Source: Akkermansia muciniphila
GTDB lineage: Bacteria > Verrucomicrobiota > Verrucomicrobiia > Verrucomicrobiales > DEV007
Direction: 5' to 3'
NCBI GenBank assembly: GCA_945883495.1
Contig: CAMCXS010000033.1
Span: forward strand, 1-57,670
DNA length: 57,670 bases
The translations under genes and the position numbers were made by a program. Shown here piece after piece: positions 1 to 57,670 of this stretch (position 1 is its first letter; the number at the start of each line of letters is the position of its first letter). The notes under the pieces are model-generated. The model had not been told where the DNA came from. It saw nothing but the letters and a program-made list of their open reading frames with translations, and did not search any database.

Positions 1-142
1 TCTGTCGACCGTCAGCTCGCATCTTTGCGAAGTCAGCCTGGATTCGACGGCGGCGCGACGCCGTTTTGGCTCAGGAAGATCGCATGGGTGCGCAGCTTTC
101 TCAGGCTGAGCGGCGGGAGCCAGGGGACAAGCTTGGTGGAGT

Positions 143-192
143 GGGGGCTCATGGGCCCCATTTGTCCGATGGGACCGATCCGATCCGATCGT
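143..192. repeat. Short degenerate repeat tract in the left intergenic region
   Basis: Bases 1-231 hold no convincing gene. Near position 143 there is a GGGGC...GCCCC hairpin, followed by degenerate 9-10 bp units of the type GTCCGATGG/GACCGATCC. Similar GAC/GAT-CC microsatellite units occur inside two genes of this window, near 29400 and 56390. This looks like one of the dispersed simple repeats of this genome. No function can be assigned. Confidence 0.35.
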
Positions 193-231
193 ATCTCGTA
201 GCTCCCGCGTTTGATGAAGAAGCAGGCGTCG

Positions 232-1017
232 TTATTCCAGCTCCAAAATCAACCGTCCCGCACTCTGGCGGAGGCGCACGGGATGCCCGTAGGCTTCGCT
301 TAGAAGCGGCGCTTTGAGGACGGTGGCGCGCGGACCGGCGGCGAGCACTTGGCCTTGGCGCAGCAGCAGGACGTGGTCGAAGCCGGGCGTGATTTCCTCG
401 ACGTGATGAGTCACCAGGAAGAGCGAAGGCGCGCCGGGACGCCGGGCGATCCCGTCCATGAATTCCAGGAAGCGATGACGCGCCACGGGATCGAGACCGG
501 CGCACGGTTCATCCAGGATGAGAATGCGGTAGGCGGCCATGATGGCCCGGGCGATGAGGACGCGCTGACGCTCGCCTTGGGAAAGCTGGTGCCACGTCCG
601 GTTCTCCGCCGCGGCCAAGCCGAACTCCGCGAGCGTTTCCCGGGCCCGGGCGGCGTCGGCTTTCGTGATCCGGCCCCAGTAGTTGATTTGGGAATGAATG
701 CCTCCGATTACGATTTCCAAGGCCGTCTCGCCGTCCTGAATCCAGTCCGCCACGGTGTGGTTGATGACGCCGATGACTTTGCGCAGCTCGTTCCAGTTCG
801 ACTGGCCGAAGCGTTGGCCGAAAACCTCGATCCCGCCGGACGTGGGCTGAAGAAAACCGGATAGCGTGTTCAGCAACGACGTCTTCCCGGAACCATTGGC
901 GCCGAGCACGGCCCATTGTTCCCCCGGTTTGACGGTCCAATTCACGCCATCGAGCAAGAGCGTGTCCCCACGCCGCACCGTGACTCCCTGCACCCGGACG
1001 ATCTCAAGATCCTTCAT
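232..1017 (-). CDS. ABC transporter ATP-binding protein
   Basis: A 261-residue stand-alone ABC ATPase that would power a transporter or act as a soluble ABC-F/ModF-like protein. Visible motifs are Walker A GANGSGKT (residues 39-46), the signature LSQGE (145-149), Walker B ILILDEP (165-171) and an H-loop VTHH near residue 204. The reading frame is open upstream, but the ATG at 1017 is preferred because the homologous part starts there and it overlaps the stop of the upstream HAD gene by 14 bp, which suggests translational coupling. No permease gene is nearby in the window, so the substrate is unknown. Similarity to YlmA/ModF-type ATPases is an impression from the motif context, not a search result. 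Confidence 0.85.
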   Translation of the reverse strand: MKDLEIVRVQGVTVRRGDTLLLDGVNWTVKPGEQWAVLGANGSGKTSLLNTLSGFLQPTSGGIEVFGQRFGQSNWNELRKVIGVINHTVADWIQDGETALEIVIGGIHSQINYWGRITKADAARARETLAEFGLAAAENRTWHQLSQGERQRVLIARAIMAAYRILILDEPCAGLDPVARHRFLEFMDGIARRPGAPSLFLVTHHVEEITPGFDHVLLLRQGQVLAAGPRATVLKAPLLSEAYGHPVRLRQSAGRLILELE

Positions 1018-1801
1018 CGCATTCTGTTTCCCTGCTACTCCGTGCCGGTGGATTCCAACAGCCGAAAAACATGGCCACCCCCGCCAAAACCCACTGGATC
1101 CGGGAGACGGCCGGTGCGGGCCGCAGTTCCCGCCAACCCTCTTGCTGGCCGATCGACTGAAGCGCCGGACGCGGATGGACCAAGACGCCGCGTTGCGCAC
1201 AGCGTAAAAGCGGCAGGTCCGCGCTGCTATCGGTGTAAGTCCAGGCTCCCGGAAGCGGCAAAGGCCCCCCCGGGCCGATCAAGCCGCGTTCCCGCATGGC
1301 ATCGATCTTGGCCTGCCGTTTGTTGTTGGGCCCGAGAAACCCCGGCGGCCAGGGAAAACGCTCCCCTCCCCCAGTCTCCACTTGAGTGGATACGCAATGA
1401 TCAAAGCCAAGTCGGCGCGCGATCGGCTCCGCATACAGCTGGGGACTGGCGGTATTGAGGACGAGGAGGCAACCCTCACGGCGCCGGTCCTCAATTTCGG
1501 CAAGCATCTCCGGCCACATCGCGGGCAGGGCAGCGCGATCGACGAATGCGTCCAGCAAGGCTTCGAGCTGACGGCGCGAGAATCCGGCGAGGAACCCGAG
1601 GAAGAGCCGCTTCACACATCGCGTGCTCACCAGTCCCAGGAGTTTCAGAGGCAACACCAGGAGGACCGGCAGCAAGAAGAGCCGGCGCCAGGGCTCGCGT
1701 TGGAAGACGAAATTCGCGAGCAGGAGTTGGGTGTCCCAAGGCAGCAGGGTGCCGTCGAGATCAAAAAACGCAACCGGGTGCGCGCCCACTGGCCGATCCA
1801 T
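1004..1801 (-). CDS. HAD-IB family phosphatase (SerB-like)
   Basis: A 265-residue haloacid dehalogenase-fold hydrolase. Motif I FFDLDGTLL (nucleophile Asp14, acid/base Asp16) sits at the N-terminus. Motif II is in a segment with NTASPQLY, and motif III/IV is YTDSSADLPLL near residue 200. The layout with a helical cap between motifs I and II matches the HAD-IB group of phosphoserine-phosphatase-like enzymes. The segment around residues 35-65 is hydrophobic and could touch the membrane, as in some HAD-IB proteins linked to acyltransferases. The physiological substrate cannot be read from the sequence. It is the first gene of a pair with the downstream ABC ATPase. Confidence 0.8.
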   Translation of the reverse strand: MDRPVGAHPVAFFDLDGTLLPWDTQLLLANFVFQREPWRRLFLLPVLLVLPLKLLGLVSTRCVKRLFLGFLAGFSRRQLEALLDAFVDRAALPAMWPEMLAEIEDRRREGCLLVLNTASPQLYAEPIARRLGFDHCVSTQVETGGGERFPWPPGFLGPNNKRQAKIDAMRERGLIGPGGPLPLPGAWTYTDSSADLPLLRCAQRGVLVHPRPALQSIGQQEGWRELRPAPAVSRIQWVLAGVAMFFGCWNPPARSSRETECDEGS

Positions 1802-1834
1802 CTGTTCCGTTCCCTTGCCTTGCCTTGCCGTGCC

Positions 1835-2491
1835 TCACATGCGGGTGTTGCGGAACATGCGCACCGCCTGGGAGTGGAGCTTGCGCTTGGCGGCCAAGGT
1901 CGGCCGGCTCACCGTCACGCCGACCAGGCCAGCGCAGCGGCGGACCAGGTCCGGATCGAGCTTGGCCCAGCTCAGGAGGAACTCCTCCAACGTCATCTGG
2001 CCCCAGAGCAAAAGGGCATCGGTGGCGCCGCGATCCTCCACGTGGACGCCTTCAGCCGGTTCCAAAGCCCGCGACGTCTCCGTAAGGGCGAGAACCCGCA
2101 CCGGATCCCGCAGACGATCGAGCACTTCCACGAGAACATGAAGGCGCCAGCTCAAATCGCTTTCGTCCGCGACGTGGTGAGGCAGACGGCCGAGCACCTC
2201 CTCGCAGCGCCGCTCCATTTCCCCGGGCGCCTGCTGCCAAGCGCGCAGCCAAGCCGCGCGGCACTCGCGGAACATAACCTCGGAGACGCGATGCAGCTTC
2301 GGCTCCAGGTGGAGGAACTCGCGGAAACGTTGCACCAACGCGGTCGCCTCTCGTTCAAAGGCGATCGGCTCATAAAGCGCCTGATTGCTCTCCAAGGTGT
2401 CGGCGAGTTTGCGCAATCCCTCGGCCAGCGGAGCGACCTTGGCCCGGCGTTCGGGAGCGGGTCCGGAGCTTGCGGATTTCCCGTTAGACAT
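1835..2491 (-). CDS. Conserved hypothetical protein coupled to ParA
   Basis: A 218-residue, mostly alpha-helical, charged protein with no signal peptide or membrane segment and no family I recognise. Its ATG overlaps the last 8 bases of the upstream ParA-like gene, so the two are probably translated together. By position it could be the functional partner of the ATPase (a ParB-like adaptor, or a protein positioned by it), but it shows no ParB N-domain or helix-turn-helix. The coupling is visible in the sequence; the partnership is inference. Confidence 0.6.
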   Translation of the reverse strand: MSNGKSASSGPAPERRAKVAPLAEGLRKLADTLESNQALYEPIAFEREATALVQRFREFLHLEPKLHRVSEVMFRECRAAWLRAWQQAPGEMERRCEEVLGRLPHHVADESDLSWRLHVLVEVLDRLRDPVRVLALTETSRALEPAEGVHVEDRGATDALLLWGQMTLEEFLLSWAKLDPDLVRRCAGLVGVTVSRPTLAAKRKLHSQAVRMFRNTRM

Positions 2492-3359
2492 GGCGCCGGA
2501 ATGTGTTCACGAGATCGTGGGCGACCCGGATAAAATCGCGCCGCACCGCCGTCGCCTCGCAATCGACAAGCGCTTGCTGTTCGTTATTCGCCTTGGTCAC
2601 GGCGGTGGCTTCCCGGATGAACGGCCGGAAGAGGTGAATGCGCTCGCCCGTCTGTTGCGCGAGTTGGTCGAGGACGACGCGAAGTTCGGCGAGAGCGGCA
2701 TCGCTCGCCTTGAATCCAGCGCGGTAGCGATTCACGATGACGCCTCCGATCTTGGCCACGGCGTTGGGATCCGCGTAGCCTTTGGCGAAGCGATCCCGGA
2801 GCTGCTTGATCCACTTGATTCCCTCCAGCGCCAGATAGTCCGCGGTGTAGGGCACGATGACGTGTTGCGCGGCTCGCAGGGCGTTCCGGGTGAAGATGGA
2901 ATAGCCGGGCGGGCAGTCGATCAGGATGTAGTCATAGGCATTGCGGACCGGCTCGATGGCGCGCTGAATGACCGTGGCCGCCTTCGCGGGCTCTCCGCCC
3001 AAACTGGGATCTTCCTCCTGCTCCAGCATATCAAAGGAAGCGCCCACCAAGTCAATGCATCCGCCGGACTCTGGATCGCGAAACACTGGTGTAATCACAT
3101 CCTGGATCGGCACCTGGGAACCTCGCATCTGCGCCTCGTAGAGATGATACGCGCTCTTGTTCCGCTCGGTGGCGATGTGATAACGCTCCCTTGTCAGAAA
3201 CCAGAGGGTGGCGTTGCACTGCGGATCTTGGTCGATGACGAGCACCCGGGTCCCGCGAAAATCCGGATGCTTGGCGAGGATGGCGGCGATGTTGACCGTG
3301 TCGGTGGTCTTGCCAACCCCGCCCTTGAAATTGAGAAACGCCCAGATCTTTGCCGCCAT
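2484..3359 (-). CDS. ParA/MinD-family ATPase (orphan)
   Basis: A 291-residue P-loop ATPase of the ParA/Soj class. It has the deviant Walker A KGGVGKTT (residues 12-19) with the family's signature lysine, the A' motif VLVIDQDPQCN and Walker B YILIDCPPG. Such proteins form ATP-dependent DNA- or membrane-bound gradients that position chromosomes, plasmids or protein clusters. The start at 3359 (MAAKIW) puts the P-loop at the usual distance; a start at 3401 would add 14 residues. No parB or parS-like inverted repeats were seen nearby, so this is probably an orphan ParA serving another cargo with its downstream partner gene. Confidence 0.85.
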   Translation of the reverse strand: MAAKIWAFLNFKGGVGKTTDTVNIAAILAKHPDFRGTRVLVIDQDPQCNATLWFLTRERYHIATERNKSAYHLYEAQMRGSQVPIQDVITPVFRDPESGGCIDLVGASFDMLEQEEDPSLGGEPAKAATVIQRAIEPVRNAYDYILIDCPPGYSIFTRNALRAAQHVIVPYTADYLALEGIKWIKQLRDRFAKGYADPNAVAKIGGVIVNRYRAGFKASDAALAELRVVLDQLAQQTGERIHLFRPFIREATAVTKANNEQQALVDCEATAVRRDFIRVAHDLVNTFRRHV

Positions 3360-3465
3360 GCCCTTCAGTCCCCGGAGAAATTCGCCTAGCTGAGATTTCA
3401 ACCCCTAGCGGCAAAAGTCAACCGGAGTGTTGGGGTCCAAGCCCGAAGCAAAGCCCGTACGCGGA

Positions 3466-3846
3466 TTACTCGTGTTTTGAAGCGATCCACCAGGTCACCC
3501 CCGCGGGATGCCGGACACCTCCACGAAGGTCGTCATCGCCATTCCGCATCGGTTCCTGAACGGCACTCGCGCCCGCCGCCAATGCCCTTCGATACACCTC
3601 CTCGACGTCGCGTACATAGACATGGATGTGACACGGAACGGGCGGCCAATCGTCGGTGCAATCCGCGAGCATGAGCACGGTATCGTCGAGACGGACCTCG
3701 GCATGGCGGAGATGCCCGGATTCATCCGCGAATCGGCGCAATTCTTTGGCCCCAAAGACCGTCTTTAAAAAGTCGATGACGAGGTCCGCTCCATCCACCA
3801 GCAGGTAGGGGGACACCGAGTTGTAACCTTCTGGTTTGAAATTCAT
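3466..3846 (-). CDS. VOC-superfamily (glyoxalase/PhnB-like) protein
   Basis: A 126-residue protein with the PhnB/glyoxalase-like pattern: N-terminal SVSPYLLVDGADLVIDF, central RHAEVRLDDTVLML, then IHVYVRDVEEVYRRALAAGA and a C-terminal GVRHPAGVTWWIA. Members of this fold bind a metal between two beta-alpha-beta-beta-beta repeats and act as isomerases, dioxygenases or antibiotic-binding proteins. The start at 3846 is chosen over an upstream in-frame start because the family motif begins right after it. The substrate is unknown. It stands alone, transcribed away from the plus-strand gene at 3978. Confidence 0.75.
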   Translation of the reverse strand: MNFKPEGYNSVSPYLLVDGADLVIDFLKTVFGAKELRRFADESGHLRHAEVRLDDTVLMLADCTDDWPPVPCHIHVYVRDVEEVYRRALAAGASAVQEPMRNGDDDLRGGVRHPAGVTWWIASKHE

Positions 3847-3931
3847 GGATTGATTAGCATAATGGTTGGTTGCGCATCCTGTCAAGACAGTGACTTCCCT
3901 CGGCCGTGAAGCGAAGCGCCAGGACCACTCT

Positions 3932-3960
3932 TTGACTTCCCCACCCTGCCCCGCTAAGAT
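3932..3960 (+). promoter_or_regulatory. Sigma70-type promoter for the 3978 gene
   Basis: TTGACT (3932-3937), a 17-bp spacer and TAAGAT (3955-3960). The start codon at 3978 is 17 nt past the -10 box, so the leader would be about 10 nt. Both boxes are close to consensus and the spacing is ideal. There is no clear Shine-Dalgarno sequence between them and the ATG. Confidence 0.6.
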
Positions 3961-3977
3961 CCCCACGCCGTCGTATC

Positions 3978-6146
3978 ATGGGCTCTTCCCCCCTACGTTT
4001 TGCCCTGGTCTGGGTTTGGTTCCTCTCGGGGACGTCTCCCCTCACGCTCTTTTCTCTCCGGGCGGATGTGGTCAAACCGGGAACCGCACCGGTCAACACC
4101 GATTCCCGTCCCCGCATCCGGGAGCGCCGTGAACCCGAGCAGCCCACCCAGCCCAACCGGGAAGACCGCATCCCGGTGATCGAGGCCAAGCGGTTCAAGC
4201 TTCTCCGGGGCGAGTCGCTGCCAATCGCGCTCGACTCCGTCGAGGATCCAGTCTCGCAACGTGTTCGCTTCTTTATCCGGGACGAGCCCACCGCCGGCTT
4301 CCTATCCGAACTCAGCGAGCCCGCCGACGATCGTTCCACCGCAACCGTAACGTATCATTCTGATCCCGCGTCCAAGGCTACCTCGGATCAGTTCACCTAC
4401 GCCGCACAGTATCCCTTCGGCCGGGTCTGCGCGGCGGTGCCGGTAGTCATTGAGATCGTCGATCCGGCTCCGGTGATCAGCTGCGTGCCAACGCTCGCGT
4501 TTGGACAGACCGTCCTGGGAGCCGAGTCCGTCCGCTCCATCGTCCTTTCCAACAAAGGCACGTCCATGTTTGAACTGACCCCAGAGCTGCCCCCCCCTTG
4601 GAAGTGGCTCCCTGACGGCGGACAAACCGCACTGCGCATCCCGCCGGGGGAATCCGTGCCGGCCACCTTTGGGTTTGCCCCTGTCGAACTAGGCGATGCC
4701 GTGTTCCGTTTCCCTCTGCCGACAGGGCTGCCGGAGCAACCGGGCGTTCTGTTCTCGGGCAAGGGCGTGGTTCCTTTTCGCTTGGATTCCGAAACCTTTG
4801 TGCTGACCTACGACCCGCAAACCCGGCAACGGACGGCAAAGATCGCCCTCACCAACCCTGGCTCCGCCGGGCTCGCCGTGAAGCTGCGCTTGGATCCCCG
4901 CCTGCAGTCGCCCAATGGTGACAGCGTTTGGCTCGAACGGGAGCAACGCAAAGAACTGATCGTCCTCTTGCCACCTGGGGATTCCTCGTCATTCGCGGGA
5001 AGCGTTCACTTTCAATCCGGAGATTTTGAGCGCGTGGTCCAAGTTACCGGGGAACCAGCTCCCGGGTTTCTGTCGTTGTCCGGGGTTCCCAGCGACGCAT
5101 CGTTAGATTTCGGCCAAGTCATGGCCGGGAAGGAGTCGGCCATGACCGTAAGAATCCAGAATCCCGGCGGTCAAGCGCTCTCCGCCACGCTCGCCCCGCC
5201 AAAGGCACCCTTTCTTCTCAGCGGTCCAGATGCGTCCGGACCAAGCCTCCAGTGGACTCTTCCACCTGGCGGCGCGGCCGAACTCCAGTTCGTCTTCGCC
5301 CCGAAAGAGCCCGGCGTGTTCCGGGATCGACTGATTCTTGCCTCGCCCGACCAGCAAAGGGTGATCTCCCTGCGAGGCGAATCGATGATCGTGCCGTCGT
5401 CCGTGGAGGTGACCGCAGCAGCCAACCTCACTGGCACGCTAGACATGGTGAGTGGAACGAAACCATCAGAGAACGCGGCGAGCCAGGGGATCGCAACCGG
5501 CACCACGACGAATCCCGGTCCGGCGGGCAATGGCGACTATCGCGAATTATTCGCAAAAGCACCGTCCACTCCGGCAAGCGTGGCGACACCGGCCGGACGC
5601 GAACTCGTCGCTGCGGAAGTCTCCAAACCAGCCCGAGGGCGCAACGGCGAAATCCCTCTTCCACCCATGATTTCCCTGGATGGAATGCTCGCACTAAGTC
5701 CCTACAAACTAAAAACCGACGTCAAACTGCCCACTGTCCCACGTTTCTTGGTGGATGAAACCACGGATCGCACCGCGCGCCTCGTTTGGCCACCGCCGCA
5801 AGGCTCACCGCCCGTCTACGAAGTGGAGACGCGGATCACGGCGTTCGATACCGTCAAGAAGCGTCTCGAATGCGTCTGGGTGCCGGTAAAGCGGGTGAAA
5901 TTCTCGATCGTCGATCAGCGCGTCGTGGCCGAGATCTCCGGTTTGCAGCCGGAATCCTATTACCTCTTCCGCATCTTTACGCTGGGGGCCAACGGCACCA
6001 ATAGCCTCCCCTCACGGGAGCTGGGCGCGAGAACCAAACGCTCCACGATGACCGTCGGCACCGTGATCAATCTCGGTGTCAGTGGCCTAGTGCTGGGTGG
6101 CGGGTTCGCGATCTTTTCTATGCTACGCCGCGAGCAACTGCTCTGA
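3978..6146 (+). CDS. Secreted Ig-like / choice-of-anchor and fibronectin-III protein with C-terminal membrane anchor
   Basis: A 722-residue exported protein. Residues 1 to about 30 form a hydrophobic signal sequence. The middle repeats an Ig-like pattern found in choice-of-anchor D / ASPM-HYDIN-type domains: a 'LDFGQVMAGKESAMTVRIQNPGGQAL'-type segment and an earlier 'FGQTVLGAESVRSIVLSNKG' segment, each followed by LPPG and F-A-P strands. Residues of about 595-690 look like a fibronectin type III domain. The last 25 residues hold one membrane span (LGVSGLVLGGGFAIF) followed by a short basic tail. It is probably a cell-surface structural or adhesive protein. The next gene starts 7 nt after its stop, so the two are probably co-transcribed. 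Confidence 0.7.
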   Translation: MGSSPLRFALVWVWFLSGTSPLTLFSLRADVVKPGTAPVNTDSRPRIRERREPEQPTQPNREDRIPVIEAKRFKLLRGESLPIALDSVEDPVSQRVRFFIRDEPTAGFLSELSEPADDRSTATVTYHSDPASKATSDQFTYAAQYPFGRVCAAVPVVIEIVDPAPVISCVPTLAFGQTVLGAESVRSIVLSNKGTSMFELTPELPPPWKWLPDGGQTALRIPPGESVPATFGFAPVELGDAVFRFPLPTGLPEQPGVLFSGKGVVPFRLDSETFVLTYDPQTRQRTAKIALTNPGSAGLAVKLRLDPRLQSPNGDSVWLEREQRKELIVLLPPGDSSSFAGSVHFQSGDFERVVQVTGEPAPGFLSLSGVPSDASLDFGQVMAGKESAMTVRIQNPGGQALSATLAPPKAPFLLSGPDASGPSLQWTLPPGGAAELQFVFAPKEPGVFRDRLILASPDQQRVISLRGESMIVPSSVEVTAAANLTGTLDMVSGTKPSENAASQGIATGTTTNPGPAGNGDYRELFAKAPSTPASVATPAGRELVAAEVSKPARGRNGEIPLPPMISLDGMLALSPYKLKTDVKLPTVPRFLVDETTDRTARLVWPPPQGSPPVYEVETRITAFDTVKKRLECVWVPVKRVKFSIVDQRVVAEISGLQPESYYLFRIFTLGANGTNSLPSRELGARTKRSTMTVGTVINLGVSGLVLGGGFAIFSMLRREQLL

Positions 6147-6152
6147 TCCCCC

Positions 6153-7592
6153 ATGAACCGGCCCCGCTTCGGCATGGCGCAGAGCCTTTTCACCCGCGGC
6201 CTCGCTCTGGTTTACCTCATTGCGTTCGTCAGTTGGTGGGTCCAGGTGGACGGCTTGGCCGGCAGCCAGGGCATCGCCCCCATGGAGCCTTGGATCGCGG
6301 AAGTAAAACGCCAACTGGGCGGCGCGGCGGCCTTCCAGGTCCCCTCCCTTTTCCTCGTGTACGCCAGCGACGCCGCGCTCCACGCCGTCTGCGCCTTGGG
6401 AACACTCATCGCGTGTTTGGTGTTCGCCGGCATCGCCCAAGGGCTGGGACTCATTCTCCTTTGGATTTTTTACCTTTCGCTCGTCACCACCGGAAATGTC
6501 TTCATGAACTTCCAGTGGGACGCGCTCTTGCTCGAAGCGGGCCTCATCGCCCCCTTTTTCGCTTCTTGGCGCTGGTGGACCGGCTTCCGGCGACTCGATC
6601 CCCACGCCCCGCGCCTTCCCGTTTGGCTCCTCTGGCTGCTCCTGGGCAAACTCATGTTTCTCTCCGGCTTGGTCAAGCTCACCAGCGGCGATCCCGCTTG
6701 GCGCGACGGCTCCGCCCTGGCGTTCCACTTCGAAACACAGCCGATTCCCCATGCCATCGCCTGGTACGCCCACAAACTTCCCGCCTGGCTCCTTTCCACC
6801 TCGGTGTGGATCATGTTCCTGATCGAGCTCGGGCTTCCCTGGCTCATTCTCTTGGGGCGCCGCGCCCGGTTCGTGGCCTTCGTTGGATTCACCAGCCTGA
6901 TGCTGCTGATCGCCGCCACGGGAAACTTCACTTACTTCAACCTGCTTACCGCCGTCCTCTGCCTGCCGCTGCTTGATGATGCGCTATTCCCATCGCGCTG
7001 GCTCTCCGAGCCGCCACCGGCTCCCGTGTTCCCTATGAGGTCCCGCGTCCAGGCCGCGATGCTCTTCCCCATCGCCGTGCTCAGCGTGGCCGCTTGCTTC
7101 CCCACGGGGTTTTTGCGTCCCGTGCAAGCCGCCATCGCCCCTTTCCGCTCCATCAACAGCTATGGCCTCTTCCGGGTGATGACGCAGCAACGCCCCGAAA
7201 TCATCATCGAAGGCAGCGACGATGGCATCACCTGGTCCGCTTACGAACATCGCTGGAAACCGGATCGCCTCGGAGACATGCCCCGCCTCGTGGCCCCTCA
7301 TCAACCGCGGCTCGATTGGCAACTGTGGTTCGCGGCCCTCGGCGGCCCCTACCAGCGGTCCCCCTACACCGTCTGGATGGAAGGCCTCGTCCTCCGTCTC
7401 ATGGAAGGCGAACCCGCCGTGCTCCGCCTCTTCGCGGAAAATCCCTTCCCGGATCGCCCCCCGCGCTACCTGCGCGCCCGGCTCTTCCGCTACGAATTCA
7501 CCACCTTCGCCGAACGAAAGGCCACCGGGGATTGGTGGAAGAGGGTGGAACTCGGCTTGTATTTTCCAGTGGTGGAAAGACGATCACCGTGA
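6153..7592 (+). CDS. Lipase maturation factor family membrane protein
   Basis: A 479-residue polytopic membrane protein with about seven hydrophobic helices in residues 10-330 and a soluble C-terminal part. The patterns FQWDALLLEAG, KLMFLSGLVKL and a C-terminal RQPRLDWQLWFAAL-like segment (here 'PHQPRLDWQLWFAALG') are characteristic of the LMF1/LMF2 family. In animals these are ER proteins for lipase folding; bacterial homologues are common in Planctomycetes and Verrucomicrobia but have no proven role. It starts 7 nt after the preceding gene. The following FG-GAP/sialidase gene begins 12 nt after its stop, so the three form a run coding for envelope or exported proteins. Confidence 0.8.
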   Translation: MNRPRFGMAQSLFTRGLALVYLIAFVSWWVQVDGLAGSQGIAPMEPWIAEVKRQLGGAAAFQVPSLFLVYASDAALHAVCALGTLIACLVFAGIAQGLGLILLWIFYLSLVTTGNVFMNFQWDALLLEAGLIAPFFASWRWWTGFRRLDPHAPRLPVWLLWLLLGKLMFLSGLVKLTSGDPAWRDGSALAFHFETQPIPHAIAWYAHKLPAWLLSTSVWIMFLIELGLPWLILLGRRARFVAFVGFTSLMLLIAATGNFTYFNLLTAVLCLPLLDDALFPSRWLSEPPPAPVFPMRSRVQAAMLFPIAVLSVAACFPTGFLRPVQAAIAPFRSINSYGLFRVMTQQRPEIIIEGSDDGITWSAYEHRWKPDRLGDMPRLVAPHQPRLDWQLWFAALGGPYQRSPYTVWMEGLVLRLMEGEPAVLRLFAENPFPDRPPRYLRARLFRYEFTTFAERKATGDWWKRVELGLYFPVVERRSP

Positions 7593-7603
7593 TTCCACCG
7601 TCC

Positions 7604-10552
7604 ATGAAGTCCCCTTTCCCGCTCGTCGCCCTCCTCTGCCTGCCGCTCCTCCCGATCGATCGCGCCTCCGCCGATCTCGAACGCCTCCCCTACAACCACC
7701 CAGGGCTTACCGTCGATCTCGGCGTCGGGCTTTGGGCTTGGCCGATGCCCATGGACTATGATGGCGATGGCGACTTCGACCTCCTCGTCGCCTGCCCAGA
7801 CAATCCCTCCAATGGCGTCTATTTCTTTGAGAACGCCACGCAAGATCCCAAGACCAAACTTCCGGTCTTCAAACCCGGCGTGCGGCTCGGCCCCGCCACC
7901 CAGAATATGCAGGTGAGCTATGTGGGTGATCAACCGCACATTCTCGCCCCCGGAGTTGAGCATCTCGATTTCCGTGCCAAGGGCTTTGAGAATCCCGCCA
8001 AAATCTATCCAAAGACCAACATCCATGAGAACGCAGTCCGGGCCAATATGTGGCGCTATGTCGATTACGATGGCGATGCCGACCACGATCTCAGCGTCGG
8101 CGTAGGCGATTGGAGCGACTACGGGTGGGACCAAGCCTATGACGCCAGCGGCCGATGGCGCAACGGACCGCTTCATGGGTATGTTTATTGGATTGAGAAC
8201 CGCGGTAGCGATGCCACGCCCAACTATGCGGACCAAGCGGTGAAGATTCAGGCCGGCGGTGGTATCATCGACGGCTATGGCTGGCCTTCGCCGAGCTTCG
8301 CGGACTTCGACCGGGACGGCGATCTCGATCTCCTCTGCGGGGAATTTCTCGACGGGTTTACGTATTACGAGAACATCGGGACTCGCCAGAAACCGAGTTA
8401 TGCCAGCGGACGCCGCCTTGGCGTGACCATGGATCTGCAAATGATCACCCCCACCGCGTTCGATTGGGATCGGGATGGCGACTTCGACCTCATTTGCGGA
8501 GACGAAGATGGCCGCGTCGCCTTCATTGAGAACACCGGCTTATTCACTGCGGGCGTTCCGTTGTTTCGTGCTCCTTTTTACTTCCGCCAGGAAGCAGACA
8601 CCCTGAAATTCGGCGCCCTCTCCACGCCCGAGGCATTCGACTGGGATGGCGATGGAGACGAGGACATTCTCTGCGGAAACACCGCTGGTCATCTGGGTTG
8701 GTTCGAAAATCTCGGGATGGCGGAGAATGGGTTACCGAAGTGGGCCGAGGCACGGCTTCTCCAGCTCAACGGGAAGCCCTACCGCGTCCTCGCGGGACCC
8801 AATGGTTCCGTGCAGGGGCCATGCGAAGCGAAGTGGGGCTACACCTCGGTCCGCGCCGCGGATTGGGACACGGACCGCAAGCCGGATCTCTTCGTGAACA
8901 CCATCTGGGGCCGCCTCCTCCGCCTGGAAGCCCAGGACACCCTCCATCTCACCGACGAACCTTGGGACATCACCACCGGCGCCGCTCCAGAATGGAGTTG
9001 GTGGCAAGCTCATCCAGGGGAGCCTGTCACCCAGTGGCGCACCACCCCCGTGGTTTTCGATTGGGACAAAGACGGAGCCCTCGATCTTATCGCCTTGGAT
9101 CGTCAAGGCTATCTGGCGCTTTATCACAAGACCGCCGCCCCGGAACGCATCTTCCTGAATGAAGATCTTTCCCCCCTCCGCCTCAATCACAAGAGCAGCG
9201 GAGGCTCTGGACGTTCGAATCTTTGCCTCGCGGATTGGGATCAAGACGGCCGCGTCGATCTCATTACGAACTCAGAGAACGCCGCCTGGTATCGCAACTG
9301 TGCCGATCACGAAGGCAAGCCCGTCTTCAAGCGCGTCGGAAACATGGCCAAACGCAACGTCTCCGGACACAATTCCAGCCCCGCCACTTGTGACTTCGAT
9401 AAGGACGGCAAGTTGGACCTCATCGTCGGCGCCGAGGATGGCCGCATCTATTATGCAAAGCACGCGGACACCATCCCCTATAGCGGCGAGCAACTCGCGC
9501 CCCGCCCGCCCGCGACCAAGCCGGAACCGAAGTTTCCCGGGTTTGTCAGCGAGGAGTTTATTTTCACCAAAGCACCGTTCCCCCAATGTCACGCCTCCAC
9601 CATCTGCGAGACCAGTCGCGGCCTGGTGGCGGCTTGGTTCGGCGGCACGAAGGAAAGCGATCCAGATGTGGGGATTTGGGTCAGTTATCACGACGGCGCG
9701 AGTTGGTCCGCGCCCAAGCAATGGGCCACCGGCGTGCAACACGCGGACAAACGTTATCCCTGCTGGAATCCCGTGCTCTATCAGCCGCCAGGCGACGCGC
9801 CCACCCTGCTCTTCTTGAAAACCGGCCCCAGCCCCAGCACCTGGTGGGGAGAAATGATGGTCAGTTATGATCGCGGCCGCACCTTCCGCGAACGGCGGCG
9901 CTTGCCCGAAGGCATCGACGGACCGGTCCGCTGCAAACCCATCCTTTTACCAGATGGCGAAACCCTCCTCTCCGGTTCCTCGACGGAGAATGATGGCTGG
10001 CGGGTTCACTTCGAAGAGTGCCGTTTGGTCAACGGCGCACCGGCCGACACCTGGAAGAGGATCGGCCCCATCAACGCCAAGGGCGAGTTCAGCGCCATCC
10101 AACCCACTTTCCTGCAACATCGCGATGGCCGCCTCCAAATCCTCTGCCGCACGAAGGAATCCGTCATCACCACCAGCTTCTCCGCGGATCAGGGGAAAAC
10201 GTGGTCCAAGCTCGAACCACTCGACCTGCCGAATCCCAACTCCGGCATCGAATCCGTCACCTTGGCCGATGGCCGCCACGTCTTGCTGTACAACCACCTC
10301 GGCAGCGGAGAGACCGGCTGGGGCCGCCGTGGCATGCTAAACCTCGCGATTTCCGATGACGGCAAGAAGTGGCGCAAGCTGGCAATCGTCGAGCAGAAAG
10401 AGAAAGGCGAGTTCAGCTACCCAGCCATGATCCAAAGCAGGGATGGACTTCTCCACCTGACCTATACGTGGAATCGGGGACGCATCAAACACGTCATCGT
10501 CGATCCGGCGAAGCTCGTTCCCGGCGATGTCCTCAGCGTCGCGCCTTGGTGA
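7604..10552 (+). CDS. Secreted FG-GAP/VCBS-repeat protein with C-terminal sialidase-like domain
   Basis: A 982-residue exported protein. The signal peptide is residues 1 to about 21. Residues from about 45 to 620 carry at least nine calcium-loop repeats of the FG-GAP/VCBS type, such as DYDGDGDFDLLV, DFDRDGDLDLLC, DWDGDGDEDILC, DWDQDGRVDLIT and DFDKDGKLDLIV, expected to build a beta-propeller. From about residue 646 to the end, 'SEEFIF..FPQCHASTICE' and 'LVAAWFGGTKES' mark a BNR/sialidase-type (exo-alpha-sialidase-like) second propeller. The frame is open far upstream inside the previous gene, but only the ATG at 7604 gives a signal peptide. It may bind or cleave glycans outside the cell; substrate and activity are unproven. 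Confidence 0.8.
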   Translation: MKSPFPLVALLCLPLLPIDRASADLERLPYNHPGLTVDLGVGLWAWPMPMDYDGDGDFDLLVACPDNPSNGVYFFENATQDPKTKLPVFKPGVRLGPATQNMQVSYVGDQPHILAPGVEHLDFRAKGFENPAKIYPKTNIHENAVRANMWRYVDYDGDADHDLSVGVGDWSDYGWDQAYDASGRWRNGPLHGYVYWIENRGSDATPNYADQAVKIQAGGGIIDGYGWPSPSFADFDRDGDLDLLCGEFLDGFTYYENIGTRQKPSYASGRRLGVTMDLQMITPTAFDWDRDGDFDLICGDEDGRVAFIENTGLFTAGVPLFRAPFYFRQEADTLKFGALSTPEAFDWDGDGDEDILCGNTAGHLGWFENLGMAENGLPKWAEARLLQLNGKPYRVLAGPNGSVQGPCEAKWGYTSVRAADWDTDRKPDLFVNTIWGRLLRLEAQDTLHLTDEPWDITTGAAPEWSWWQAHPGEPVTQWRTTPVVFDWDKDGALDLIALDRQGYLALYHKTAAPERIFLNEDLSPLRLNHKSSGGSGRSNLCLADWDQDGRVDLITNSENAAWYRNCADHEGKPVFKRVGNMAKRNVSGHNSSPATCDFDKDGKLDLIVGAEDGRIYYAKHADTIPYSGEQLAPRPPATKPEPKFPGFVSEEFIFTKAPFPQCHASTICETSRGLVAAWFGGTKESDPDVGIWVSYHDGASWSAPKQWATGVQHADKRYPCWNPVLYQPPGDAPTLLFLKTGPSPSTWWGEMMVSYDRGRTFRERRRLPEGIDGPVRCKPILLPDGETLLSGSSTENDGWRVHFEECRLVNGAPADTWKRIGPINAKGEFSAIQPTFLQHRDGRLQILCRTKESVITTSFSADQGKTWSKLEPLDLPNPNSGIESVTLADGRHVLLYNHLGSGETGWGRRGMLNLAISDDGKKWRKLAIVEQKEKGEFSYPAMIQSRDGLLHLTYTWNRGRIKHVIVDPAKLVPGDVLSVAPW

Positions 10553-10567
10553 CCGGATGGCGCCAGC

Positions 10568-10603
10568 CCGGAGATTTTCGGCATTTTGGTCGCAAATCTC
10601 CGG
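10568..10603. terminator. Inverted repeat after the sialidase-like gene
   Basis: CCGGAGATTT (10568-10577) and AAATCTCCGG (10594-10603) form a perfect 10-bp inverted repeat with a 16-nt loop, starting 16 bp after the stop codon. There is no U-tract, so it may be a Rho-assisted terminator, an mRNA 3'-end stabiliser or an operator for the next gene (start 10633). Confidence 0.35.
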
Positions 10604-10632
10604 ACACCGGCCTATCTGAGAGCCAATCGTCC

Positions 10633-11196
10633 ATGCTTGCGCCTGCTTTCAGATTTGCGTTGACCGCGCTGTTGCTGTTGTCGCCAGCCCTCGCGCAGAC
10701 GCCCGCGACAGCGGATGCGGCGATCGTCGCCCGGTTGGAAGAACAATTTGCGGCCATTGAGCGCATCCTCCCATCTTTGCGCCACGTCTCGGTGACCACG
10801 GAGGAAGCCGGCACGCGCTTGATGAGCGAAGCCTGGTTTGTGCCCGGAGATTCCGTGGAAACCCCAGTCAAGGTGATCCTCTCCGAAGCCAAAGGCGAAG
10901 AACAGCGCGAAATGACGTTCTGGCTCGACCAAGGGCACCTCTTCTTGGTCCAGGAACAAATTGCCATCGGTTCCGAACGAACAGAATTCCGGCGGCTCTA
11001 CGACGGATCGCGGCTTGCGCAACTGCAGACCCGCGTCACGACCGCTTCTTCCGATCCGCCAAGCGGTAGCGTCGCCTTCACCCCCGCCGAACTTCCGCCC
11101 GATGCCGAGCACGAGGGGCTGACTCTCGAAGAAATCGCCCTGGAGACGGCATCGCAGTTATCCCCGGTCACGGTCACGAACCGGCCGGTGCGGTGA
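10633..11196 (+). CDS. Exported hypothetical protein
   Basis: A 187-residue protein with a clear signal peptide (hydrophobic residues 6-18, cleavage likely after ALA-Q near residue 22). The mature part has a helical start (ARLEEQFAAIERILPSL) followed by beta-rich sequence, with no family motif I recognise. The ATG at 10633 is chosen because it gives the signal peptide; the open frame upstream overlaps the sialidase gene. It was not assigned a function. It is followed by a (GAGCGTGA)n microsatellite. Confidence 0.65.
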   Translation: MLAPAFRFALTALLLLSPALAQTPATADAAIVARLEEQFAAIERILPSLRHVSVTTEEAGTRLMSEAWFVPGDSVETPVKVILSEAKGEEQREMTFWLDQGHLFLVQEQIAIGSERTEFRRLYDGSRLAQLQTRVTTASSDPPSGSVAFTPAELPPDAEHEGLTLEEIALETASQLSPVTVTNRPVR

Positions 11197-11201
11197 TTTT
11201 A

Positions 11202-11260
11202 AGAGCGTGAGAGCGTGAGAGCGTGAGAAAGGAGAGCTTGAGCAGGGCCTGACCGGCCTC
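11202..11260 (+). repeat. (GAGCGTGA)n microsatellite with palindromic tail, copy 1
   Basis: About three units of the 8-mer GAGCGTGA, a short linker, then GAGCAGGGCCTGACCGGCCTC. A much longer array at 17877-18012 has the same unit and is followed by GAGCATGGCCTGATCGGCC. Both copies lie in intergenic DNA in the same orientation, so this is a dispersed repeat rather than a chance run. Confidence 0.7.
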
Positions 11261-11303
11261 ACCCTCGCCAGTTCCAAGCTCCTTATGATAGCATCCAGCT
11301 CCG

Positions 11304-11654
11304 ATGCCACTGATTGCGGAACGCCGGGACATCACCTACACCATCGTAATCGGCGTGTGGGGCATGGTGGCGATGTATGCGATCTTGCATGACCAATACA
11401 TCGTCCGCATCGCCCCAGAACACTTCACGAAGTACCATCCTCCGCTCTGGGACATCGGAAATCCCGCTCTCCTCGCGCTGATATACGCGGCGCGCTCGTC
11501 GTTGGCGCCCGGGCTGCTCTGGGGACTTGTGTTGGCGCGGGCCGCGCGACACGGCGACCTTGCAAAGGTGCCGGTGAAAGTCGTCCTGAAGGGCAGCGCG
11601 ATCGTGATCCTTCTGACAGAACTCCTGGCAGCCGTCGCTGGGCTGCTGGCATGA
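11304..11654 (+). CDS. Small membrane protein of unknown function
   Basis: A 116-residue protein with probable membrane helices at about residues 11-27 (TIVIGVWGMVAMYAIL), 48-75 (NPALLALIYAARSSLAPGLLWGLVLA) and 97-115 (SAIVILLTELLAAVAGLLA). No family was recognised. Codon pattern and the hydrophobic periodicity support it as a real gene. It opens a cluster of small unknown genes (to 13572) that look loosely arranged, with short intergenic gaps. Confidence 0.55.
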   Translation: MPLIAERRDITYTIVIGVWGMVAMYAILHDQYIVRIAPEHFTKYHPPLWDIGNPALLALIYAARSSLAPGLLWGLVLARAARHGDLAKVPVKVVLKGSAIVILLTELLAAVAGLLA

Positions 11655-11708
11655 AAAACCGGCGATTCGCTTCTCCCTCAGTTTTTGTATCCGGACGACA
11701 GCTTGCCG

Positions 11709-11828
11709 ATGCGGGTCACCACAACGATTCAATGGGTCTGCTATCTGGCGGGAGCGCTTCTGGCAGGCGCTTGGACAGCGCAGGTCACGGCGCGACGGCG
11801 AAGGAAGGAGAACGCTCCGCCTTTGTAG
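11709..11828 (+). CDS. Possible 39-residue single-span membrane peptide
   Basis: ATG at 11709, TAG ending at 11828. The peptide has a hydrophobic stretch (IQWVCYLAGALLAGAWTA, residues 7-24) followed by a very basic tail (RRRRKE). This charge layout is typical of small inner-membrane proteins with the C-terminus in the cytoplasm. No Shine-Dalgarno sequence is obvious and no homologue is known to me, so it is a tentative call. The surrounding 11655-12043 is otherwise without a convincing gene. Confidence 0.35.
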   Translation: MRVTTTIQWVCYLAGALLAGAWTAQVTARRRRKENAPPL

Positions 11829-12043
11829 CTCCACACTCCGCACCGGCCCATCCCGTGGCTGCAGCCGCTCCTGGCCCTCTTCGATGAGAGGTCGCTGTGC
11901 GCAACGGATCCTTTGCATCGTACGCCTGCGACCTGACTCGCAGCGATGACCGCCCGCGATCGTTCCATGCGCCTCCGTGCCTTTGCGCCCCGTTTCGCTT
12001 GGTGGCAATTGACAACGAAAGTTCTGAACTTCACGTTCGAGGA

Positions 12044-12448
12044 ATGCCCCGAAGACGCCTCAATCTAGTGGGCATGTCCGCCCTTTTCGGCTGCGCCATT
12101 GGGGTGATCTGGCTGTTCCTAGAGGGGTGGCACTTGATCTCCATTCCAAAATACTTCTCCCTCGCCCGCGACGTCGCGGCGTTCGCAAACACTCATGAGC
12201 GACTCCCCGCCAACTGGACCGAGTTCTTCGACCGGCCTCGCGCCAGCGGACACCCCTTTTCCCAATCAGCCCAGAATGCGATTCAGGGCGAGATATCCCT
12301 GGCGTGGGCCATGCCGGTCGCAGACTTACGCAACGCAACCGAGCCCATTCTCAGAGTCCGTGGTCAACCCACATTCAGCGCGACATTGTCAGAGTTCCTG
12401 ATTTGCCGACTAAACGACCCTAAGAAAAGCAAGCAACAGCGACGGTGA
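12044..12448 (+). CDS. Hypothetical membrane-anchored protein
   Basis: A 134-residue protein with basic N-terminal residues (MPRRR) and one hydrophobic helix at about residues 11-30 (MSALFGCAIGVIWLFLEG), then a soluble region of mixed composition ending in KKSKQQRR. It has the look of a type II anchored small protein. No family was recognised. The start at 12044 is chosen because the open frame upstream has no protein-like composition. Confidence 0.45.
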   Translation: MPRRRLNLVGMSALFGCAIGVIWLFLEGWHLISIPKYFSLARDVAAFANTHERLPANWTEFFDRPRASGHPFSQSAQNAIQGEISLAWAMPVADLRNATEPILRVRGQPTFSATLSEFLICRLNDPKKSKQQRR

Positions 12449-12460
12449 CGCCGTCAAGCC

Positions 12461-12476
12461 GCAGCTCGGAAGCTGC
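12461..12476. terminator. Short hairpin after the 12044 gene
   Basis: GCAGCT-CGGA-AGCTGC is a perfect 6-bp stem with a tetraloop, 13 bp after the stop codon. It has no run of T after it, so a terminator role is only a possibility. Confidence 0.3.
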
Positions 12477-12508
12477 TTGGTCCGGAGCCGTGTGACCACA
12501 AAACAACA

Positions 12509-12536
12509 TTGCTCCAATTCCCCTCAGGATTGTAAT
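12509..12536 (+). promoter_or_regulatory. Promoter for the 12544 gene
   Basis: TTGCTC (12509-12514), a 16-bp spacer and TGTAAT (12531-12536). The start codon at 12544 lies 7 nt past the -10 box, so transcription would begin at or next to the ATG and the mRNA would be leaderless or nearly so. Confidence 0.5.
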
Positions 12537-12543
12537 CTCCGTT

Positions 12544-13272
12544 ATGCCCGAGCTACGCCGAAAAGCGCACGTTTGGTTCGCCTTCTTCTCAGCCGCGCTC
12601 ATGGCGCAGCTCTACTCGAATGATCACGCCATTCATCTGGCGCAATTCCGGCCCATCTCCTTGATCGAACAGCTCAAAGCAACGACCGGCTGGATCCCCG
12701 TGAAGGAATCCGGTCCCTGGGTCACCGCCGAAGATCTCCGGGCGCTGATCCCGCTTTTGGATTCGACGGAGCCGTGCGCCGCCGTAGCGCTGGAAGCCTC
12801 CTCGCGGTTTGATGCCTCTGGATCGACCGTTGGCCATGAGGCGGCTTTCATGATTCTGGGCTTTAGGGATGGAAAGTATCCACCTCGGCATCACAGTCTC
12901 CAGAGTGGCGATCATCGCCAGGAGGCGTGGCGATTTTTGAATGCGATGTTCCGGGACTATCGCAAGTCGATCAAGGTCGCGGCGGCTCATCCGCGGATTT
13001 ACATCGGAGAACCTTTCGCTGAGGCCTTAGCCGACCTAGTGGCGAGCGGAGCGATCGCAATCTCACACGAGCTCGTGCAGGCTTCCCCTGAGGAGAGGGG
13101 CGATGCCTTCAAGCTTCGTGATGGCCAAATTCTGATCCTGACCTCCTCCGCCGGCAAGGTCGGGCAGGCGTACACAGTGACATCAATTTCGGTGGCCAGC
13201 CCCGGCGATCAGCTGGAGTTCGAAGCGCTACCCAGCCTGCTTCTCCCTCCCCATTCCGATGCGGAACCCTGA
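12544..13272 (+). CDS. Hypothetical protein
   Basis: A 242-residue protein with a short hydrophobic N-terminus (VWFAFFSAALMAQLY, residues 10-24) that may be a signal sequence or anchor. The rest is soluble, with no recognised family motif. The next gene (GTG at 13300) follows by 27 nt and also codes for a small membrane protein, so the two may be co-transcribed. Confidence 0.5.
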   Translation: MPELRRKAHVWFAFFSAALMAQLYSNDHAIHLAQFRPISLIEQLKATTGWIPVKESGPWVTAEDLRALIPLLDSTEPCAAVALEASSRFDASGSTVGHEAAFMILGFRDGKYPPRHHSLQSGDHRQEAWRFLNAMFRDYRKSIKVAAAHPRIYIGEPFAEALADLVASGAIAISHELVQASPEERGDAFKLRDGQILILTSSAGKVGQAYTVTSISVASPGDQLEFEALPSLLLPPHSDAEP

Positions 13273-13299
13273 TGCGAAATCGAAGCTGGTGGACTCAAG

Positions 13300-13572
13300 G
13301 TGACCCGGCGAGTAAGGCTTTACCAAGTGATCACAACCATCGCTGAAATCATCGGGGGCGCCCTGTTTGCACTGGGAGGACTGGTCGCAATGGCTTGCTG
13401 GGCCGCCTTGCGGTTGAAGGCGATGGAAAACCGAAAGACGTCCTACTTTCCGTTCGCCTCTACCGAGGTTCGCGCCACCTTCGACGAAGACCCTTCGCTC
13501 GGACGCATTTGCAAGCGTGGGTTCTTGGTAGCACTTGTCGGCTTTGGCGTCTTGGTGCTTGCGCAACAATAA
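13300..13572 (+). CDS. Small two-span membrane protein
   Basis: A 90-residue protein starting at GTG, with two hydrophobic helices at about residues 11-37 (TIAEIIGGALFALGGLVAMACWAAL) and 73-89 (GFLVALVGFGVLVLAQ), joined by a charged soluble loop. No family is recognised. It follows the 12544 gene by 27 nt. Confidence 0.5.
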   Translation: MTRRVRLYQVITTIAEIIGGALFALGGLVAMACWAALRLKAMENRKTSYFPFASTEVRATFDEDPSLGRICKRGFLVALVGFGVLVLAQQ

Positions 13573-13580
13573 GGGCGTGA

Positions 13581-13703
13581 GGTTGTCCTCAACCGGCCGT
13601 TCCCGTCGATGCCGCTCCGAATCGGCGCTTGGAGGGATCGCTCCGCGCAGACCGCGAGGACCGAATTTCACGACGAAATCGCTCCGCACAGACTGCGGGG
13701 ACG
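13581..13703. repeat. REP-like hairpin and 25-bp direct repeat
   Basis: Gene-free DNA between convergent genes. GGTTG-TCCT-CAACC (13581-13594), followed by GGCCGTTCC, matches the hairpin at 18088-18109 and its flank. Further on, ATCGCTCCGC..AGAC.GCG.GGAC occurs twice in direct orientation, near 13637 and 13679, with a few mismatches. This is a small repeat island typical of REP elements between genes. Confidence 0.5.
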
Positions 13704-13770
13704 AAGGCTTGGCTCTCCCGGTCCCGAGCACGAGCACGACGCGCCGTTCAAGCGCCTGCTTTCCCGCCGC

Positions 13771-14301
13771 TCAACCCTCAACCGGCGCGCAGCGCGAAAG
13801 CCGCACGTCACGCCAGAGCATCTCCTCGGCGGCAAAGATGAAGTTCGCCTCAAAATGCTGGCCGTCGAGCATCTCGCGGAGCCAGTAGCGGTCGTCCGCC
13901 CACATTTCCTCGAAGGGAATCTCGTCGAAGGAGAACCAAAGTGGCGCGGCTTCGCGGGTTTCCGTGGGCGTTCCTTGGTAAGCGAATGCGCGGAAGACGA
14001 CAACGTGCATGGCCAAGCCATCGACGAATTGGAACCGGAGGACGCCCATCTCCTCGCAATCCGCCGGGTCCAGGGTGAGATGCAATTCCTCGTGGATCTC
14101 GCGCACGGCGGATTGGAGGGCGGTTTCCCCGGGATCGAGCTTGCCCCCGGGCCCATTGATCTTCCCCTGCCCGAGGCCGGTTTTCTTGCGGATCAAGAGG
14201 ACTTTGCCGTCATCGATCACAAAGACCAGATTGGCGCGGATCGTCGGCTCCCACCTGGTCCAGTCGATCTCGGGAATGGCTGGGCTAGTGTGCATGGGCA
14301 T
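13771..14301 (-). CDS. Nudix hydrolase, MTH1-like (oxidised purine NTP diphosphatase)
   Basis: A 176-residue Nudix enzyme. The Nudix box runs GGKLDPGE...REIHEEL near residues 53-75, with the catalytic REXXEE present. The preceding GQGKINGPGG and the C-terminal segment PLWFSFDEIPFEEMWADDRYWL resemble MTH1/NUDT1, in which the W/D residues of the 'MW.DD.YW' stretch contact the damaged base. It is therefore likely to remove 8-oxo-dGTP or 2-hydroxy-dATP from the nucleotide pool. The start is 5 nt after the stop of the upstream secreted protease gene; the functional link is unclear. Confidence 0.82.
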   Translation of the reverse strand: MPMHTSPAIPEIDWTRWEPTIRANLVFVIDDGKVLLIRKKTGLGQGKINGPGGKLDPGETALQSAVREIHEELHLTLDPADCEEMGVLRFQFVDGLAMHVVVFRAFAYQGTPTETREAAPLWFSFDEIPFEEMWADDRYWLREMLDGQHFEANFIFAAEEMLWRDVRLSRCAPVEG

Positions 14302-14305
14302 CGCC

Positions 14306-17300
14306 TCAGGGAATCAGGACGCGATAATAACGTCGCGGTTTGTTGGTGGCGTTGAGGTCGATCCACGTGGTGCTCGTTCCCGTGGCCGTAATCGTGCCTG
14401 GATAACGCGTCCAGCTCACGAGATCATCGCTATACTCAATCCGATAATCATTGCCCGCCACGGTGGGAAAAGTTAAGGAAGTGGTGTTCCCGGAGCGGGT
14501 GATGCGGACGTTGGGCACCAGCGTGGGCGCTTGGTCCGAAGTTCCAAACCAAGCCTCCAGGTCCTCGTGGATTCCGTCCCCGTCGAGGTCGCGGTAGACT
14601 CCCAACCGGTCAACGAAGCCAGCGTCCAATCCGGCGGCGGTGAGTTGATCCTTTTGATAGCTCCATTTCAAGGCATGGGTCCCGGCTGGAATCAAAAAGC
14701 CATGGCGCCGCCATCCAGAGTCGCCGCTGATCGATTCTTTCAGCGTCTCGTCGACATAAAAGCGCAAGAAATCACAGCTGGTCTCTGAGGAGACGGCCCA
14801 ATAGAAAACCACCTTGCACGGCCCCGTCACCTCCGTGTTCATGACGCTCTCGCCTTCATCGGCGATGGCGCCACTGCGAGCGGCATCCTTGCCATCCGTA
14901 GTGTAGAAGTCTTGCGGGGCCCAAGGAACATTACCAGACGTAGTGACCACCAGTTGCGGAGCATCGATGGCATCCGCCAGCCCCAATTCCGTGGTCCCCA
15001 CCTGCACGGTCACGGTTTTGGAAGCAGTTCCAGCGCTGTTGGTGGCCTGGACCGTCACGGGAAACGTACCCGTTGTGTTGACCGTTCCGTAAATCAACCC
15101 CGTCGGGGCATGCAGACTGAGTCCCTGCGGCAATCCGGTGGCGGCATAGCTCGACGGAGCGTGGGTCGCTTCCAAGGATTCGCGCAAATAGACCCCCTGA
15201 TACGCTTGGATCGTATCCGTGGTAATCTGCGGAACGGCGGACGTGGGAGTGATGACCAGTTGATCAATCCACCCTTTGTCTTGCCCCTTGGAGACACTGG
15301 GATCCTTGGTGTAGTAGATATTGATATTGTGCGGCCCGGGACCTACATAAGCGGATACCGCGGTCCAATCCTTTTCACCGCTGGTGAACGCCTCCACCTC
15401 TTCGTCGATGGTAAACACGAGGTAGTCGGCATTCTTTTCTGAGGATACCTTCCATTGAAACTCCAGTTTGGCGGGCCCGTTCGCGGTGAACTCAATGGCG
15501 GAATATTCTTCATTCTCCACGGCGGCCGTCTCAATGGCGTCCACCCCGTCTTTGGTGATCGCGGTTTGCCGGATCGGGTTGCCGTATCCGAACGGGAATA
15601 TCTTGAGTGTCGTGGGTTGTTCGACAGCGGTGGATAAGTCCGGTGTGGATTCGAGCATGTAGAAGAGGGATTCGAGGTAGCCAAAATCCGCACCTTTCTG
15701 TGCAAATTGATAGCCTTCCTCAATCCCAGATCCGAGCGGCGTACCTGAGATAAGCCCTGTGGTTGAATTGATACTAAGGCCGGCGGGCAAGCCGACCGCA
15801 TAACTGCGGACCGCATCGTAGCTCGTCGGGAACCCTGAAGCAGTGATTTGATGCTTGAGTGCCCATTGCTCTCGGCCCACGATGATCCAATTTGACGTGA
15901 TCTTAGGAACCCCAAGGGGTGCACTGGTTGTCGTCCCGTAGAACGTCACGGTAAATTCATCAAGCGTGCCGGTATGATCCGCGGCGCGATCAAACACTTC
16001 GAGCTTCCAATTCCCCTGAGATTGCTCGCCCCAGAAATGCGTGCTCATGAAGGTCCAATCGAGGTTTGCGTAGTAGTCACTGGAACGGTCGCGCGCCAGG
16101 GTGGACGTGACTCCGCTGGGTGAGGTCAAGCGCCACTCCAAGTTCCCAACATAGGGATGGGTTGCCTTCACCTTCACGGTGACATGTTCCAACCGCAGAT
16201 TGTCACTCAACGGCACCGTCAGCGTCCGGGAGATCCCATTGTCATCGGCGTCTGGTATCGGCACCGCCAAATTGGTTTGCGAAAGCACGCGGGTTTGCAG
16301 CGGAGCCACGTTCGTCCAGGTCGCCGCCATGGTACAGGCCGCCGCGGCATCGACCATACCAGCGCCGTAGCGATGATGGAAGTGAAGCTCCTCCGGAGCT
16401 CCATTCTCGACCCAACCTCCACTAAATTCGTCATTTTGCACGGCCGTGCGGACAAGGATTTCCTGGACGTCCCGGTAGGTGAGGTTGGGATTCGCCTGAA
16501 GCATGAGGGCGATCACGCCAGCGACCGTGGGCGTCGCCGAAGAAGTCCCGCCAAAGGTATTGGTATAACTCGTATCCGCGAAGTCCGGATACTCCACGAG
16601 CCCGCCGTCTTCATTGTATCCGTCGTCGCCCACAAGATCGGTCGTGGTGATGCCCTGGCTCCCGCCATTGGAAGGAGCGCAAACCAAGATATTCGCGCCC
16701 GGCTCACTGTACCACGCTGGACGGCCGCGATCATTGATGGCGGAGACGGCGATCACTTGGGGTTGATTGGCCCAACCATCGTAATTGGAATCATCACCGC
16801 TCCGGTTCCCGTTGCCAGCCGCCCAAAGCAAAATGGTGCCTTTGCCTCCGCGTCCGTTCGTGGCCGCGTTTTGCAGGGCGGCCAAGGCGAGCGGCCCCGG
16901 CCCACCCGTCCCGTAACCGCTATCGAACGGCCCCCAGCTATTGCTCTTGATGGCGACCACGTCTTGTTTGAAGGAAATCGCGTCCGCTTCCTGAGCATCC
17001 GTAGAAGGCTCCGCAATGAGGCGAAGTCCGGATACCAGCGCCTGCGGAGCACTGCCCGTGCCGCCCTGACCATTGTTTCCCCGCGCCGCGGCCACGCCCG
17101 CACAGGCGGTCCCGTGGTAATCCTCCTCGCCCGGGGACGGGTCCGCGTCGTCATCGTTGAAATCATAGCTGTTGGCCAGGTCCGCATTCGCCGTCAGGTC
17201 CGGATGGTTCAGGGCAACGCCGTCATCGACGATCCCGATGCGCACGCCCGTCCCTTTGTAGGTGTCCCAGGCGGTGACCACGTTGATATCGATCCCCGGC

Positions 17301-17806
17301 TCGGCTCCGTTCTGGCCGGTGTTGCGGAGGTGCCACTGGTAGCCAGCATTGCCGGGGCTATGCGGGAAAAGCGGATCGTTGGGAACCCAGCGACGCGCCC
17401 ACTGCCGGGCCAAGAGCGGTTCCGCGCCGCGCACACCGGGGAGTTGGCGAAGCTGCGCGGAGCCGGCCAACGCGGCATCGGCGGGACCAGCGAACTCGAC
17501 CACGGCATATTTCCCGCGTTGGGTCGCCTTGACTACGCCAGGGACGGCACGCAATGCCTTCATCCCCGCGGCGCCCGCCGCCAGATCGACGAGGACTTGG
17601 CGGCTAAGCCAACGGCGGCTGGCTTCATTGCGAGGCGCGCCCTTTTCGTAAAACACCAAAGACCCGCCCGGACCGGTTTCGGCGGGGGCCCGTTCATAGG
17701 CTTTGCCACCCACGGCGATCTGCGCTTGCGCTTGCGCGGCGGCCGGAGCCAAAGCGGCGCTGACCATCAGGAGGATGGAGAGGAGGAACTGGGGAGACAC
17801 TCGCAT
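14306..17806 (-). CDS. Secreted subtilisin-like (kexin-type) serine protease with P-domain and repeated C-terminal modules
   Basis: A 1166-residue exported S8 protease. The signal peptide is residues 1-25 or so ([19 protein letters not shown]). The catalytic triad is visible: Asp in [13 protein letters not shown] (about residue 190), His in DYHGTACAG (about 231) and Ser in [11 protein letters not shown] (about 422). A proprotein-convertase P-domain follows at about 530-620 ([32 protein letters not shown]). C-terminal to it are Ig-like/putative He_PIG segments ([21 protein letters not shown]) and two copies of a module with 'FQWKVSSE'/'FYWAVSSE' and 'D.L.F..DE'. The end ([20 protein letters not shown]) matches a terminal domain common in verrucomicrobial exoproteins. 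It probably degrades extracellular protein or processes surface proteins. The start at 17806 gives the signal peptide. Confidence 0.88.
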
Positions 17807-17876
17807 GTGCGCGGGTTCGGGCCACCTTGGCAAGGGGGCTCACGCACCGCAAGCAGAATCGGCAGGACGGGAGCCA

Positions 17877-18044
17877 GAGCGTGAGAGCCCGAGAGCCCGA
17901 GAGCCCGAGAGCCCGAGAGCCCGAGAGCCCGAGAGCCCGAGAGCCCGAGAGCCCGAGAGCCCGAGAGCGTGAGAGCGTGAGAGCGTGAGAGCGTGAGAGC
18001 GTGAGAGCGTGAGCATGGCCTGATCGGCCTTGTGGACCGTTGCG
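17877..18044 (+). repeat. (GAGCCCGA)n/(GAGCGTGA)n microsatellite with palindromic tail, copy 2
   Basis: The 364-bp gap between the protease start (17806) and lpxA holds no gene. From about 17877 an 8-bp tandem array runs for roughly 135 bp: one GAGCGTGA, then about ten GAGCCCGA units, then about seven GAGCGTGA units. It is followed by GAGCATGGCCTGATCGGCC, which contains a GGCC...GGCC palindrome. The same arrangement occurs in short form at 11202-11260. The array is upstream of the protease gene and could vary in length by slippage. Confidence 0.85.
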
Positions 18045-18065
18045 GAGGGTTGCGCATTCTGGCAA

Positions 18066-18116
18066 CCGGAACGGCTTCCATCGGTAGGGCTGGTTGTCCT
18101 CAACCAGCCGTTCCGG
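18066..18116. repeat. REP-like nested hairpin
   Basis: Inner stem GGCTGGTTG (18088-18096) with CAACCAGCC (18101-18109) around a TCCT loop. Outer stem CCGGAACGGCT (18066-18076) with AGCCGTTCCGG (18106-18116). The two stems share AGCC, so alternative pairings are possible. A shorter relative (GGTTGTCCTCAACC.GCCGTTCC) is at 13581. It could act as a bidirectional terminator for lpxA (ending at 18171) or be a REP element. Confidence 0.5.
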
Positions 18117-18170
18117 AGGGGGGGGCGTCCGCGAGTCCGGAAACCGCCTGGACCAAGCGCCAGGCCTGGA

Positions 18171-18947
18171 TCAACGGATGATGCCGCGCGAACTGGAATC
18201 GACGAAGGCGATGATCTCCGCCAGCAGTCCGTCCACGTCCTCCATGCCCCGCAACTCGCCCAAGGCTTGCTGAACATTGAGATCCTTCCGGTAGAGCAAA
18301 CGGTGCGCTTCCTTGACCACGCGAACAGCGGCCTCGGAATATCCGTGCCGCTGCATTCCCACCACATTCACGCTCCGCACGGCCGCGGGATTGCCGTCCG
18401 CGATCATGTGCGGCGGCAAGTCCTGGACGATCTTGGTGCAGCCCCCAGTCATCGCGCCATCGCCCACCCGGCAAAACTGATGAACCGCCGAGAGCCCGCC
18501 CAGGATGACGTGATCCCCCACGATGACATGCCCGGCGAGGGTGCCGTTGTTCGAAAAGATGCAGTGATTCCCCACATAGCAGTCGTGCGCGATATGGGCG
18601 TAGGAGAGAAAATTGTTGTGGCTGCCGATGACCGTTTTGCCATCGGCGCTGGTGCCGCGGTGGATGGTGACAAACTCGCGGAAGGTATTGTCGTCACCGA
18701 TCTCGCAAAAGGTTGGCTCGCCTTTGTATTTCAGGTCCTGGGTTTGTTGGCCGATGGAGCCGAAGGCAAAAAAGCGGTTCCCCTTCCCCACGGTGAGCGG
18801 TCCGGCCAGGGTGACGTGGTTTTGCAACCAGCAGCCATCGCCCAAGCGCACCCCGGCGTGGATCACGCAATAGGGGCCGATCTCGACGTCCTCCCCGATT
18901 TCCGCGGAGGGATCGATGACGGCTGTGGGATGAATCCGCGAACCCAT
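18171..18947 (-). CDS. lpxA: UDP-N-acetylglucosamine acyltransferase LpxA
   Basis: A 258-residue left-handed beta-helix acyltransferase that transfers a 3-hydroxyacyl chain from ACP to UDP-GlcNAc, the first step of lipid A synthesis in the cytoplasm. Hexapeptide repeats fill residues 5-185 (IHPTAVIDPSAEIG, VEIGPYCVIHAGV). The LpxA signatures are clear: FGSIGQQTQDLKYKGE, HRGT, the catalytic His in YAHIAHDC (about residue 119), GGLSAVHQFCRVG and GNPAAVRSVN. It starts 7 nt after the lpxC/fabZ stop, forming the usual lipid A operon. Length is normal for the family. Confidence 0.95.
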   Translation of the reverse strand: MGSRIHPTAVIDPSAEIGEDVEIGPYCVIHAGVRLGDGCWLQNHVTLAGPLTVGKGNRFFAFGSIGQQTQDLKYKGEPTFCEIGDDNTFREFVTIHRGTSADGKTVIGSHNNFLSYAHIAHDCYVGNHCIFSNNGTLAGHVIVGDHVILGGLSAVHQFCRVGDGAMTGGCTKIVQDLPPHMIADGNPAAVRSVNVVGMQRHGYSEAAVRVVKEAHRLLYRKDLNVQQALGELRGMEDVDGLLAEIIAFVDSSSRGIIR

Positions 18948-18954
18948 GAATTCT

Positions 18955-20277
18955 TTATCTGTCCATTAGCGCGAACTTCAACTCCGCGCTTGAGGCGATC
19001 TCGCCGTTGACGGTGCACTTGCAAGCGGCGTGGCCGATGTTGCGCTTCACTTTGAGGAATTGCGCCTCGATCACCAAGGTATCACCCGGAACCACGAGAC
19101 GGCGGAACTTAATATCGTCCGCGCTGACGAAATACCCGATCTTGCCCTGATGCTCCGGCTTGCGGAGCATGATGATGCTGGCGACCTGGGCCATGGCCTC
19201 CAACTGCAAGACGCCAGGCATGATGGGATGACCGGGGAAATGGCCTTGGAAAAACGGCTCATTCACGGTGACCTGCTTCACGCCGGTGCACTTCGCATCC
19301 CCTTCGAAGTCAACAATCCGGTCCACCATGAGGAACGGGTAGCGATGCGGGAGGATGTGCATGATGTCCTCCACGTTGAGGATGCCCTTGCCGGTGGGGA
19401 CGAAGACCGGTTTCGGGATGGCGGCCTCGATCGCGCTGTAGGCTTCCCAGACTTTGCGGGCCATCTCCGTGTTCGGCCGGTGGCCCGGCTTGACGGCGAT
19501 GACGTGGCCCATGATGCGGCGGCCGCCGAGCATGAGATCGCCGATGATATCGAGGATCTTGTGGCGCACGAACTCGTCCTTGAAGCGGAGCGGCTCCTTG
19601 GTCATGACCTCCTGGTCCCGGATGACGACGGCGTTTTCGAGACTGCCGCCCTTGATGAGCCCCTTCTTCATGAGCGGCTCGACATCTTCGTAGTACACAA
19701 ACGTCCGGGCCGGGGCGATCTCCTTCTCGTAGGTCTCCGGATTGATCTCGAAGCTCTGGTATTGCGTGAAGCGCCCTTGCGGGCCCATCTGGGTGCAGCT
19801 GACACGGAAGTTCTTGTCCGGAACGATCGTCACCAAGGAACCGCCCGGCGTCTCCAGGTGGATCGGCTCGCGGACCTCGAAGACTTTGCGGAGCTGATCT
19901 TGCTTCTGCGACCCGGCCTTCTTGATCAATTCCACGAACGGGAGCGAAGAGCCGTCGGCGATCGGCGGCTCGTTGGCGTCCATTTCGACGATGGCGTTGT
20001 CGATCCCCATCCCGGTGAGGGCGGAGATGACGTGCTCCACGGTGTGCACCTTGACGCTGCCTTCGGCGATCGTGGTGGCACGTTCCACTTCCTGGACCCG
20101 GTCGATCGTGGCGGGGATGAATGGCGCGTCCTCGAGATCGACCCGGCGGAACTTGATCCCGTGATTGGCCGGAGCCGGCCGGAGGGTTAAGGAGACTTTT
20201 TCCCCGGTGTGAAGGGAGGTCCCCGCCAGCGTCGCGGCCTTGGCGAGGGTATGTTGGTGGTCGATCGGGCCTGCCAT
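18955..20277 (-). CDS. lpxC/fabZ: Bifunctional LpxC deacetylase / FabZ dehydratase fusion
   Basis: A 440-residue fusion. Residues 1 to about 290 are the UDP-3-O-acyl-GlcNAc deacetylase LpxC, the committed step of lipid A synthesis, with the zinc-site motifs HTVEHVISAL and HKILDIIGDL. Residues of about 300-440 are FabZ, the 3-hydroxyacyl-ACP dehydratase, with HRYPFLMVDRI and GHFPGHPIMPGVLQLEAMAQ. The fusion joins two enzymes that compete for the same 3-hydroxyacyl-ACP pool and is known from Bacteroidetes/Chlorobi and PVC bacteria, which supports the taxonomic guess. It is followed at once by lpxA. Confidence 0.95.
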   Translation of the reverse strand: MAGPIDHQHTLAKAATLAGTSLHTGEKVSLTLRPAPANHGIKFRRVDLEDAPFIPATIDRVQEVERATTIAEGSVKVHTVEHVISALTGMGIDNAIVEMDANEPPIADGSSLPFVELIKKAGSQKQDQLRKVFEVREPIHLETPGGSLVTIVPDKNFRVSCTQMGPQGRFTQYQSFEINPETYEKEIAPARTFVYYEDVEPLMKKGLIKGGSLENAVVIRDQEVMTKEPLRFKDEFVRHKILDIIGDLMLGGRRIMGHVIAVKPGHRPNTEMARKVWEAYSAIEAAIPKPVFVPTGKGILNVEDIMHILPHRYPFLMVDRIVDFEGDAKCTGVKQVTVNEPFFQGHFPGHPIMPGVLQLEAMAQVASIIMLRKPEHQGKIGYFVSADDIKFRRLVVPGDTLVIEAQFLKVKRNIGHAACKCTVNGEIASSAELKFALMDR

Positions 20278-20286
20278 AGCCCGCTC

Positions 20287-20314
20287 TAGTTAGGGAGGGG
20301 CGGGCCGGATTCAA
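20287..20314 (-). promoter_or_regulatory. Promoter of the lpxC/fabZ-lpxA operon
   Basis: On the minus strand TTGAAT (20314-20309), a 16-bp spacer and TAACTA (20292-20287). The ATG at 20277 begins 9 nt past the -10 box, so the 5' leader would be at most a few nucleotides. Confidence 0.5.
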
Positions 20315-20355
20315 GCGGCAAGTCGAATTTTCGTGCGGGGGAGCTGGAAATCCAC

Positions 20356-20946
20356 TCAGGTGCCGGGCGGCGGAAATTCGACCTTTTCGTAGAGATCGCC
20401 CACGCGAAACGTAATGCCGATTGACTCCAGAACAATCGCTTGGTCCGGCTCGGTGTAGGTGTCGCAGGTCCAGCGGCCTTCGCCATCTTTGCGGTGCAAT
20501 TCCGCCTCCATCCGATCTGGTTCGATCAGAAGATATTCCGAGAAGGTGTCGATCAGCCGGTACTCGGCGAACTTCTCATGCCGGTCGAGGGATCGGGTGG
20601 AGGGGGAGAGAACTTCGCAGATGAGTTGCGGGTTCCCGTAGGCATCTTCGACCTCGTCAAAGAAGTCGATCGGCCCACAGACAGCGGAGACGTCGGGATA
20701 CCGGAAAACATTGGCTTTTTCGATCCGGACCTTCATGTCGGAGCCGAAGGCGACGCACGGCCGGTCACGCAAGGCGGAGTGAATCTCGCTAAAGGTGTTG
20801 CCCGCCACGAGATTGTGCCGGTACCGCGCCCCGGCCATCGCCTCGACGACAATGCCATTCAAGTAGTCGCTTTTAAACGCCGCCTCGCGCTCGGCACGAA
20901 GATACTCGTGGGGAGTCAAGCAGCTGGGGCGTCGGAGGGCGCTCAT
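20356..20946 (-). CDS. Uma2 family (DUF820) restriction-endonuclease-like protein
   Basis: A 196-residue protein of the Uma2/DUF820 group, a PD-(D/E)XK nuclease fold. Typical features are LTPHEYLRAERE near the N-terminus, KSDYLNGIVVEAMAGA..RHN, FGSDMKVRI, YPDVSAVCGP and LICEVLSPSTRSLDRHEKFAEYR, with E in 'ICEVLSP' and D in 'YPDV' matching the expected metal ligands. Members are abundant in cyanobacteria, Planctomycetes and Verrucomicrobia; their role (mobile element, defence or repair) is not settled. It stands alone between the lipid A operon and the exchanger gene. Confidence 0.8.
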   Translation of the reverse strand: MSALRRPSCLTPHEYLRAEREAAFKSDYLNGIVVEAMAGARYRHNLVAGNTFSEIHSALRDRPCVAFGSDMKVRIEKANVFRYPDVSAVCGPIDFFDEVEDAYGNPQLICEVLSPSTRSLDRHEKFAEYRLIDTFSEYLLIEPDRMEAELHRKDGEGRWTCDTYTEPDQAIVLESIGITFRVGDLYEKVEFPPPGT

Positions 20947-21042
20947 GGGTTTAGACTACTCGGGTGAAAGGCGCTTTCCAGCAATGACTTTCAAACCGCT
21001 GGAACCCGGGCCCGCTTGGCGACGCAACATGCGGGCCCTGCT

Positions 21043-22041
21043 TCACGCCCGGATCGCATACAGCAGGGCGAGGGCGCCGATCACCACCACAAGGACCATG
21101 GCGGCATCGGGCTCGACGAAGCGAATGCGCTTTTCCACATGATAGAGCTGGCCGAGGACGGCGATCCCGGTGGCCAAGATCACAGCCAAGCCGGTGAGAA
21201 CATGAACCGGAGAAACCGCCGCCAGCAGCGGCCCGGGATAGCCCAGGTCCAGGGGCACGAAGAGGATCATGTTGAACGCGTTGCTCCCAAAAATGTTCCC
21301 GAGCGCCAGGTCGAACGCCCCCAAACGGACGGCCGCCAGGGTGGCCACGAGTTCGGGAAGCGAGGTGCTCAAGGCGACCAGGGTAGTGCCGACAAACGTG
21401 CTGCCGAGACCGCTCAATTCCGCGATTTTGGACGCCGACTCCGCCACGTGAGGCGCGGCGAAAAAGATCACCACGGCCGCGCCCAGAAAACCACCAACCG
21501 CCACGGGCAGTTTCATCCCCGGTTCCTTAGTGCCCTCCTGGACCTCTTGTGCCGAAAGCCGCTGATCAAAATAGACCATCCGCACAATCAACAAGTAGGC
21601 CCCGAGCACGGCCCAACTCCAGATGCCGACTCCGCCCACGGTCGTGGGGGGCACCTGGGCCCCGGAAGCAATTCCCGCCACGACGATCGCCGTCAACACG
21701 ATGCTCGTCGTCGCGGAAAGCGCATGCGCGGCCGAAGCCCGCGAGAGCATGCGACCACGCGACTGGGTGAAGAGATCCGCCACGGCCAGGATCGCCAGAT
21801 TGAATAGGCTACTGCCGAGCAGATCCCCCGCCGCCAAGTCCGGCAATCCCAGCTTTAGGGCATGAAGATCCACGGTCAGTTCCGGAAGCGAGGTTGCCAG
21901 GGCGAGGAAAATGCTCCCAACCACCAGCCGGCCCAGTTTGGTGATTTGGGCGATGGCATCGGCACATTTGGTCAGCAGGCTCGCGGCGATGACCACCACT
22001 GCTGCACCGGCGAGGAAGTGAAGAATCGCGGTTCCCAGCAT
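21043..22041 (-). CDS. Sodium/calcium exchanger family (CaCA) membrane protein
   Basis: A 332-residue integral membrane antiporter. The two inverted alpha-repeats of the CaCA superfamily are plain: ALATSLPELTVDLHALKLG..DLAAGDLLGSSLFNL in the N-half and ALSTSLPELVATLAAVRLGAFDLALGNIFGSNAFNM in the C-half. Each carries the conserved SLPE and G-S/N ion-binding residues. About ten transmembrane helices are visible. It probably exchanges Ca2+ for Na+ or H+ (YrbG/ChaA-like). The start at 22041 is preferred over an upstream in-frame GTG at 22077, which adds a charged, unhydrophobic extension. Confidence 0.85.
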   Translation of the reverse strand: MLGTAILHFLAGAAVVVIAASLLTKCADAIAQITKLGRLVVGSIFLALATSLPELTVDLHALKLGLPDLAAGDLLGSSLFNLAILAVADLFTQSRGRMLSRASAAHALSATTSIVLTAIVVAGIASGAQVPPTTVGGVGIWSWAVLGAYLLIVRMVYFDQRLSAQEVQEGTKEPGMKLPVAVGGFLGAAVVIFFAAPHVAESASKIAELSGLGSTFVGTTLVALSTSLPELVATLAAVRLGAFDLALGNIFGSNAFNMILFVPLDLGYPGPLLAAVSPVHVLTGLAVILATGIAVLGQLYHVEKRIRFVEPDAAMVLVVVIGALALLYAIRA

Positions 22042-22159
22042 CTCGACATCATGACGCCTCGCCGCCACTCGGGTCAACCAGGGTTTGGAGTCGCAGGAAA
22101 CGCTCCCCGGCTTGTCATTCGGCGAACTTGGTCGAGGGTGACGGCGGACCAGCTACGGA

Positions 22160-23893
22160 ATGGATGAGGGCATGGCATATGGCGTGATGCTGGCGGCGGG
22201 GGACGGGATGCCGCCGCTCTTTGCCCTCCTCGCGGTGATGCTGGTCTCGGTGGTGCTGGTTTCTTTGCTGCTGCTCCGCTTCCAGCAATCGCTGCTCGTC
22301 GCCTACTTCTGCTGTGGAATTCTCATCGCGAACACCGGCATCATGGGTTGGTTCGGCGGCGGGGAATCGCGCGAGGCGGTGCAGCAAATGGCGGACTTTG
22401 GGGTGGTGCTCTTGATGTTTGTCATCGGTCTGGAATTCTCCGTGAGCGAGTTGCGCTTCTTGCGGCGCTATGCGGTGAACGGGGGCGGGTTGCAGATGGG
22501 GATTTGCCTGTTGGTGACCATCGCCCTGGGTCGGCTCGGAGGACTGCCGTGGAATGCCTCGATCGTGCTGGCGGTGACCTTGGCCATGAGCTCAACCGCC
22601 ATCAGCCTGAAGACGCTCCAGGACATGGAGCTCTCGAACAGCCGGGGCGCCCGCTTCGCCCTGGGCGTGGCGATCTTGCAGGATTTGTTCATCATCGCCT
22701 TCCTCGTCTTGCTGCCGCTCATTTTGGGGAATGGCGCGAAGGACGCGCCCTGGACGTCGGAGATCGGATGGCTGGCGTTGCGCGGCACCGGATTCGTCGC
22801 CTTGGCGGCGGTGAGCGCCAAGTGGATCATCCCCGCCGTGCTTCAGGCCGTGGCCCGGACGCGCTCCCGGGAACTGTTCACCCTGGCGATGATGGGTTGC
22901 TGCCTCGGTTTAGCCTTCGTGGCGGGCTTGCTGGAACTGAGCTTGGCGCTCGGCGCGTTTGTCGCCGGTTTGGCCGTGAGCGAAACCGTCTACAAACACC
23001 GCATCCTTGCGGACATTCTCCCCATCAAGGATGTCTTCCTCACCCTCTTTTTCGTTTCCGTGGGGCTGCTCATCGATCTCCGGGTCGCGCTCGACAACAT
23101 CTGGTTGATTCTCGGCCTCACTCTGGCGCTGACCACCGGGAAGACCGCGATCATCACGGGAATCGCCTGGCACCTCGGCCTGAGCAACCGGCAGGCACTC
23201 CTCGGCGCTCTGTCCCTCGCCAGTGCGGGGGAGTTCTCGCTGCTGCTGCTGCAATACCCGGGCGTGGGCCAGCTCTGGTCACCGGACTTGCAGCAATCCT
23301 TGGTGGCGTCGTCCGCCCTTTCGATGGGCTTGGTGCCTTTCTTGGTGCGGCTCGCCGACCCGCTCGCGCTTTGGCTCAATTCACGGCGCATCGGCCCATC
23401 CCAGTCCCCGAAACGCGGGGAACAGCTGCCGATCCGGCAACGGGTCAAGGAGCTGAAGGGGCACGCCATCATCTGCGGGCACGGCGTGGTCGGCGCGGAG
23501 CTGAACCGGACTCTCCGCGACGCCGGGGTTCCCACGCTGATTATCGAGATGAACGTCGACACCGTCCGCCAGTTGATGCGGGAAGAACAAGCCGTGCTCT
23601 TCGCCGATGCGGCACACGAGGAAACTTGGCACTTGGCCCGGCTGCGGGATGCCTCGTTGGTCGCCTTCACGTTCCCAGATGCCGCCGCCGCCGCCGCCGC
23701 GCTCCACCACGTGCATGAAATCAATCGCGAGGTGGGCGTGATCGCCCGGGCGCGCTTTGCCCCGGACCGGACCCGGCTGGAACGCCTCGGCGTCAGCGTG
23801 GTGATCCACGATGAACGGGAAGCCGCCGCCGCCGCCGTGACCCAAACCTTGCGCTTGCTCGGGGAGCGCTCCCGCAAGAAAGGCTCTCGCTGA
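22160..23893 (+). CDS. CPA2-family cation/proton antiporter with TrkA-N domain (Kef-like)
   Basis: A 577-residue protein. Residues 1 to about 400 form 11-13 transmembrane helices of a KefB/KefC-type Na+/K+:H+ antiporter, including the helix with LGAFVAGLAVSETVYKHRI. Residues of about 430-560 are a cytoplasmic RCK/TrkA-N Rossmann domain with HAIICGHGVVGAEL and a following acidic residue in LIIEMN, the NAD(H)-binding pattern. Such proteins export potassium to protect the cytoplasm during electrophile or pH stress. It faces the divergent exchanger gene, so two ion antiporters share one intergenic region. Confidence 0.85.
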   Translation: MDEGMAYGVMLAAGDGMPPLFALLAVMLVSVVLVSLLLLRFQQSLLVAYFCCGILIANTGIMGWFGGGESREAVQQMADFGVVLLMFVIGLEFSVSELRFLRRYAVNGGGLQMGICLLVTIALGRLGGLPWNASIVLAVTLAMSSTAISLKTLQDMELSNSRGARFALGVAILQDLFIIAFLVLLPLILGNGAKDAPWTSEIGWLALRGTGFVALAAVSAKWIIPAVLQAVARTRSRELFTLAMMGCCLGLAFVAGLLELSLALGAFVAGLAVSETVYKHRILADILPIKDVFLTLFFVSVGLLIDLRVALDNIWLILGLTLALTTGKTAIITGIAWHLGLSNRQALLGALSLASAGEFSLLLLQYPGVGQLWSPDLQQSLVASSALSMGLVPFLVRLADPLALWLNSRRIGPSQSPKRGEQLPIRQRVKELKGHAIICGHGVVGAELNRTLRDAGVPTLIIEMNVDTVRQLMREEQAVLFADAAHEETWHLARLRDASLVAFTFPDAAAAAAALHHVHEINREVGVIARARFAPDRTRLERLGVSVVIHDEREAAAAAVTQTLRLLGERSRKKGSR

Positions 23894-23910
23894 GGAAAGG
23901 CGGTCTTCAC

Positions 23911-23938
23911 TTGCAAGCCGTCCATTTTTCCGTATTCG
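23911..23938 (+). promoter_or_regulatory. Possible promoter of the PPIase-Bat operon
   Basis: TTGCAA (23911-23916), a 16-bp spacer and TATTCG (23933-23938), 28 nt before the ATG at 23967. The -10 box is weak. It lies just after the antiporter stop and is the only candidate found before the operon. Confidence 0.35.
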
Positions 23939-23966
23939 AATGCGGCAAACCGGAGATTTCCCGGCC

Positions 23967-25346
23967 ATGACTCCCGAAGCACCCCGTGACCAACCCAAAC
24001 CGAGCGGGCTAAACTTCTCCCTGCCCGAGCTCCCGCGTTCCTCCAAAGGGACGCTGCTTCCATCCACGCAGCAGCTGCTCATTGGCATCGCGGTCGTGGT
24101 CCTGTTGAACTTTGTCCTGTCCCTACTTCCGCGGCGTTCCGCGGAAAGTCCGGCCGCAAGCGCCACCACTGGGGCTCAACTGGCGGCGGACGACCTCAAG
24201 AAGCTCGCCCTGAAAATGGAACAGCAAGGTCTCACCCAAGCCGCCGCGGGCGCCTGGATGGAGTACCTCACCGCCGCACAACCCGAAGCCAAGGAGGCCG
24301 CCGGAATTTGGTATCGCGTCGGCAAGCTGCACCAAGACGCCCACGATTACGAACCAGCGCTCAACGCCTTCTACCGGGCGGAAGCTCTCCAATCCGGCGA
24401 TGCGGAGCTCTCCACGGATCTCGGAAGGCGCATCGAAGAATCCTTGTCCGCCATCGGCCGCTTCGCCGCGCTCCGCCACGAATTGGCCGGACGAGTCGCC
24501 CTGGACCAAGACGCCGCCAAGTCCGGCAGCGCCGTGGTCGCGGAAATCGGCAACGAGAAGATCACCGAAGCGGATCTCGACCGGAAGATCGAAGACCGGA
24601 TCGAAAGCGAACTCGCCCGTCTCGGCAACCGCATCCCCGAACCGGAGCGCTCCAAGCAGAAGGAAGCGATGCTCTCGCAATTCGCCGCCAAGGAAGCCCG
24701 GCTCCAGTTTCTCCAACAACTCGTAGCTGAGGAAGTGCTTTACCGGAAAGCGGTGCAAATCGAACTCCCGGAGAAGCCGGAAGTGCGCCGGCAGCTGGAG
24801 GAAACCCGGCGCGGCATGCTGGCCGGACTCGTCATGCAACGGCGGATCGAGGATTACGCCCGGGTCAGCGAGGACGAGGTCAAAGCCCGCTACGAGGCGA
24901 ACAAGGAGAGCCTGCGCCTCCCAGAATCCCTCCGCGTCAGCCGCGTCAGCCTTCCCACCGCCGAGGCCGCCCAGAAACGGATCGCCGAAGGCAGCGGCGG
25001 GACCGATTGGCAAGAAGTCGCCGAACCGCTCGCGAAAGGCCAGCCTGTCCCCGGATTGAAGGCGGAAGCGAAACTCGACGCCCTCTGGTCCAGCCGAGCC
25101 AAGGAAATCGTGCCCGAAGCCTTCGCGGCCGAGGATGGGACGTTCCACGTTTTCCTGGTGCGCGAGCGGACCGAGTCACGCATTCCCGCCTTCGAGGAAG
25201 TCGCGGACCGCTTGGCCCAAGAAACGCAGCGGGAAAAGGAACAACGCGTCCAAGGGGAACTCCTGGACCAGTTGCGCCGCGAGTTCGACGTGGTGCTCCA
25301 CCTGGACCGCTTCGGAAAGCCTGAGCCGGAGGCCAAGCAACCGTGA
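23967..25346 (+). CDS. Membrane-anchored peptidyl-prolyl isomerase (SurA/PpiC-like) with TPR-like region
   Basis: A 459-residue protein with an N-terminal membrane anchor (QLLIGIAVVVLLNFVLSLL, about residues 30-48). A TPR-like helical region follows (QGLTQAAAGAWMEYL.., ALNAFYRAEALQSGDAELS). Then comes a SurA-N/PpiC-type chaperone region (VAEIGNEKITEADLDRKI, LVAEEVLYRKAVQ) and a degenerate parvulin-like domain (LRVSRVSLPTAEAAQKRI...FHVFLVRERTESRIPAFEEV). It should face the periplasm and help fold exported proteins. Its stop overlaps the next start (GTGA), which ties it to the Bat genes. Confidence 0.7.
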   Translation: MTPEAPRDQPKPSGLNFSLPELPRSSKGTLLPSTQQLLIGIAVVVLLNFVLSLLPRRSAESPAASATTGAQLAADDLKKLALKMEQQGLTQAAAGAWMEYLTAAQPEAKEAAGIWYRVGKLHQDAHDYEPALNAFYRAEALQSGDAELSTDLGRRIEESLSAIGRFAALRHELAGRVALDQDAAKSGSAVVAEIGNEKITEADLDRKIEDRIESELARLGNRIPEPERSKQKEAMLSQFAAKEARLQFLQQLVAEEVLYRKAVQIELPEKPEVRRQLEETRRGMLAGLVMQRRIEDYARVSEDEVKARYEANKESLRLPESLRVSRVSLPTAEAAQKRIAEGSGGTDWQEVAEPLAKGQPVPGLKAEAKLDALWSSRAKEIVPEAFAAEDGTFHVFLVRERTESRIPAFEEVADRLAQETQREKEQRVQGELLDQLRREFDVVLHLDRFGKPEPEAKQP

Positions 25347-26398
25347 GGATGCGCGGAATCGGATTCATCGTGTTGGCCGCGTGGGCCCTGGTGCTCGCCG
25401 GTTGTGGCGGAGGGAAAAAGGACGAACAACCCGCGCCCTCACCCGCTGGTCTGGAAAAAACCTTCGAGCGTGGCCCCGTCAAAGTCACCGTCCGGCTGGA
25501 CAAAAAAGAACCCACCATCGCCGACCGGCTCCAGCTCGAACTCGAAGTCGTCAGCGACGAAGATGTGAAGGTCACCATGCCGCCGGCGGGGGCCGAACTG
25601 AGTTCCTTCGGCGTGGTCGATTACACCACGTCCCAACCGGAGCTCACCCGGGAAGGCAAGGTGCGCCAAACCCGGACGTATGTGCTGGAGCCGTTCCTCT
25701 CGGGGAAATACGAAATTCCGCCGCTCGCCTTCACTTTCGTCCGCAAGGGCGAGCCGGAGCACACATTGGAGACGGAAGCGATCGGGATCGAGGTGAAGTC
25801 GTTGCTTCCCGAGGACGCCAAGAATCTCGACATCCACGACATCGCCGGGCCGGTGGACCTTCCGAAGCCTCCGAGCAAAGCGCCCGCGATCGTGCTTTCG
25901 ATTCTTCTCGCGCTTGGTTTGGCCGCGGGAGCTTGGTGGTATTGGCGCAACCATTGGCGGCCCCGGCAGTTCGTCCCGCCTCCGCGACCGGCTCACGAGA
26001 TCGCTTTTGACGAATTGCGCGATCTCATCGCCGAGGACCTGCCCGGCTCGGGCCAGATCAAGGCGTTTTATCAGCGGCTCTCCGCCATTTTGCGGCGTTA
26101 CATTGAGAACCGGTTTGGCGTCCATGCCCCCGGCCAAACCACCGAGGAGTTCCTCTCCTGGCAATCCCGGCACGCCGACAGCGCCTTGGAAAGCCGACAC
26201 CAAGCCCTGCTCACCCAGTTCCTCAAGCATTGCGATTTGGTGAAATTCGCCGAGCTGCAACCTTCCGAAGCGGAGATCCAAAAGACCTTCGACGCCTGCA
26301 AAGCCTTCATCCTGGAAACGCGGGTCCAGGATCCGCAGGAAGCCCCCGCGCAACCCTCCACCTCAACCCCCACCGTGGCCACCTCCGATGCGGTTTGA
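25343..26398 (+). CDS. Lipoprotein with BatD-like and DUF4381-like regions
   Basis: A 351-residue lipoprotein. The lipobox LAGC is at about residues 17-20. A beta-rich periplasmic domain follows (VKVTVRLDKKEPTIADRLQLELEV...LEPFLSGKYEIPPLAF), similar in pattern to BatD Ig-like domains. A membrane span lies near residues 175-195, then a cytoplasmic helical tail (FYQRLSAILRRYIENRFG...TTEEFL) like that found in Bat-operon proteins. GTG at 25343 overlaps the previous stop; ATG at 25349 is an alternative start. It overlaps the batA gene by 11 bp. It probably works with the VWA proteins at the membrane. Confidence 0.7.
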   Translation: MRMRGIGFIVLAAWALVLAGCGGGKKDEQPAPSPAGLEKTFERGPVKVTVRLDKKEPTIADRLQLELEVVSDEDVKVTMPPAGAELSSFGVVDYTTSQPELTREGKVRQTRTYVLEPFLSGKYEIPPLAFTFVRKGEPEHTLETEAIGIEVKSLLPEDAKNLDIHDIAGPVDLPKPPSKAPAIVLSILLALGLAAGAWWYWRNHWRPRQFVPPPRPAHEIAFDELRDLIAEDLPGSGQIKAFYQRLSAILRRYIENRFGVHAPGQTTEEFLSWQSRHADSALESRHQALLTQFLKHCDLVKFAELQPSEAEIQKTFDACKAFILETRVQDPQEAPAQPSTSTPTVATSDAV

Positions 26399-27455
26399 AT
26401 CGCCCTGGATGCTGCTGCTGTTGTTCGGCTTGCCCGCCCTCCTCTGGTGGCGGCAACGTCGCATGGGCCCCGGCGCGGCCATTCGCTTTTCGTGGACCCG
26501 CAACGCCGCCAAAGCCGGCGCTTCCCTGCGCCAACGGCTCAGCTTCATCCCGCCCGTGCTGCGCCTCGTCGCGCTCGGGCTGCTCGTGATCGCCCTGGCG
26601 CGCCCGCAACAAGGCATGGAGCGCGTCCGCGAGGCCAACGAAGGGATCGCGATCGAGATGGTTCTGGACCGGTCCAGCAGCATGGCCGCGGAGATGAACT
26701 TCGAAGGCCGCCGCCTCAACCGGCTGGAGGTCGTGAAAGAAGTCTTCGAAATGTTCAGCCTCGGGAATAACAAGGATCTCAAGGGCCGCGGCAATGACCT
26801 GATCGGGATGATCTCGTTCGCCCAATTTCCGGAAACGGTTTGCCCCCTCACGCTCGGTCACGGCGCCTTGCCGCAATTCTTGGAGACCATCCGCCTGGCC
26901 CAACCTCGCAGCCAGGAAGACGGCACGGCGATTGGCGATGCCATCGCCTTGGCCGCCGCACGCCTCAAAACCGCCGAGGAAACCATGGCCCGGCAGGTGG
27001 CCGGTGAAGCCAACCGTTTCCTCATCAAGAGCAAGGTGATGATTCTCCTCACCGATGGTCAGCAAACCGCCGGGAAGCGTCGCCCGCTCGACTCCGCCAA
27101 GCTCGCCAAGGAATGGGGCATCAAGATTTACTCCATCGCCGTCGGCGGCCAGGAACAGATGCAGTCTCAGGACACGTTCTTCGGCCGCTTTCTCCAGTTC
27201 GGCGCCGCGCCCCAGCTCGATACCCGCGATCTCCAGGCCGTGGCCAAGGAAACTGGCGGCAAGTTCTTCCTGGCGGAGGACGCGAAGTCGTTGAGCAACA
27301 TTTACAAGGAAATCGATACCCTCGAACGTAGCGAGATTGAGTCCGTGCGGTTCATGGATTACCGGGAACTCTTCGCGCCCTTCGCCATCCTGGCGTTGTT
27401 GTTGGTGGCCATTGAGACCGGTCTGAACTGCACGATCTTCCGGAAGATCCCATGA
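26388..27455 (+). CDS. batA: BatA-like VWA-domain membrane protein
   Basis: A 355-residue protein with the Bat layout: N-terminal helix (WMLLLLFGLPALLWW), a second helix near residues 60-78, a von Willebrand A domain in the periplasm or cytoplasm and a C-terminal helix (LFAPFAILALLLVAIE). The MIDAS motif DRSSS (DXSXS) is intact near residue 92, and LLTDG is present later. Bat proteins were named for aerotolerance in Bacteroides; their biochemical role is still open. The 4-bp ATGA overlap with the next gene indicates translational coupling. Confidence 0.85.
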   Translation: MRFESPWMLLLLFGLPALLWWRQRRMGPGAAIRFSWTRNAAKAGASLRQRLSFIPPVLRLVALGLLVIALARPQQGMERVREANEGIAIEMVLDRSSSMAAEMNFEGRRLNRLEVVKEVFEMFSLGNNKDLKGRGNDLIGMISFAQFPETVCPLTLGHGALPQFLETIRLAQPRSQEDGTAIGDAIALAAARLKTAEETMARQVAGEANRFLIKSKVMILLTDGQQTAGKRRPLDSAKLAKEWGIKIYSIAVGGQEQMQSQDTFFGRFLQFGAAPQLDTRDLQAVAKETGGKFFLAEDAKSLSNIYKEIDTLERSEIESVRFMDYRELFAPFAILALLLVAIETGLNCTIFRKIP

Positions 27456-29677
27456 ACGCGATTCGCTTCCAGAGTGTGGCCATGCTCAACTGGCTGTGGC
27501 TGTTGCCGGTCTTGGTGGGCCTGATCATCTTTGCCGCTCGCCGACGCCAGGTGGCCTTGCAGTCGCTGATCGATGCCGGACTGCTCGACCGCATCCGGAT
27601 TTCCGTGAGCCCGGCCCGCCGACGTGCGAAGGCCATTCTGATCCTGGTGGGGCTTGTGTTTCTCGTGATCGGCTTGGCCCGGCCAGGTTGGAATCCCAAA
27701 GCGGAGACCGTGGAACGCCGGGGCCGCGACGTCGTCTTCCTCGTCGATGTCTCCAAAAGCATGCTCGCGGAAGATTTGGCGCCGAACCGGATGGAACGGG
27801 CCAAACTGGCCATCCAAGACGCGGTCGATCGCCTGTCCGGGGACCGGGTCGGCCTGGTGGTGTTCGCCGGCACCTCCGTGGTGAAGTGCCCGCTCACGCT
27901 CGACTACGGCTTCTTCCGCCTCATGCTTGAGGACGTTTCCACCGACAGCATCTCCCGAGGCGGCACCCTGATCGGCGATGGGATTCGCAAGGTGCTCGAC
28001 GACGTGTTCGACGACCAGGAAAAGCAATACAAGGACATCGTCCTCATCACCGACGGAGAGGACCACGACAGCTTTCCGGAGGAAGCCGCCGAAGCGGCGG
28101 GCAAACGCGGGGTCCGGCTCATCGCGATCGGTTTAGGCGACGAAGACGAGGGCCGCCGCATCCCGATCACGGATGAGCAAGGGCGCAAAACCTTCCTTAC
28201 CCACGAAGGTCAGGAGGTCTGGACCAAGCTCGATGCCCACACGCTGCGCAAAATGGTCAACGCCACCCCGGGCGGCAAATACCTGAACGTCTCCACCGGC
28301 ACGATCGACCTCGGCCAAGTCTACCTGGAGCTCATCGCTACCGCCGAGAAGAAGGATCTCGAGTCCGCCACCATCAAGCGCTACGACGAGAAGTTCCAAA
28401 TCTTCCTGGCGTTCGCGCTGATCCTGCTCGGCGTCGATGCCGGGCTCTCCGAGCGTCGGCGGGCGGCCCCGGCGGCCGCGGCCTTGCTGCTCTGTTTCTT
28501 CGGGGTGCCGACAGAGTCTCACGCGGTGGCCACCGACAAGCTGGTGCGCCAAGGGAACGAAGCCTTCTCCAAAGGCGACTGGAAGACGGCTCAGGAGCGC
28601 TACGAAGAAGCCTCCGTGGCCGAACCGGAATCCGCGAGAATCGCCTTCAATCTCGGCGCGGTCTTCTACCGGCAAGACGATTACGCCAAGGCACTCGAAC
28701 GATTCTCCGATGCCGCCGTGCGCGCCAAGGAACCAGCCTTCGCGGCCCAGGCTCAATACAATATGGGGAACTGCGCGTTCCGGCAGGCGAAGCGACAGAA
28801 GGACAGCGACCTGAAGCAGGCGATCAAGGAGTGCCAGGACAGCGTCAAGCACTACCAGGATGCCCTGAGGCTCGATCCGAAGAACAAATCGGCCTCCGAA
28901 AACATCGAAGTCGTCCGGCTCTTCCTCAAGAACCTGCTCGACGAACAAAAGCGCCAACAAGAAGAGCAGCAGCAGCAGGACGAAATCGGCCAGAAGCTGA
29001 AGGAGCTCATCGAGCGCCAGCAAGGCGCCGTAAACGAAAATGGCCGCCTAGAAAAAGCCCGGGGTTCCGAAGCTGATCCCGCCCCGGCCGAGTGGGAAGA
29101 AGGCGTCACCAAGCTGACCAAGGACCAGGAGACCCTGCAAACCGACACGGCGGACCTCCTGACCAAAATGCAGCAACAACTCCAAGCTGCTCCACCGCCT
29201 CCAAGTGCATCTCAAAGCCAAGCTCCCGCGCCCGATCCCACCGCCAAACTCACCGCCGCCTCCCAACACGTAGGCGCCGCCGTAAACGCCCAAGGCGCCG
29301 CCCTGGAACCCCTACGCCAAAAAAACCTGCCGCAAGCCCAGCCAAACCAGGCCAAAGCCCTTGAAGAACTAGTCTTAGCGCTTCAGGAGCTCAGCGACCA
29401 GTCCGACCAGTCCGACCAGTCCGACCAGTCCGACCAGTCCGACAAGTCCGACAAGTCCGACCAAAAGGAAGGCCAAGACCAAAAGCCGCAAGATCCGCAG
29501 GACGGAAAGGAAGCACCCCAAGAGTCCCAAGATCCCCAAGACTCAAAAGCACCCCAGCAAGCCCAAGCCGCCCCCATGAACGAACAAGCGCGGGACATCC
29601 TTGATGAGGAGAAGGAAAATCAACAACGCCGCGTCCCTGTTACTCGAGGAGGACGGGCAGTCGATAAGGATTGGTAA
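27452..29677 (+). CDS. batB: BatB-BatC fusion: VWA domain plus TPR region
   Basis: A 741-residue fusion. Residues 1 to about 330 are BatB-like: two N-terminal helices, a VWA domain with MIDAS DVSKS (about residue 99), LITDGEDHDS, and a helix near 315-330. A further hydrophobic segment (AAAALLLCFFGVP) precedes a BatC-like TPR part (about 360-500: GNEAFSKGDWKTAQERYEEA, AQYNMGNCAFRQA, YQDALRLDPKNKSASENIEVV). The tail is low-complexity, rich in Gln/Lys/Asp, including a run of SDQ repeats encoded by a 9-bp microsatellite (29401-29463). Batteries of this kind probably form membrane complexes with BatA and BatD/E. Confidence 0.85.
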   Translation: MNAIRFQSVAMLNWLWLLPVLVGLIIFAARRRQVALQSLIDAGLLDRIRISVSPARRRAKAILILVGLVFLVIGLARPGWNPKAETVERRGRDVVFLVDVSKSMLAEDLAPNRMERAKLAIQDAVDRLSGDRVGLVVFAGTSVVKCPLTLDYGFFRLMLEDVSTDSISRGGTLIGDGIRKVLDDVFDDQEKQYKDIVLITDGEDHDSFPEEAAEAAGKRGVRLIAIGLGDEDEGRRIPITDEQGRKTFLTHEGQEVWTKLDAHTLRKMVNATPGGKYLNVSTGTIDLGQVYLELIATAEKKDLESATIKRYDEKFQIFLAFALILLGVDAGLSERRRAAPAAAALLLCFFGVPTESHAVATDKLVRQGNEAFSKGDWKTAQERYEEASVAEPESARIAFNLGAVFYRQDDYAKALERFSDAAVRAKEPAFAAQAQYNMGNCAFRQAKRQKDSDLKQAIKECQDSVKHYQDALRLDPKNKSASENIEVVRLFLKNLLDEQKRQQEEQQQQDEIGQKLKELIERQQGAVNENGRLEKARGSEADPAPAEWEEGVTKLTKDQETLQTDTADLLTKMQQQLQAAPPPPSASQSQAPAPDPTAKLTAASQHVGAAVNAQGAALEPLRQKNLPQAQPNQAKALEELVLALQELSDQSDQSDQSDQSDQSDKSDKSDQKEGQDQKPQDPQDGKEAPQESQDPQDSKAPQQAQAAPMNEQARDILDEEKENQQRRVPVTRGGRAVDKDW
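29394..29463 (+). repeat. 9-bp microsatellite inside batB/C
   Basis: Seven units of GTCCGACCA or GTCCGACAA plus a partial unit, coding for (SDQ)n(SDK)n in the C-terminal tail of the BatB/C protein. The unit length keeps the frame, so copy number can change without breaking the gene. Confidence 0.85.
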
Positions 29678-29682
29678 CCGCC

Positions 29683-32301
29683 ATGACCAGATTTCCCCTG
29701 TACTGGTTCTTCTGCTTCGCCCTGCTCGCGTTCCTGCCCACGGGCGACGCGACCGCCCAGGACCTGAACGTTAACGCCGCCGTCAGCAGCAACTCGGTCA
29801 CTGAAGGCGAGCCGTTCCAATACCAGCTTCAGGTCTCCGGCTCCGAAACGCCCGAGCCTCCCGATCTCTCCCCGATCACCGACTTCACGGTCACACCGTT
29901 GGGCAACGGTTCGAACTCGAGCAGCTCCGTCACCATCATCAACGGCAGGGTCTCCCAAGACGTCCGCAAGGGCTACATCTTCAACTACCAGCTGGTCGCC
30001 AAGAAAACCGGCACGCTGACGATCCCGCCCATCACGGTCAAGGACGGCGCTCAAAGCGCGATCACCCAACCCATCGCGATCGCCGTCAGCCAGGCCCAGG
30101 AGAGCGACGACTTCAAACTCCGCGTTGCCCTCTCCAAAACCGACGCATGGGCAGGCGAACCCATCACCTTGGACCTAACCTTTTATTACAAGTCCAGCCT
30201 GGAACAACCTCAGCTCAACCTTCCCGCTGCCAGCGATCCCAACTTCACCGTTCACGATGTCGAGGTCCAGGCCACCAACGAAACCGCGGTGCTCGACGGC
30301 CAACAGTACCAGACCATGAAGGCCCGCCGCATCCTTATCCCCAACAAGGCCGGGACCTACCATCTCGAACCCGCCACCCTCTCCTTCCGCGGCGTCTCTG
30401 GCTATCGAGTCCAGCAGGATCTCTTCTTCGGACGCCAGCAGGTCCCTCAGTTCCGCCACTTCGTTGTCCCCTCGAACGCTCTCGACCTCACGGTGCGCGA
30501 ACTGCCCGCCGCCGGCAAACCGGCCAACTTCGCCGGCCACGTCGGCACCTATCGCATCGATTCCCGCGCCACCCCGCAAAAAGTCAACGTCGGCGACCCG
30601 ATCACGCTCACCGTGACGATTTCCGGCCCGGCGTTTCTCAAAGGCATCGACCTCCCTCCCCTGCAACGCCAAACGGATCTCGCGAAGAACTTCCGTCTCC
30701 CGGCGGAACGTTCCCCCGGCCAAGTTCAAGGAAACTCCGTCCTCTTCACCCAAACGATCCGCGCTGCCCGTGAAGATGTCACGGAGATCCCGGGGATTGA
30801 ACTTCCCTACTTCGATCCCGACACCGGCACCTACCAGATCGCCCGTTCCGCACCGATCCCTCTCGACGTCTCGGAAACCCGCGTCGTCACCGCCCAGGAC
30901 GCCGAAGGAACCGAACCGGTGAAACCCGTGACCACCGAAGTGGAAGCTTGGTCCCGCGGCATCGCCCACAATTACGAAGACGTCGGCGCCCTCCGCTCCC
31001 AGCGCTTCTCCCCGGGCGCTTGGTTGCGCTCCGGTTCGTTCTGGTCGCTGCTGCTGCTTCCAACTTTGCTCTATGGAGCGCTCTGGTTCTTCGTCCGCAA
31101 ATACCGCGCCCTCCAATCAGATCCCGACGGCGTGCGCCAAGTCCAGGCCGCGAGAAAGTTCCAGGAGAAGATCGCGCTGGCCACCACGTCGGACCAGGTG
31201 CTCGATGCCCTCCGCGGCTACATCGGGGACCGCTTGCGCCTCGCCGCTGGCGCTCTCACCGCCAAGGATCTCCGGGATCCACTGAAACGCTTCGGCGTGT
31301 CCGAGGAAACCATCGCCGCCGCCGAAGAGTTCTTCCGCCGCTGCGAAGCCAGCCGCTACTCTGGCGGCCATTCCGGCAACGCCCAAGAACTGGCCGACGC
31401 CAGCCGCCAAGTCGTTGCCGGGATCGAGGCCAGAGTCCAATCCACTGGCTTGGCTTGGCTCGACATCGAGACGCTGCGTCGCCTGCCGGTCGTGAGCCGA
31501 TTCTTCCCGCTCCTCATTCTGTTCATGTCGCTCTCTGGCGTCGCCGGTGCCGCTCTGGATCCCGCGAGCCGACAGGAGATTTTTGCAGAAGCAAACTCTC
31601 TCTTCCGGCAGGCGAACGAGCAGTCGGCCACCGATCCCGACGCCGCCCGCGAAACCTACGCCAAGGCGATCCTCCGCTTCGAGCGCCTCATCCGCGAAGG
31701 CGGGATCGAGAACGGCAAGCTTTATTATAACATCGGCAACGCCCACTTCCGCGCCCGCGACATCGGCCGCGCGATCGTCAACTACCGCCGCGCCTACGAC
31801 CTGATGCCGCACGACGCCAACCTCGTGCAAAACCTGGAATTCGCCCGCTCCCGCCGCGTGGACCGCATCGAGGTCCCCGCGAAACGCAAAGTCGCGGAAA
31901 CGCTCTTCTTTTGGCATTACGATCTTCCGCCCGCGGTCAAAGCCAACCTCTTCGGCTGGGCTGTGCTCCTCGCTTGGGGCGCCGCCACCGCCCTCCTCTT
32001 CCGCCGGGAGAATTGGCTCCCTTGGCTTACCGGAGGCAGCGCCGCCGTGGCCGTGCTCATGCTCATCTCCCTCAACCTGGACGCGCAGGCCGCAGCGAAT
32101 ATCCGGGAAGGCGTGATCGTAGCCGGGGATGTCGTGGCCCGGAAAGGCGATAGCGACACCTACGAACCCAGCTTTAAGGAACCGCTCCACGCCGGAACCG
32201 AGTTCCGCATCCTTGAAGAACGCGCCGGTTGGATTCACGCGGAGCTCGGCGACGGCCGTTCTTGTTGGCTCCCGGCGAAAGCTGTGGAACGGGTTTGGTG
32301 A
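29683..32301 (+). CDS. batD: BatD-BatE fusion (oxygen-tolerance protein, TPR and SH3-like)
   Basis: An 872-residue fusion. The signal peptide (FFCFALLAFLPTGDATA) is followed by BatD with repeated beta-sandwich domains (VNAAVSSNSVTEGEPFQYQLQVSG, KTDAWAGEPITLDLTFYYK, VGDPITLTVTISG), a helix near residue 455 and a cytoplasmic helical stretch. From about residue 605 a second membrane/signal segment leads into a BatE-like part: TPR repeats (AKAILRFERLIREGG, LYYNIGNAHFRARDIGRAIVNYRRAY), two helices, and a C-terminal SH3-like region (FRILEERAGWIHAELGDGRSCWL). ATG at 29683 is preferred; a TTG lies four codons upstream. The fusion places one whole Bat half-complex on one chain. Confidence 0.85.
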   Translation: MTRFPLYWFFCFALLAFLPTGDATAQDLNVNAAVSSNSVTEGEPFQYQLQVSGSETPEPPDLSPITDFTVTPLGNGSNSSSSVTIINGRVSQDVRKGYIFNYQLVAKKTGTLTIPPITVKDGAQSAITQPIAIAVSQAQESDDFKLRVALSKTDAWAGEPITLDLTFYYKSSLEQPQLNLPAASDPNFTVHDVEVQATNETAVLDGQQYQTMKARRILIPNKAGTYHLEPATLSFRGVSGYRVQQDLFFGRQQVPQFRHFVVPSNALDLTVRELPAAGKPANFAGHVGTYRIDSRATPQKVNVGDPITLTVTISGPAFLKGIDLPPLQRQTDLAKNFRLPAERSPGQVQGNSVLFTQTIRAAREDVTEIPGIELPYFDPDTGTYQIARSAPIPLDVSETRVVTAQDAEGTEPVKPVTTEVEAWSRGIAHNYEDVGALRSQRFSPGAWLRSGSFWSLLLLPTLLYGALWFFVRKYRALQSDPDGVRQVQAARKFQEKIALATTSDQVLDALRGYIGDRLRLAAGALTAKDLRDPLKRFGVSEETIAAAEEFFRRCEASRYSGGHSGNAQELADASRQVVAGIEARVQSTGLAWLDIETLRRLPVVSRFFPLLILFMSLSGVAGAALDPASRQEIFAEANSLFRQANEQSATDPDAARETYAKAILRFERLIREGGIENGKLYYNIGNAHFRARDIGRAIVNYRRAYDLMPHDANLVQNLEFARSRRVDRIEVPAKRKVAETLFFWHYDLPPAVKANLFGWAVLLAWGAATALLFRRENWLPWLTGGSAAVAVLMLISLNLDAQAAANIREGVIVAGDVVARKGDSDTYEPSFKEPLHAGTEFRILEERAGWIHAELGDGRSCWLPAKAVERVW

Positions 32302-32321
32302 ACGCTGCACCAATTCGATCC

Positions 32322-32882
32322 ATGCCTGATTTCCTTATCCCCTTCCTTGTCATCGGCGGCATCGCCCTGCTCTGGTGGATGGCCACCTACAACGGCTTCA
32401 TTGCCAAACGCAACCAAGCTCGCAGCGCGCTCTCCGGGATCGATGTCCAGTTCAAGAAACGTCACGACCTCGTCCCCAACCTCATCGAGACGGTCAAGGG
32501 GATCATGCAACACGAGCGCGATCTCCTCACCAAACTGACGGAACTCCGCGAAAGCGCCGCCCACACCTCCATCGATTCCGCCACTCGTGCCCAGGCCGAA
32601 GGCGCGTTGGGCACCGCGTTGCGCACCGTGTCCGCCCGGGCGGAGGCTTACCCGGAATTGCGCTCGAGCCAGAACTTCCTCCACCTGCAACAATCCCTGA
32701 CCGAGATCGAGGAACAAATCTCCGCTGCCCGCCGGGCCTACAACGGAGCTGCGGAGACATTCAACAACGCCTTGGAAATGTTCCCGTCCAGCATCGTCGG
32801 CCAGTCGATGAACCTCCAGCGCCTCGAGTTTTTCACCGCCGAGGAAGCGGAACGCGCCCCGGTTAAGGTCAGCTTCCAGTAA
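32322..32882 (+). CDS. lemA: LemA family protein
   Basis: A 186-residue LemA protein: one N-terminal helix (FLIPFLVIGGIALLWWMAT) followed by a four-helix bundle with the family motifs YNGF...RNQARSALSGIDVQFKKRHDLVPNLIETVKG, ARAEAYPELRSSQNFLHLQ and ETFNNALEMFPSSIVG. The N-terminus is expected outside and the bundle at the membrane. The function of LemA is unknown. It starts 20 nt after batD/E and is followed by a DUF3137 gene, a partner often seen with LemA. Confidence 0.92.
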   Translation: MPDFLIPFLVIGGIALLWWMATYNGFIAKRNQARSALSGIDVQFKKRHDLVPNLIETVKGIMQHERDLLTKLTELRESAAHTSIDSATRAQAEGALGTALRTVSARAEAYPELRSSQNFLHLQQSLTEIEEQISAARRAYNGAAETFNNALEMFPSSIVGQSMNLQRLEFFTAEEAERAPVKVSFQ

Positions 32883-32897
32883 CCTGGGAGATCGGGG

Positions 32898-33890
32898 ATG
32901 GACCCACTGGAGAACATCCTGGACCGCCTCGCCCCAGAGTTGGCGGTGCTTGAGGAACGTCGCCGTCACGCCCTGGAGCAGCGGGGCCATGCCTGGACCG
33001 CCTGCGTCGCCGCCGCGGTCGTGGCTTTCATCGTGGCGCTCGTCGCCGGACAGGACTTTTTCCCGGTCTCGCTCATCTTTGCGGCCGTTGCCAGCGTGAT
33101 CCTCGGTGCCATTCTCCATTCCGCGATGGCCGGGCCCGCCATTCGGGAATTCTCTAACGGCTTCAAATCCACGCTCGTCCGTGAACTGGTGCGCGCCCTG
33201 GCGCCCGGCCTCGACTACTTTCCCGCTCAGGGCATTTCCTCGGAAGAATTCCTCCGCACGCAGCTCTTCACCACTCGTCCGGATCTTTACCGCACCGAGG
33301 ATCTTCTGACTGGCCGGATTGGCGAATGTCCCGTCGCCATCGCCGAAATCCACGCGCAGGAGCGCCGCACCCGCCAGGACAGCAAGGGCAATAGCGAGAC
33401 CTACTACGTCACCATCTTCCAGGGTCTCCTCATGAGCGCGGATTTCCCCAAACAGTTCCACGGCGTCACCCGGATTCTCCCAGACAACGAGAAAAGCCTT
33501 TTCGCCGGGATCGGCAAGGCCATGGAAGGTTTCTTCCCCTTCGGCAGCAAAGACCTCGTCCGGCTGGAAGACCCGGAGTTCGAAACGCATTTTCAGGTCT
33601 ACTCGTCAGACCAAATCGAAGCTCGCTACCTCCTCAGCACCTCGCTCATGCGCCGCATTCTCGATCTCCGCCAAGCTTGGGGCGGCTGCGCCTTGCGCAT
33701 TTCCTTCGTCGATTCCTCCATCCACGTCGCGATCCCCCACAAAGCGAATTTCTTCGAGCCCAATCTCCAAGAGAGCCTCCTGGAACCAAGCGGCGAGTTC
33801 CAACGCATTGCCTCTGAAGTTCGCTCCTGTCTGGAATTGGTCGAGCAACTCAACCTCGAAACCCGCATCTGGAGCCGCTCCGGATCTTAG
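32898..33890 (+). CDS. DUF3137 family membrane protein
   Basis: A 330-residue protein with two adjacent N-terminal membrane helices (about residues 33-51 and 55-75: VAAAVVAFIVALVAG, SLIFAAVASVILGAIL) and a large soluble domain with the DUF3137 pattern (TEDLLTGRIGECPVAIAEIHA, VTIFQGLLMSADFPK, LEDPEFETHFQVYSSDQIEARYLL). This family commonly sits beside lemA; it is thought to act with it but its job is unknown. It begins 15 nt after lemA, so it belongs to the same operon. Confidence 0.8.
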   Translation: MDPLENILDRLAPELAVLEERRRHALEQRGHAWTACVAAAVVAFIVALVAGQDFFPVSLIFAAVASVILGAILHSAMAGPAIREFSNGFKSTLVRELVRALAPGLDYFPAQGISSEEFLRTQLFTTRPDLYRTEDLLTGRIGECPVAIAEIHAQERRTRQDSKGNSETYYVTIFQGLLMSADFPKQFHGVTRILPDNEKSLFAGIGKAMEGFFPFGSKDLVRLEDPEFETHFQVYSSDQIEARYLLSTSLMRRILDLRQAWGGCALRISFVDSSIHVAIPHKANFFEPNLQESLLEPSGEFQRIASEVRSCLELVEQLNLETRIWSRSGS

Positions 33891-33918
33891 TCCATCCGCG
33901 CCCTCCCCCACCGGACTC

Positions 33919-34656
33919 GTGAACGGCCCGCTCCTTTTCAATCCTCGTTTTACCGTCATCGCGGAGTCCGAGGACTGGATTGTCGTGGACAAGCCCGCGC
34001 ACCTCCTCTGTCATCCCACGAATCTGGACAATCCACCCACTCTCCTCGACGGACTGCGTGGCCTGCTGGCCTTCGACTTGGCAAACGGCGCCACCCTTTC
34101 GATCATCACCCGCCTGGACCGCGACACCAGCGGATTGGTCCTCATCGCCAAAAACGCCCACACCGCCCGGCACTTTGGCAAGACGATGGAACGCGGGGAG
34201 TTCCGCAAAACCTACCTTGCCCTGGTCCACGGCTGGCCATCCGAAGATTCCTGGACGGTCGATGCCCCGATCCTGCGAAAAGGCGAAATCACGGCTTCGC
34301 CGATTTGGGTCAAACAAATGGTCCACCCGGCCGGCAAACCTTGCCGCACGCGCTTCAAGGTGGCCGATCGCCGGACCCGACAGGAAGGCCCGTTCGCCTT
34401 GGTGCACTGTTACCCGGAAACGGGCCGGATGCATCAAATCCGCGTGCACCTCTCCTATTCCGGTCACCCCATTGTCGGCGACAAAATCTACGGGTCCGAC
34501 GAAACCTGTTACCTCGACTTCATCGAAACGGGCTGGACCGCGGCACTCGAAGCGCGGCTTCTTCTGGACCGGCACGCGCTGCATGCGCATTGCCTAGAGG
34601 TGGACGAGCAGATCTGGATCAGTCCACTTCCGGAGGATCTGGCGGGCTTTCTCTGA
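33919..34656 (+). CDS. RluA-family pseudouridine synthase
   Basis: A 245-residue RNA pseudouridine synthase. The catalytic motif RLDRDTSGLVLIAKN (catalytic Asp in RLDRDT) is at about residues 69-83, preceded by VVDKPAHLLCHPT and followed by GRMHQIRVHLSYSGHPIVGDKIYG, all standard in the RluA/RsuA superfamily. There is no S4 domain, so it resembles the short RluA/TruC/RluE-like types. The target uridine in rRNA or tRNA cannot be deduced. GTG at 33919 is chosen because the frame upstream lies inside the DUF3137 gene. Confidence 0.85.
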   Translation: MNGPLLFNPRFTVIAESEDWIVVDKPAHLLCHPTNLDNPPTLLDGLRGLLAFDLANGATLSIITRLDRDTSGLVLIAKNAHTARHFGKTMERGEFRKTYLALVHGWPSEDSWTVDAPILRKGEITASPIWVKQMVHPAGKPCRTRFKVADRRTRQEGPFALVHCYPETGRMHQIRVHLSYSGHPIVGDKIYGSDETCYLDFIETGWTAALEARLLLDRHALHAHCLEVDEQIWISPLPEDLAGFL

Positions 34657-34711
34657 TGCGAACAACCAGGTACGGGAACTCTCCCATCTGGAAGAATGTG
34701 AGAAACCCGAG

Positions 34712-34739
34712 TTTACAAATAGTCAGGAATCATTAATGG
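34712..34739 (+). promoter_or_regulatory. Promoter and overlapping inverted repeat at the 34749 gene
   Basis: TTTACA (34712-34717), a 16-bp spacer and TAATGG (34734-34739), 9 nt before the ATG at 34749. GTTCAT-TCGT-ATGAAC (34739-34754) is a perfect 6-bp inverted repeat that covers the start codon and could be an operator or an mRNA hairpin that hides the start. Confidence 0.45.
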
Positions 34740-34748
34740 TTCATTCGT

Positions 34749-35228
34749 ATGAACGTTCGTGAATCCGCCAAGCTTCGCATGTACCAAGCCGTGGCCGCCC
34801 TTTGTGAGCAGCCAGAACATGCGGACGCCGTCGCTAAGATTCCAGATTTCGATGCCGCGCTGCAAGCGTTCCTCGCCCTTCCGCTTCCTTTGGATGAAAC
34901 CGGGCAGCCAATCGATTCGAATCAATTGGAGGACATCCTGGCCGAAGGCGATCTCTGCCTGGAGCGGATGGACGATCTCAGCACCGACCTGATGGTCGAG
35001 TTCCCGGCCTTCGTGCGCGCCTACGACGTCGCTCGCCTCATCGGTTTGGCCGCGGCCCGGATGCAGTCGCCCGCCGACCTGACCCCGGCCCCCAAGGCAC
35101 GGCCCCAGAAGCGCGGTTCCGCCCGTGGCAAAGCGCTGGGACGCCATCGATTGCCCTCCGGCAGCGCCCCCGTGCCTGCGACGCCCGCCGCCGCTGTGGC
35201 CGCCGCCGGGGAAGGTCTGAATGCGTAA
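34749..35228 (+). CDS. Hypothetical protein
   Basis: A 159-residue soluble protein. The first 105 residues are helical and acidic (YQAVAALCEQPEHADAVAKI, NQLEDILAEGDLCLERMDD). The last 50 are low-complexity, rich in Ala, Pro, Arg and Lys (PAPKARPQKRGSARGKALG), likely disordered and possibly nucleic-acid binding. No family is recognised. The stop overlaps the start of the next gene by 8 bp. Confidence 0.55.
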   Translation: MNVRESAKLRMYQAVAALCEQPEHADAVAKIPDFDAALQAFLALPLPLDETGQPIDSNQLEDILAEGDLCLERMDDLSTDLMVEFPAFVRAYDVARLIGLAAARMQSPADLTPAPKARPQKRGSARGKALGRHRLPSGSAPVPATPAAAVAAAGEGLNA

Positions 35229-36057
35229 ACCGGAGGTGAATCTCCGGACTTTCGCACGACGCCTCGTCATTGCATTTGGCGTTGTTTCGGTCGTCTTTCT
35301 TGGCGTGCTGGCGGTTTTTCAAAAGAATTTCATTTACTACCCGTCGCGCGCCTCGGAGGCATCGCTGCTCGGCTTGGCGACACAACGCGGATTGATGCCG
35401 TGGAGGGCGCCGGAGGGGCATTTGATCGGTTGGAAGACTCCACTCCCCAACGGGAACAAACCGGCGCGGCGGCTTCTGGTGTTTCACGGAAACGGCGGCC
35501 AAGCCGTGGATCGCGCCTACATCGCCGCGTCGCTTCCGGCAGACTGGGAGGTTTTCTGCCTGGAGTATCCGGGCTACGGCGCCCGGGCAGGTTCACCAAG
35601 CGAGCTCGCCATCCGCGAGGCCGCCCTCCAGGGGTGCGACTTGCTGCGCGAGAGCAGCCCTTTGCCCCTCTTCCTCGCAGGAGAATCCCTGGGCACTGGC
35701 GTTGCCAGTTGGGTAGCAGCTCAGCGCCCGGACTCGCTAGCCGGCGTGGTTCTGATTACGCCAATGACCAGCTTGGTGGACGTGGCGGCGTATCACTGTC
35801 CCTTTCTTCCCGTCCACCTCATGATGACGGAGCGATACGACTCCGTGACAGCGTTGCGCCGTTACCAGGGACCGGTCGCCTTTGTGCTAGCAGGCCGGGA
35901 TGAAATCATTCCCGTGGACTTGGGCCGACGACTGTATCAGGGCTATTCCGGCCCCAAGCGGATCTGGGAACAGCGCGACGCCAGCCACAACACGTTGGAC
36001 TTTGCCCCCCAACATTGGGCGCCGGTGTTCCAATTCGTCCTCGACCACGCCCATTGA
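35221..36057 (+). CDS. Alpha/beta hydrolase (BEM46-like serine hydrolase)
   Basis: A 278-residue alpha/beta-hydrolase with an N-terminal membrane anchor (LVIAFGVVSVVFLGVLAVF, about residues 15-34) followed by KNFIYYPSR, typical of the BEM46/YqkD group. HGNGG forms the oxyanion region, GESLGTG holds the nucleophile Ser (about residue 160), AGRDEIIP the Asp and DASHNTL the His. The substrate is unknown, probably an ester or peptide. It overlaps the upstream small gene by 8 bp. Confidence 0.8.
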   Translation: MRKPEVNLRTFARRLVIAFGVVSVVFLGVLAVFQKNFIYYPSRASEASLLGLATQRGLMPWRAPEGHLIGWKTPLPNGNKPARRLLVFHGNGGQAVDRAYIAASLPADWEVFCLEYPGYGARAGSPSELAIREAALQGCDLLRESSPLPLFLAGESLGTGVASWVAAQRPDSLAGVVLITPMTSLVDVAAYHCPFLPVHLMMTERYDSVTALRRYQGPVAFVLAGRDEIIPVDLGRRLYQGYSGPKRIWEQRDASHNTLDFAPQHWAPVFQFVLDHAH

Positions 36058-36163
36058 TCCAGGGGACGCTGCTTCGGCGGAATGCCCCGCCTCCAGAACC
36101 ATCGCCCTGTGCGGTGGCGGAGTGTCCGATTGACCGGCCTTCGGTCACATGCTAGGAAGGACC

Positions 36164-37090
36164 ATGGCTTCTGGTCTGATTGCCCTGCTCGATGACATTG
36201 CCGCCTTGACCAAGGTGGCGGCGGCTTCCTTGGACGACGCCGCGGCTCAGGCCACCAAGGCGGGAAGCAAAGCGGCGGGCATTGTCATTGATGACGCAGC
36301 GGTCACTCCGCGTTACGTCGTCGGGTTCACTGCGGATCGTGAGCTTCCGGTCATTGGCAAAATCGCGATTGGCTCCCTGCGGAACAAATTCTTCTTTATC
36401 CTTCCCGCCGCATTGCTGCTGAGCTTCGCCGCTCCCTGGCTCATCACGCCGTTGCTCATGATGGGCGGCGCCTATCTCTGCCTGGAGGGTTACCACAAAG
36501 TTCACGACTTGCTGCACCCGCACGCCCACGAGCCCTCGGAAAAGAACGGACCGGCGCCGGTGGAATCGGAAAGCGCGAAAGTCGCCAGCGCGATCCGCAC
36601 CGATTTCATCCTCTCCGCGGAGATCATGGCCATTACCCTGGCCAGCGTTTCGGGCTCCCCCGTCTGGCTGCAAGCCGTTGTCCTCGCCGTCGTCGGGTTT
36701 TTCATGACCGTTTTGGTGTATGGAACGGTAGCGGTGATCGTGAAGGCCGATGACTTCGGGGCTCATCTCGCGCTCTCCGGGGGACCCGCGCAAGCGATCG
36801 GCCGCGCCATCGTGAACGGCATGCCGCCCTTCCTCAAGACGCTCAGCTTTATCGGGATGCTCGCCATGCTCTGGGTGGGCGGCGGCATTCTCGTGCATGG
36901 CCTTCACGAACTCGGGGTGCATGGCCCCGAGGAATTCATCAAGCACCTCGCCCATGATTTGGGTCCGATCCTCGAATGGCTCGTCACCGCTGCGATCTAC
37001 GCCGTGATCGGCCTGGTCACTGGGGCAGCCTGCGATCTGGTCGCGGCTCGCCTGAAGCACCTCTCTCCCGGCCGAACCAAACCTTCCTGA
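36164..37090 (+). CDS. DUF808 family membrane protein (YedI-like)
   Basis: A 308-residue membrane protein of the DUF808/YedI group. The start MASGLIALLDDIAALTKVAAASLDD and the segment LRNKFFFILPAALLLSFAAPWLITPLLMMGGAYLCLEGYHKV are diagnostic, followed by several further helices. The ATG at 36164 is preceded by AGGAAGG, a strong ribosome binding site; an earlier in-frame ATG at 36149 lacks one. Function unknown. It is the last chromosomal gene before the tRNA-derived attachment repeats. Confidence 0.88.
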   Translation: MASGLIALLDDIAALTKVAAASLDDAAAQATKAGSKAAGIVIDDAAVTPRYVVGFTADRELPVIGKIAIGSLRNKFFFILPAALLLSFAAPWLITPLLMMGGAYLCLEGYHKVHDLLHPHAHEPSEKNGPAPVESESAKVASAIRTDFILSAEIMAITLASVSGSPVWLQAVVLAVVGFFMTVLVYGTVAVIVKADDFGAHLALSGGPAQAIGRAIVNGMPPFLKTLSFIGMLAMLWVGGGILVHGLHELGVHGPEEFIKHLAHDLGPILEWLVTAAIYAVIGLVTGAACDLVAARLKHLSPGRTKPS

Positions 37091-37134
37091 ACCGAGGGTT
37101 ACCGCAGCGCCAAGTGACTGAAACTCCCCGGAAA

Positions 37135-37235
37135 CTCAGGCGAGGGCGGGAATCGCATTGCTCGCCTTTGAAGTGCTGATTTTCAGGGAGTTATGACGAC
37201 CGTTCCGGCGCTTTGTGTCCCACCTGCGTGTCCCT
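37135..37235 (+). repeat. Outer att site with integrase arm boxes
   Basis: The 21-bp tRNA-Cys core repeat (37135-37155) with an AGGCGAG...CTCGCCT inverted repeat around the expected crossover, followed by arm-type boxes TGTGTCCCA (37214-37222) and CGTGTCCCT (37227-37235), 13 bp apart. This marks the left end of mini-element A. Confidence 0.65.
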
Positions 37236-37287
37236 GCGTCCCTGGTGCAGTCATCGCGATGGTCCCCCCACAAACGAGCACTCGCTG

Positions 37288-37316
37288 TTGCCTTCAGGGC
37301 GTCTAAGCGGTAGGAT
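37288..37316 (+). promoter_or_regulatory. Promoter of the toxin-antitoxin pair
   Basis: TTGCCT (37288-37293), a 17-bp spacer and TAGGAT (37311-37316). The GTG start at 37323 is only 6 nt past the -10 box, so the antitoxin mRNA should be leaderless. Confidence 0.5.
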
Positions 37317-37322
37317 CATTCC

Positions 37323-37571
37323 GTGGCAACAATCCACATCGAGATTCCAGAAGAAGCGGCTCAGATTGAAGGGCTTGGCGAGCGGATCGCTTGGTTTGTG
37401 GAGGAACAGATCAAGATCGCCCGCTGGCGCAAGGATCGTTACAGCGCCGATGTGAACAATTTGGTGGCCGCAGCCTATGCTGAGGCTGACCGCCTCCGCG
37501 CCGATGGAGTGTCGCCCCAGCAGGCAAGACAGGAATTTTCCGCCCGGTGGCAAACGCTGGGTGGCGAATGA
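37323..37571 (+). CDS. Putative antitoxin of a PIN toxin-antitoxin pair
   Basis: An 82-residue protein starting at GTG (MATIHIEIPEEAAQI). The short beta-strand start and helical remainder fit small antitoxins, though no clear DNA-binding motif is seen. It sits directly upstream of a PIN-domain gene and overlaps it by 4 bp (ATGA), the usual order for antitoxin then toxin. It should bind and neutralise the toxin and may repress its own promoter. The identification rests mainly on position. Confidence 0.6.
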   Translation: MATIHIEIPEEAAQIEGLGERIAWFVEEQIKIARWRKDRYSADVNNLVAAAYAEADRLRADGVSPQQARQEFSARWQTLGGE

Positions 37572-38020
37572 CCTTCCGGGCGGTCATTGACACCAACGTC
37601 GTCATCGCCGGATTGCGTTCGACCTCGGAGGAGAGCCCTAACCGCGAACTTCAGGCGCGCTGGGACCGGGGAAGCTACATCTGGCTGCACTCGCGAGACA
37701 TCCTCAGCGAGTATGCGGAGAAGCTTCTCGAACTCGGGATTTCTCCGGAACGAATTCAGCCATTTCTCGCCCGATTGATCGTTGCCGGGGAAAATGTCTT
37801 CATCGCGTTCTTTCACGAGCGGTTCTATCCTGATGATCCTGATGACATCGCGTTCTTGCTCTGTGCGACCAACGGGAATGCAACTCATCTGGTCACCTAC
37901 GACGCCCACCTCACCACGCTGGACGGGCTTTTCGAGTTCCAGATCTTGGGGCCCCGGAAATTTCTCGAAGCACTGGACAAATCGGCCGAGACTACACCTG
38001 ATGTCCCAGAAAACGAGTAA
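37568..38020 (+). CDS. PIN-domain toxin (COG1569-type)
   Basis: A 150-residue PIN-domain ribonuclease. The acidic metal-binding residues are visible: VIDTNVVIAGL (Asp near residue 7), ILSEYAEKL (Glu), DPDDIAFLLCA (Asp-Asp) and THLVTYDAHL (Asp). This matches the 'putative toxin-antitoxin system toxin component, PIN family'. It would cleave RNA when freed from the antitoxin. The ATG at 37568 overlaps the antitoxin stop. In this position the pair can stabilise the island by post-segregational killing. Its 3' end runs close to the right att arm. Confidence 0.8.
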   Translation: MTFRAVIDTNVVIAGLRSTSEESPNRELQARWDRGSYIWLHSRDILSEYAEKLLELGISPERIQPFLARLIVAGENVFIAFFHERFYPDDPDDIAFLLCATNGNATHLVTYDAHLTTLDGLFEFQILGPRKFLEALDKSAETTPDVPENE

Positions 38021-38043
38021 CTCCCTCATAATGAAGGAGTTAC
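38017..38043. repeat. Inverted repeat next to the middle att core
   Basis: GTAACTCC (38017-38024) and GGAGTTAC (38036-38043) form a perfect 8-bp inverted repeat, 4 bp left of the att repeat at 38048. A comparable repeat, CTTCCCTC/GAGGGAAG (48452-48459 and 48476-48483), sits in the same place beside the intact tRNA. It may be part of the attP right arm or a terminator of the toxin gene. Confidence 0.5.
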
Positions 38044-38047
38044 GAAT

Positions 38048-38156
38048 GCTCAGGCGAGGGCGGGAATCGACTTCCTCGCCTTTGCAGTGCTGATTTTCAG
38101 GGACTTACGACGCCGCAAACGACCCAATGTGTCCCACCCTTGTGCCTCGTGTCCCA
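38048..38156 (+). repeat. Middle att site with integrase arm boxes
   Basis: The 23-bp tRNA-Cys core (38048-38070) sits in a perfect AGGCGAGG...CCTCGCCT inverted repeat. Inside the element follow TGTGTCCCA (38128-38136) and CGTGTCCCA (38148-38156). This is the junction between mini-element A and element B. Confidence 0.7.
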
Positions 38157-38183
38157 AGGCACAGACGAGAAGACCATTGCTGT

Positions 38184-38849
38184 TCACCAAGTGATGTTGA
38201 CGATCCGTTCAACAAACTCTCCCCCAACGCCCTTGCACTGAGGACACGGAGCACCGCTCACGAACTTTGCGCCACGGCAGAAACTGCACCTCGACGTGAC
38301 CTGAGGAACGGTGACCGTCCACGTTTTGCCAGCCTTGAGCCGCTCCAAGAATTGGTCCTTCGTCAGCTGTTGAAGGTCTGCACTCGTTCCGGCTAAGCGA
38401 AAAACCTTCACAGTCGCGTTTGCTCCGAGAGCCGTCGTGTATTCGAAGAGTTGCCCTGTGTCTTCGACGGACTTAAGCATCTTCTCTCCGTCGGCGAGTC
38501 GGCTGGAACCCGGCGGGAGATCAAGCCGGACGGTGGACCACTCCCCGGCAGGGACGAACGTTGTTCCCATGGCCCGGGCGACAGATCCAGCCAATTGCTG
38601 GGGCGTCCTCATCATTGCCAAATAGCTTGTTCCCTCGATGAACTGAACGATCTCGATGGTCTTCTCGTCGCCCGACTCAGCGGCTGCGGCTGCCCGGTTG
38701 GCCGTTTGCTCGTTGACGAGTGCAAGGATTCTGCCCCATCGGGGATCGTCCACCGGAACGGTGCTCATCTGGTAGTCCTCAGCAATCGCCGTAGAACAGG
38801 AAGCGACCGCAAAAAGCAAGACACTGATTGAACTTAGGTGCAATGGCAT
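38184..38849 (-). CDS. Exported protein with C-terminal DnaJ-like zinc motif
   Basis: A 221-residue protein with a signal peptide (SSISVLLFAVASCSTAIA; the AVASC segment could be a lipobox). The C-terminus carries CSFC...CPQCKGVGG, two CXXC pairs resembling a single DnaJ-type CXXCXGXG zinc knuckle. The middle has no recognised domain. Exported proteins with an isolated zinc ribbon of this kind are seen in PVC bacteria. It lies at the distal end of element B and is likely cargo. Confidence 0.55.
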   Translation of the reverse strand: MPLHLSSISVLLFAVASCSTAIAEDYQMSTVPVDDPRWGRILALVNEQTANRAAAAAESGDEKTIEIVQFIEGTSYLAMMRTPQQLAGSVARAMGTTFVPAGEWSTVRLDLPPGSSRLADGEKMLKSVEDTGQLFEYTTALGANATVKVFRLAGTSADLQQLTKDQFLERLKAGKTWTVTVPQVTSRCSFCRGAKFVSGAPCPQCKGVGGEFVERIVNITW

Positions 38850-38982
38850 CTAGACAGATGGCGCCGTGACCGGGATTCTCTAGCAAAATGTGAAGCTAGG
38901 TTCCTGGCGTTTCTGTCCCACGCGTCCGCGACGCCTCCCCTTTTTTCGGGCTGACTTGCGCAGCGGCCGATTTCTGGAAGCC

Positions 38983-39011
38983 TTGACTTGGGAAGGGAAC
39001 TTTGCGTAACT
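38983..39011 (+). promoter_or_regulatory. Possible promoter for the 39066 gene
   Basis: TTGACT (38983-38988), a 17-bp spacer and GTAACT (39006-39011), about 55 nt before the GTG at 39066. The -35 box is good and the -10 box is weak. The region 38850-39065 holds no gene. Confidence 0.35.
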
Positions 39012-39065
39012 GCGACACCTCGCCGCGAAATCCGCCTTTTCACCTGGCATACCCATACTTACGAA

Positions 39066-39593
39066 GTGAAGATCGCTGCTCTTGTCATCACCTTCGCCCT
39101 TGTCGTCGTCCCAACAATCGGCCATGGGGAAGTGTTCGTAACCTCCTTCGAAAAACCGAAGGATTGCATCGCCATCCCCGCCAAATATGGACTTCAACCC
39201 ATCTCCGGTTCAGTTCCGGCATGGAAGAATCTTGGCTTGGGATGGTTCAGCCAATCCTCGATCCTCACCTTCAAAGGCAACAAGCAGCGGGTCGGAGATA
39301 TGGACAACGAAATCACGTGTCTCTTTCACTCGTCGGTGGAAAACCGGGTCGAATTCATGAGGCTCACGGCAGATTGCTTCAACTCTGGCGGCGTCAATCC
39401 GACTGTCACCAAGTTCCGCGAGGTGGGCACCGGAATTCTCGGAGATCTCGGAGTGCCAGAGCCGGGTGAGATTTTCAAGCATGCCGATCCGCTGAAGGGT
39501 AAGGAGATCTCCACCGACGCTTACACAATAAGTCTGAAAAGGGAAGCTTACAGGATCGGATACGGATGGATTCTGACCCTCACAGCAAAGTAA
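39066..39593 (+). CDS. Exported hypothetical protein
   Basis: A 175-residue protein starting at GTG, chosen because it opens directly into a signal peptide (KIAALVITFALVVVPTIGHG). The mature protein is mixed alpha/beta with several aromatic residues and three cysteines; no family is recognised. An upstream in-frame start at 38988 would bury the signal. It is convergent with the 39623 gene (29 bp between stops) and is likely island cargo. Confidence 0.5.
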   Translation: MKIAALVITFALVVVPTIGHGEVFVTSFEKPKDCIAIPAKYGLQPISGSVPAWKNLGLGWFSQSSILTFKGNKQRVGDMDNEITCLFHSSVENRVEFMRLTADCFNSGGVNPTVTKFREVGTGILGDLGVPEPGEIFKHADPLKGKEISTDAYTISLKREAYRIGYGWILTLTAK

Positions 39594-39622
39594 TCCTCGC
39601 GAGAAATCAGCCGGAAGCCGAC

Positions 39623-40072
39623 TCACAAGATACTGATATCGTCGTTACTGAAAGGGCGGTTGATCCCGTTCGCCTCGACGGGGTGCTCGCTTGCCGTCAA
39701 TACCGTGTCGTAGAAGTCAGGATCGAACTTGTCGCTAAGGAAGCAATAACGCAGCACTTGAATAAGCTCCACCCGCTTCGCCCGCCCTCCAAACTCCCCC
39801 TCTAATTGATAAAAGGTTGGAACCGCTTTTTCCAGCCACTTCTTGTCCAGATGAGTCACGAGTTGATCAACGAACTCTTTACCAACCCGATAGCAGTCAG
39901 AAAAGGGGTCTTGCTCGCCAACGCACCAACTCTCGTCAAAGATGGGGTAAATTCCTGCTGCGACCGAATAAAGGAAGCCCTCCGGGAGTTTGAGATCTCC
40001 GGAAGGGTCCTGGCAATTGAGTAAGATCTGCATCCGGTGGGATTCAAAAACTGCTTTCAGTTCGTTGCTCAT
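39623..40072 (-). CDS. Hypothetical protein
   Basis: A 149-residue soluble, acidic protein (residues FYSV..GIYPIFDESWCVGEQDPFSDCYRVGKEFVDQLVTHLD in the middle region) with no signal peptide and no recognised family. Its composition is like a typical globular bacterial protein, which supports it as real. No gene is seen in the 205 bp upstream (40073-40277). Confidence 0.5.
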   Translation of the reverse strand: MSNELKAVFESHRMQILLNCQDPSGDLKLPEGFLYSVAAGIYPIFDESWCVGEQDPFSDCYRVGKEFVDQLVTHLDKKWLEKAVPTFYQLEGEFGGRAKRVELIQVLRYCFLSDKFDPDFYDTVLTASEHPVEANGINRPFSNDDISIL

Positions 40073-40277
40073 TGATAGTAGTTCGGTTAATTTTCTTCTG
40101 GGTCGTTGGCTGTAAAGCCCCCGCTGACGTTAGGAATTGTATTGCTTCGAAGGGGAAGGTCAAAGGGAATGCGTTGAGGATGTTTCTTTCGAGAACCCTT
40201 CACCCCATTTAGAACGCTGGGTGCGCGGGACATTGCTCGCTTCATGGCCTTTCGGGATGGGACAGACCGCCACAGAA

Positions 40278-40955
40278 TTAAAAATCAACCCGGATCGGGC
40301 CAAAGGCCCCCGCCCAGATTAGTGCTTCATAAACCGACTTCATTGCCTGACCCGTTTTCTGATTCACGAAAAGCGAGGAACTTTTGCCACACGGGCGTCC
40401 TAGCATATAGGTCCTCATCGTCTCCCACGTTTCAGCCACTTCCGCACGCTTCCAGCCCCGAAGCTCTTCTTCTACCATTAGTGCCACTGCCGCACGCTGA
40501 GAGATAGTGCCATCTGACTGAGGATGCAGCAGCCATTCGCAGGTGATCAGGATAGGGAGAGCGCTCGAATGATACAACTTCACATCCAACAGTTCGCATT
40601 TCACGCTTACACAAGAGGGAAACTCAAGCTTTTTGACTGACTCTAGGACGGTGTCGCTACCTTCGTATGGGCAGGTCAGAATAGCATTGCGGAAGTAGAC
40701 GGTGTGATCAAGCCCTTGGTAGCCACACGAATCGTCAGGACGTGTCCTTGGGTTGGAATCAAGCCTCTCCCCGGCTGTGACAAGAGGGTGCCAACAGGGG
40801 TAGCTATCGACCACTGGCCCCCACCTCCTTACGAGTTCCTCCAGTAATACCCGTCCTGCTTTGATTTCCTCCCTGCTCAGGTTTTTTGGCGAAAGAAGGA
40901 ACTCTTCTGCCCGCTCGAACAGCTCGGTTTCTGACTCGTTTGCTCTAAATGCCAT
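40278..40955 (-). CDS. Hypothetical protein
   Basis: A 225-residue soluble protein with several cysteines and tryptophans and no recognised family. The N-terminus is helical and charged (ESETELFERAEEFLLSPKNLSREEIKAG). It lies downstream of the serine recombinase gene in the same direction (79 bp gap). It may be a functional cargo gene of the element; nothing in it points to a role. Confidence 0.5.
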   Translation of the reverse strand: MAFRANESETELFERAEEFLLSPKNLSREEIKAGRVLLEELVRRWGPVVDSYPCWHPLVTAGERLDSNPRTRPDDSCGYQGLDHTVYFRNAILTCPYEGSDTVLESVKKLEFPSCVSVKCELLDVKLYHSSALPILITCEWLLHPQSDGTISQRAAVALMVEEELRGWKRAEVAETWETMRTYMLGRPCGKSSSLFVNQKTGQAMKSVYEALIWAGAFGPIRVDF

Positions 40956-41034
40956 GACGCATAGTCACCGAGGCGCACGCAAAGTCAAGATTTTCTGCGC
41001 ACGAAATCTCATTTTCATGCACAGCAATCTGACC

Positions 41035-41694
41035 TCATGCGCAAAGGCGGCGCAAGCTTTCCGAGCCCAAGACCGCCTTGACCCGCTGCACCGTTGACAT
41101 CCCCTTGCCGGTGATTTTCGCTGTGTTCCGGACGGACTGACCCGCCTTCAGTTGCTTCACGATGTCGCGATGACGCTCAATTAGTTCCCTCGGTGTCGTG
41201 GTCGTTCCCTTGGGCCGTCCGAGCTTCACTCCCTTCCTCCGAGCTTCAGCCAGTCCCGAGTTGATCCGCTCAACCATCGTTTCCCGTTCCGCCCTCGCCA
41301 TCTCCGAAAGGAGCGAAAACATGATCGAAGCGGCGGGATTCCGCTTTCCGTTCGGGAGAAGGGTCTCGATCCCTTGGGAGTGCCAGTAGAGGGAAACCGA
41401 GTGAGATTCAAGGAACTCCAGGAACTCATGGGCGACGGAGTTCCTCCGGGCGATCCGGGAGACTTCGTGAACAAGCACTTTCTTGACTCTCCCCGCCTCA
41501 ACCAGTTCGCGGACACGGTTGAGACCAGTGCGAGCAGAAGCGTCCTTGGTGCCGCCGATCTGTTCTTCCGCAATCTCGACCACATCCCAACCCTTGGAAG
41601 CGGCGACAGCTTTGAGTTCGGTGACCTGCCTGTCAGTCTCCTGTTTCTTGGTGGAGACCCGGACGAGAATGACGGCGGGAAGAGGCTTGCTCAT
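41035..41694 (-). CDS. Serine recombinase (resolvase/invertase family)
   Basis: A 219-residue recombinase. The catalytic serine is in VRVSTKKQ (about residue 13), and the resolvase core shows EVSRIARR (catalytic Arg cluster), MFSLLSEMARAERETMVERI and GVKLGRPKGTT. A C-terminal helix-turn-helix follows (KAGQSVRNTAKITGKGMSTVQRV). Length and layout match Tn3-type resolvases or DNA invertases, not the large serine integrases. It could resolve element dimers or switch DNA. The ATG at 41694 is preferred to a GTG three codons upstream. A 32-bp palindrome lies 20 bp upstream. Confidence 0.88.
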   Translation of the reverse strand: MSKPLPAVILVRVSTKKQETDRQVTELKAVAASKGWDVVEIAEEQIGGTKDASARTGLNRVRELVEAGRVKKVLVHEVSRIARRNSVAHEFLEFLESHSVSLYWHSQGIETLLPNGKRNPAASIMFSLLSEMARAERETMVERINSGLAEARRKGVKLGRPKGTTTTPRELIERHRDIVKQLKAGQSVRNTAKITGKGMSTVQRVKAVLGSESLRRLCA

Positions 41695-41713
41695 GGTGAA
41701 CACTATGTCATCT

Positions 41714-41745
41714 GTATTCAGAAAATCAATAGATTTCTAGAATAC
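41714..41745. promoter_or_regulatory. 32-bp imperfect palindrome upstream of the serine recombinase
   Basis: GTATTC at one end and GAATAC at the other enclose AGAAAATC...GATTTCTA, giving an imperfect dyad of 32 bp in AT-rich DNA, 20 bp before the recombinase start. It could be a binding site (res/gix-like) or an operator for autoregulation. The remainder of 41746-41941 contains no gene. Confidence 0.5.
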
Positions 41746-41941
41746 GATAAATCGACCTTCACGAAGGCCGGTTCAGTGGGGGAACAACAGGCCGAATTGA
41801 GGCAGGGATTTTTTGAATACATCAATCAGCTCGATTGCAACGGAAGCCATTCTTGCCCCCCCCCTTTCTCCGATTCGGTTTAATTCTCCCCCAAGGCAGT
41901 GCTCGGACGCACAGCGTCCGCAGGTTCTACCATGTTTCCTT

Positions 41942-42460
41942 CTACCATCTCCATTCTATCATCTTTAATCTGCAAATTAGCAGAGCCCCCCCTCCGTTTT
42001 TGCAGAGGCCCCCCTCTGCATTTTCGGAGGGGGATCGAGTCCTCCTAATTCTGGATGCTCCTTCTGGACGCTTGTTCAAACAGACGCTAACAAACATTTT
42101 GTCCTCGGTATCAGTTCCGTGGATTTCGACCAACCCTTTCTTGACCAAGGATTGGAACGCCCTATTGCACGTTCTCCACTCTGCTACACGGGGAGCAACC
42201 AAGCATTGGCGCTTTCGATCCTTGATTCCAATGCTCATTTGCCGAACAGAAACCGCCTCGATCTTCTTGCCCCAACCGTATGTGCGATCGAAGATCCAGT
42301 GCAGGATTGCCTGTTCCGCCAAACTCAACCCACCGAGGGCAATCCGCATCTGCCGGGAGGCAGCAAAGTAATCGGATAGCTTTTGATCCTCTACGGAATG
42401 AGGTTCGCTTTTCTCGTTCCATTCGCCTGAGTGAGGGTTTGTCTTCTCTTCGTTCTTCAT
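41942..42460 (-). CDS. Phage O-like replication protein (winged helix)
   Basis: A 172-residue DNA-binding protein. The segment SLAEQAILHWIFDRTYGWGKK...VSVRQMSIG...RTCNRAFQSLVKKGLVEIHG is the winged-helix pattern of phage replication protein O and related initiators. The C-terminal third is low-complexity and encoded by DNA that holds a large hairpin (41988-42033). In lambda-like phages the origin lies inside gene O, so this gene may carry the element's origin. It lies 40 bp after terL in the same direction. Confidence 0.7.
   Translation of the reverse strand: MKNEEKTNPHSGEWNEKSEPHSVEDQKLSDYFAASRQMRIALGGLSLAEQAILHWIFDRTYGWGKKIEAVSVRQMSIGIKDRKRQCLVAPRVAEWRTCNRAFQSLVKKGLVEIHGTDTEDKMFVSVCLNKRPEGASRIRRTRSPSENAEGGLCKNGGGALLICRLKMIEWRW
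41988..42033. other. Two-stage hairpin inside the replication gene (candidate origin)
   Basis: Outer stem CCCCCTCCG (41988-41996) with CGGAGGGGG (42025-42033). A symmetrical TTTT/TTTT internal loop follows, then an inner stem TGCAGAGG (42001-42008) with CCTCTGCA (42013-42020) around CCCC. All 17 base pairs are perfect. AT-rich DNA lies beside it (41950-41980). It lacks a U-tract in either direction, so a terminator is unlikely. Confidence 0.5.
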
Positions 42461-42500
42461 GTTTTGTCGTTGAGTGGATTTTGGTCTTAGATGATCCCGA

Positions 42501-43805
42501 TCACACTAGAAGGGACGGGCGCCTTAGAGGATAGAGCGCTCCGAAGACCGCGTCTGCCCGGTCGGGCGACTGGCAGCCTCGCCGTCTCATCTGTTCCTTT
42601 GTTTCAAGCACGACAACCCCCGTGCTTCCTAGGGACACCCGGCGCGTTGTGAGTTGGCCGATTAGTGCTTCATCGTTCGGAAGGATCACCTCCCGCTTTT
42701 CGATCATTCGGGCGCCTGCCGCCCACATCTCAATCCCAAGGTTGGCGTAGAGCCTACGGTTCTTCGGTTTGGCCCCGTTATTGATCCCGGTAATCGGCCA
42801 TCCGAGTTCTGCCATGCGATCACAGATGGGTCTGCCCAAACCGGAGCCGTCGCCAAAAATGCGGTCTTTGGGGAGTTGATGACGCTCAAACAGACGGATG
42901 AACCGCCCGACCGCTTGCATGGTGTTTGAATCCCTCCAGGCATCCGCGATCTCAACGCGGTTTCCCCGACGAATCGCCAAGACGTTCTCGTCTCCGCCAG
43001 CGGCGAAGTCGCAGAACGCTTGGATCTCACCATCTGCAAAGACCGGAGGATTGGCGATGCAGTCTTCAACGGCGCGGAGGGAGATCGAAGCACGTTCATC
43101 GGCGGTCTCGTCAAAATCCGCGTGGATCATCGAACGGACGAGGGGCGAATCCGCACCGTGCTTCTCGATCTGCGCGGCGATCCAGGACCTCTCGATATGG
43201 GGACAGTCGTAGGCAGTAACCGAGAATCGCCGGTAGAACCTCGCGTCCTTCGTGAAGGCTCGGTAGAAGGCCCCCGAGGCTGGACCCGGTGACGAAATCA
43301 GGAGCAACCTGGACGGTTGGCATCTCTCCACCGCGTTGAAGATCTCGTCAGGAACGGACTTCGCCTCGTCAATGATGATCAACAGGTTCTCGTTGTGCCA
43401 GCCTTCAAATCGCTGCGCGTCATCAGTCGAGAAGCCGATGATCCGCGATCCGGTATGGGTCGTCACCTCGGCATTGTTCCAAGTCCATGAACCTGGGAGC
43501 TTAGGGGCAAAGCTTCGGATCGCCGGAAAGAAGGCATCCCGGACCTGCCGGTAGACGCCCGCTGTCACGATGGTCAAGGAACCGGGATAGACCGAGGCAT
43601 GCCATAGCGCCAACGGGGCGCCAAGCCCGGTCGTCTTTCCCGATCCGTTCGCCGCCTTTACAGCCACAGATCCGGGACGGTCCAGAGCGGCCATGATTTC
43701 GACTTGCCACGGGTAGAGATCGAGCCCCAAAACGCCCATCGCAAAGCCGTAGGGCAGGCTGAGAAGTTTGAGCCTTTCCCGTTCCGAGTATGAGCATCTA
43801 CTCAT
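42501..43805 (-). CDS. Terminase large subunit
   Basis: A 434-residue phage DNA-packaging motor. The ATPase domain has Walker A AANGSGKTT (about residues 52-60) and Walker B NLLIIIDEAKS (about 137-147). The C-terminal RNase H-like nuclease has CDFAAGGDEN (about residue 256) and IFGDGSGLGRP, and the final acidic motif SPDRADAVFGAL (about 417). All metal-binding acidic positions expected for TerL appear present, so the protein looks intact. It would translocate and cut DNA at a procapsid. No portal or capsid gene follows. Its ATG overlaps the terS stop by 4 bp. Confidence 0.85.
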   Translation of the reverse strand: MSRCSYSERERLKLLSLPYGFAMGVLGLDLYPWQVEIMAALDRPGSVAVKAANGSGKTTGLGAPLALWHASVYPGSLTIVTAGVYRQVRDAFFPAIRSFAPKLPGSWTWNNAEVTTHTGSRIIGFSTDDAQRFEGWHNENLLIIIDEAKSVPDEIFNAVERCQPSRLLLISSPGPASGAFYRAFTKDARFYRRFSVTAYDCPHIERSWIAAQIEKHGADSPLVRSMIHADFDETADERASISLRAVEDCIANPPVFADGEIQAFCDFAAGGDENVLAIRRGNRVEIADAWRDSNTMQAVGRFIRLFERHQLPKDRIFGDGSGLGRPICDRMAELGWPITGINNGAKPKNRRLYANLGIEMWAAGARMIEKREVILPNDEALIGQLTTRRVSLGSTGVVVLETKEQMRRRGCQSPDRADAVFGALYPLRRPSLLV

Positions 43806-44512
43806 TCCGGAAGAGCGTGAGGCGTGACACCTTCGCCGGGAGTCTCCGTTTGTGCAGTCCGGGCGGCTGCGATCCGGTCGAGGGTATCCTGAGCAAGACC
43901 GAGCGTCACTCCCACTTCTCCCGAGATCTTCACCTCGTGATCAAGAACTGTCTTTGCAAACCCTGCCACGGTCTTCTCCGCCCACCATCTTGCGCACTGT
44001 GTATCGCCCTTGGCGATGGCATCAATGATCACCTTCATCCTCGCCTTGATTCCTTGCGCCTTGGCTTGCTCTAGAAGCAAAGAAAACTCAGGGCGTTCCT
44101 TACGCCATTGGAGCAGCGTCTCATAGGTGATGCCGCCCAAGGCAGCAGCATGATTCAGCGGAAGCCCATCTGTGACCGCTGCGCAGATGGCCGCTACATT
44201 TTCAGGAGTATACTTGCTCGGCCTTCCAGCGCATCCCTCCAGGTTCGCGGGCTCGGCTTGTCCTTGCACGACGGAGGGCGCTCTTGTGATCGTTGCCATT
44301 ACGGCCTCGAACCGCGCCCGATAAACAGGGTCGGTCTTCAGCCAAACGTAATGGGTGGTCCTGGCGATACCTATCGCCTTAGCCGCTTCAGGTATGCTCC
44401 CGCACGTTCGCGGAAGAGAAGCCAAGAACTGCGCCTGTCGCCTCTCACGCCCATGATTGCGACGGTGAACAGTGGATTTTACCTGGGATGCCACAGCTCC
44501 CCACTGTGACAT
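43802..44512 (-). CDS. Terminase small subunit-like DNA-binding protein
   Basis: A 236-residue protein with two helix-turn-helix regions: SIPEAAKAIGIARTTHYVWLKTD (about residues 38-60) and LPLNHAAALGGITYETLLQWRKERPEF (about 119-145). Both are of the type found in terminase small subunits. It should recognise the pac/cos site and deliver DNA to TerL. It is the first gene of the terS-terL-rep run, and the ATGA overlap shows coupling to terL. An inverted repeat and a TGTCGATAT box lie just before its start. Confidence 0.75.
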   Translation of the reverse strand: MSQWGAVASQVKSTVHRRNHGRERRQAQFLASLPRTCGSIPEAAKAIGIARTTHYVWLKTDPVYRARFEAVMATITRAPSVVQGQAEPANLEGCAGRPSKYTPENVAAICAAVTDGLPLNHAAALGGITYETLLQWRKERPEFSLLLEQAKAQGIKARMKVIIDAIAKGDTQCARWWAEKTVAGFAKTVLDHEVKISGEVGVTLGLAQDTLDRIAAARTAQTETPGEGVTPHALPE

Positions 44513-44515
44513 ATA

Positions 44516-44530
44516 GTCGAAATATCGACA
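44516..44530. promoter_or_regulatory. Operator-like dyad at the terS start
   Basis: GTCGA-AATA-TCGAC (44516-44529) is a perfect 5-bp inverted repeat 4 nt before the terS ATG. On the minus strand it contains TGTCGATAT (44530-44522), which recurs at 46239-46247 in the XRE intergenic region. A shared repressor is likely. Confidence 0.45.
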
Positions 44531-44581
44531 AGCGCTTCTGCGGACTTTTTCTACCTTCCTTGGTAAGCTTTTATTATTAAC

Positions 44582-46111
44582 TCAGTCTTTCACTGACACC
44601 ATTGACCCTGCGAACCATCCAGATCCTCCGACCTCATTGCCAACAAGATCGACTAGCTTGATGTGGGCTTTGTCGAGATCATTGGGCGAGTAGATCTGTG
44701 CCCACGCCTGCCACAAAACTTGGGCGAACTGAAGGCGCACCTGCTTCGGCTCGTAATGCCAGCTATTCGCAACGGTGAGGGTGGCGACCTGCCCGTTCAC
44801 AGAGACATGCTTGATGAAGTTGCCTGAGCCTGAAACTTCCAGAACCTTGATGAGCGTGTCGAGTTGCTCCTGTGCGACACGCTTCGAAGCGGCAGCGTGG
44901 TTCGCTTTCGCCATTTGCTGCTCAGCTTGCGCCCGTGCCGCCTCGGCAGCGATACGTTTCGACTCTGACGGAGTCACTCGATAGGGAAACCGAGCCCCAA
45001 GCTCTTCAGGAAGACTTCCCCTGGTGATCTTCAAGAAACCCGCCGCACTCTTAAGGGTCAGCACGTCCGACTCGATGCGATGAATGGAGACGTTCTCATA
45101 GCGTTTGCCACCTAGTGTGGTGAACGCTATGCCCTGCCCAAGAAATTCCCGGTCCGCTTGGGAGAGTTTGTCCATTGTCAGCTTAAATGGCTTCTCATCT
45201 TTGAGGATCGTCACTTCATCGCTAGAGAACTCTTCCACCCTTCCGAAGAACTTTCGCTGTCCGTCAGCGCTGGTCCATTCTCGCGGAGCATAAACTCCGT
45301 CACTGGACACTTCTTGTGCCTTATTCTTGGGATCGCTTTCTGTGCGACTCACTCCCATGGCCTGCGCCCACGCCTCGTCGAGAAAGCGACTGGCTTCCGT
45401 GTCTGCGCCTTTGTTGGTCCTCCACTCGTTGGCCAAAATGACTAGATCGCCAACAGCTACCCCTTTGGCAATAAAGGCGGAATCACCTTTCGTTTCTGCT
45501 TGAAGGGTCTGCGACCGCTCAAACCATGACCTGAATCTCGAACCTTCAGCAAAGCCTTCTTGGTGGAATTCCGGAGCAGCTCTCATCTCAAGCAGTTCCA
45601 AATAGAGCGCTTTAGCTCGTCCCATGTGATCAGTCGGCGCCGGGCCTCGCTCCTGAGTTTGGCTTTCTGCCGGTGCTGGGGACGGCATCGCCTGGGGAGG
45701 CGTCGCCTCTTGGCTGGCGATTTCCGGAACGACAGGGTTGACGTCCGGTTTGTTGGCTTGTTCCCCGGGGCTTGGCCGTCGATCATTCGCAGACCCTTGC
45801 GCACCATTATCGACCAACGACACAGCCCATAGAAAGAAGAGGAACGCAACGGTTCCCACCAGACTGAGGCTCGCAAATGTCACGGGATTGACTCGCCTAG
45901 TCGGGATCGGCGGAGGTGACGAGGCCGCTCCCTGCCCACCCTGGCGCTTCGCCCCCTTCTGAGCGTTGTAGTCTAGCACGACGTAAATCGCGTGGATGAT
46001 GGCCGGAATCCAGAACAGCAGACACAGGAGTAGGTTCAGAAGGAACGCTCCGATTCTCCGAGTCGATAATACGGCAAGCGGAGGGAAGATGATCGCAATT
46101 ATCACTCTCAT
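44582..46111 (-). CDS. YqaE/Pmp3-SHD1 membrane protein
   Basis: A 509-residue protein. The N-terminus (VIIAIIFPPLAVLSTRRIGAF...WIPAIIHAIYVVLDY) is a complete YqaE/Pmp3 two-helix domain, normally a 50-60 residue stress protein. A third helix follows at about residues 82-100. Next comes a Pro/Gln-rich linker, then an SHD1-type module (REWTSADGQRKFFGRVEEF...DKLSQADREFL) and a helical C-terminal half. SHD1 modules are a PVC hallmark. The start at 46111 begins exactly at the YqaE domain; an upstream GTG at 46162 is possible. It diverges from the XRE gene and may act at the host membrane during the element's life cycle. Confidence 0.65.
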   Translation of the reverse strand: MRVIIAIIFPPLAVLSTRRIGAFLLNLLLCLLFWIPAIIHAIYVVLDYNAQKGAKRQGGQGAASSPPPIPTRRVNPVTFASLSLVGTVAFLFFLWAVSLVDNGAQGSANDRRPSPGEQANKPDVNPVVPEIASQEATPPQAMPSPAPAESQTQERGPAPTDHMGRAKALYLELLEMRAAPEFHQEGFAEGSRFRSWFERSQTLQAETKGDSAFIAKGVAVGDLVILANEWRTNKGADTEASRFLDEAWAQAMGVSRTESDPKNKAQEVSSDGVYAPREWTSADGQRKFFGRVEEFSSDEVTILKDEKPFKLTMDKLSQADREFLGQGIAFTTLGGKRYENVSIHRIESDVLTLKSAAGFLKITRGSLPEELGARFPYRVTPSESKRIAAEAARAQAEQQMAKANHAAASKRVAQEQLDTLIKVLEVSGSGNFIKHVSVNGQVATLTVANSWHYEPKQVRLQFAQVLWQAWAQIYSPNDLDKAHIKLVDLVGNEVGGSGWFAGSMVSVKD

Positions 46112-46225
46112 TGGGAAACAATCGTTGCGTTGGTTGTCAGGAATGCAAGCGGGAAAGGCCACACTAAGGCTGAGGAGCCAGAGCTAGGAATTCCCCTGGC
46201 GCCCACCCATTGGGAGACCATAAAT

Positions 46226-46256
46226 GCTACTTTCTGTATGTCGATATCAAAGTAGC
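46226..46256. promoter_or_regulatory. Operator between the XRE and YqaE-SHD1 genes
   Basis: GCTACTTT (46226-46233) and AAAGTAGC (46249-46256) form a perfect 8-bp inverted repeat with a 15-bp spacer. The spacer contains TGTCGATAT (46239-46247), which is also found at the terS promoter. The position between divergent genes beside an XRE regulator suggests its operator. Confidence 0.5.
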
Positions 46257-46274
46257 TAGGTCTTAACAGGACTG

Positions 46275-46514
46275 GTGGGTTCCCATCAGTCAGGCCAACG
46301 GGAGATCAGCCGCAAGCTCGGCTGCGTCATCCGGTCTCGGCGAGAAGCGATGGGCGTGAGCCAGGAAGAGTTCGCGGATCTTTCCGGCCACCATCGAACC
46401 TATATCGGGTTTCTCGAACGTGGCGAACGGTGCCCGAACATTGCCACTCTTGAGCGGATTGCGGGAGCGTTGGGCACCAAGGTCTCGGAACTGCTTGCTC
46501 AGGCTGGCTACTGA
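46275..46514 (+). CDS. XRE-family transcriptional regulator
   Basis: A 79-residue protein consisting almost only of an XRE helix-turn-helix (IRSRREAMGVSQEEFADLSGHHRTYIGFLERGERCPNIATLERIAGALG), the Cro/C1/restriction-controller type. It starts at GTG and its last 7 bases overlap the convergent integrase gene. It should control the element, probably through the nearby inverted repeat and the TGTCGATAT boxes, in the manner of satellite master repressors; the target genes are inferred. Confidence 0.85.
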   Translation: MGSHQSGQREISRKLGCVIRSRREAMGVSQEEFADLSGHHRTYIGFLERGERCPNIATLERIAGALGTKVSELLAQAGY

Positions 46515-48382
46515 ACCAGCGCCGATTTCGAAGAGAGCGGAGAAAGATCGAGTCCATCGAACTCAACCTGATCTATCACCTCCTTCAGCTTCGAAAGCGG
46601 ATAGCCATCGCCGTAGTCCCAACCCGAGTTCTTCCTCATGCCTTTGGACCATCCGCAAAGCGCATATCGAATCTCGTCCGACGTCGTGACACGGCGGATC
46701 GCATCGGCAACCGAGTGACGCAAAGAATGGAGTGTTTTCCCGTGTCTGCTCGACACAAAACCAAGAATGTCCACCTTGTTGCGTAGCCACCACTGCGTCA
46801 CCTTGTCGCCCGGTTTTTTGGTGCCGTGTAACTCGGGGAACAGCATTCCCCTGCCGTTTCGCTCTCGTTGACGAGCGACAAACTCCATGAAGCCTAGCTC
46901 GATGACCTTCCGGTGAATCGGAATCCGCCTCCGGCTGGCGGAAGTTTTCAGGCTTTGCCCTTCTCCCTCAATGATGTCGAGGAACGCGATACCTTCGGAC
47001 TCCTTCACGTCTTCGATTCGGAGCTGAGCCACCTCGTTCAAGCGGGTTCCATGGAAGGTGCAGAGCAGAACCGTCCAAAAACGCCCTTGTCCGGCAGGTC
47101 TTGAGCGTTCCGCAAGGAAGAACGGATGGGCAAAGAGATGATTGAGGTCTTCGACTGTGAGTCCGTTTTCAGCCTTGGCGGGTATCTCCGGGAGAAGGTT
47201 TTTCAGCGCCTTAGCCGCAAACGGATTTGAAGAGATCCAGCCGATGTCGAGGGCGTGAGCGAAAAGGGCGACAGCGTCTCCGAAGTAATCGGCTTGGGAC
47301 TTGGGAGCGAGCCGTTCGGGATTGGCGTCTCGATCCGCCTTCTCAATCGCGTCCGGGAGGCTCATTCCCTTGTAACGTTTGACCGCATGGGCAGGAATTC
47401 TGGAAAGGAATGCTGCGAATCCTTTCGCCTTTTCGTAGTCCACGGATTCCACCGGAAGCTCGGGACCGAGAAACGCCTCAAGGGCGTCAAAGTGGGCCCG
47501 ATAACTCTTCATTGTCGCCGGTTTCACTCGGCCTTTGTGCGCGATGAAATGCACCCGCAGCTCCCTGACCGTCTTGGAAGCTTTCGACCTCGCTGGGCTT
47601 GGCTCCGGGGTTGAGAAGGTGATCCCCGCAAACAGGGTATCGGCTTGGAAGGCGGGGTCACCTTTTCGGGCGGCCATCGTCCTCTGTTCGACCTCGATCC
47701 GGGCTCGCTTGAAGGTCATGAGCATCTCCGGGAGAACATCCCTCCGGCAGGCATCGTCGAGCCAAATGCCGGTAGCGTTCAGCTCCCGTTCCAGATCGAA
47801 CTCCCATTCAACCTTGGGATAGCCTTGGGCTTGCCCAGTGAGAACGGCAAGCTCCAAGTCTGCAACTTCATCACCGCCGCCTTCCAGCCTGCCGCACGCC
47901 AAACGAACTGACGTGGCATCCCGCTCGTGCCGGATGAACCAACGGGTGATCCAATCCCTTCGCTCCTCCGAGGTCAATACGCTCAATGGACGTTCCAGAA
48001 GCAGAAGGCGATTGACTTCCTCTTTCCAACGCTTGGTCTCCCTTGGCGACAGTTCCTCGTTTGCACGAACGTTCAATTTGCTGGCGATCTCACGGAGCCT
48101 TCGTAGTTCCCTCTCCGGAAGATGCGAGAACCTCTCGATGGTGGTTTCCATCGGCTCGTTCGCCGGAACGGGCGCTTTGAGCCTGAGCCGGTGAGCGGCG
48201 AACTCTTCTTGGACCTCAACAAGGCGGGACGCCTTCAACCTCTCCGCAGTCCGTCGGTCAGTCGTTTCGAGGGAATGCTTAATAAACTCACTGTTCCCGT
48301 AGACGCCAGCGGCGCGAAGGTCACACGGAATCCGCATTTTGAAGTAGAACGTCGCGCCGCGTATAGCGAGGTATTTGGACAT
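46508..48382 (-). CDS. int: Tyrosine recombinase / integrase
   Basis: A 624-residue integrase. The N-terminus (YLAIRGATFYFKMRIPCDLRAA) is the short beta-strand element of DUF6538-type integrases, followed by a long helical region and a SAM-like core-binding domain at about residues 270-380 (TVRELRVHFIAHKGRVKPATMKSYRAHFDAL). The catalytic domain has the first Arg in FHGTRLNEVAQL, HSLRH, GWSKG in place of the usual GH(S/T) and a probable nucleophile in WDYGDG near the end. It lies just beside the tRNA-Cys gene and should catalyse integration and excision at the T-arm. The protein appears full length. Confidence 0.9.
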   Translation of the reverse strand: MSKYLAIRGATFYFKMRIPCDLRAAGVYGNSEFIKHSLETTDRRTAERLKASRLVEVQEEFAAHRLRLKAPVPANEPMETTIERFSHLPERELRRLREIASKLNVRANEELSPRETKRWKEEVNRLLLLERPLSVLTSEERRDWITRWFIRHERDATSVRLACGRLEGGGDEVADLELAVLTGQAQGYPKVEWEFDLERELNATGIWLDDACRRDVLPEMLMTFKRARIEVEQRTMAARKGDPAFQADTLFAGITFSTPEPSPARSKASKTVRELRVHFIAHKGRVKPATMKSYRAHFDALEAFLGPELPVESVDYEKAKGFAAFLSRIPAHAVKRYKGMSLPDAIEKADRDANPERLAPKSQADYFGDAVALFAHALDIGWISSNPFAAKALKNLLPEIPAKAENGLTVEDLNHLFAHPFFLAERSRPAGQGRFWTVLLCTFHGTRLNEVAQLRIEDVKESEGIAFLDIIEGEGQSLKTSASRRRIPIHRKVIELGFMEFVARQRERNGRGMLFPELHGTKKPGDKVTQWWLRNKVDILGFVSSRHGKTLHSLRHSVADAIRRVTTSDEIRYALCGWSKGMRKNSGWDYGDGYPLSKLKEVIDQVEFDGLDLSPLSSKSALVQ

Positions 48383-48397
48383 GACGAAAACCGAGTC

Positions 48398-48483
48398 TGT
48401 GTCCCATCATTGTGTCCCACTTGCTCGATGTCAAGCCCTCAGAATCAGCGACTTCCCTCGGGATGAACGAGTTATGAGGGAAG
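48398..48483 (+). repeat. Integrase-side arm boxes and inverted repeat
   Basis: TGTGTCCCA occurs at 48398-48406 and 48411-48419, 13 bp apart like the pair at 37214. Then CTTCCCTC (48452-48459) and GAGGGAAG (48476-48483) form an 8-bp inverted repeat that touches the tRNA-derived core. Together these make the right arm of the element's attachment site. Confidence 0.6.
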
Positions 48484-48486
48484 CTC

Positions 48487-48557
48487 AGGCGAGGGCGGGA
48501 ATCGAACCCGCGATAGAGGTTTTGCAGACCTCGGCCTTACCACTTGGCGACCTCGCC
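48487..48557 (-). tRNA. tRNA-Cys (GCA)
   Basis: A 71-nt cloverleaf. Acceptor stem GGCGAGG/CCUCGCC, D arm with AGUGGUAA, anticodon loop CUGCAAA with GCA, T arm GCGGG-UUCGAAU-CCCGC and discriminator U73, the identity base of cysteine tRNA. CCA is not encoded. The 3' half is the attachment site of the neighbouring integrative elements and is intact, so integration left a functional gene. Confidence 0.95.
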
Positions 48558-48603
48558 GAATCCATGTTCCTGGCGGCAGGAGTCCGCAGGCACTGGGAGG
48601 GGA

Positions 48604-48632
48604 ACCTAAAGGCCGTTGTGGGCAATTGTCAA
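48604..48632 (-). promoter_or_regulatory. Possible tRNA-Cys promoter
   Basis: On the minus strand TTGACA (48632-48627), a 17-bp spacer and TTAGGT (48609-48604), 46 nt before the tRNA 5' end. The -35 box is perfect; the -10 box is weak. The rest of 48558-48798 shows no gene. Confidence 0.4.
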
Positions 48633-48798
48633 TTGTGATCGCGCTCGTGGCGATTTTCGCGCCTTGGGATCCGTAGAATTCACCTGCCAGTCCCCAACCG
48701 CGGAGCGGCTTCTTGCTTCTTGAATCATTGACAGGTTACCGGGGCAGGTCTCTGGTGCCCTGACGCTATTCTATTCCCACCTTTCCCACGACCTTCGA

Positions 48799-49959
48799 AT
48801 GACGCGGATTCTCTTCTTTCAGTTCGGCGACTTTGCCGATGCGTTCCACCGGTTCGAACGGGGCGAAGCGGAGACCTACCGGGACCAGAGGACGAGCGTG
48901 GCCAAGGTGGTTTCGCTGAGCGAACGGTATGCCGTGGACGTGGTGGTCTGCGGCCACCGGGAGCACCAGGAGCAACTATTGCCCAACCTCCGCTGCTGGG
49001 TTTCCCCCGAGAGCCGCTTCTGGCAACGGCAAGCGGTCCGGGACCTCATGCAATCCATCCCCGAACCCGATCTCTTTGTTTGCCGCACCCCGAACCGCGT
49101 CATGCTGGACTGGGCCGCCTCGCGGCAAATTCGCACGTTGGGAATGTTTGCGGACACTTTTGAGCCCGTTAGCCCTCGCGTCCATCTGGCGAATTGGAGA
49201 CTCGCCAGCGTCCTGAAACGGCTCCCCTACCCCGCCATCGCCAACCACGGCCGGCCCGCGGCCGAGTCGTTGCAGTTTCTCGGCATCCCGCCAGAGAAAC
49301 GCATTGCCTGGGATTTTAATCCGCTCAGCCCCCAGAAGCCACCCGCGGGAAAGATGGCCGCGAACACGCCCTTCCGCCTTTTCTACGCCGGCGCGCTCCT
49401 CGAGAGCAAAGGGGTGGGCGACATCATTCAAGCGGTGGCGGAGTTGCGCAAATCCGGAGTCGATGTCCAGGCAAACCTCGCGGGCAAGGGGGAGAACGAA
49501 CGGTTTCAGCGGCTCATTGACGAGCTCCAAGTGAGCGACGCCGTCCGGCTTTTGGGCTTGATCCCGCTGACCGAGATCGTCCCGCAAATGCGAGCCCATG
49601 ACGCCACCGTGGTCGGAACGCACCATTGCTATGCGGAGGGCCTTCCCAACACGATTTTCGAAGCGCTCTCGGCGGCCACGCCCTTGATTGTCTCGGATCA
49701 CCCCGTTTTCACCAAGGTCCTCAAGCCAAATCACGACGCGTTGTTCTTCCCCGAGAAAAACGTCGCGTCTCTGGCCTCGGCGGTGCGCAGTTTGATCAGC
49801 GACCCGAGCCTTTACCGGACCTTGATGGAAGCCGGAGAAAAGACCCTGGCGACCCTCTACAACGGGGTCACTTTTGACAATTTGCTCGATTCGTTCCTCG
49901 AAGATCCGGCGGGTTCCAATGGTTGGCCCGCCCGGTTTGCCCTGAAGCCCGTGCCGTGA
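48799..49959 (+). CDS. Glycosyltransferase, GT4-like
   Basis: A 386-residue retaining glycosyltransferase with GT-B architecture. The C-terminal Rossmann domain shows FRLFYAGALLESKGVGDIIQAVAEL, the NLAGKG motif and the GT4 E-X7-E region AEGLPNTIFEALSAATPLIVSDH (about residues 275-300). The N-terminal domain is less typical. It would transfer a sugar from a nucleotide donor to a lipid, polysaccharide or protein. No other polysaccharide genes are nearby in the window. Confidence 0.82.
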   Translation: MTRILFFQFGDFADAFHRFERGEAETYRDQRTSVAKVVSLSERYAVDVVVCGHREHQEQLLPNLRCWVSPESRFWQRQAVRDLMQSIPEPDLFVCRTPNRVMLDWAASRQIRTLGMFADTFEPVSPRVHLANWRLASVLKRLPYPAIANHGRPAAESLQFLGIPPEKRIAWDFNPLSPQKPPAGKMAANTPFRLFYAGALLESKGVGDIIQAVAELRKSGVDVQANLAGKGENERFQRLIDELQVSDAVRLLGLIPLTEIVPQMRAHDATVVGTHHCYAEGLPNTIFEALSAATPLIVSDHPVFTKVLKPNHDALFFPEKNVASLASAVRSLISDPSLYRTLMEAGEKTLATLYNGVTFDNLLDSFLEDPAGSNGWPARFALKPVP

Positions 49960-50090
49960 TCCGGCGTCGCCGGGCGTCCGGGAGAAATCGGAGAAAAATC
50001 TGGAGACTTGTCGATTCACCCAGGGCTGGGCCGACATCTTCGTGCCGGCCAGTGAGCCGTAACAACCAACCAACCAACCGAATCCAATCG

Positions 50091-50444
50091 ATGCAATACA
50101 TGCTCCTTTTCACCGAAACCGAAGCTGACTTCGCCAAGCGGGAAGATCCAGCGGAAGCTCCCGCCTACTGGGCAGCTTGGAACGCTTACTGCAAACTGGC
50201 CGGCGAATCCGGCGCCATGGTCAGCGGCGCCGCCCTCCAGCCTGCCTCCACCGCGACGACGGTCCGGATCCGGGATGGAAAGCAAACGGTCCATGACGGC
50301 CCTTTCGCCGAATCCAAAGAATTGGCCGCGGGTTTCTTCATTCTTGACCTTCCCGACCTCGACGCAGCCATTGAGTGGGCCGCCAAATGCCCTGCCGCCG
50401 CATCCTCCTCCGTGGAGATCCGGCCCGTTCTGCCCAAAGGGTAA
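50091..50444 (+). CDS. YCII-related (DGPF) domain protein
   Basis: A 117-residue protein with MQYMLLFTETEADFAKRED at the start and the defining motif HDGPFAESKELAAGFFILD (DGPF, about residues 65-68), followed by DAAIEWAAKCP. Family members are small alpha/beta dimers that often accompany ECF sigma factors of group ECF42. The next gene, 71 bp on, is that sigma factor, which makes the assignment secure. A short CAAC repeat lies just before the start. The role of DGPF proteins is unknown; regulating or sensing for the sigma factor is suspected. Confidence 0.88.
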   Translation: MQYMLLFTETEADFAKREDPAEAPAYWAAWNAYCKLAGESGAMVSGAALQPASTATTVRIRDGKQTVHDGPFAESKELAAGFFILDLPDLDAAIEWAAKCPAAASSSVEIRPVLPKG

Positions 50445-50515
50445 ATCGCACGCCCCCACGGAACGCCGGGGTGCTCCACTCCAGCGTTCCCTCCCGCTTT
50501 TCCCTCTGATTGCGC

Positions 50516-51751
50516 ATGCTTCCGGATCACGAAATCGGCGCCGCCCTGGACCAAGTTTTCCGCCAAAGCCGCCCACGCCTCCTCGCCTTCCTCGCCGCCC
50601 GCGCCGGAGGAGATTTAACCGCCGCCGAGGATGCCCTGAGTGATGCCTTTGCCGCCGCCTTGGACCAATGGTCTCACTCCGGCATCCCTCGGCAACCTGA
50701 AGCTTGGCTCATTTCCGTCGCCAAACGCCGGCTCATCGACGCGCAACGCCGCGGCGCGACCCGCTTAGCCGCCATGGATCGCCTCTCCCAAGCCCTCGAA
50801 GCCGCCTCCGCCGTCGTCGATGCCCCCGGAGAAATTCCAGATGAGCGCCTCAAGCTCTTCTTTGTCTGCGCCCACCCGGCCATCGATCCCGCCGTCCGCG
50901 CTCCCCTCATTTTGCAGACGATTCTCGGGCTGGAAGCGCAACAAATCGCCGGCCTTTTTCTCCTCACTCCGGCGGCCATGAGCCAACGCCTCGTCCGGGC
51001 CAAAACCAAAATCCGCGTGGCCGCGATCCCTTTCGCCGTCCCGCCCAAGGAGGAACTGGCGGGCCGTCTCGACGCGGTGCTCGATGCTCTTTACGCCGCA
51101 TTCACCCTGAGCGTCGATCAGGGAGCGTCCTCCCTGGCGCAGGAAGTGACCTGGCTCACTCAGATTCTGGTCCACCTGCTGCCGCATGAGCCAGAGACGC
51201 TTGGGTTGCTGGCCCTCATGCTCTTCGTCACCTCGCGTGCCCCAGCCCGCCGATCGCCAGACGGGCGTTTCATCTCCTTGCCCGACCAAGATCCCAGATT
51301 GTGGGACGATGCGCTGGCCAGCTCCGCCGAAGCCTTGCTGTTCCGGGCGGCTCGTGGGAAGCAGCCCGGCCGCTATCAACTGGAAGCAGCGATTCAAGCC
51401 GTCCACGCCGCCCGCCGCCGCACCGGCCGGATTGAGTGGGACGCAATTTGCGCTCTCTACGCCCAACTCACCGCGCTCACGGCTTCCGTCGGCGCCAGGG
51501 TCGCCTGGGCCTTGGCCCTCCTGGAGGCAGGCCACCACGCGTCCAGCGAGCGCCTCCTCCGGTCGCTGGACGCCGCGCTGCTCCGGGATCACCAGCCGTA
51601 CTGGGCCGCCTGCGCCCGCATTCAAGAGGCTCTCGGACAGAGCTCCGAAGCCCTCGCGGCCTACCGCCGGGCCGCATCCCTGGCGGTGGATCCGGCCACG
51701 AAGCAATGGCTGGAGGACCGGGCGCGACGCCTAGAGAAAGAAGTGCCTTGA
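50516..51751 (+). CDS. ECF sigma factor, ECF42-type, with C-terminal extension
   Basis: A 411-residue sigma-70 family protein. Region 2 is at the N-terminus (QSRPRLLAFLAARAGGDLTAAEDALSDAFAAALDQW), with PEAWLISVAKRRLIDAQRR, and region 4 at about residues 130-165 (QTILGLEAQQIAGLFLLTPAAMSQRLVRAKTKIR). The long C-terminal part (about 190-411) is a TPR-like helical domain (DUF6596 type: LDALYAAFTLS, RLWDDALASSAEALLF, IQEALGQSSEALAAYRRAA). This extension replaces an anti-sigma factor in ECF42 proteins. ATG at 50516 is preferred; a TTG lies two codons upstream. Confidence 0.88.
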   Translation: MLPDHEIGAALDQVFRQSRPRLLAFLAARAGGDLTAAEDALSDAFAAALDQWSHSGIPRQPEAWLISVAKRRLIDAQRRGATRLAAMDRLSQALEAASAVVDAPGEIPDERLKLFFVCAHPAIDPAVRAPLILQTILGLEAQQIAGLFLLTPAAMSQRLVRAKTKIRVAAIPFAVPPKEELAGRLDAVLDALYAAFTLSVDQGASSLAQEVTWLTQILVHLLPHEPETLGLLALMLFVTSRAPARRSPDGRFISLPDQDPRLWDDALASSAEALLFRAARGKQPGRYQLEAAIQAVHAARRRTGRIEWDAICALYAQLTALTASVGARVAWALALLEAGHHASSERLLRSLDAALLRDHQPYWAACARIQEALGQSSEALAAYRRAASLAVDPATKQWLEDRARRLEKEVP

Positions 51752-51754
51752 GCA

Positions 51755-51783
51755 TTGGACGCGCCTTGGACTCCCGCTATGCT
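51755..51783 (+). promoter_or_regulatory. Promoter for the 51790 gene, leaderless layout
   Basis: TTGGAC (51755-51760), a 17-bp spacer and TATGCT (51778-51783). The ATG at 51790 is 6 nt past the -10 box, so the first base of the mRNA should be at or next to the A of the ATG. Confidence 0.6.
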
Positions 51784-51789
51784 GGCCGC

Positions 51790-53004
51790 ATGGGTCTGCG
51801 CTCAATCGTTCTCAGCTCCATCATCGCCTGGCTCACCTGCTGCCAGGCCGCTGAAGTTGAGGGTCCCAACTACATTCTCGGCACCCAGGCGATCGGCGGC
51901 AAATACCAGTTCACCAGCGAGCATCCTCTCATCGAATCCGCGCGGGTGATCTTGGAAATGGGGGCGACCACGATGAAATTCGCGCTCGGCCGGGGAGGCT
52001 ATGATGACCCGGGATCCAACTCCCTGGCCACCCTGGCCAAAGAAAACCCGGCGTATCGCAAAGTCTTCGATCTGCCCTTCGCCCACTATCAGATCTGGGC
52101 CAACGCGGCTCAGGAAGCCAACTGGAAAGATGGACTTTCCCCACTCCACTCCGCTCACGAATACCAGGAACTATACGATCTCACCGCCTATCTGCTCACG
52201 GCCTATAGCGGCACGGGAAAACAATTCTTTCTGGGCCACTGGGAAGGCGACAACATGCTCCGGGGGGATATCAGTACGGACGGGGATGCCAAGATGTCCC
52301 CGACGCGGGTCCAAGGTTTCATCGATTGGCTTCAGGTCCGCCAACGCGCGGTCGATGACGCCAAACGGGACACTCCCCACGCAAATGTCGAGGTTTGGCA
52401 CTACACGGAGGTGAATCATCCCACCATTTCCCTGCGTGGAGATCGCCCAACTCTCACCAATCGCGTCTTGCCACATGTAGCGGTCGATTTCGTCTCCTAT
52501 TCCGCCTATGATGCCAGCGACGATCCGGAGATCCTGAAAGCTTCCCTTGACTATATAGAGAGCAAACTCGCGCCCAAGCCCGCCATCTCAGGGAAACGCG
52601 TGTTCATTGGGGAGTATGGCTTCAAGACATTCGACGCCGGCCAAGTCTTCAACACTCCAGAGCGGCAAAACGAACGCTGCTTGGCGGTCATTCAAGCAGG
52701 GCTCGAATGGGGCTGCCCGTTTATTCTCTATTGGGAACTCTACAACAACGAGATCGATGCCGCTGGAAAGCACCGCGGCTTCTGGATGATCGATCACAGA
52801 GGCGTGCCCCAACCAGTTTACGAAACGCATCGCGCCTACTACGCTTGGGCGCGCCAACTCACCGAATCCGTCGCCAAGAAAACGGGCAAGCCGCCGTCCC
52901 TGGACGAGTTCCGCGTCGCGGCGATCGAGTATATCTCGCGCTACCGCAGCGGCCTCCGTCCGGTTCCGCCTGGCGCTAGGCCAGACGGAAGCCAACGAAA
53001 CTGA
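51790..53004 (+). CDS. Exported TIM-barrel-like protein, possible glycoside hydrolase
   Basis: A 404-residue protein with a signal peptide (LRSIVLSSIIAWLTCCQAA; a possible lipobox at the C pair). The sequence shows alternating strands and helices with FFLGHWEGDNM, VEVWHYTEVNHPT, VDFVSYSAYDASDDPEILKASLDYIESKL, VFIGEYGFKTF and FILYWELYNNE, reminiscent of clan GH-A enzymes, in which acidic residues at the ends of strands 4 and 7 (here perhaps GEYG) are catalytic. No exact family is recognised. It overlaps no other real gene; the open frame upstream lies inside the sigma factor gene. Confidence 0.65.
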   Translation: MGLRSIVLSSIIAWLTCCQAAEVEGPNYILGTQAIGGKYQFTSEHPLIESARVILEMGATTMKFALGRGGYDDPGSNSLATLAKENPAYRKVFDLPFAHYQIWANAAQEANWKDGLSPLHSAHEYQELYDLTAYLLTAYSGTGKQFFLGHWEGDNMLRGDISTDGDAKMSPTRVQGFIDWLQVRQRAVDDAKRDTPHANVEVWHYTEVNHPTISLRGDRPTLTNRVLPHVAVDFVSYSAYDASDDPEILKASLDYIESKLAPKPAISGKRVFIGEYGFKTFDAGQVFNTPERQNERCLAVIQAGLEWGCPFILYWELYNNEIDAAGKHRGFWMIDHRGVPQPVYETHRAYYAWARQLTESVAKKTGKPPSLDEFRVAAIEYISRYRSGLRPVPPGARPDGSQRN

Positions 53005-53014
53005 AAAACGGAAA

Positions 53015-54112
53015 TCAACGGACGACGCGCGCGCCGCCGCCTTCGACCACCTTGGTGACCTCAGCCAAGCTCGCCATCGTGGTATCGCCGGGCGTCGTCA
53101 TGGCCAATGCGCCGTGAGCCGCTCCATACTCCACCGCTTTGTGCGGATCATTCCACTGGAGGAATCCGTAAACCAAACCGGAGGCAAAGCTGTCGCCGCC
53201 GCCGACCCGGTCCATGATCTCCAGGCGATCGCGCTGAGTGGCGGGGTAGAAGTTTCCATCGTGCCAGCAGATGGCGCCCCAATCGTTGATCGTGGCGCTA
53301 TGCACTTCACGCAGAGTGGTCGCGGTGACCTTGAAGTTTGGGAACTCCTTGACCGCCGTCTCGATCATCTTCTTGAAGTTCTCCACTTCGATGCCGCTGA
53401 CGTTGTGATCCACACCTTCCACCTCGAAGCCGAGGGACGCCGTGAAATCCTCTTCATTGCCGATCATGACATCGACATATTTGGCGATCTCCCGGTTCAC
53501 TTCTTGCGCCTTCTTCAGACCGCCGATCGACTTCCACAAAGAAGGACGGTAGTTCAAATCATACGAAACGATCGTGCCATGCTTGCGAGCGGCTTGGCAG
53601 GCCTCGATCGTGAGTTCCGCCGTGGTCTCGGAAAGCGCGGCAAAGATGCCACCGGTGTGGAACCAACGGACGCCGTCCTTGCCGAAAATACCATCCCAAT
53701 CAATGTCTCCCGGCTTCATTTGCGAAGCGGCGGTGTTGCCCCGGTCCGGACAACCCACGGCACCGCGAATGCCGAATCCGCGCTCGGTGAAGTTCAACCC
53801 GTTGCGCACCGTGCGGCCGATGCCGTCGTAGTTCTTCCACTGGATATATCGCGTGTCGATCCCGCCTTGAAGGATGAAATCTTCAATAAGGCGGCCCACT
53901 GGGTTATCGGCAAACGCGGTCACCACGGCTCCCCGCAAACCGAAGCACCGGCGCAGGCCACGAGCCACGTTGTATTCTCCTCCACCTTCCCAAGCTTGAA
54001 AGGTGCGGGTGGTATGCACCCGGCCTTCACCGGGATCAAGTCGGAGCATCACCTCGCCGAGCGAGACGCAGTCGAACAGACAATCTTTAGAGGGACGGAT
54101 ATCGAGGGCCAT
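53015..54112 (-). CDS. PfkB-family sugar kinase, 2-keto-3-deoxygluconate kinase-like
   Basis: A 365-residue ribokinase-fold enzyme. It has SLGEVMLRLDPGEGRVHTTRTFQAWEGGGEYNVARGL near the N-terminus (substrate Gly-Gly motif) and the PfkB signature DRVGGGDSFASGLVYG (catalytic Asp in GGGDS, about residue 305). The start pattern is like KdgK, which phosphorylates 2-keto-3-deoxygluconate in uronate breakdown, but other sugars are possible. It follows the dehydrogenase gene by 16 nt on the same strand and is probably co-transcribed with it. Confidence 0.8.
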   Translation of the reverse strand: MALDIRPSKDCLFDCVSLGEVMLRLDPGEGRVHTTRTFQAWEGGGEYNVARGLRRCFGLRGAVVTAFADNPVGRLIEDFILQGGIDTRYIQWKNYDGIGRTVRNGLNFTERGFGIRGAVGCPDRGNTAASQMKPGDIDWDGIFGKDGVRWFHTGGIFAALSETTAELTIEACQAARKHGTIVSYDLNYRPSLWKSIGGLKKAQEVNREIAKYVDVMIGNEEDFTASLGFEVEGVDHNVSGIEVENFKKMIETAVKEFPNFKVTATTLREVHSATINDWGAICWHDGNFYPATQRDRLEIMDRVGGGDSFASGLVYGFLQWNDPHKAVEYGAAHGALAMTTPGDTTMASLAEVTKVVEGGGARVVR

Positions 54113-54128
54113 ATTGCTTATCTTCTAT

Positions 54129-55097
54129 TCAGAACTTGTTCGCTTGGATAAAATCCGCATCGCCCTTGAGATAATTGATCAAGTTGGCGGTGGCGCGTCC
54201 CGCTTGGCGGACGACGCTTTCATAGGTGCGGGAACCGATGTGCGAGGTAATCACGCAATTGGGCGCGCGCAGCAACACGTGATCCGGCTTGGGCGGTTCT
54301 TCGTCGAGGACGTCCGTCCCGTACCCGCCGATCTTCCCGGCCGCGAGCGCCTCCGCCATATCTTCGCTGACCACCAGTTCGCCCCGGGCGCAATTGAGGA
54401 CCACGGCGGTGTCCTTCATGTTCGCGATCGTCTCCTTGTTGATCATGCCGCGGGTCTCCTCGCTCAAAAAGCAGTGCAGGGAGATGACGTCCGCTTGGCG
54501 CAAGACTTCGTCCATCGTAGCGCAGCGCGTGATCCCGTGCTCTTGGGCAAAGGCTTCGTCCCAATAAATATCATACGCGATCACCGGCATGCCGAACGCC
54601 TTGGCGCGGGTGGCGACTTCCTTGCCGATCCGGCCCAACCCGATGATCCCCATGGTTTGGCCCAGGATTTCATGCCCCGTGATCCGCTTCCACTCTCCGT
54701 TGCGCGCCGCGGCGCCGACGGTGACGATGTGTTTGCTGATCGCCAGCAAGAGCCCAAACGTGTGCTCCGCCACCGTCGTGTGGTTCACCCCCGGCGTGAA
54801 CAGGACCGGAATCTTCTTCGAGGTGGCGTATTCGACATCGATCTTGTCGAGCCCGATTCCGTATTTGCTGATGACCTTGAGACGGGGCAACGATTTGTCG
54901 ATCACCGCCTGGGTGATGGCATCATCCCCGCAGAGAAAGGCGTCGAACTCACCGGCCAATTCCAACATGCGGCTTTCCGGAAGGGGGCCCCGTTCCCGGA
55001 CGATTTCAAATCCTTGGCCTTCGAGCAAGGTGTGGTGCGGGCCAGGCGTGTCCTGGAACGACGTGGTCGTGAGCAATACGCGAGTTGGGCTTGTCAT
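54129..55097 (-). CDS. D-2-hydroxyacid dehydrogenase (SerA/GyaR-like)
   Basis: A 322-residue NAD(P)-dependent dehydrogenase. The Rossmann motif MGIIGLGRIGKEVATRAKAFGMPVIAYD (GXGXXG) is at about residues 150-177. The catalytic Arg is in VLNCARGELV and the Glu in LDEEPPK, with a His in SHIGSRTYES. ISKYGIGLDKID is typical of phosphoglycerate, glyoxylate or hydroxypyruvate reductases. Coupling with a KDG-like kinase suggests a role in sugar-acid metabolism. Confidence 0.85.
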   Translation of the reverse strand: MTSPTRVLLTTTSFQDTPGPHHTLLEGQGFEIVRERGPLPESRMLELAGEFDAFLCGDDAITQAVIDKSLPRLKVISKYGIGLDKIDVEYATSKKIPVLFTPGVNHTTVAEHTFGLLLAISKHIVTVGAAARNGEWKRITGHEILGQTMGIIGLGRIGKEVATRAKAFGMPVIAYDIYWDEAFAQEHGITRCATMDEVLRQADVISLHCFLSEETRGMINKETIANMKDTAVVLNCARGELVVSEDMAEALAAGKIGGYGTDVLDEEPPKPDHVLLRAPNCVITSHIGSRTYESVVRQAGRATANLINYLKGDADFIQANKF

Positions 55098-55109
55098 GGC
55101 AGGCGGGCA

Positions 55110-55138
55110 GGTTTAGCTGGAGAATCGGGGAATTTCAA
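55110..55138 (-). promoter_or_regulatory. Promoter of the dehydrogenase-kinase operon
   Basis: On the minus strand TTGAAA (55138-55133), a 17-bp spacer and TAAACC (55115-55110), 12 nt before the ATG at 55097. It lies in the 57-bp gap shared with the divergent small gene at 55155. Confidence 0.5.
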
Positions 55139-55154
55139 ACGTTGGTTTCAGGGA

Positions 55155-55424
55155 ATGCGCGGCGAGCTTACGAATGAGGAAGGCGAAGAGGAACGGAATC
55201 TCGGTCCGCAACCGATCGCCCGTCTCCTCGAAGAATTGGGGCTGAGCCACCATGACGTGGTCGCCGCGTCCACGGAGCAGATCACCCACAAGATGGTGGC
55301 CAAAGCCGGCAAGGGCCGCCGCCTCTCCCGGAAAGTCCAGGTGAAGATCCTCAATGCGGTCAACGCCGCCACCAAACAGCGCTTCGGCCTCTCCGAGCTC
55401 TTCAACTACACCGGCCGGGTGTGA
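55155..55424 (+). CDS. Small conserved-looking protein of unknown function
   Basis: An 89-residue basic, helical protein (PIARLLEELGLSHHDVVAASTEQITHKMVAKAGKGRRLSRKVQVKILNAVNAATKQRFGLSELFNY). The layout of short helices, with 'LGLSHHDVVAASTEQITHKMV' followed by 'LSRKVQVKILNAVN', resembles a helix-turn-helix DNA-binding protein. A GGGA sequence lies just before the ATG. The same frame is open far upstream across the antisense of the dehydrogenase, but that part has no protein-like features. The FAD oxidoreductase gene starts 3 nt later, so the two are an operon. Confidence 0.65.
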   Translation: MRGELTNEEGEEERNLGPQPIARLLEELGLSHHDVVAASTEQITHKMVAKAGKGRRLSRKVQVKILNAVNAATKQRFGLSELFNYTGRV

Positions 55425-55427
55425 TTC

Positions 55428-56426
55428 GTGAGCTCTCCGGATTACCTAGTCGCCGGCCAGGGACTTGCCGGGACGGTGTTCGCCCTCTCCGCCATCCAGC
55501 GCGGCCGCGCCGTCCTCGTGATCGATCCCGAGGAATCCAGCACGTGTTCCCGGGTCGCCGCCGGACTCATGAATCCAATCTCCGGCCCCCGGTTGGCCCT
55601 GGGAGAGAACGAGGAAACTCTCTGGAACGCGGCGAGCGGCTTTTACCGGCATTGGGAAGCAATCCTTGAGGCGCCCTTCTTCGAGGAACGCCCCATCCTC
55701 CGGCTCCTCACCGGCGCGGACCAAGCGGAGCGATGGGAGAAACGCCTCCGCGATCCCCGTTACGATGCCTGGCACGAGCCCTTGCCTCCAGAATGGGCGT
55801 CGCGCGCGCCTTTTGGCGGGTTCACCACGAAACGCTGCGGCCGTCTCCATACCGTGACCTTTCTGGACGCGGCCCGGACTTGGCTCCGGCAACGCGGCTC
55901 GTTCCGCACGGGAACCGTTCCGGAAGATACCGCCGCCGTCTGGTGCATTGGCCACGAACTGCGCCGCTCCGGCCCGTTCCGCGAAGTCCCAATCCGGCCC
56001 GCACGCGGCACGATCCTCACGATCCGCGCCCCGGAGTTCCGGGAAACCCGCATCGTCCACGCCGGGAAATGGATCGTGCCTGTGGGCCCGGACACCTATC
56101 GCGTGGGTTCGACCTATGAATGGAACCCGGCGGATGCGTTCCCTTCTCTGGAAGCCCGGGAAGAGCTGCGAACGTTCCTCGACGGATTTCTGGGCGGTTC
56201 CTGGGAACTGATCAACGAAGAGGCCGGCATCCGCCCCATGGCCAATCGGGGACTTCCGTTCTTGGGAAGCCACCCCACCCAGCCAAACCAGATCCTCTTC
56301 AACGGCCTGGGCTCCCGAGGCTCCCTCTTGGCTCCATGGTACGCCGGCCGGCTGCTGGATCATCTGGAGCTCGGCGCGCCGGATCAGTCGGATCTGACCG
56401 ATCCGTCGGATCCGCGGACAAACTAG
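55428..56426 (+). CDS. FAD-dependent oxidoreductase (DAO family)
   Basis: A 332-residue flavoprotein. The dinucleotide-binding motif YLVAGQGLAGTVFAL (GXGXXG, about residues 8-16) is followed by VLVIDPEE. Later LPFLGSHP and LFNGLGSRGSLLAPWYAG are typical of the D-amino-acid-oxidase/ThiO/MnmC-C group. It probably oxidises an amine or amino acid; the substrate is unknown. The last 15 residues (PDQSDLTDPSDPRTN) are encoded by degenerate GGATCNGTC repeats. Confidence 0.8.
   Translation: MSSPDYLVAGQGLAGTVFALSAIQRGRAVLVIDPEESSTCSRVAAGLMNPISGPRLALGENEETLWNAASGFYRHWEAILEAPFFEERPILRLLTGADQAERWEKRLRDPRYDAWHEPLPPEWASRAPFGGFTTKRCGRLHTVTFLDAARTWLRQRGSFRTGTVPEDTAAVWCIGHELRRSGPFREVPIRPARGTILTIRAPEFRETRIVHAGKWIVPVGPDTYRVGSTYEWNPADAFPSLEAREELRTFLDGFLGGSWELINEEAGIRPMANRGLPFLGSHPTQPNQILFNGLGSRGSLLAPWYAGRLLDHLELGAPDQSDLTDPSDPRTN
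56381..56417. repeat. Degenerate 8-10 bp repeat at the oxidoreductase 3' end
   Basis: GGATCAGTC GGATCTGACC GATCCGTC GGATCCGC forms a short simple repeat inside the last codons of the gene. It resembles the (GTCCGACCA)n tract in batB/C and the tract near 150-190. Confidence 0.45.
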
Positions 56427-56468
56427 CAGAACTCTTTCCGGCCGCATGGGTCTGTGCTAAGGACCCGC

Positions 56469-56867
56469 ATGGCACCTCTTCCACGATTCCGTTTCCTCCT
56501 GGCCCTCCTGCTCTGCGCCGCTGGGCTTCCGGGCTGTGTCACCTCGTCCCGCTTGCCCTCCGCCGCGTTGACCTTGTTGACCGCGCCGGAACCCACGCGG
56601 ATCCACTGCCGGCTCTACGACGATTTGGCCTTCGCCTCGGATCCCACTGGCGCCATCCCACTCTGGGAAGGCGACTCCATCGAAGCGGCCCTCCAAGCCG
56701 CCACCCAACTCGGCAAAAAGCAACGCCGCACCGACGTCACTTGGCGCGATCTCCCGTCCGCCGGCTACCGCCTCCCAGACGCCGCCTCCATCGCAAGGGT
56801 CCAAGCCGACTTCGCCACCCAAGGCCTCCACCTCGCCGTGGTCCCCAGCGACGCGCGGAGAGGTTGA
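56469..56867 (+). CDS. Small lipoprotein
   Basis: A 132-residue lipoprotein. The signal peptide (FRFLLALLLCAAGLPGC) ends in an LPGC lipobox near residue 23. The mature part is short, mixed and without a recognised family. ATG at 56469 is chosen; a GTG lies five codons upstream. The -10-like sequence GCTAAG lies only about 6 nt before the ATG. Confidence 0.6.
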   Translation: MAPLPRFRFLLALLLCAAGLPGCVTSSRLPSAALTLLTAPEPTRIHCRLYDDLAFASDPTGAIPLWEGDSIEAALQAATQLGKKQRRTDVTWRDLPSAGYRLPDAASIARVQADFATQGLHLAVVPSDARRG

Positions 56868-57000
56868 GGGTTGCGGGTTGAGAGGCCAAGAACGCGCCAG
56901 CGGGTTGGCGGGGCGGGCTCGTTCGGGCGCCACCCGTTCTCACCGAACCGCCAACTATCCCCAAGAAACCTCACGCACCGCCCTCTGATTCCTTCGACAC

Positions 57001-57483
57001 CGAGCCGCCTTTGACCGGGACCAGGAGCGATTTCTCCGGCGCCGCAGGCGATTTTTCCCACGCCGGAGCCCGTTTTCCCCTACGCCGCACGTCCTTTCTT
57101 CGAGGCTGACCCCGCACTTGCCCGGGCCTGCATCGCCTTTGCGCCGTTCCGGCTCCAATCCGCGGTTAGGAACACGGCCTGTTTTCGACCTCGCATCAGC
57201 TCCAGTCTGGGCTGCATCGCCTCTAGTCCGTGCGGCACTGCCTCAGGTCCGTGCGGCATCGACTTGAATCGATCTCGCACCGCCGCTAGCCGATCTCGAA
57301 CCGCAACGAGTCAACCCGGCCTTCCCTCTGCTTGATCCCGCATCGCCACGGGTCGCCCCGGCATCGCTGCCAGGCAATCCCGCGGCCCATGTCCCCAATC
57401 TCGCATGGCATTTGCGGAAGCTCGCACGGCATTTGTGCGAACTCGCATGCCATTTGCGGAAGCTCGCACCTCCTGTGCGCCCT
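57001..57483. repeat. Degenerate 21-bp periodic tract
   Basis: Gene-free DNA between 56868 and 57522. From about 57001 to 57483 the sequence falls into some 23 units of exactly 21 bp, with anchors at 57190, 57211, 57232, 57253, 57274, 57295 ... 57400, 57421, 57442, 57463. The last four units begin CTCGCA and are the most alike. The units to the left drift but keep register. On the minus strand the period reads as 7-residue repeats in several frames, for example VRDRLAA VRDRFKS MPHGPEA VPHGLEA MQPRLEL, interrupted by a stop at 57311. It looks like a decayed heptad-repeat gene or an intergenic minisatellite. Confidence 0.6.
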
Positions 57484-57522
57484 CATGCGCGCGGCTCGCT
57501 TGCGGGGTAATCCTGGGGGTCA

Positions 57523-57670
57523 ATGGATGGAGTTTCAGCCGCTTTTGACGTTGAGAAGATATTGCAGGAGATGTCTCCCAACGCCTCGGCGGCTGAGGCT
57601 TTCGCCAGAGGGTTCGGTTCCGGTGGGGTTGCCCTGATCAGCGATGGAACTTCCATGATCAAGAGCGCGG
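57523..57670 (+). CDS. Partial CDS at the right end, unknown function
   Basis: ATG at 57523 with GGGGGT 6 nt upstream, open to the end of the window (49 codons: MDGVSAAFDVEKILQEM...). The sequence has a helical start and a glycine-rich ARGFGSGGVALISDG stretch. It is too short to identify. Confidence 0.45.
   Translation, partial: MDGVSAAFDVEKILQEMSPNASAAEAFARGFGSGGVALISDGTSMIKSA

Follow-up and report, generated by a model that had tools for sequence, protein, structure and literature searches.

An integrated Verrucomicrobiota element with its own TerS and TerL and no recognisable capsid genes: a probable member of a phage satellite family

Introduction

Is an integrated element that encodes both TerS and TerL, and nothing recognisable of a virion, a satellite that travels in the shells of other viruses, or what is left of a prophage? 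The question is raised by an element in a 57,670-nucleotide stretch of Akkermansia muciniphila DNA (contig CAMCXS010000033.1), the whole of which we call the window. SaPI-type PICIs are integrated elements with an integrase, a repressor, a replication gene and TerS, in which portal and tail are absent; TerS-redirecting PICIs are defined by their own TerS acting with the TerL of the helper. We conclude, with a probability of roughly 0.7, that the element in the window is an integrated satellite belonging to a Verrucomicrobiota family that has complete TerS and TerL, lacks a capsid and uses the heads of helpers.

Results

Boundaries and integration site

The element spans 10,458 bp (10.46 kb, both repeat copies counted), and the predicted ends, 38048-48505, proved correct, with exact 23-bp repeats at both positions and tRNA-Cys at the right end (Table 1). 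The sequence TGTGTCCCA occurs four times, at 37214, 38128, 48398 and 48411, against 0.21 occurrences expected in the window by chance, and each copy lies no more than 90 bp from an att copy; these repeats are probably arm sites of the integrase. The third att copy and the left-end-like stretch that follows it (37135-37242 versus 38049-38155, 107 bp, 80% identical) represent a related insertion, either as its remnant or as a tandem neighbour. A PIN-domain gene pair sits between these two left-end repeat copies.

No empty tRNA-Cys site was found, the compared flanks aligning no further than the tRNA. Copies of tRNA-Cys in genomes of the same family gave six stretches, several cut by contig ends, with no TerL, TerS or portal matches; two of the six carry a truncated integrase beside a partial tRNA-Cys copy at a contig end. 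No relative carrying structural genes at this site, the case which the original prediction had named as pointing to a deleted prophage, was found in these six partly contig-cut stretches.

Table 1. Features of the element and its surroundings in the window.
Feature	Coordinates	Strand	Evidence
Third att core copy, followed by left-end-like stretch up to 37242	37135..37155		21 bp exact
Distal att core copy, left end of element	38048..38070		23-bp exact repeat
221-aa protein, DnaJ-like zinc motif	38184..38849	-	PF00684 0.007, under cut-off
p201, 201 aa, no assigned function, possible cargo	38988..39593	+	No family match
p149, 149 aa, no assigned function	39623..40072	-	No family match (Pfam/PHROGs/PADLOC)
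p225, 225 aa, no assigned function	40278..40955	-	No match (Pfam/PHROGs/PADLOC)
Serine recombinase, invertase/resolvase type, 222 aa	41035..41703	-	PF00239 7.9e-29, phrog_125 2e-36
O-like candidate replication initiator, 172 aa	41942..42460	-	Weak assignment
TerL, ATPase + nuclease, 434 aa, full-length	42501..43805	-	phrog_2 2.2e-25
TerS, Sf6-like, 236 aa	43802..44512	-	phrog_4102 1.4e-15, PF20901 1.9e-6
Membrane protein with Pmp3 domain, 526 aa	44582..46162	-	PF01679 3e-14
XRE/Cro-type regulator, 79 aa	46275..46514	+	PF01381 1.1e-16
Tyrosine integrase (DUF6538 + phage integrase), 624 aa	46508..48382	-	PF20172 2e-14, PF13102, phrog_1 2.5e-21
Two TGTGTCCCA repeats within right end	48398..48419		Single copies within left ends at 38128, 37214
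att core copy in tRNA-Cys 3' end	48483..48505		23-bp exact repeat
tRNA-Cys (gca), integration target, left intact	48487..48557	-	ARAGORN

Gene content

The integrase, XRE regulator, TerS, TerL and serine recombinase that had been predicted all have clear Pfam or PHROGs matches, the PF00589 score of the integrase lying slightly below its cut-off. The XRE gene is on the strand opposite to the integrase and terminase genes. The N-terminal part of TerS also matches a second TerS family, phrog_4044. A 13-row alignment of TerL shows no variation at residues K57, T58, D146, E147, D266, D319, D415 and D418, in agreement with the claim of intact catalytic motifs. The AlphaFold model of TerL (mean pLDDT 86.3) has Sf6 gp2 as its best Foldseek match (E 9.8e-21), and a PDB sequence search with TerL and TerS gave no match. 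The predicted O-like initiator stands as a candidate gene, with matches to phrog_277 (0.002) and to PF04492 (5e-4, 21.0 versus 28.7 bits) of which the latter is under the Pfam cut-off. Among 384 genomes of the class, the O-like protein has one weak match besides itself, and p225 one weak, interrupted match. The 526-aa Pmp3-domain protein has a homologue in element L051 (BLASTP 2e-22), and the 221-aa DnaJ-like-motif protein one in L050 (3e-10).

As predicted, profile searches of the element proteins against Pfam and PHROGs recovered no portal, head or tail genes: of ten proteins searched, none matched a structural family at E<=0.1 apart from TerS and TerL themselves, and p201 gave no such match at E<=0.01 and 0.05. 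The element is thus a mobile element lacking a full virion gene set, as a satellite is, and its open genes and intact TerL residues are not those of a decaying prophage.

A clade of portal-free relatives

Nine other Verrucomicrobiota loci (L048-L055, L211) fall with the window in one TerL clade, making ten loci. The group (bootstrap 97-100) has support of 100/96 with nine rows, in a tree of 64 loci plus the window, and of 97/92 with ten rows including L211, in a second tree of 38 rows. The first tree omitted L023, L063, L066 and any TerL piece shorter than 300 aa, and kept one in three of the IMG/VR loci L082-L161; in both trees the label "no portal" is also on L048 and L049, where the contig breaks off on the downstream side. 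No portal follows TerL in any of the eight clade loci with readable downstream sequence (the window and seven relatives), while in L048 and L049 the contig stops at TerL or 0.7 kb past it, so that absence is not demonstrable there. A portal HMM found no match in the 596 ORFs of the ten loci; it misses portals of Akkermansia/Luteolibacter-type prophages, which were covered by a comparison, also sequence-based, that used 77 proteins of the late regions of seven phage loci. This comparison picked out one head-type gene kept in L054/L055, a Mu-like protease homologue. A 250-aa protein encoded behind this protease in the same two loci (297 aa with the longest start) was considered as a capsid and rejected, as by eye its HEAGH motif is metalloprotease-like.

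Among the IMG/VR relatives of TerL, 68 have 1.5 kb or more of sequence beyond TerL, and all 68 have a portal, a count made with an HMM built in part from these same phages. Luteolibacter, Haloferula and similar loci seemed portal-free with the first portal HMM; with the Chantilly portal as reference, a portal was found further downstream in L067, L074, L034 and L037-L039. In L060 and L062-L064 no portal lies in the stretch read, but the TerLs of L060, L062 and L064 group with that of L074, and all four loci were therefore taken as prophages and excluded from the count. L213 (TerL of 514 aa), which has TerS and an amidase/structural-type protein, lies outside the clade and was not counted as a member.

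Both ends could be mapped in seven of the ten elements, the window included; they measure 7.7-14.0 kb, with L052 the smallest (7.7 kb), and their ends derive from six kinds of tRNA (Cys, Lys, Gln, Thr, His twice, Leu). The expectation that relatives would share the tRNA-Cys site and a conserved gene order was not borne out, since the relatives recovered occupy different tRNA genes and order is kept for TerS-TerL only. Integrase, terminase and both ends are intact in seven elements; L049 is without a recognised integrase, and L053, the one broken relative of the nine, is decaying, its TerL interrupted next to a transposase gene. By the NG86 method, dN/dS is 0.077-0.174 for TerL (three pairs) and 0.14 and 0.29 for TerS, both neighbourhoods being fully read only for the pair L054/L055.

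These relatives bear on the possibility that the element is an ordinary tailed prophage which lost its structural genes and retained integrase, regulator and terminase. The TerL tree neighbours of the clade are phages and prophages, a Mu-like protease homologue survives in L054/L055, and L053 is decaying, all of which would suit such an origin. However, the same portal-free state recurs in seven further readable loci of a single TerL clade, which independent recent deletions would hardly yield, seven elements keep intact ends, integrase and terminase, and each of the three TerL pairs has a dN/dS well under 1. We therefore regard a lone deleted prophage as unlikely, and the satellite reading of the original prediction as well supported by its portal-free relatives.

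That the element is a very small complete virus, with capsid proteins unrecognised among its unassigned genes, is highly improbable. Room for such proteins might be sought in p225, p149, p201 and most of the 526-aa protein, which have no assigned function, but in a comparison of nine loci every gene other than integrase, TerS and TerL was confined to three loci or fewer, and a set of portal, capsid, tail and lysis genes would hardly fit into the 7.7 kb of L052.

Past its last nuclease motif, TerL continues for 16-18 aa in six of the nine readable members and for 37, 60 and 63 aa in the rest (the end of L048 is cut by the contig, and the L053 tail was measured on the fragment after the break). 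The tail is 31-57 aa long in non-members, of which 108 out of 114 were measurable. Judged from these lengths, the docking end of TerL may have changed in the clade.

Replication and cargo genes

Genes in the locus analyses were called as longest ORFs only, and their starts are approximate. Replication-type genes of the relatives comprise a primase, an ERCC4 nuclease, a DnaD-like loader and a BT4734-type primase, and some members have a possible rolling-circle Rep in place of the O-like gene; the structure model of the approximately 300-aa Rep candidate (L051/L050/L048) has a pLDDT of 50, too low for use. Extra genes are located past TerL and include anti-phage systems in two members: PD-Lambda-5 A/B in L051 (7.7e-178 and 4.9e-117), and in L050 an R-M-like set of C5 methylase, Z1 helicase, HNH, DUF4420 and HATPase.

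Searches of IMG/VR with TerS and the O-like protein found no relatives, and among the IMG/VR matches listed there is no clear satellite contig; one of them, L242, resembles the satellite clade and stops 375 bp past TerL. Three portal queries, two of them run with no positive control, gave no match in the element's own genome and thus no resident helper.

The defence cargo of L050 and L051, together with the lack of a clear satellite contig among the viral matches listed, would also be compatible with a chromosomal island whose TerS-TerL interferes with incoming phages, as a decoy or by packaging the wrong DNA, with no spread in particles. This seems to us a poor explanation, as it leaves unexplained why a single compact unit should combine an integrase, att ends and replication genes, and the conservation of the nuclease residues along with those of the ATPase suggests real cutting. 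Interference is moreover compatible with packaging, and may be a side effect of it.

Discussion

Because both halves of the packaging motor are present and a recognisable shell is absent, members of this family probably package themselves into the shells of other viruses. In the cycle that we propose, the tyrosine integrase would excise the element at the tRNA-Cys repeat, whose anatomy is evident in the window, and a replication protein of the element, here probably the O-like gene product, would amplify it. TerS would then mark a site in the DNA of the element, and the element's TerL would cut there, dock on the portal of an empty helper head and fill the head with that DNA, by a headful mode which, judging from homology, is probably of Sf6 type. 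Head, tail and lysis would come from the helper, since the element lacks those genes. Packaging would in this way be redirected by replacing the whole motor, and not TerS alone.

The likeness to PICIs that had been proposed holds as an analogy and not as membership, as a full-length TerL with its catalytic residues is encoded. Like SaPI-type PICIs, the element is integrated, has an integrase, a regulator and TerS, and lacks portal and tail; it differs in also encoding TerL and in the phylum of its host. Its integrase and XRE genes are on opposite strands, and its replication gene is weakly assigned. SaPI TerS is described as redirecting packaging, with no mention of a satellite TerL in the portion of the source available to us (PMC10690885). 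According to the same partial source, cf-PICIs encode both terminase subunits, as the window element does, and in addition HNH, portal, protease, capsid and connectors (PMC10690885); no portal, capsid or connector genes were found in the window family, and a protease homologue occurs in two relatives only. With TerS-type PICIs lacking TerL and cf-PICIs having a capsid, the element is intermediate between the two.

Descent from a cf-PICI or a comparable satellite, with the capsid genes lost and the terminase retained, is possible though doubtful. The protease homologue follows TerL in L054/L055, and L054 weakly matches a His-Me nuclease family (PF18275 0.0036, under cut-off), both recalling the cf-PICI gene set. 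Such a history concerns origin and not present function, as the result would still be a capsid-less satellite, and cf-PICIs are known here by description alone.

The satellite reading can also be set against other systems, as far as the available parts of their sources describe them. The Streptomyces phage satellites MulchRoom and MiniFlayer share TerS and TerL with the window element, but encode portal and capsid as well (PMC10690885), a comparison by description and not by sequence. AH14b of Pseudomonas, with helper AH14a, is an induced satellite of 16.8 kb that likewise has no structural genes and is packaged by headful in helper capsids (PMC4936722); it has a P4-like primase, with terminase not among the functions named in that partial account. 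PICMIs are also small satellites, with no capsid remodelling and headful-like packaging, but no terS or packaging-redirecting gene was found in them, as far as the part of the source at hand reports (PMC10803314). The Akkermansia phages Chambord and Chantilly and the Luteolibacter/Haloferula prophages, from the same host phylum, have TerLs 34-42% identical to that of the window and, unlike the element, carry portal, head and tail genes where sequence sufficed. Phages of this type are possible helpers.

A broader proposal, towards which we lean only slightly, is that a long-lived lineage of Verrucomicrobiota satellites swaps in the whole packaging motor, with TerL working on portals that the elements do not encode and with replication and cargo modules exchanged around the motor. 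We found no capsid-less satellite family with its own TerS and TerL, and no paper on Verrucomicrobiota satellites, in the open-access literature searched; the satellites in the literature consulted redirect the terminase of the helper or bring a whole head with the motor. A motor-only family, if true, would mean that a terminase is portable and usable apart from its portal, and would make the matching of TerL and portal testable. It would also add this phylum to those with described satellites, and one more vehicle for anti-phage systems, PD-Lambda-5 among them.

Ends and integration site of the window element

The window element is bounded by a 23-bp exact repeat, one copy of which lies over the 3' end of tRNA-Cys (48483-48505) and the other at 38048-38070. 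These sharp ends agree with the boundaries originally predicted and, with both repeats counted, enclose 10,458 bp, with a GC content of 55.8% versus 61.8% in the 4-kb flanks on each side (computed to 48506). The 57.7-kb window contains four copies of TGTGTCCCA (0.21 expected), each at most 90 bp inside a copy of the bounding repeat (att). Three relatives, L050, L051 and L052, also have short repeats common to both element ends, and all of these are putative integrase arm sites.

A third att copy (37135-37155) is the start of a 107-bp copy, 80% identical, of the element's left end, and the stretch from there to the next att (37135-38047), with a PIN-domain gene and a small gene upstream of it, is likely the toxin-antitoxin cargo of an older insertion. 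The third att copy, the left-end-like 107 bp and the gene pair together suggest that a related element had inserted earlier at the same tRNA-Cys. Two other genomes of the host family each have an incomplete copy of tRNA-Cys and, after it, an integrase gene that runs off the contig (L231:9770-10509 and L235:9232-10079), from which tRNA-Cys seems to be a recurrent integration site.

Mapped features of the window element and of the nine relative loci that share its TerL clade
Feature	Position	tRNA	Length	Remark
Window element		tRNA-Cys	10.5 kb	
tRNA-Cys	48487-48557			Integration target of window element
PIN-domain gene	37547-38020			PF13470 1.6e-13; between third att copy and next att
Small gene	37323-37571			Upstream of PIN-domain gene; between third att copy and next att
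L050		tRNA-Lys	14.0 kb	
L051		tRNA-Gln	10.5 kb	
L052		tRNA-Thr	7.7 kb	
L054		tRNA-His	8.2 kb	
L055		tRNA-His	11.2 kb	
L211		tRNA-Leu	12.3 kb	
L048		tRNA-Thr (adjoins)		Contig stops at TerL
L049				TerS-TerL, no recognised integrase; contig stops 0.7 kb past TerL
L053				TerL broken; transposase gene nearby

A complete terminase without recognised head genes

Of the gene set proposed from the sequence, assignment is clear for the integrase, XRE repressor, TerS, TerL and serine recombinase, and weak for the O-like replication gene. Near the end of this last gene (41850-42030) the minus strand has several G runs, which could affect the gene's reading frame or form a regulatory site. Both TerL domains are present at full length, and the catalytic motifs are indeed intact: K57, T58, D146, E147, D266, D319, D415 and D418 are invariant in a 13-row alignment, and again among eight members of the group, with the sole exception of E at 418 in L052. 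The AlphaFold model (pLDDT 86.3, pTM 0.57) has Sf6 gp2 as its best structural match (E 9.8e-21), and ATPase and nuclease domains of TerL proteins are matched separately as well; the global TM-scores, at about 0.4, are low, and we ascribe this to domain orientation. TerS (43802-44512) is Sf6-like, and at 236 aa is longer than in the relatives (130-197 aa). Its N-terminal portion also hits a second family of TerS proteins, and binding to DNA may therefore involve two units.

Terminase aside, the ten window-element proteins gave no structural-family hit at E<=0.1, as expected from the prediction that nothing for portal, head or tail is present. A portal HMM built from phages found no match among the 596 ORFs of at least 50 aa in the sequence read at the ten loci. 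By comparison, among the best 80 IMG/VR loci a portal was present in all 68 with at least 1.5 kb past TerL, the HMM having been extended from these same phages, and was still visible in six of the remaining 12. Chantilly-type portals, missed by the HMM, were included when 77 late-region proteins, taken from seven phage loci, were compared with the ten loci. Only a Mu-like protease matched, in L054 and L055 (E 1e-10 to 1e-14), bar one weak hit on L049's TerS (5e-4). Past TerL, both loci encode this head-protease homologue and then a HEAGH metalloprotease-like protein (L054:11429-13230, L055:11389-13486), with no recognised capsid gene in that stretch; speculatively, the two proteins may act on a helper's head.

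Diversity and age of the related loci

The search of other Verrucomicrobiota genomes proposed originally was productive: a scan of genome contigs gave eight loci, all in Verrucomicrobiota MAGs (L048-L055, TerL 55-62% identical), and a class-wide search the ninth, L211. TerL scores above 670 bits occurred in six of 384 class genomes drawn (1.6%), a count that includes the window's own genome, partial L049 and broken L053; among 387 genomes drawn at phylum level, the window's own genome alone scored so high. TerLs of Akkermansia phages are 34-42% identical to that of the window and those of IMG/VR contigs at most 52% among the matches listed; these phage relatives are ordinary phages. One Luteolibacter pohnpeiensis genome has TerL genes of high mutual similarity on three short contigs (L062, L063, L064), which may be related prophages or the product of an assembly split by repeats.

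Relatives had been expected at tRNA-Cys, with a shared gene order and a size near 10 kb. The site differs (tRNA-Lys, -Gln, -Thr, -His or -Leu in the relatives with mapped ends), and the seven elements with both ends located, out of ten loci, span 7.7-14.0 kb, the window element and L051 being 10.5 kb. TerS and TerL alone are common to all ten loci, an integrase being present in eight. Smaller sets are shared: L052 and L211 have in common an integrase type, TerS, TerL, an ERCC4 nuclease and a 521/656-aa protein weakly like a phage primase/polymerase (phrog_19930; "helicase" is our own label), while a protein of ~300 aa recurs in L048, L050 and L051, its L048 version being a weak match to filamentous-phage Rep (PF05144 0.004, below cut-off). 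A BT4734-type primase is encoded in L055. In L052, a second repeat of 35 bp (4141 and 4489) involves the other half of tRNA-Thr, an arrangement that suggests insertion in tandem at a single tRNA.

All ten TerLs fall into a single group (support 100/96 with 9 rows, 97/92 with 10), which is probably old on account of its long internal branches (0.5-0.7 for several), although the program cautions that long branches can be placed wrongly. TerL dN/dS is 0.17 for L054/L055, 0.08 for L048/L049 and 0.17 for L049/L053, the first two values being rough because dS exceeds 0.9. Both neighbourhoods were fully read for L054/L055 alone, and in this pair at least the terminase is conserved with no portal nearby. 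Past the last nuclease motif, the TerL tail measures 16-18 aa in the window element, L049, L050, L051, L052 and L053, and 37, 60 and 63 aa in L211, L054 and L055, compared with 31-57 aa in 108 of 114 non-members (near-copies included). The TerL C-terminus touches the portal in some phages, and thus the difference in tail length may concern docking.

Proposed cycle and comparison with known satellites

Anatomy, ends, conservation, the absence of recognised head genes and the common TerL clade are seen directly in these elements, which are predicted from their genes to work like satellites; every step of the cycle is what we infer. The window element would be excised at the tRNA and replicated by its own machinery; its TerS-TerL would mark and cut element DNA and dock on a helper's portal, and the helper's heads would be filled with element DNA. 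Excision, own replication, own terminase and helper's heads make up the best-supported account. The window's own genome gave no PF04860 portal match (the control was positive in four of 14 genomes) and none with two protein queries run without a control, so the helper would be an infecting phage, or undetected. Among the matches listed, the only possible virome link is L242, part of a 19.8-kb IMG/VR contig that stops just past TerL, with TerS and a TerL 63% identical to that of L049.

Cargo of anti-phage type is carried by L051 (13504-15794; PD-Lambda-5 A 7.7e-178, PD-Lambda-5 B 4.9e-117) and L050 (12306-19430), whose methylase, Z1 helicase, HATPase, DUF4420 and HNH genes form a set resembling restriction-modification or MZA-like systems.

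In the open-access papers searched, we found no report of satellites with TerS and TerL but no capsid, nor of satellites in Verrucomicrobiota. In excerpts of published descriptions, some SaPIs supply TerS, cf-PICIs and Streptomyces satellites supply terminase and capsid (PMC10690885), no terS was found in a PICMI by its authors (PMC10803314), and AH14b is without structural genes and has no terminase among its named functions (PMC4936722). The window element differs from TerS-type PICIs by carrying TerL and from cf-PICIs by having no capsid genes, and would therefore be a phage satellite of a new variety.
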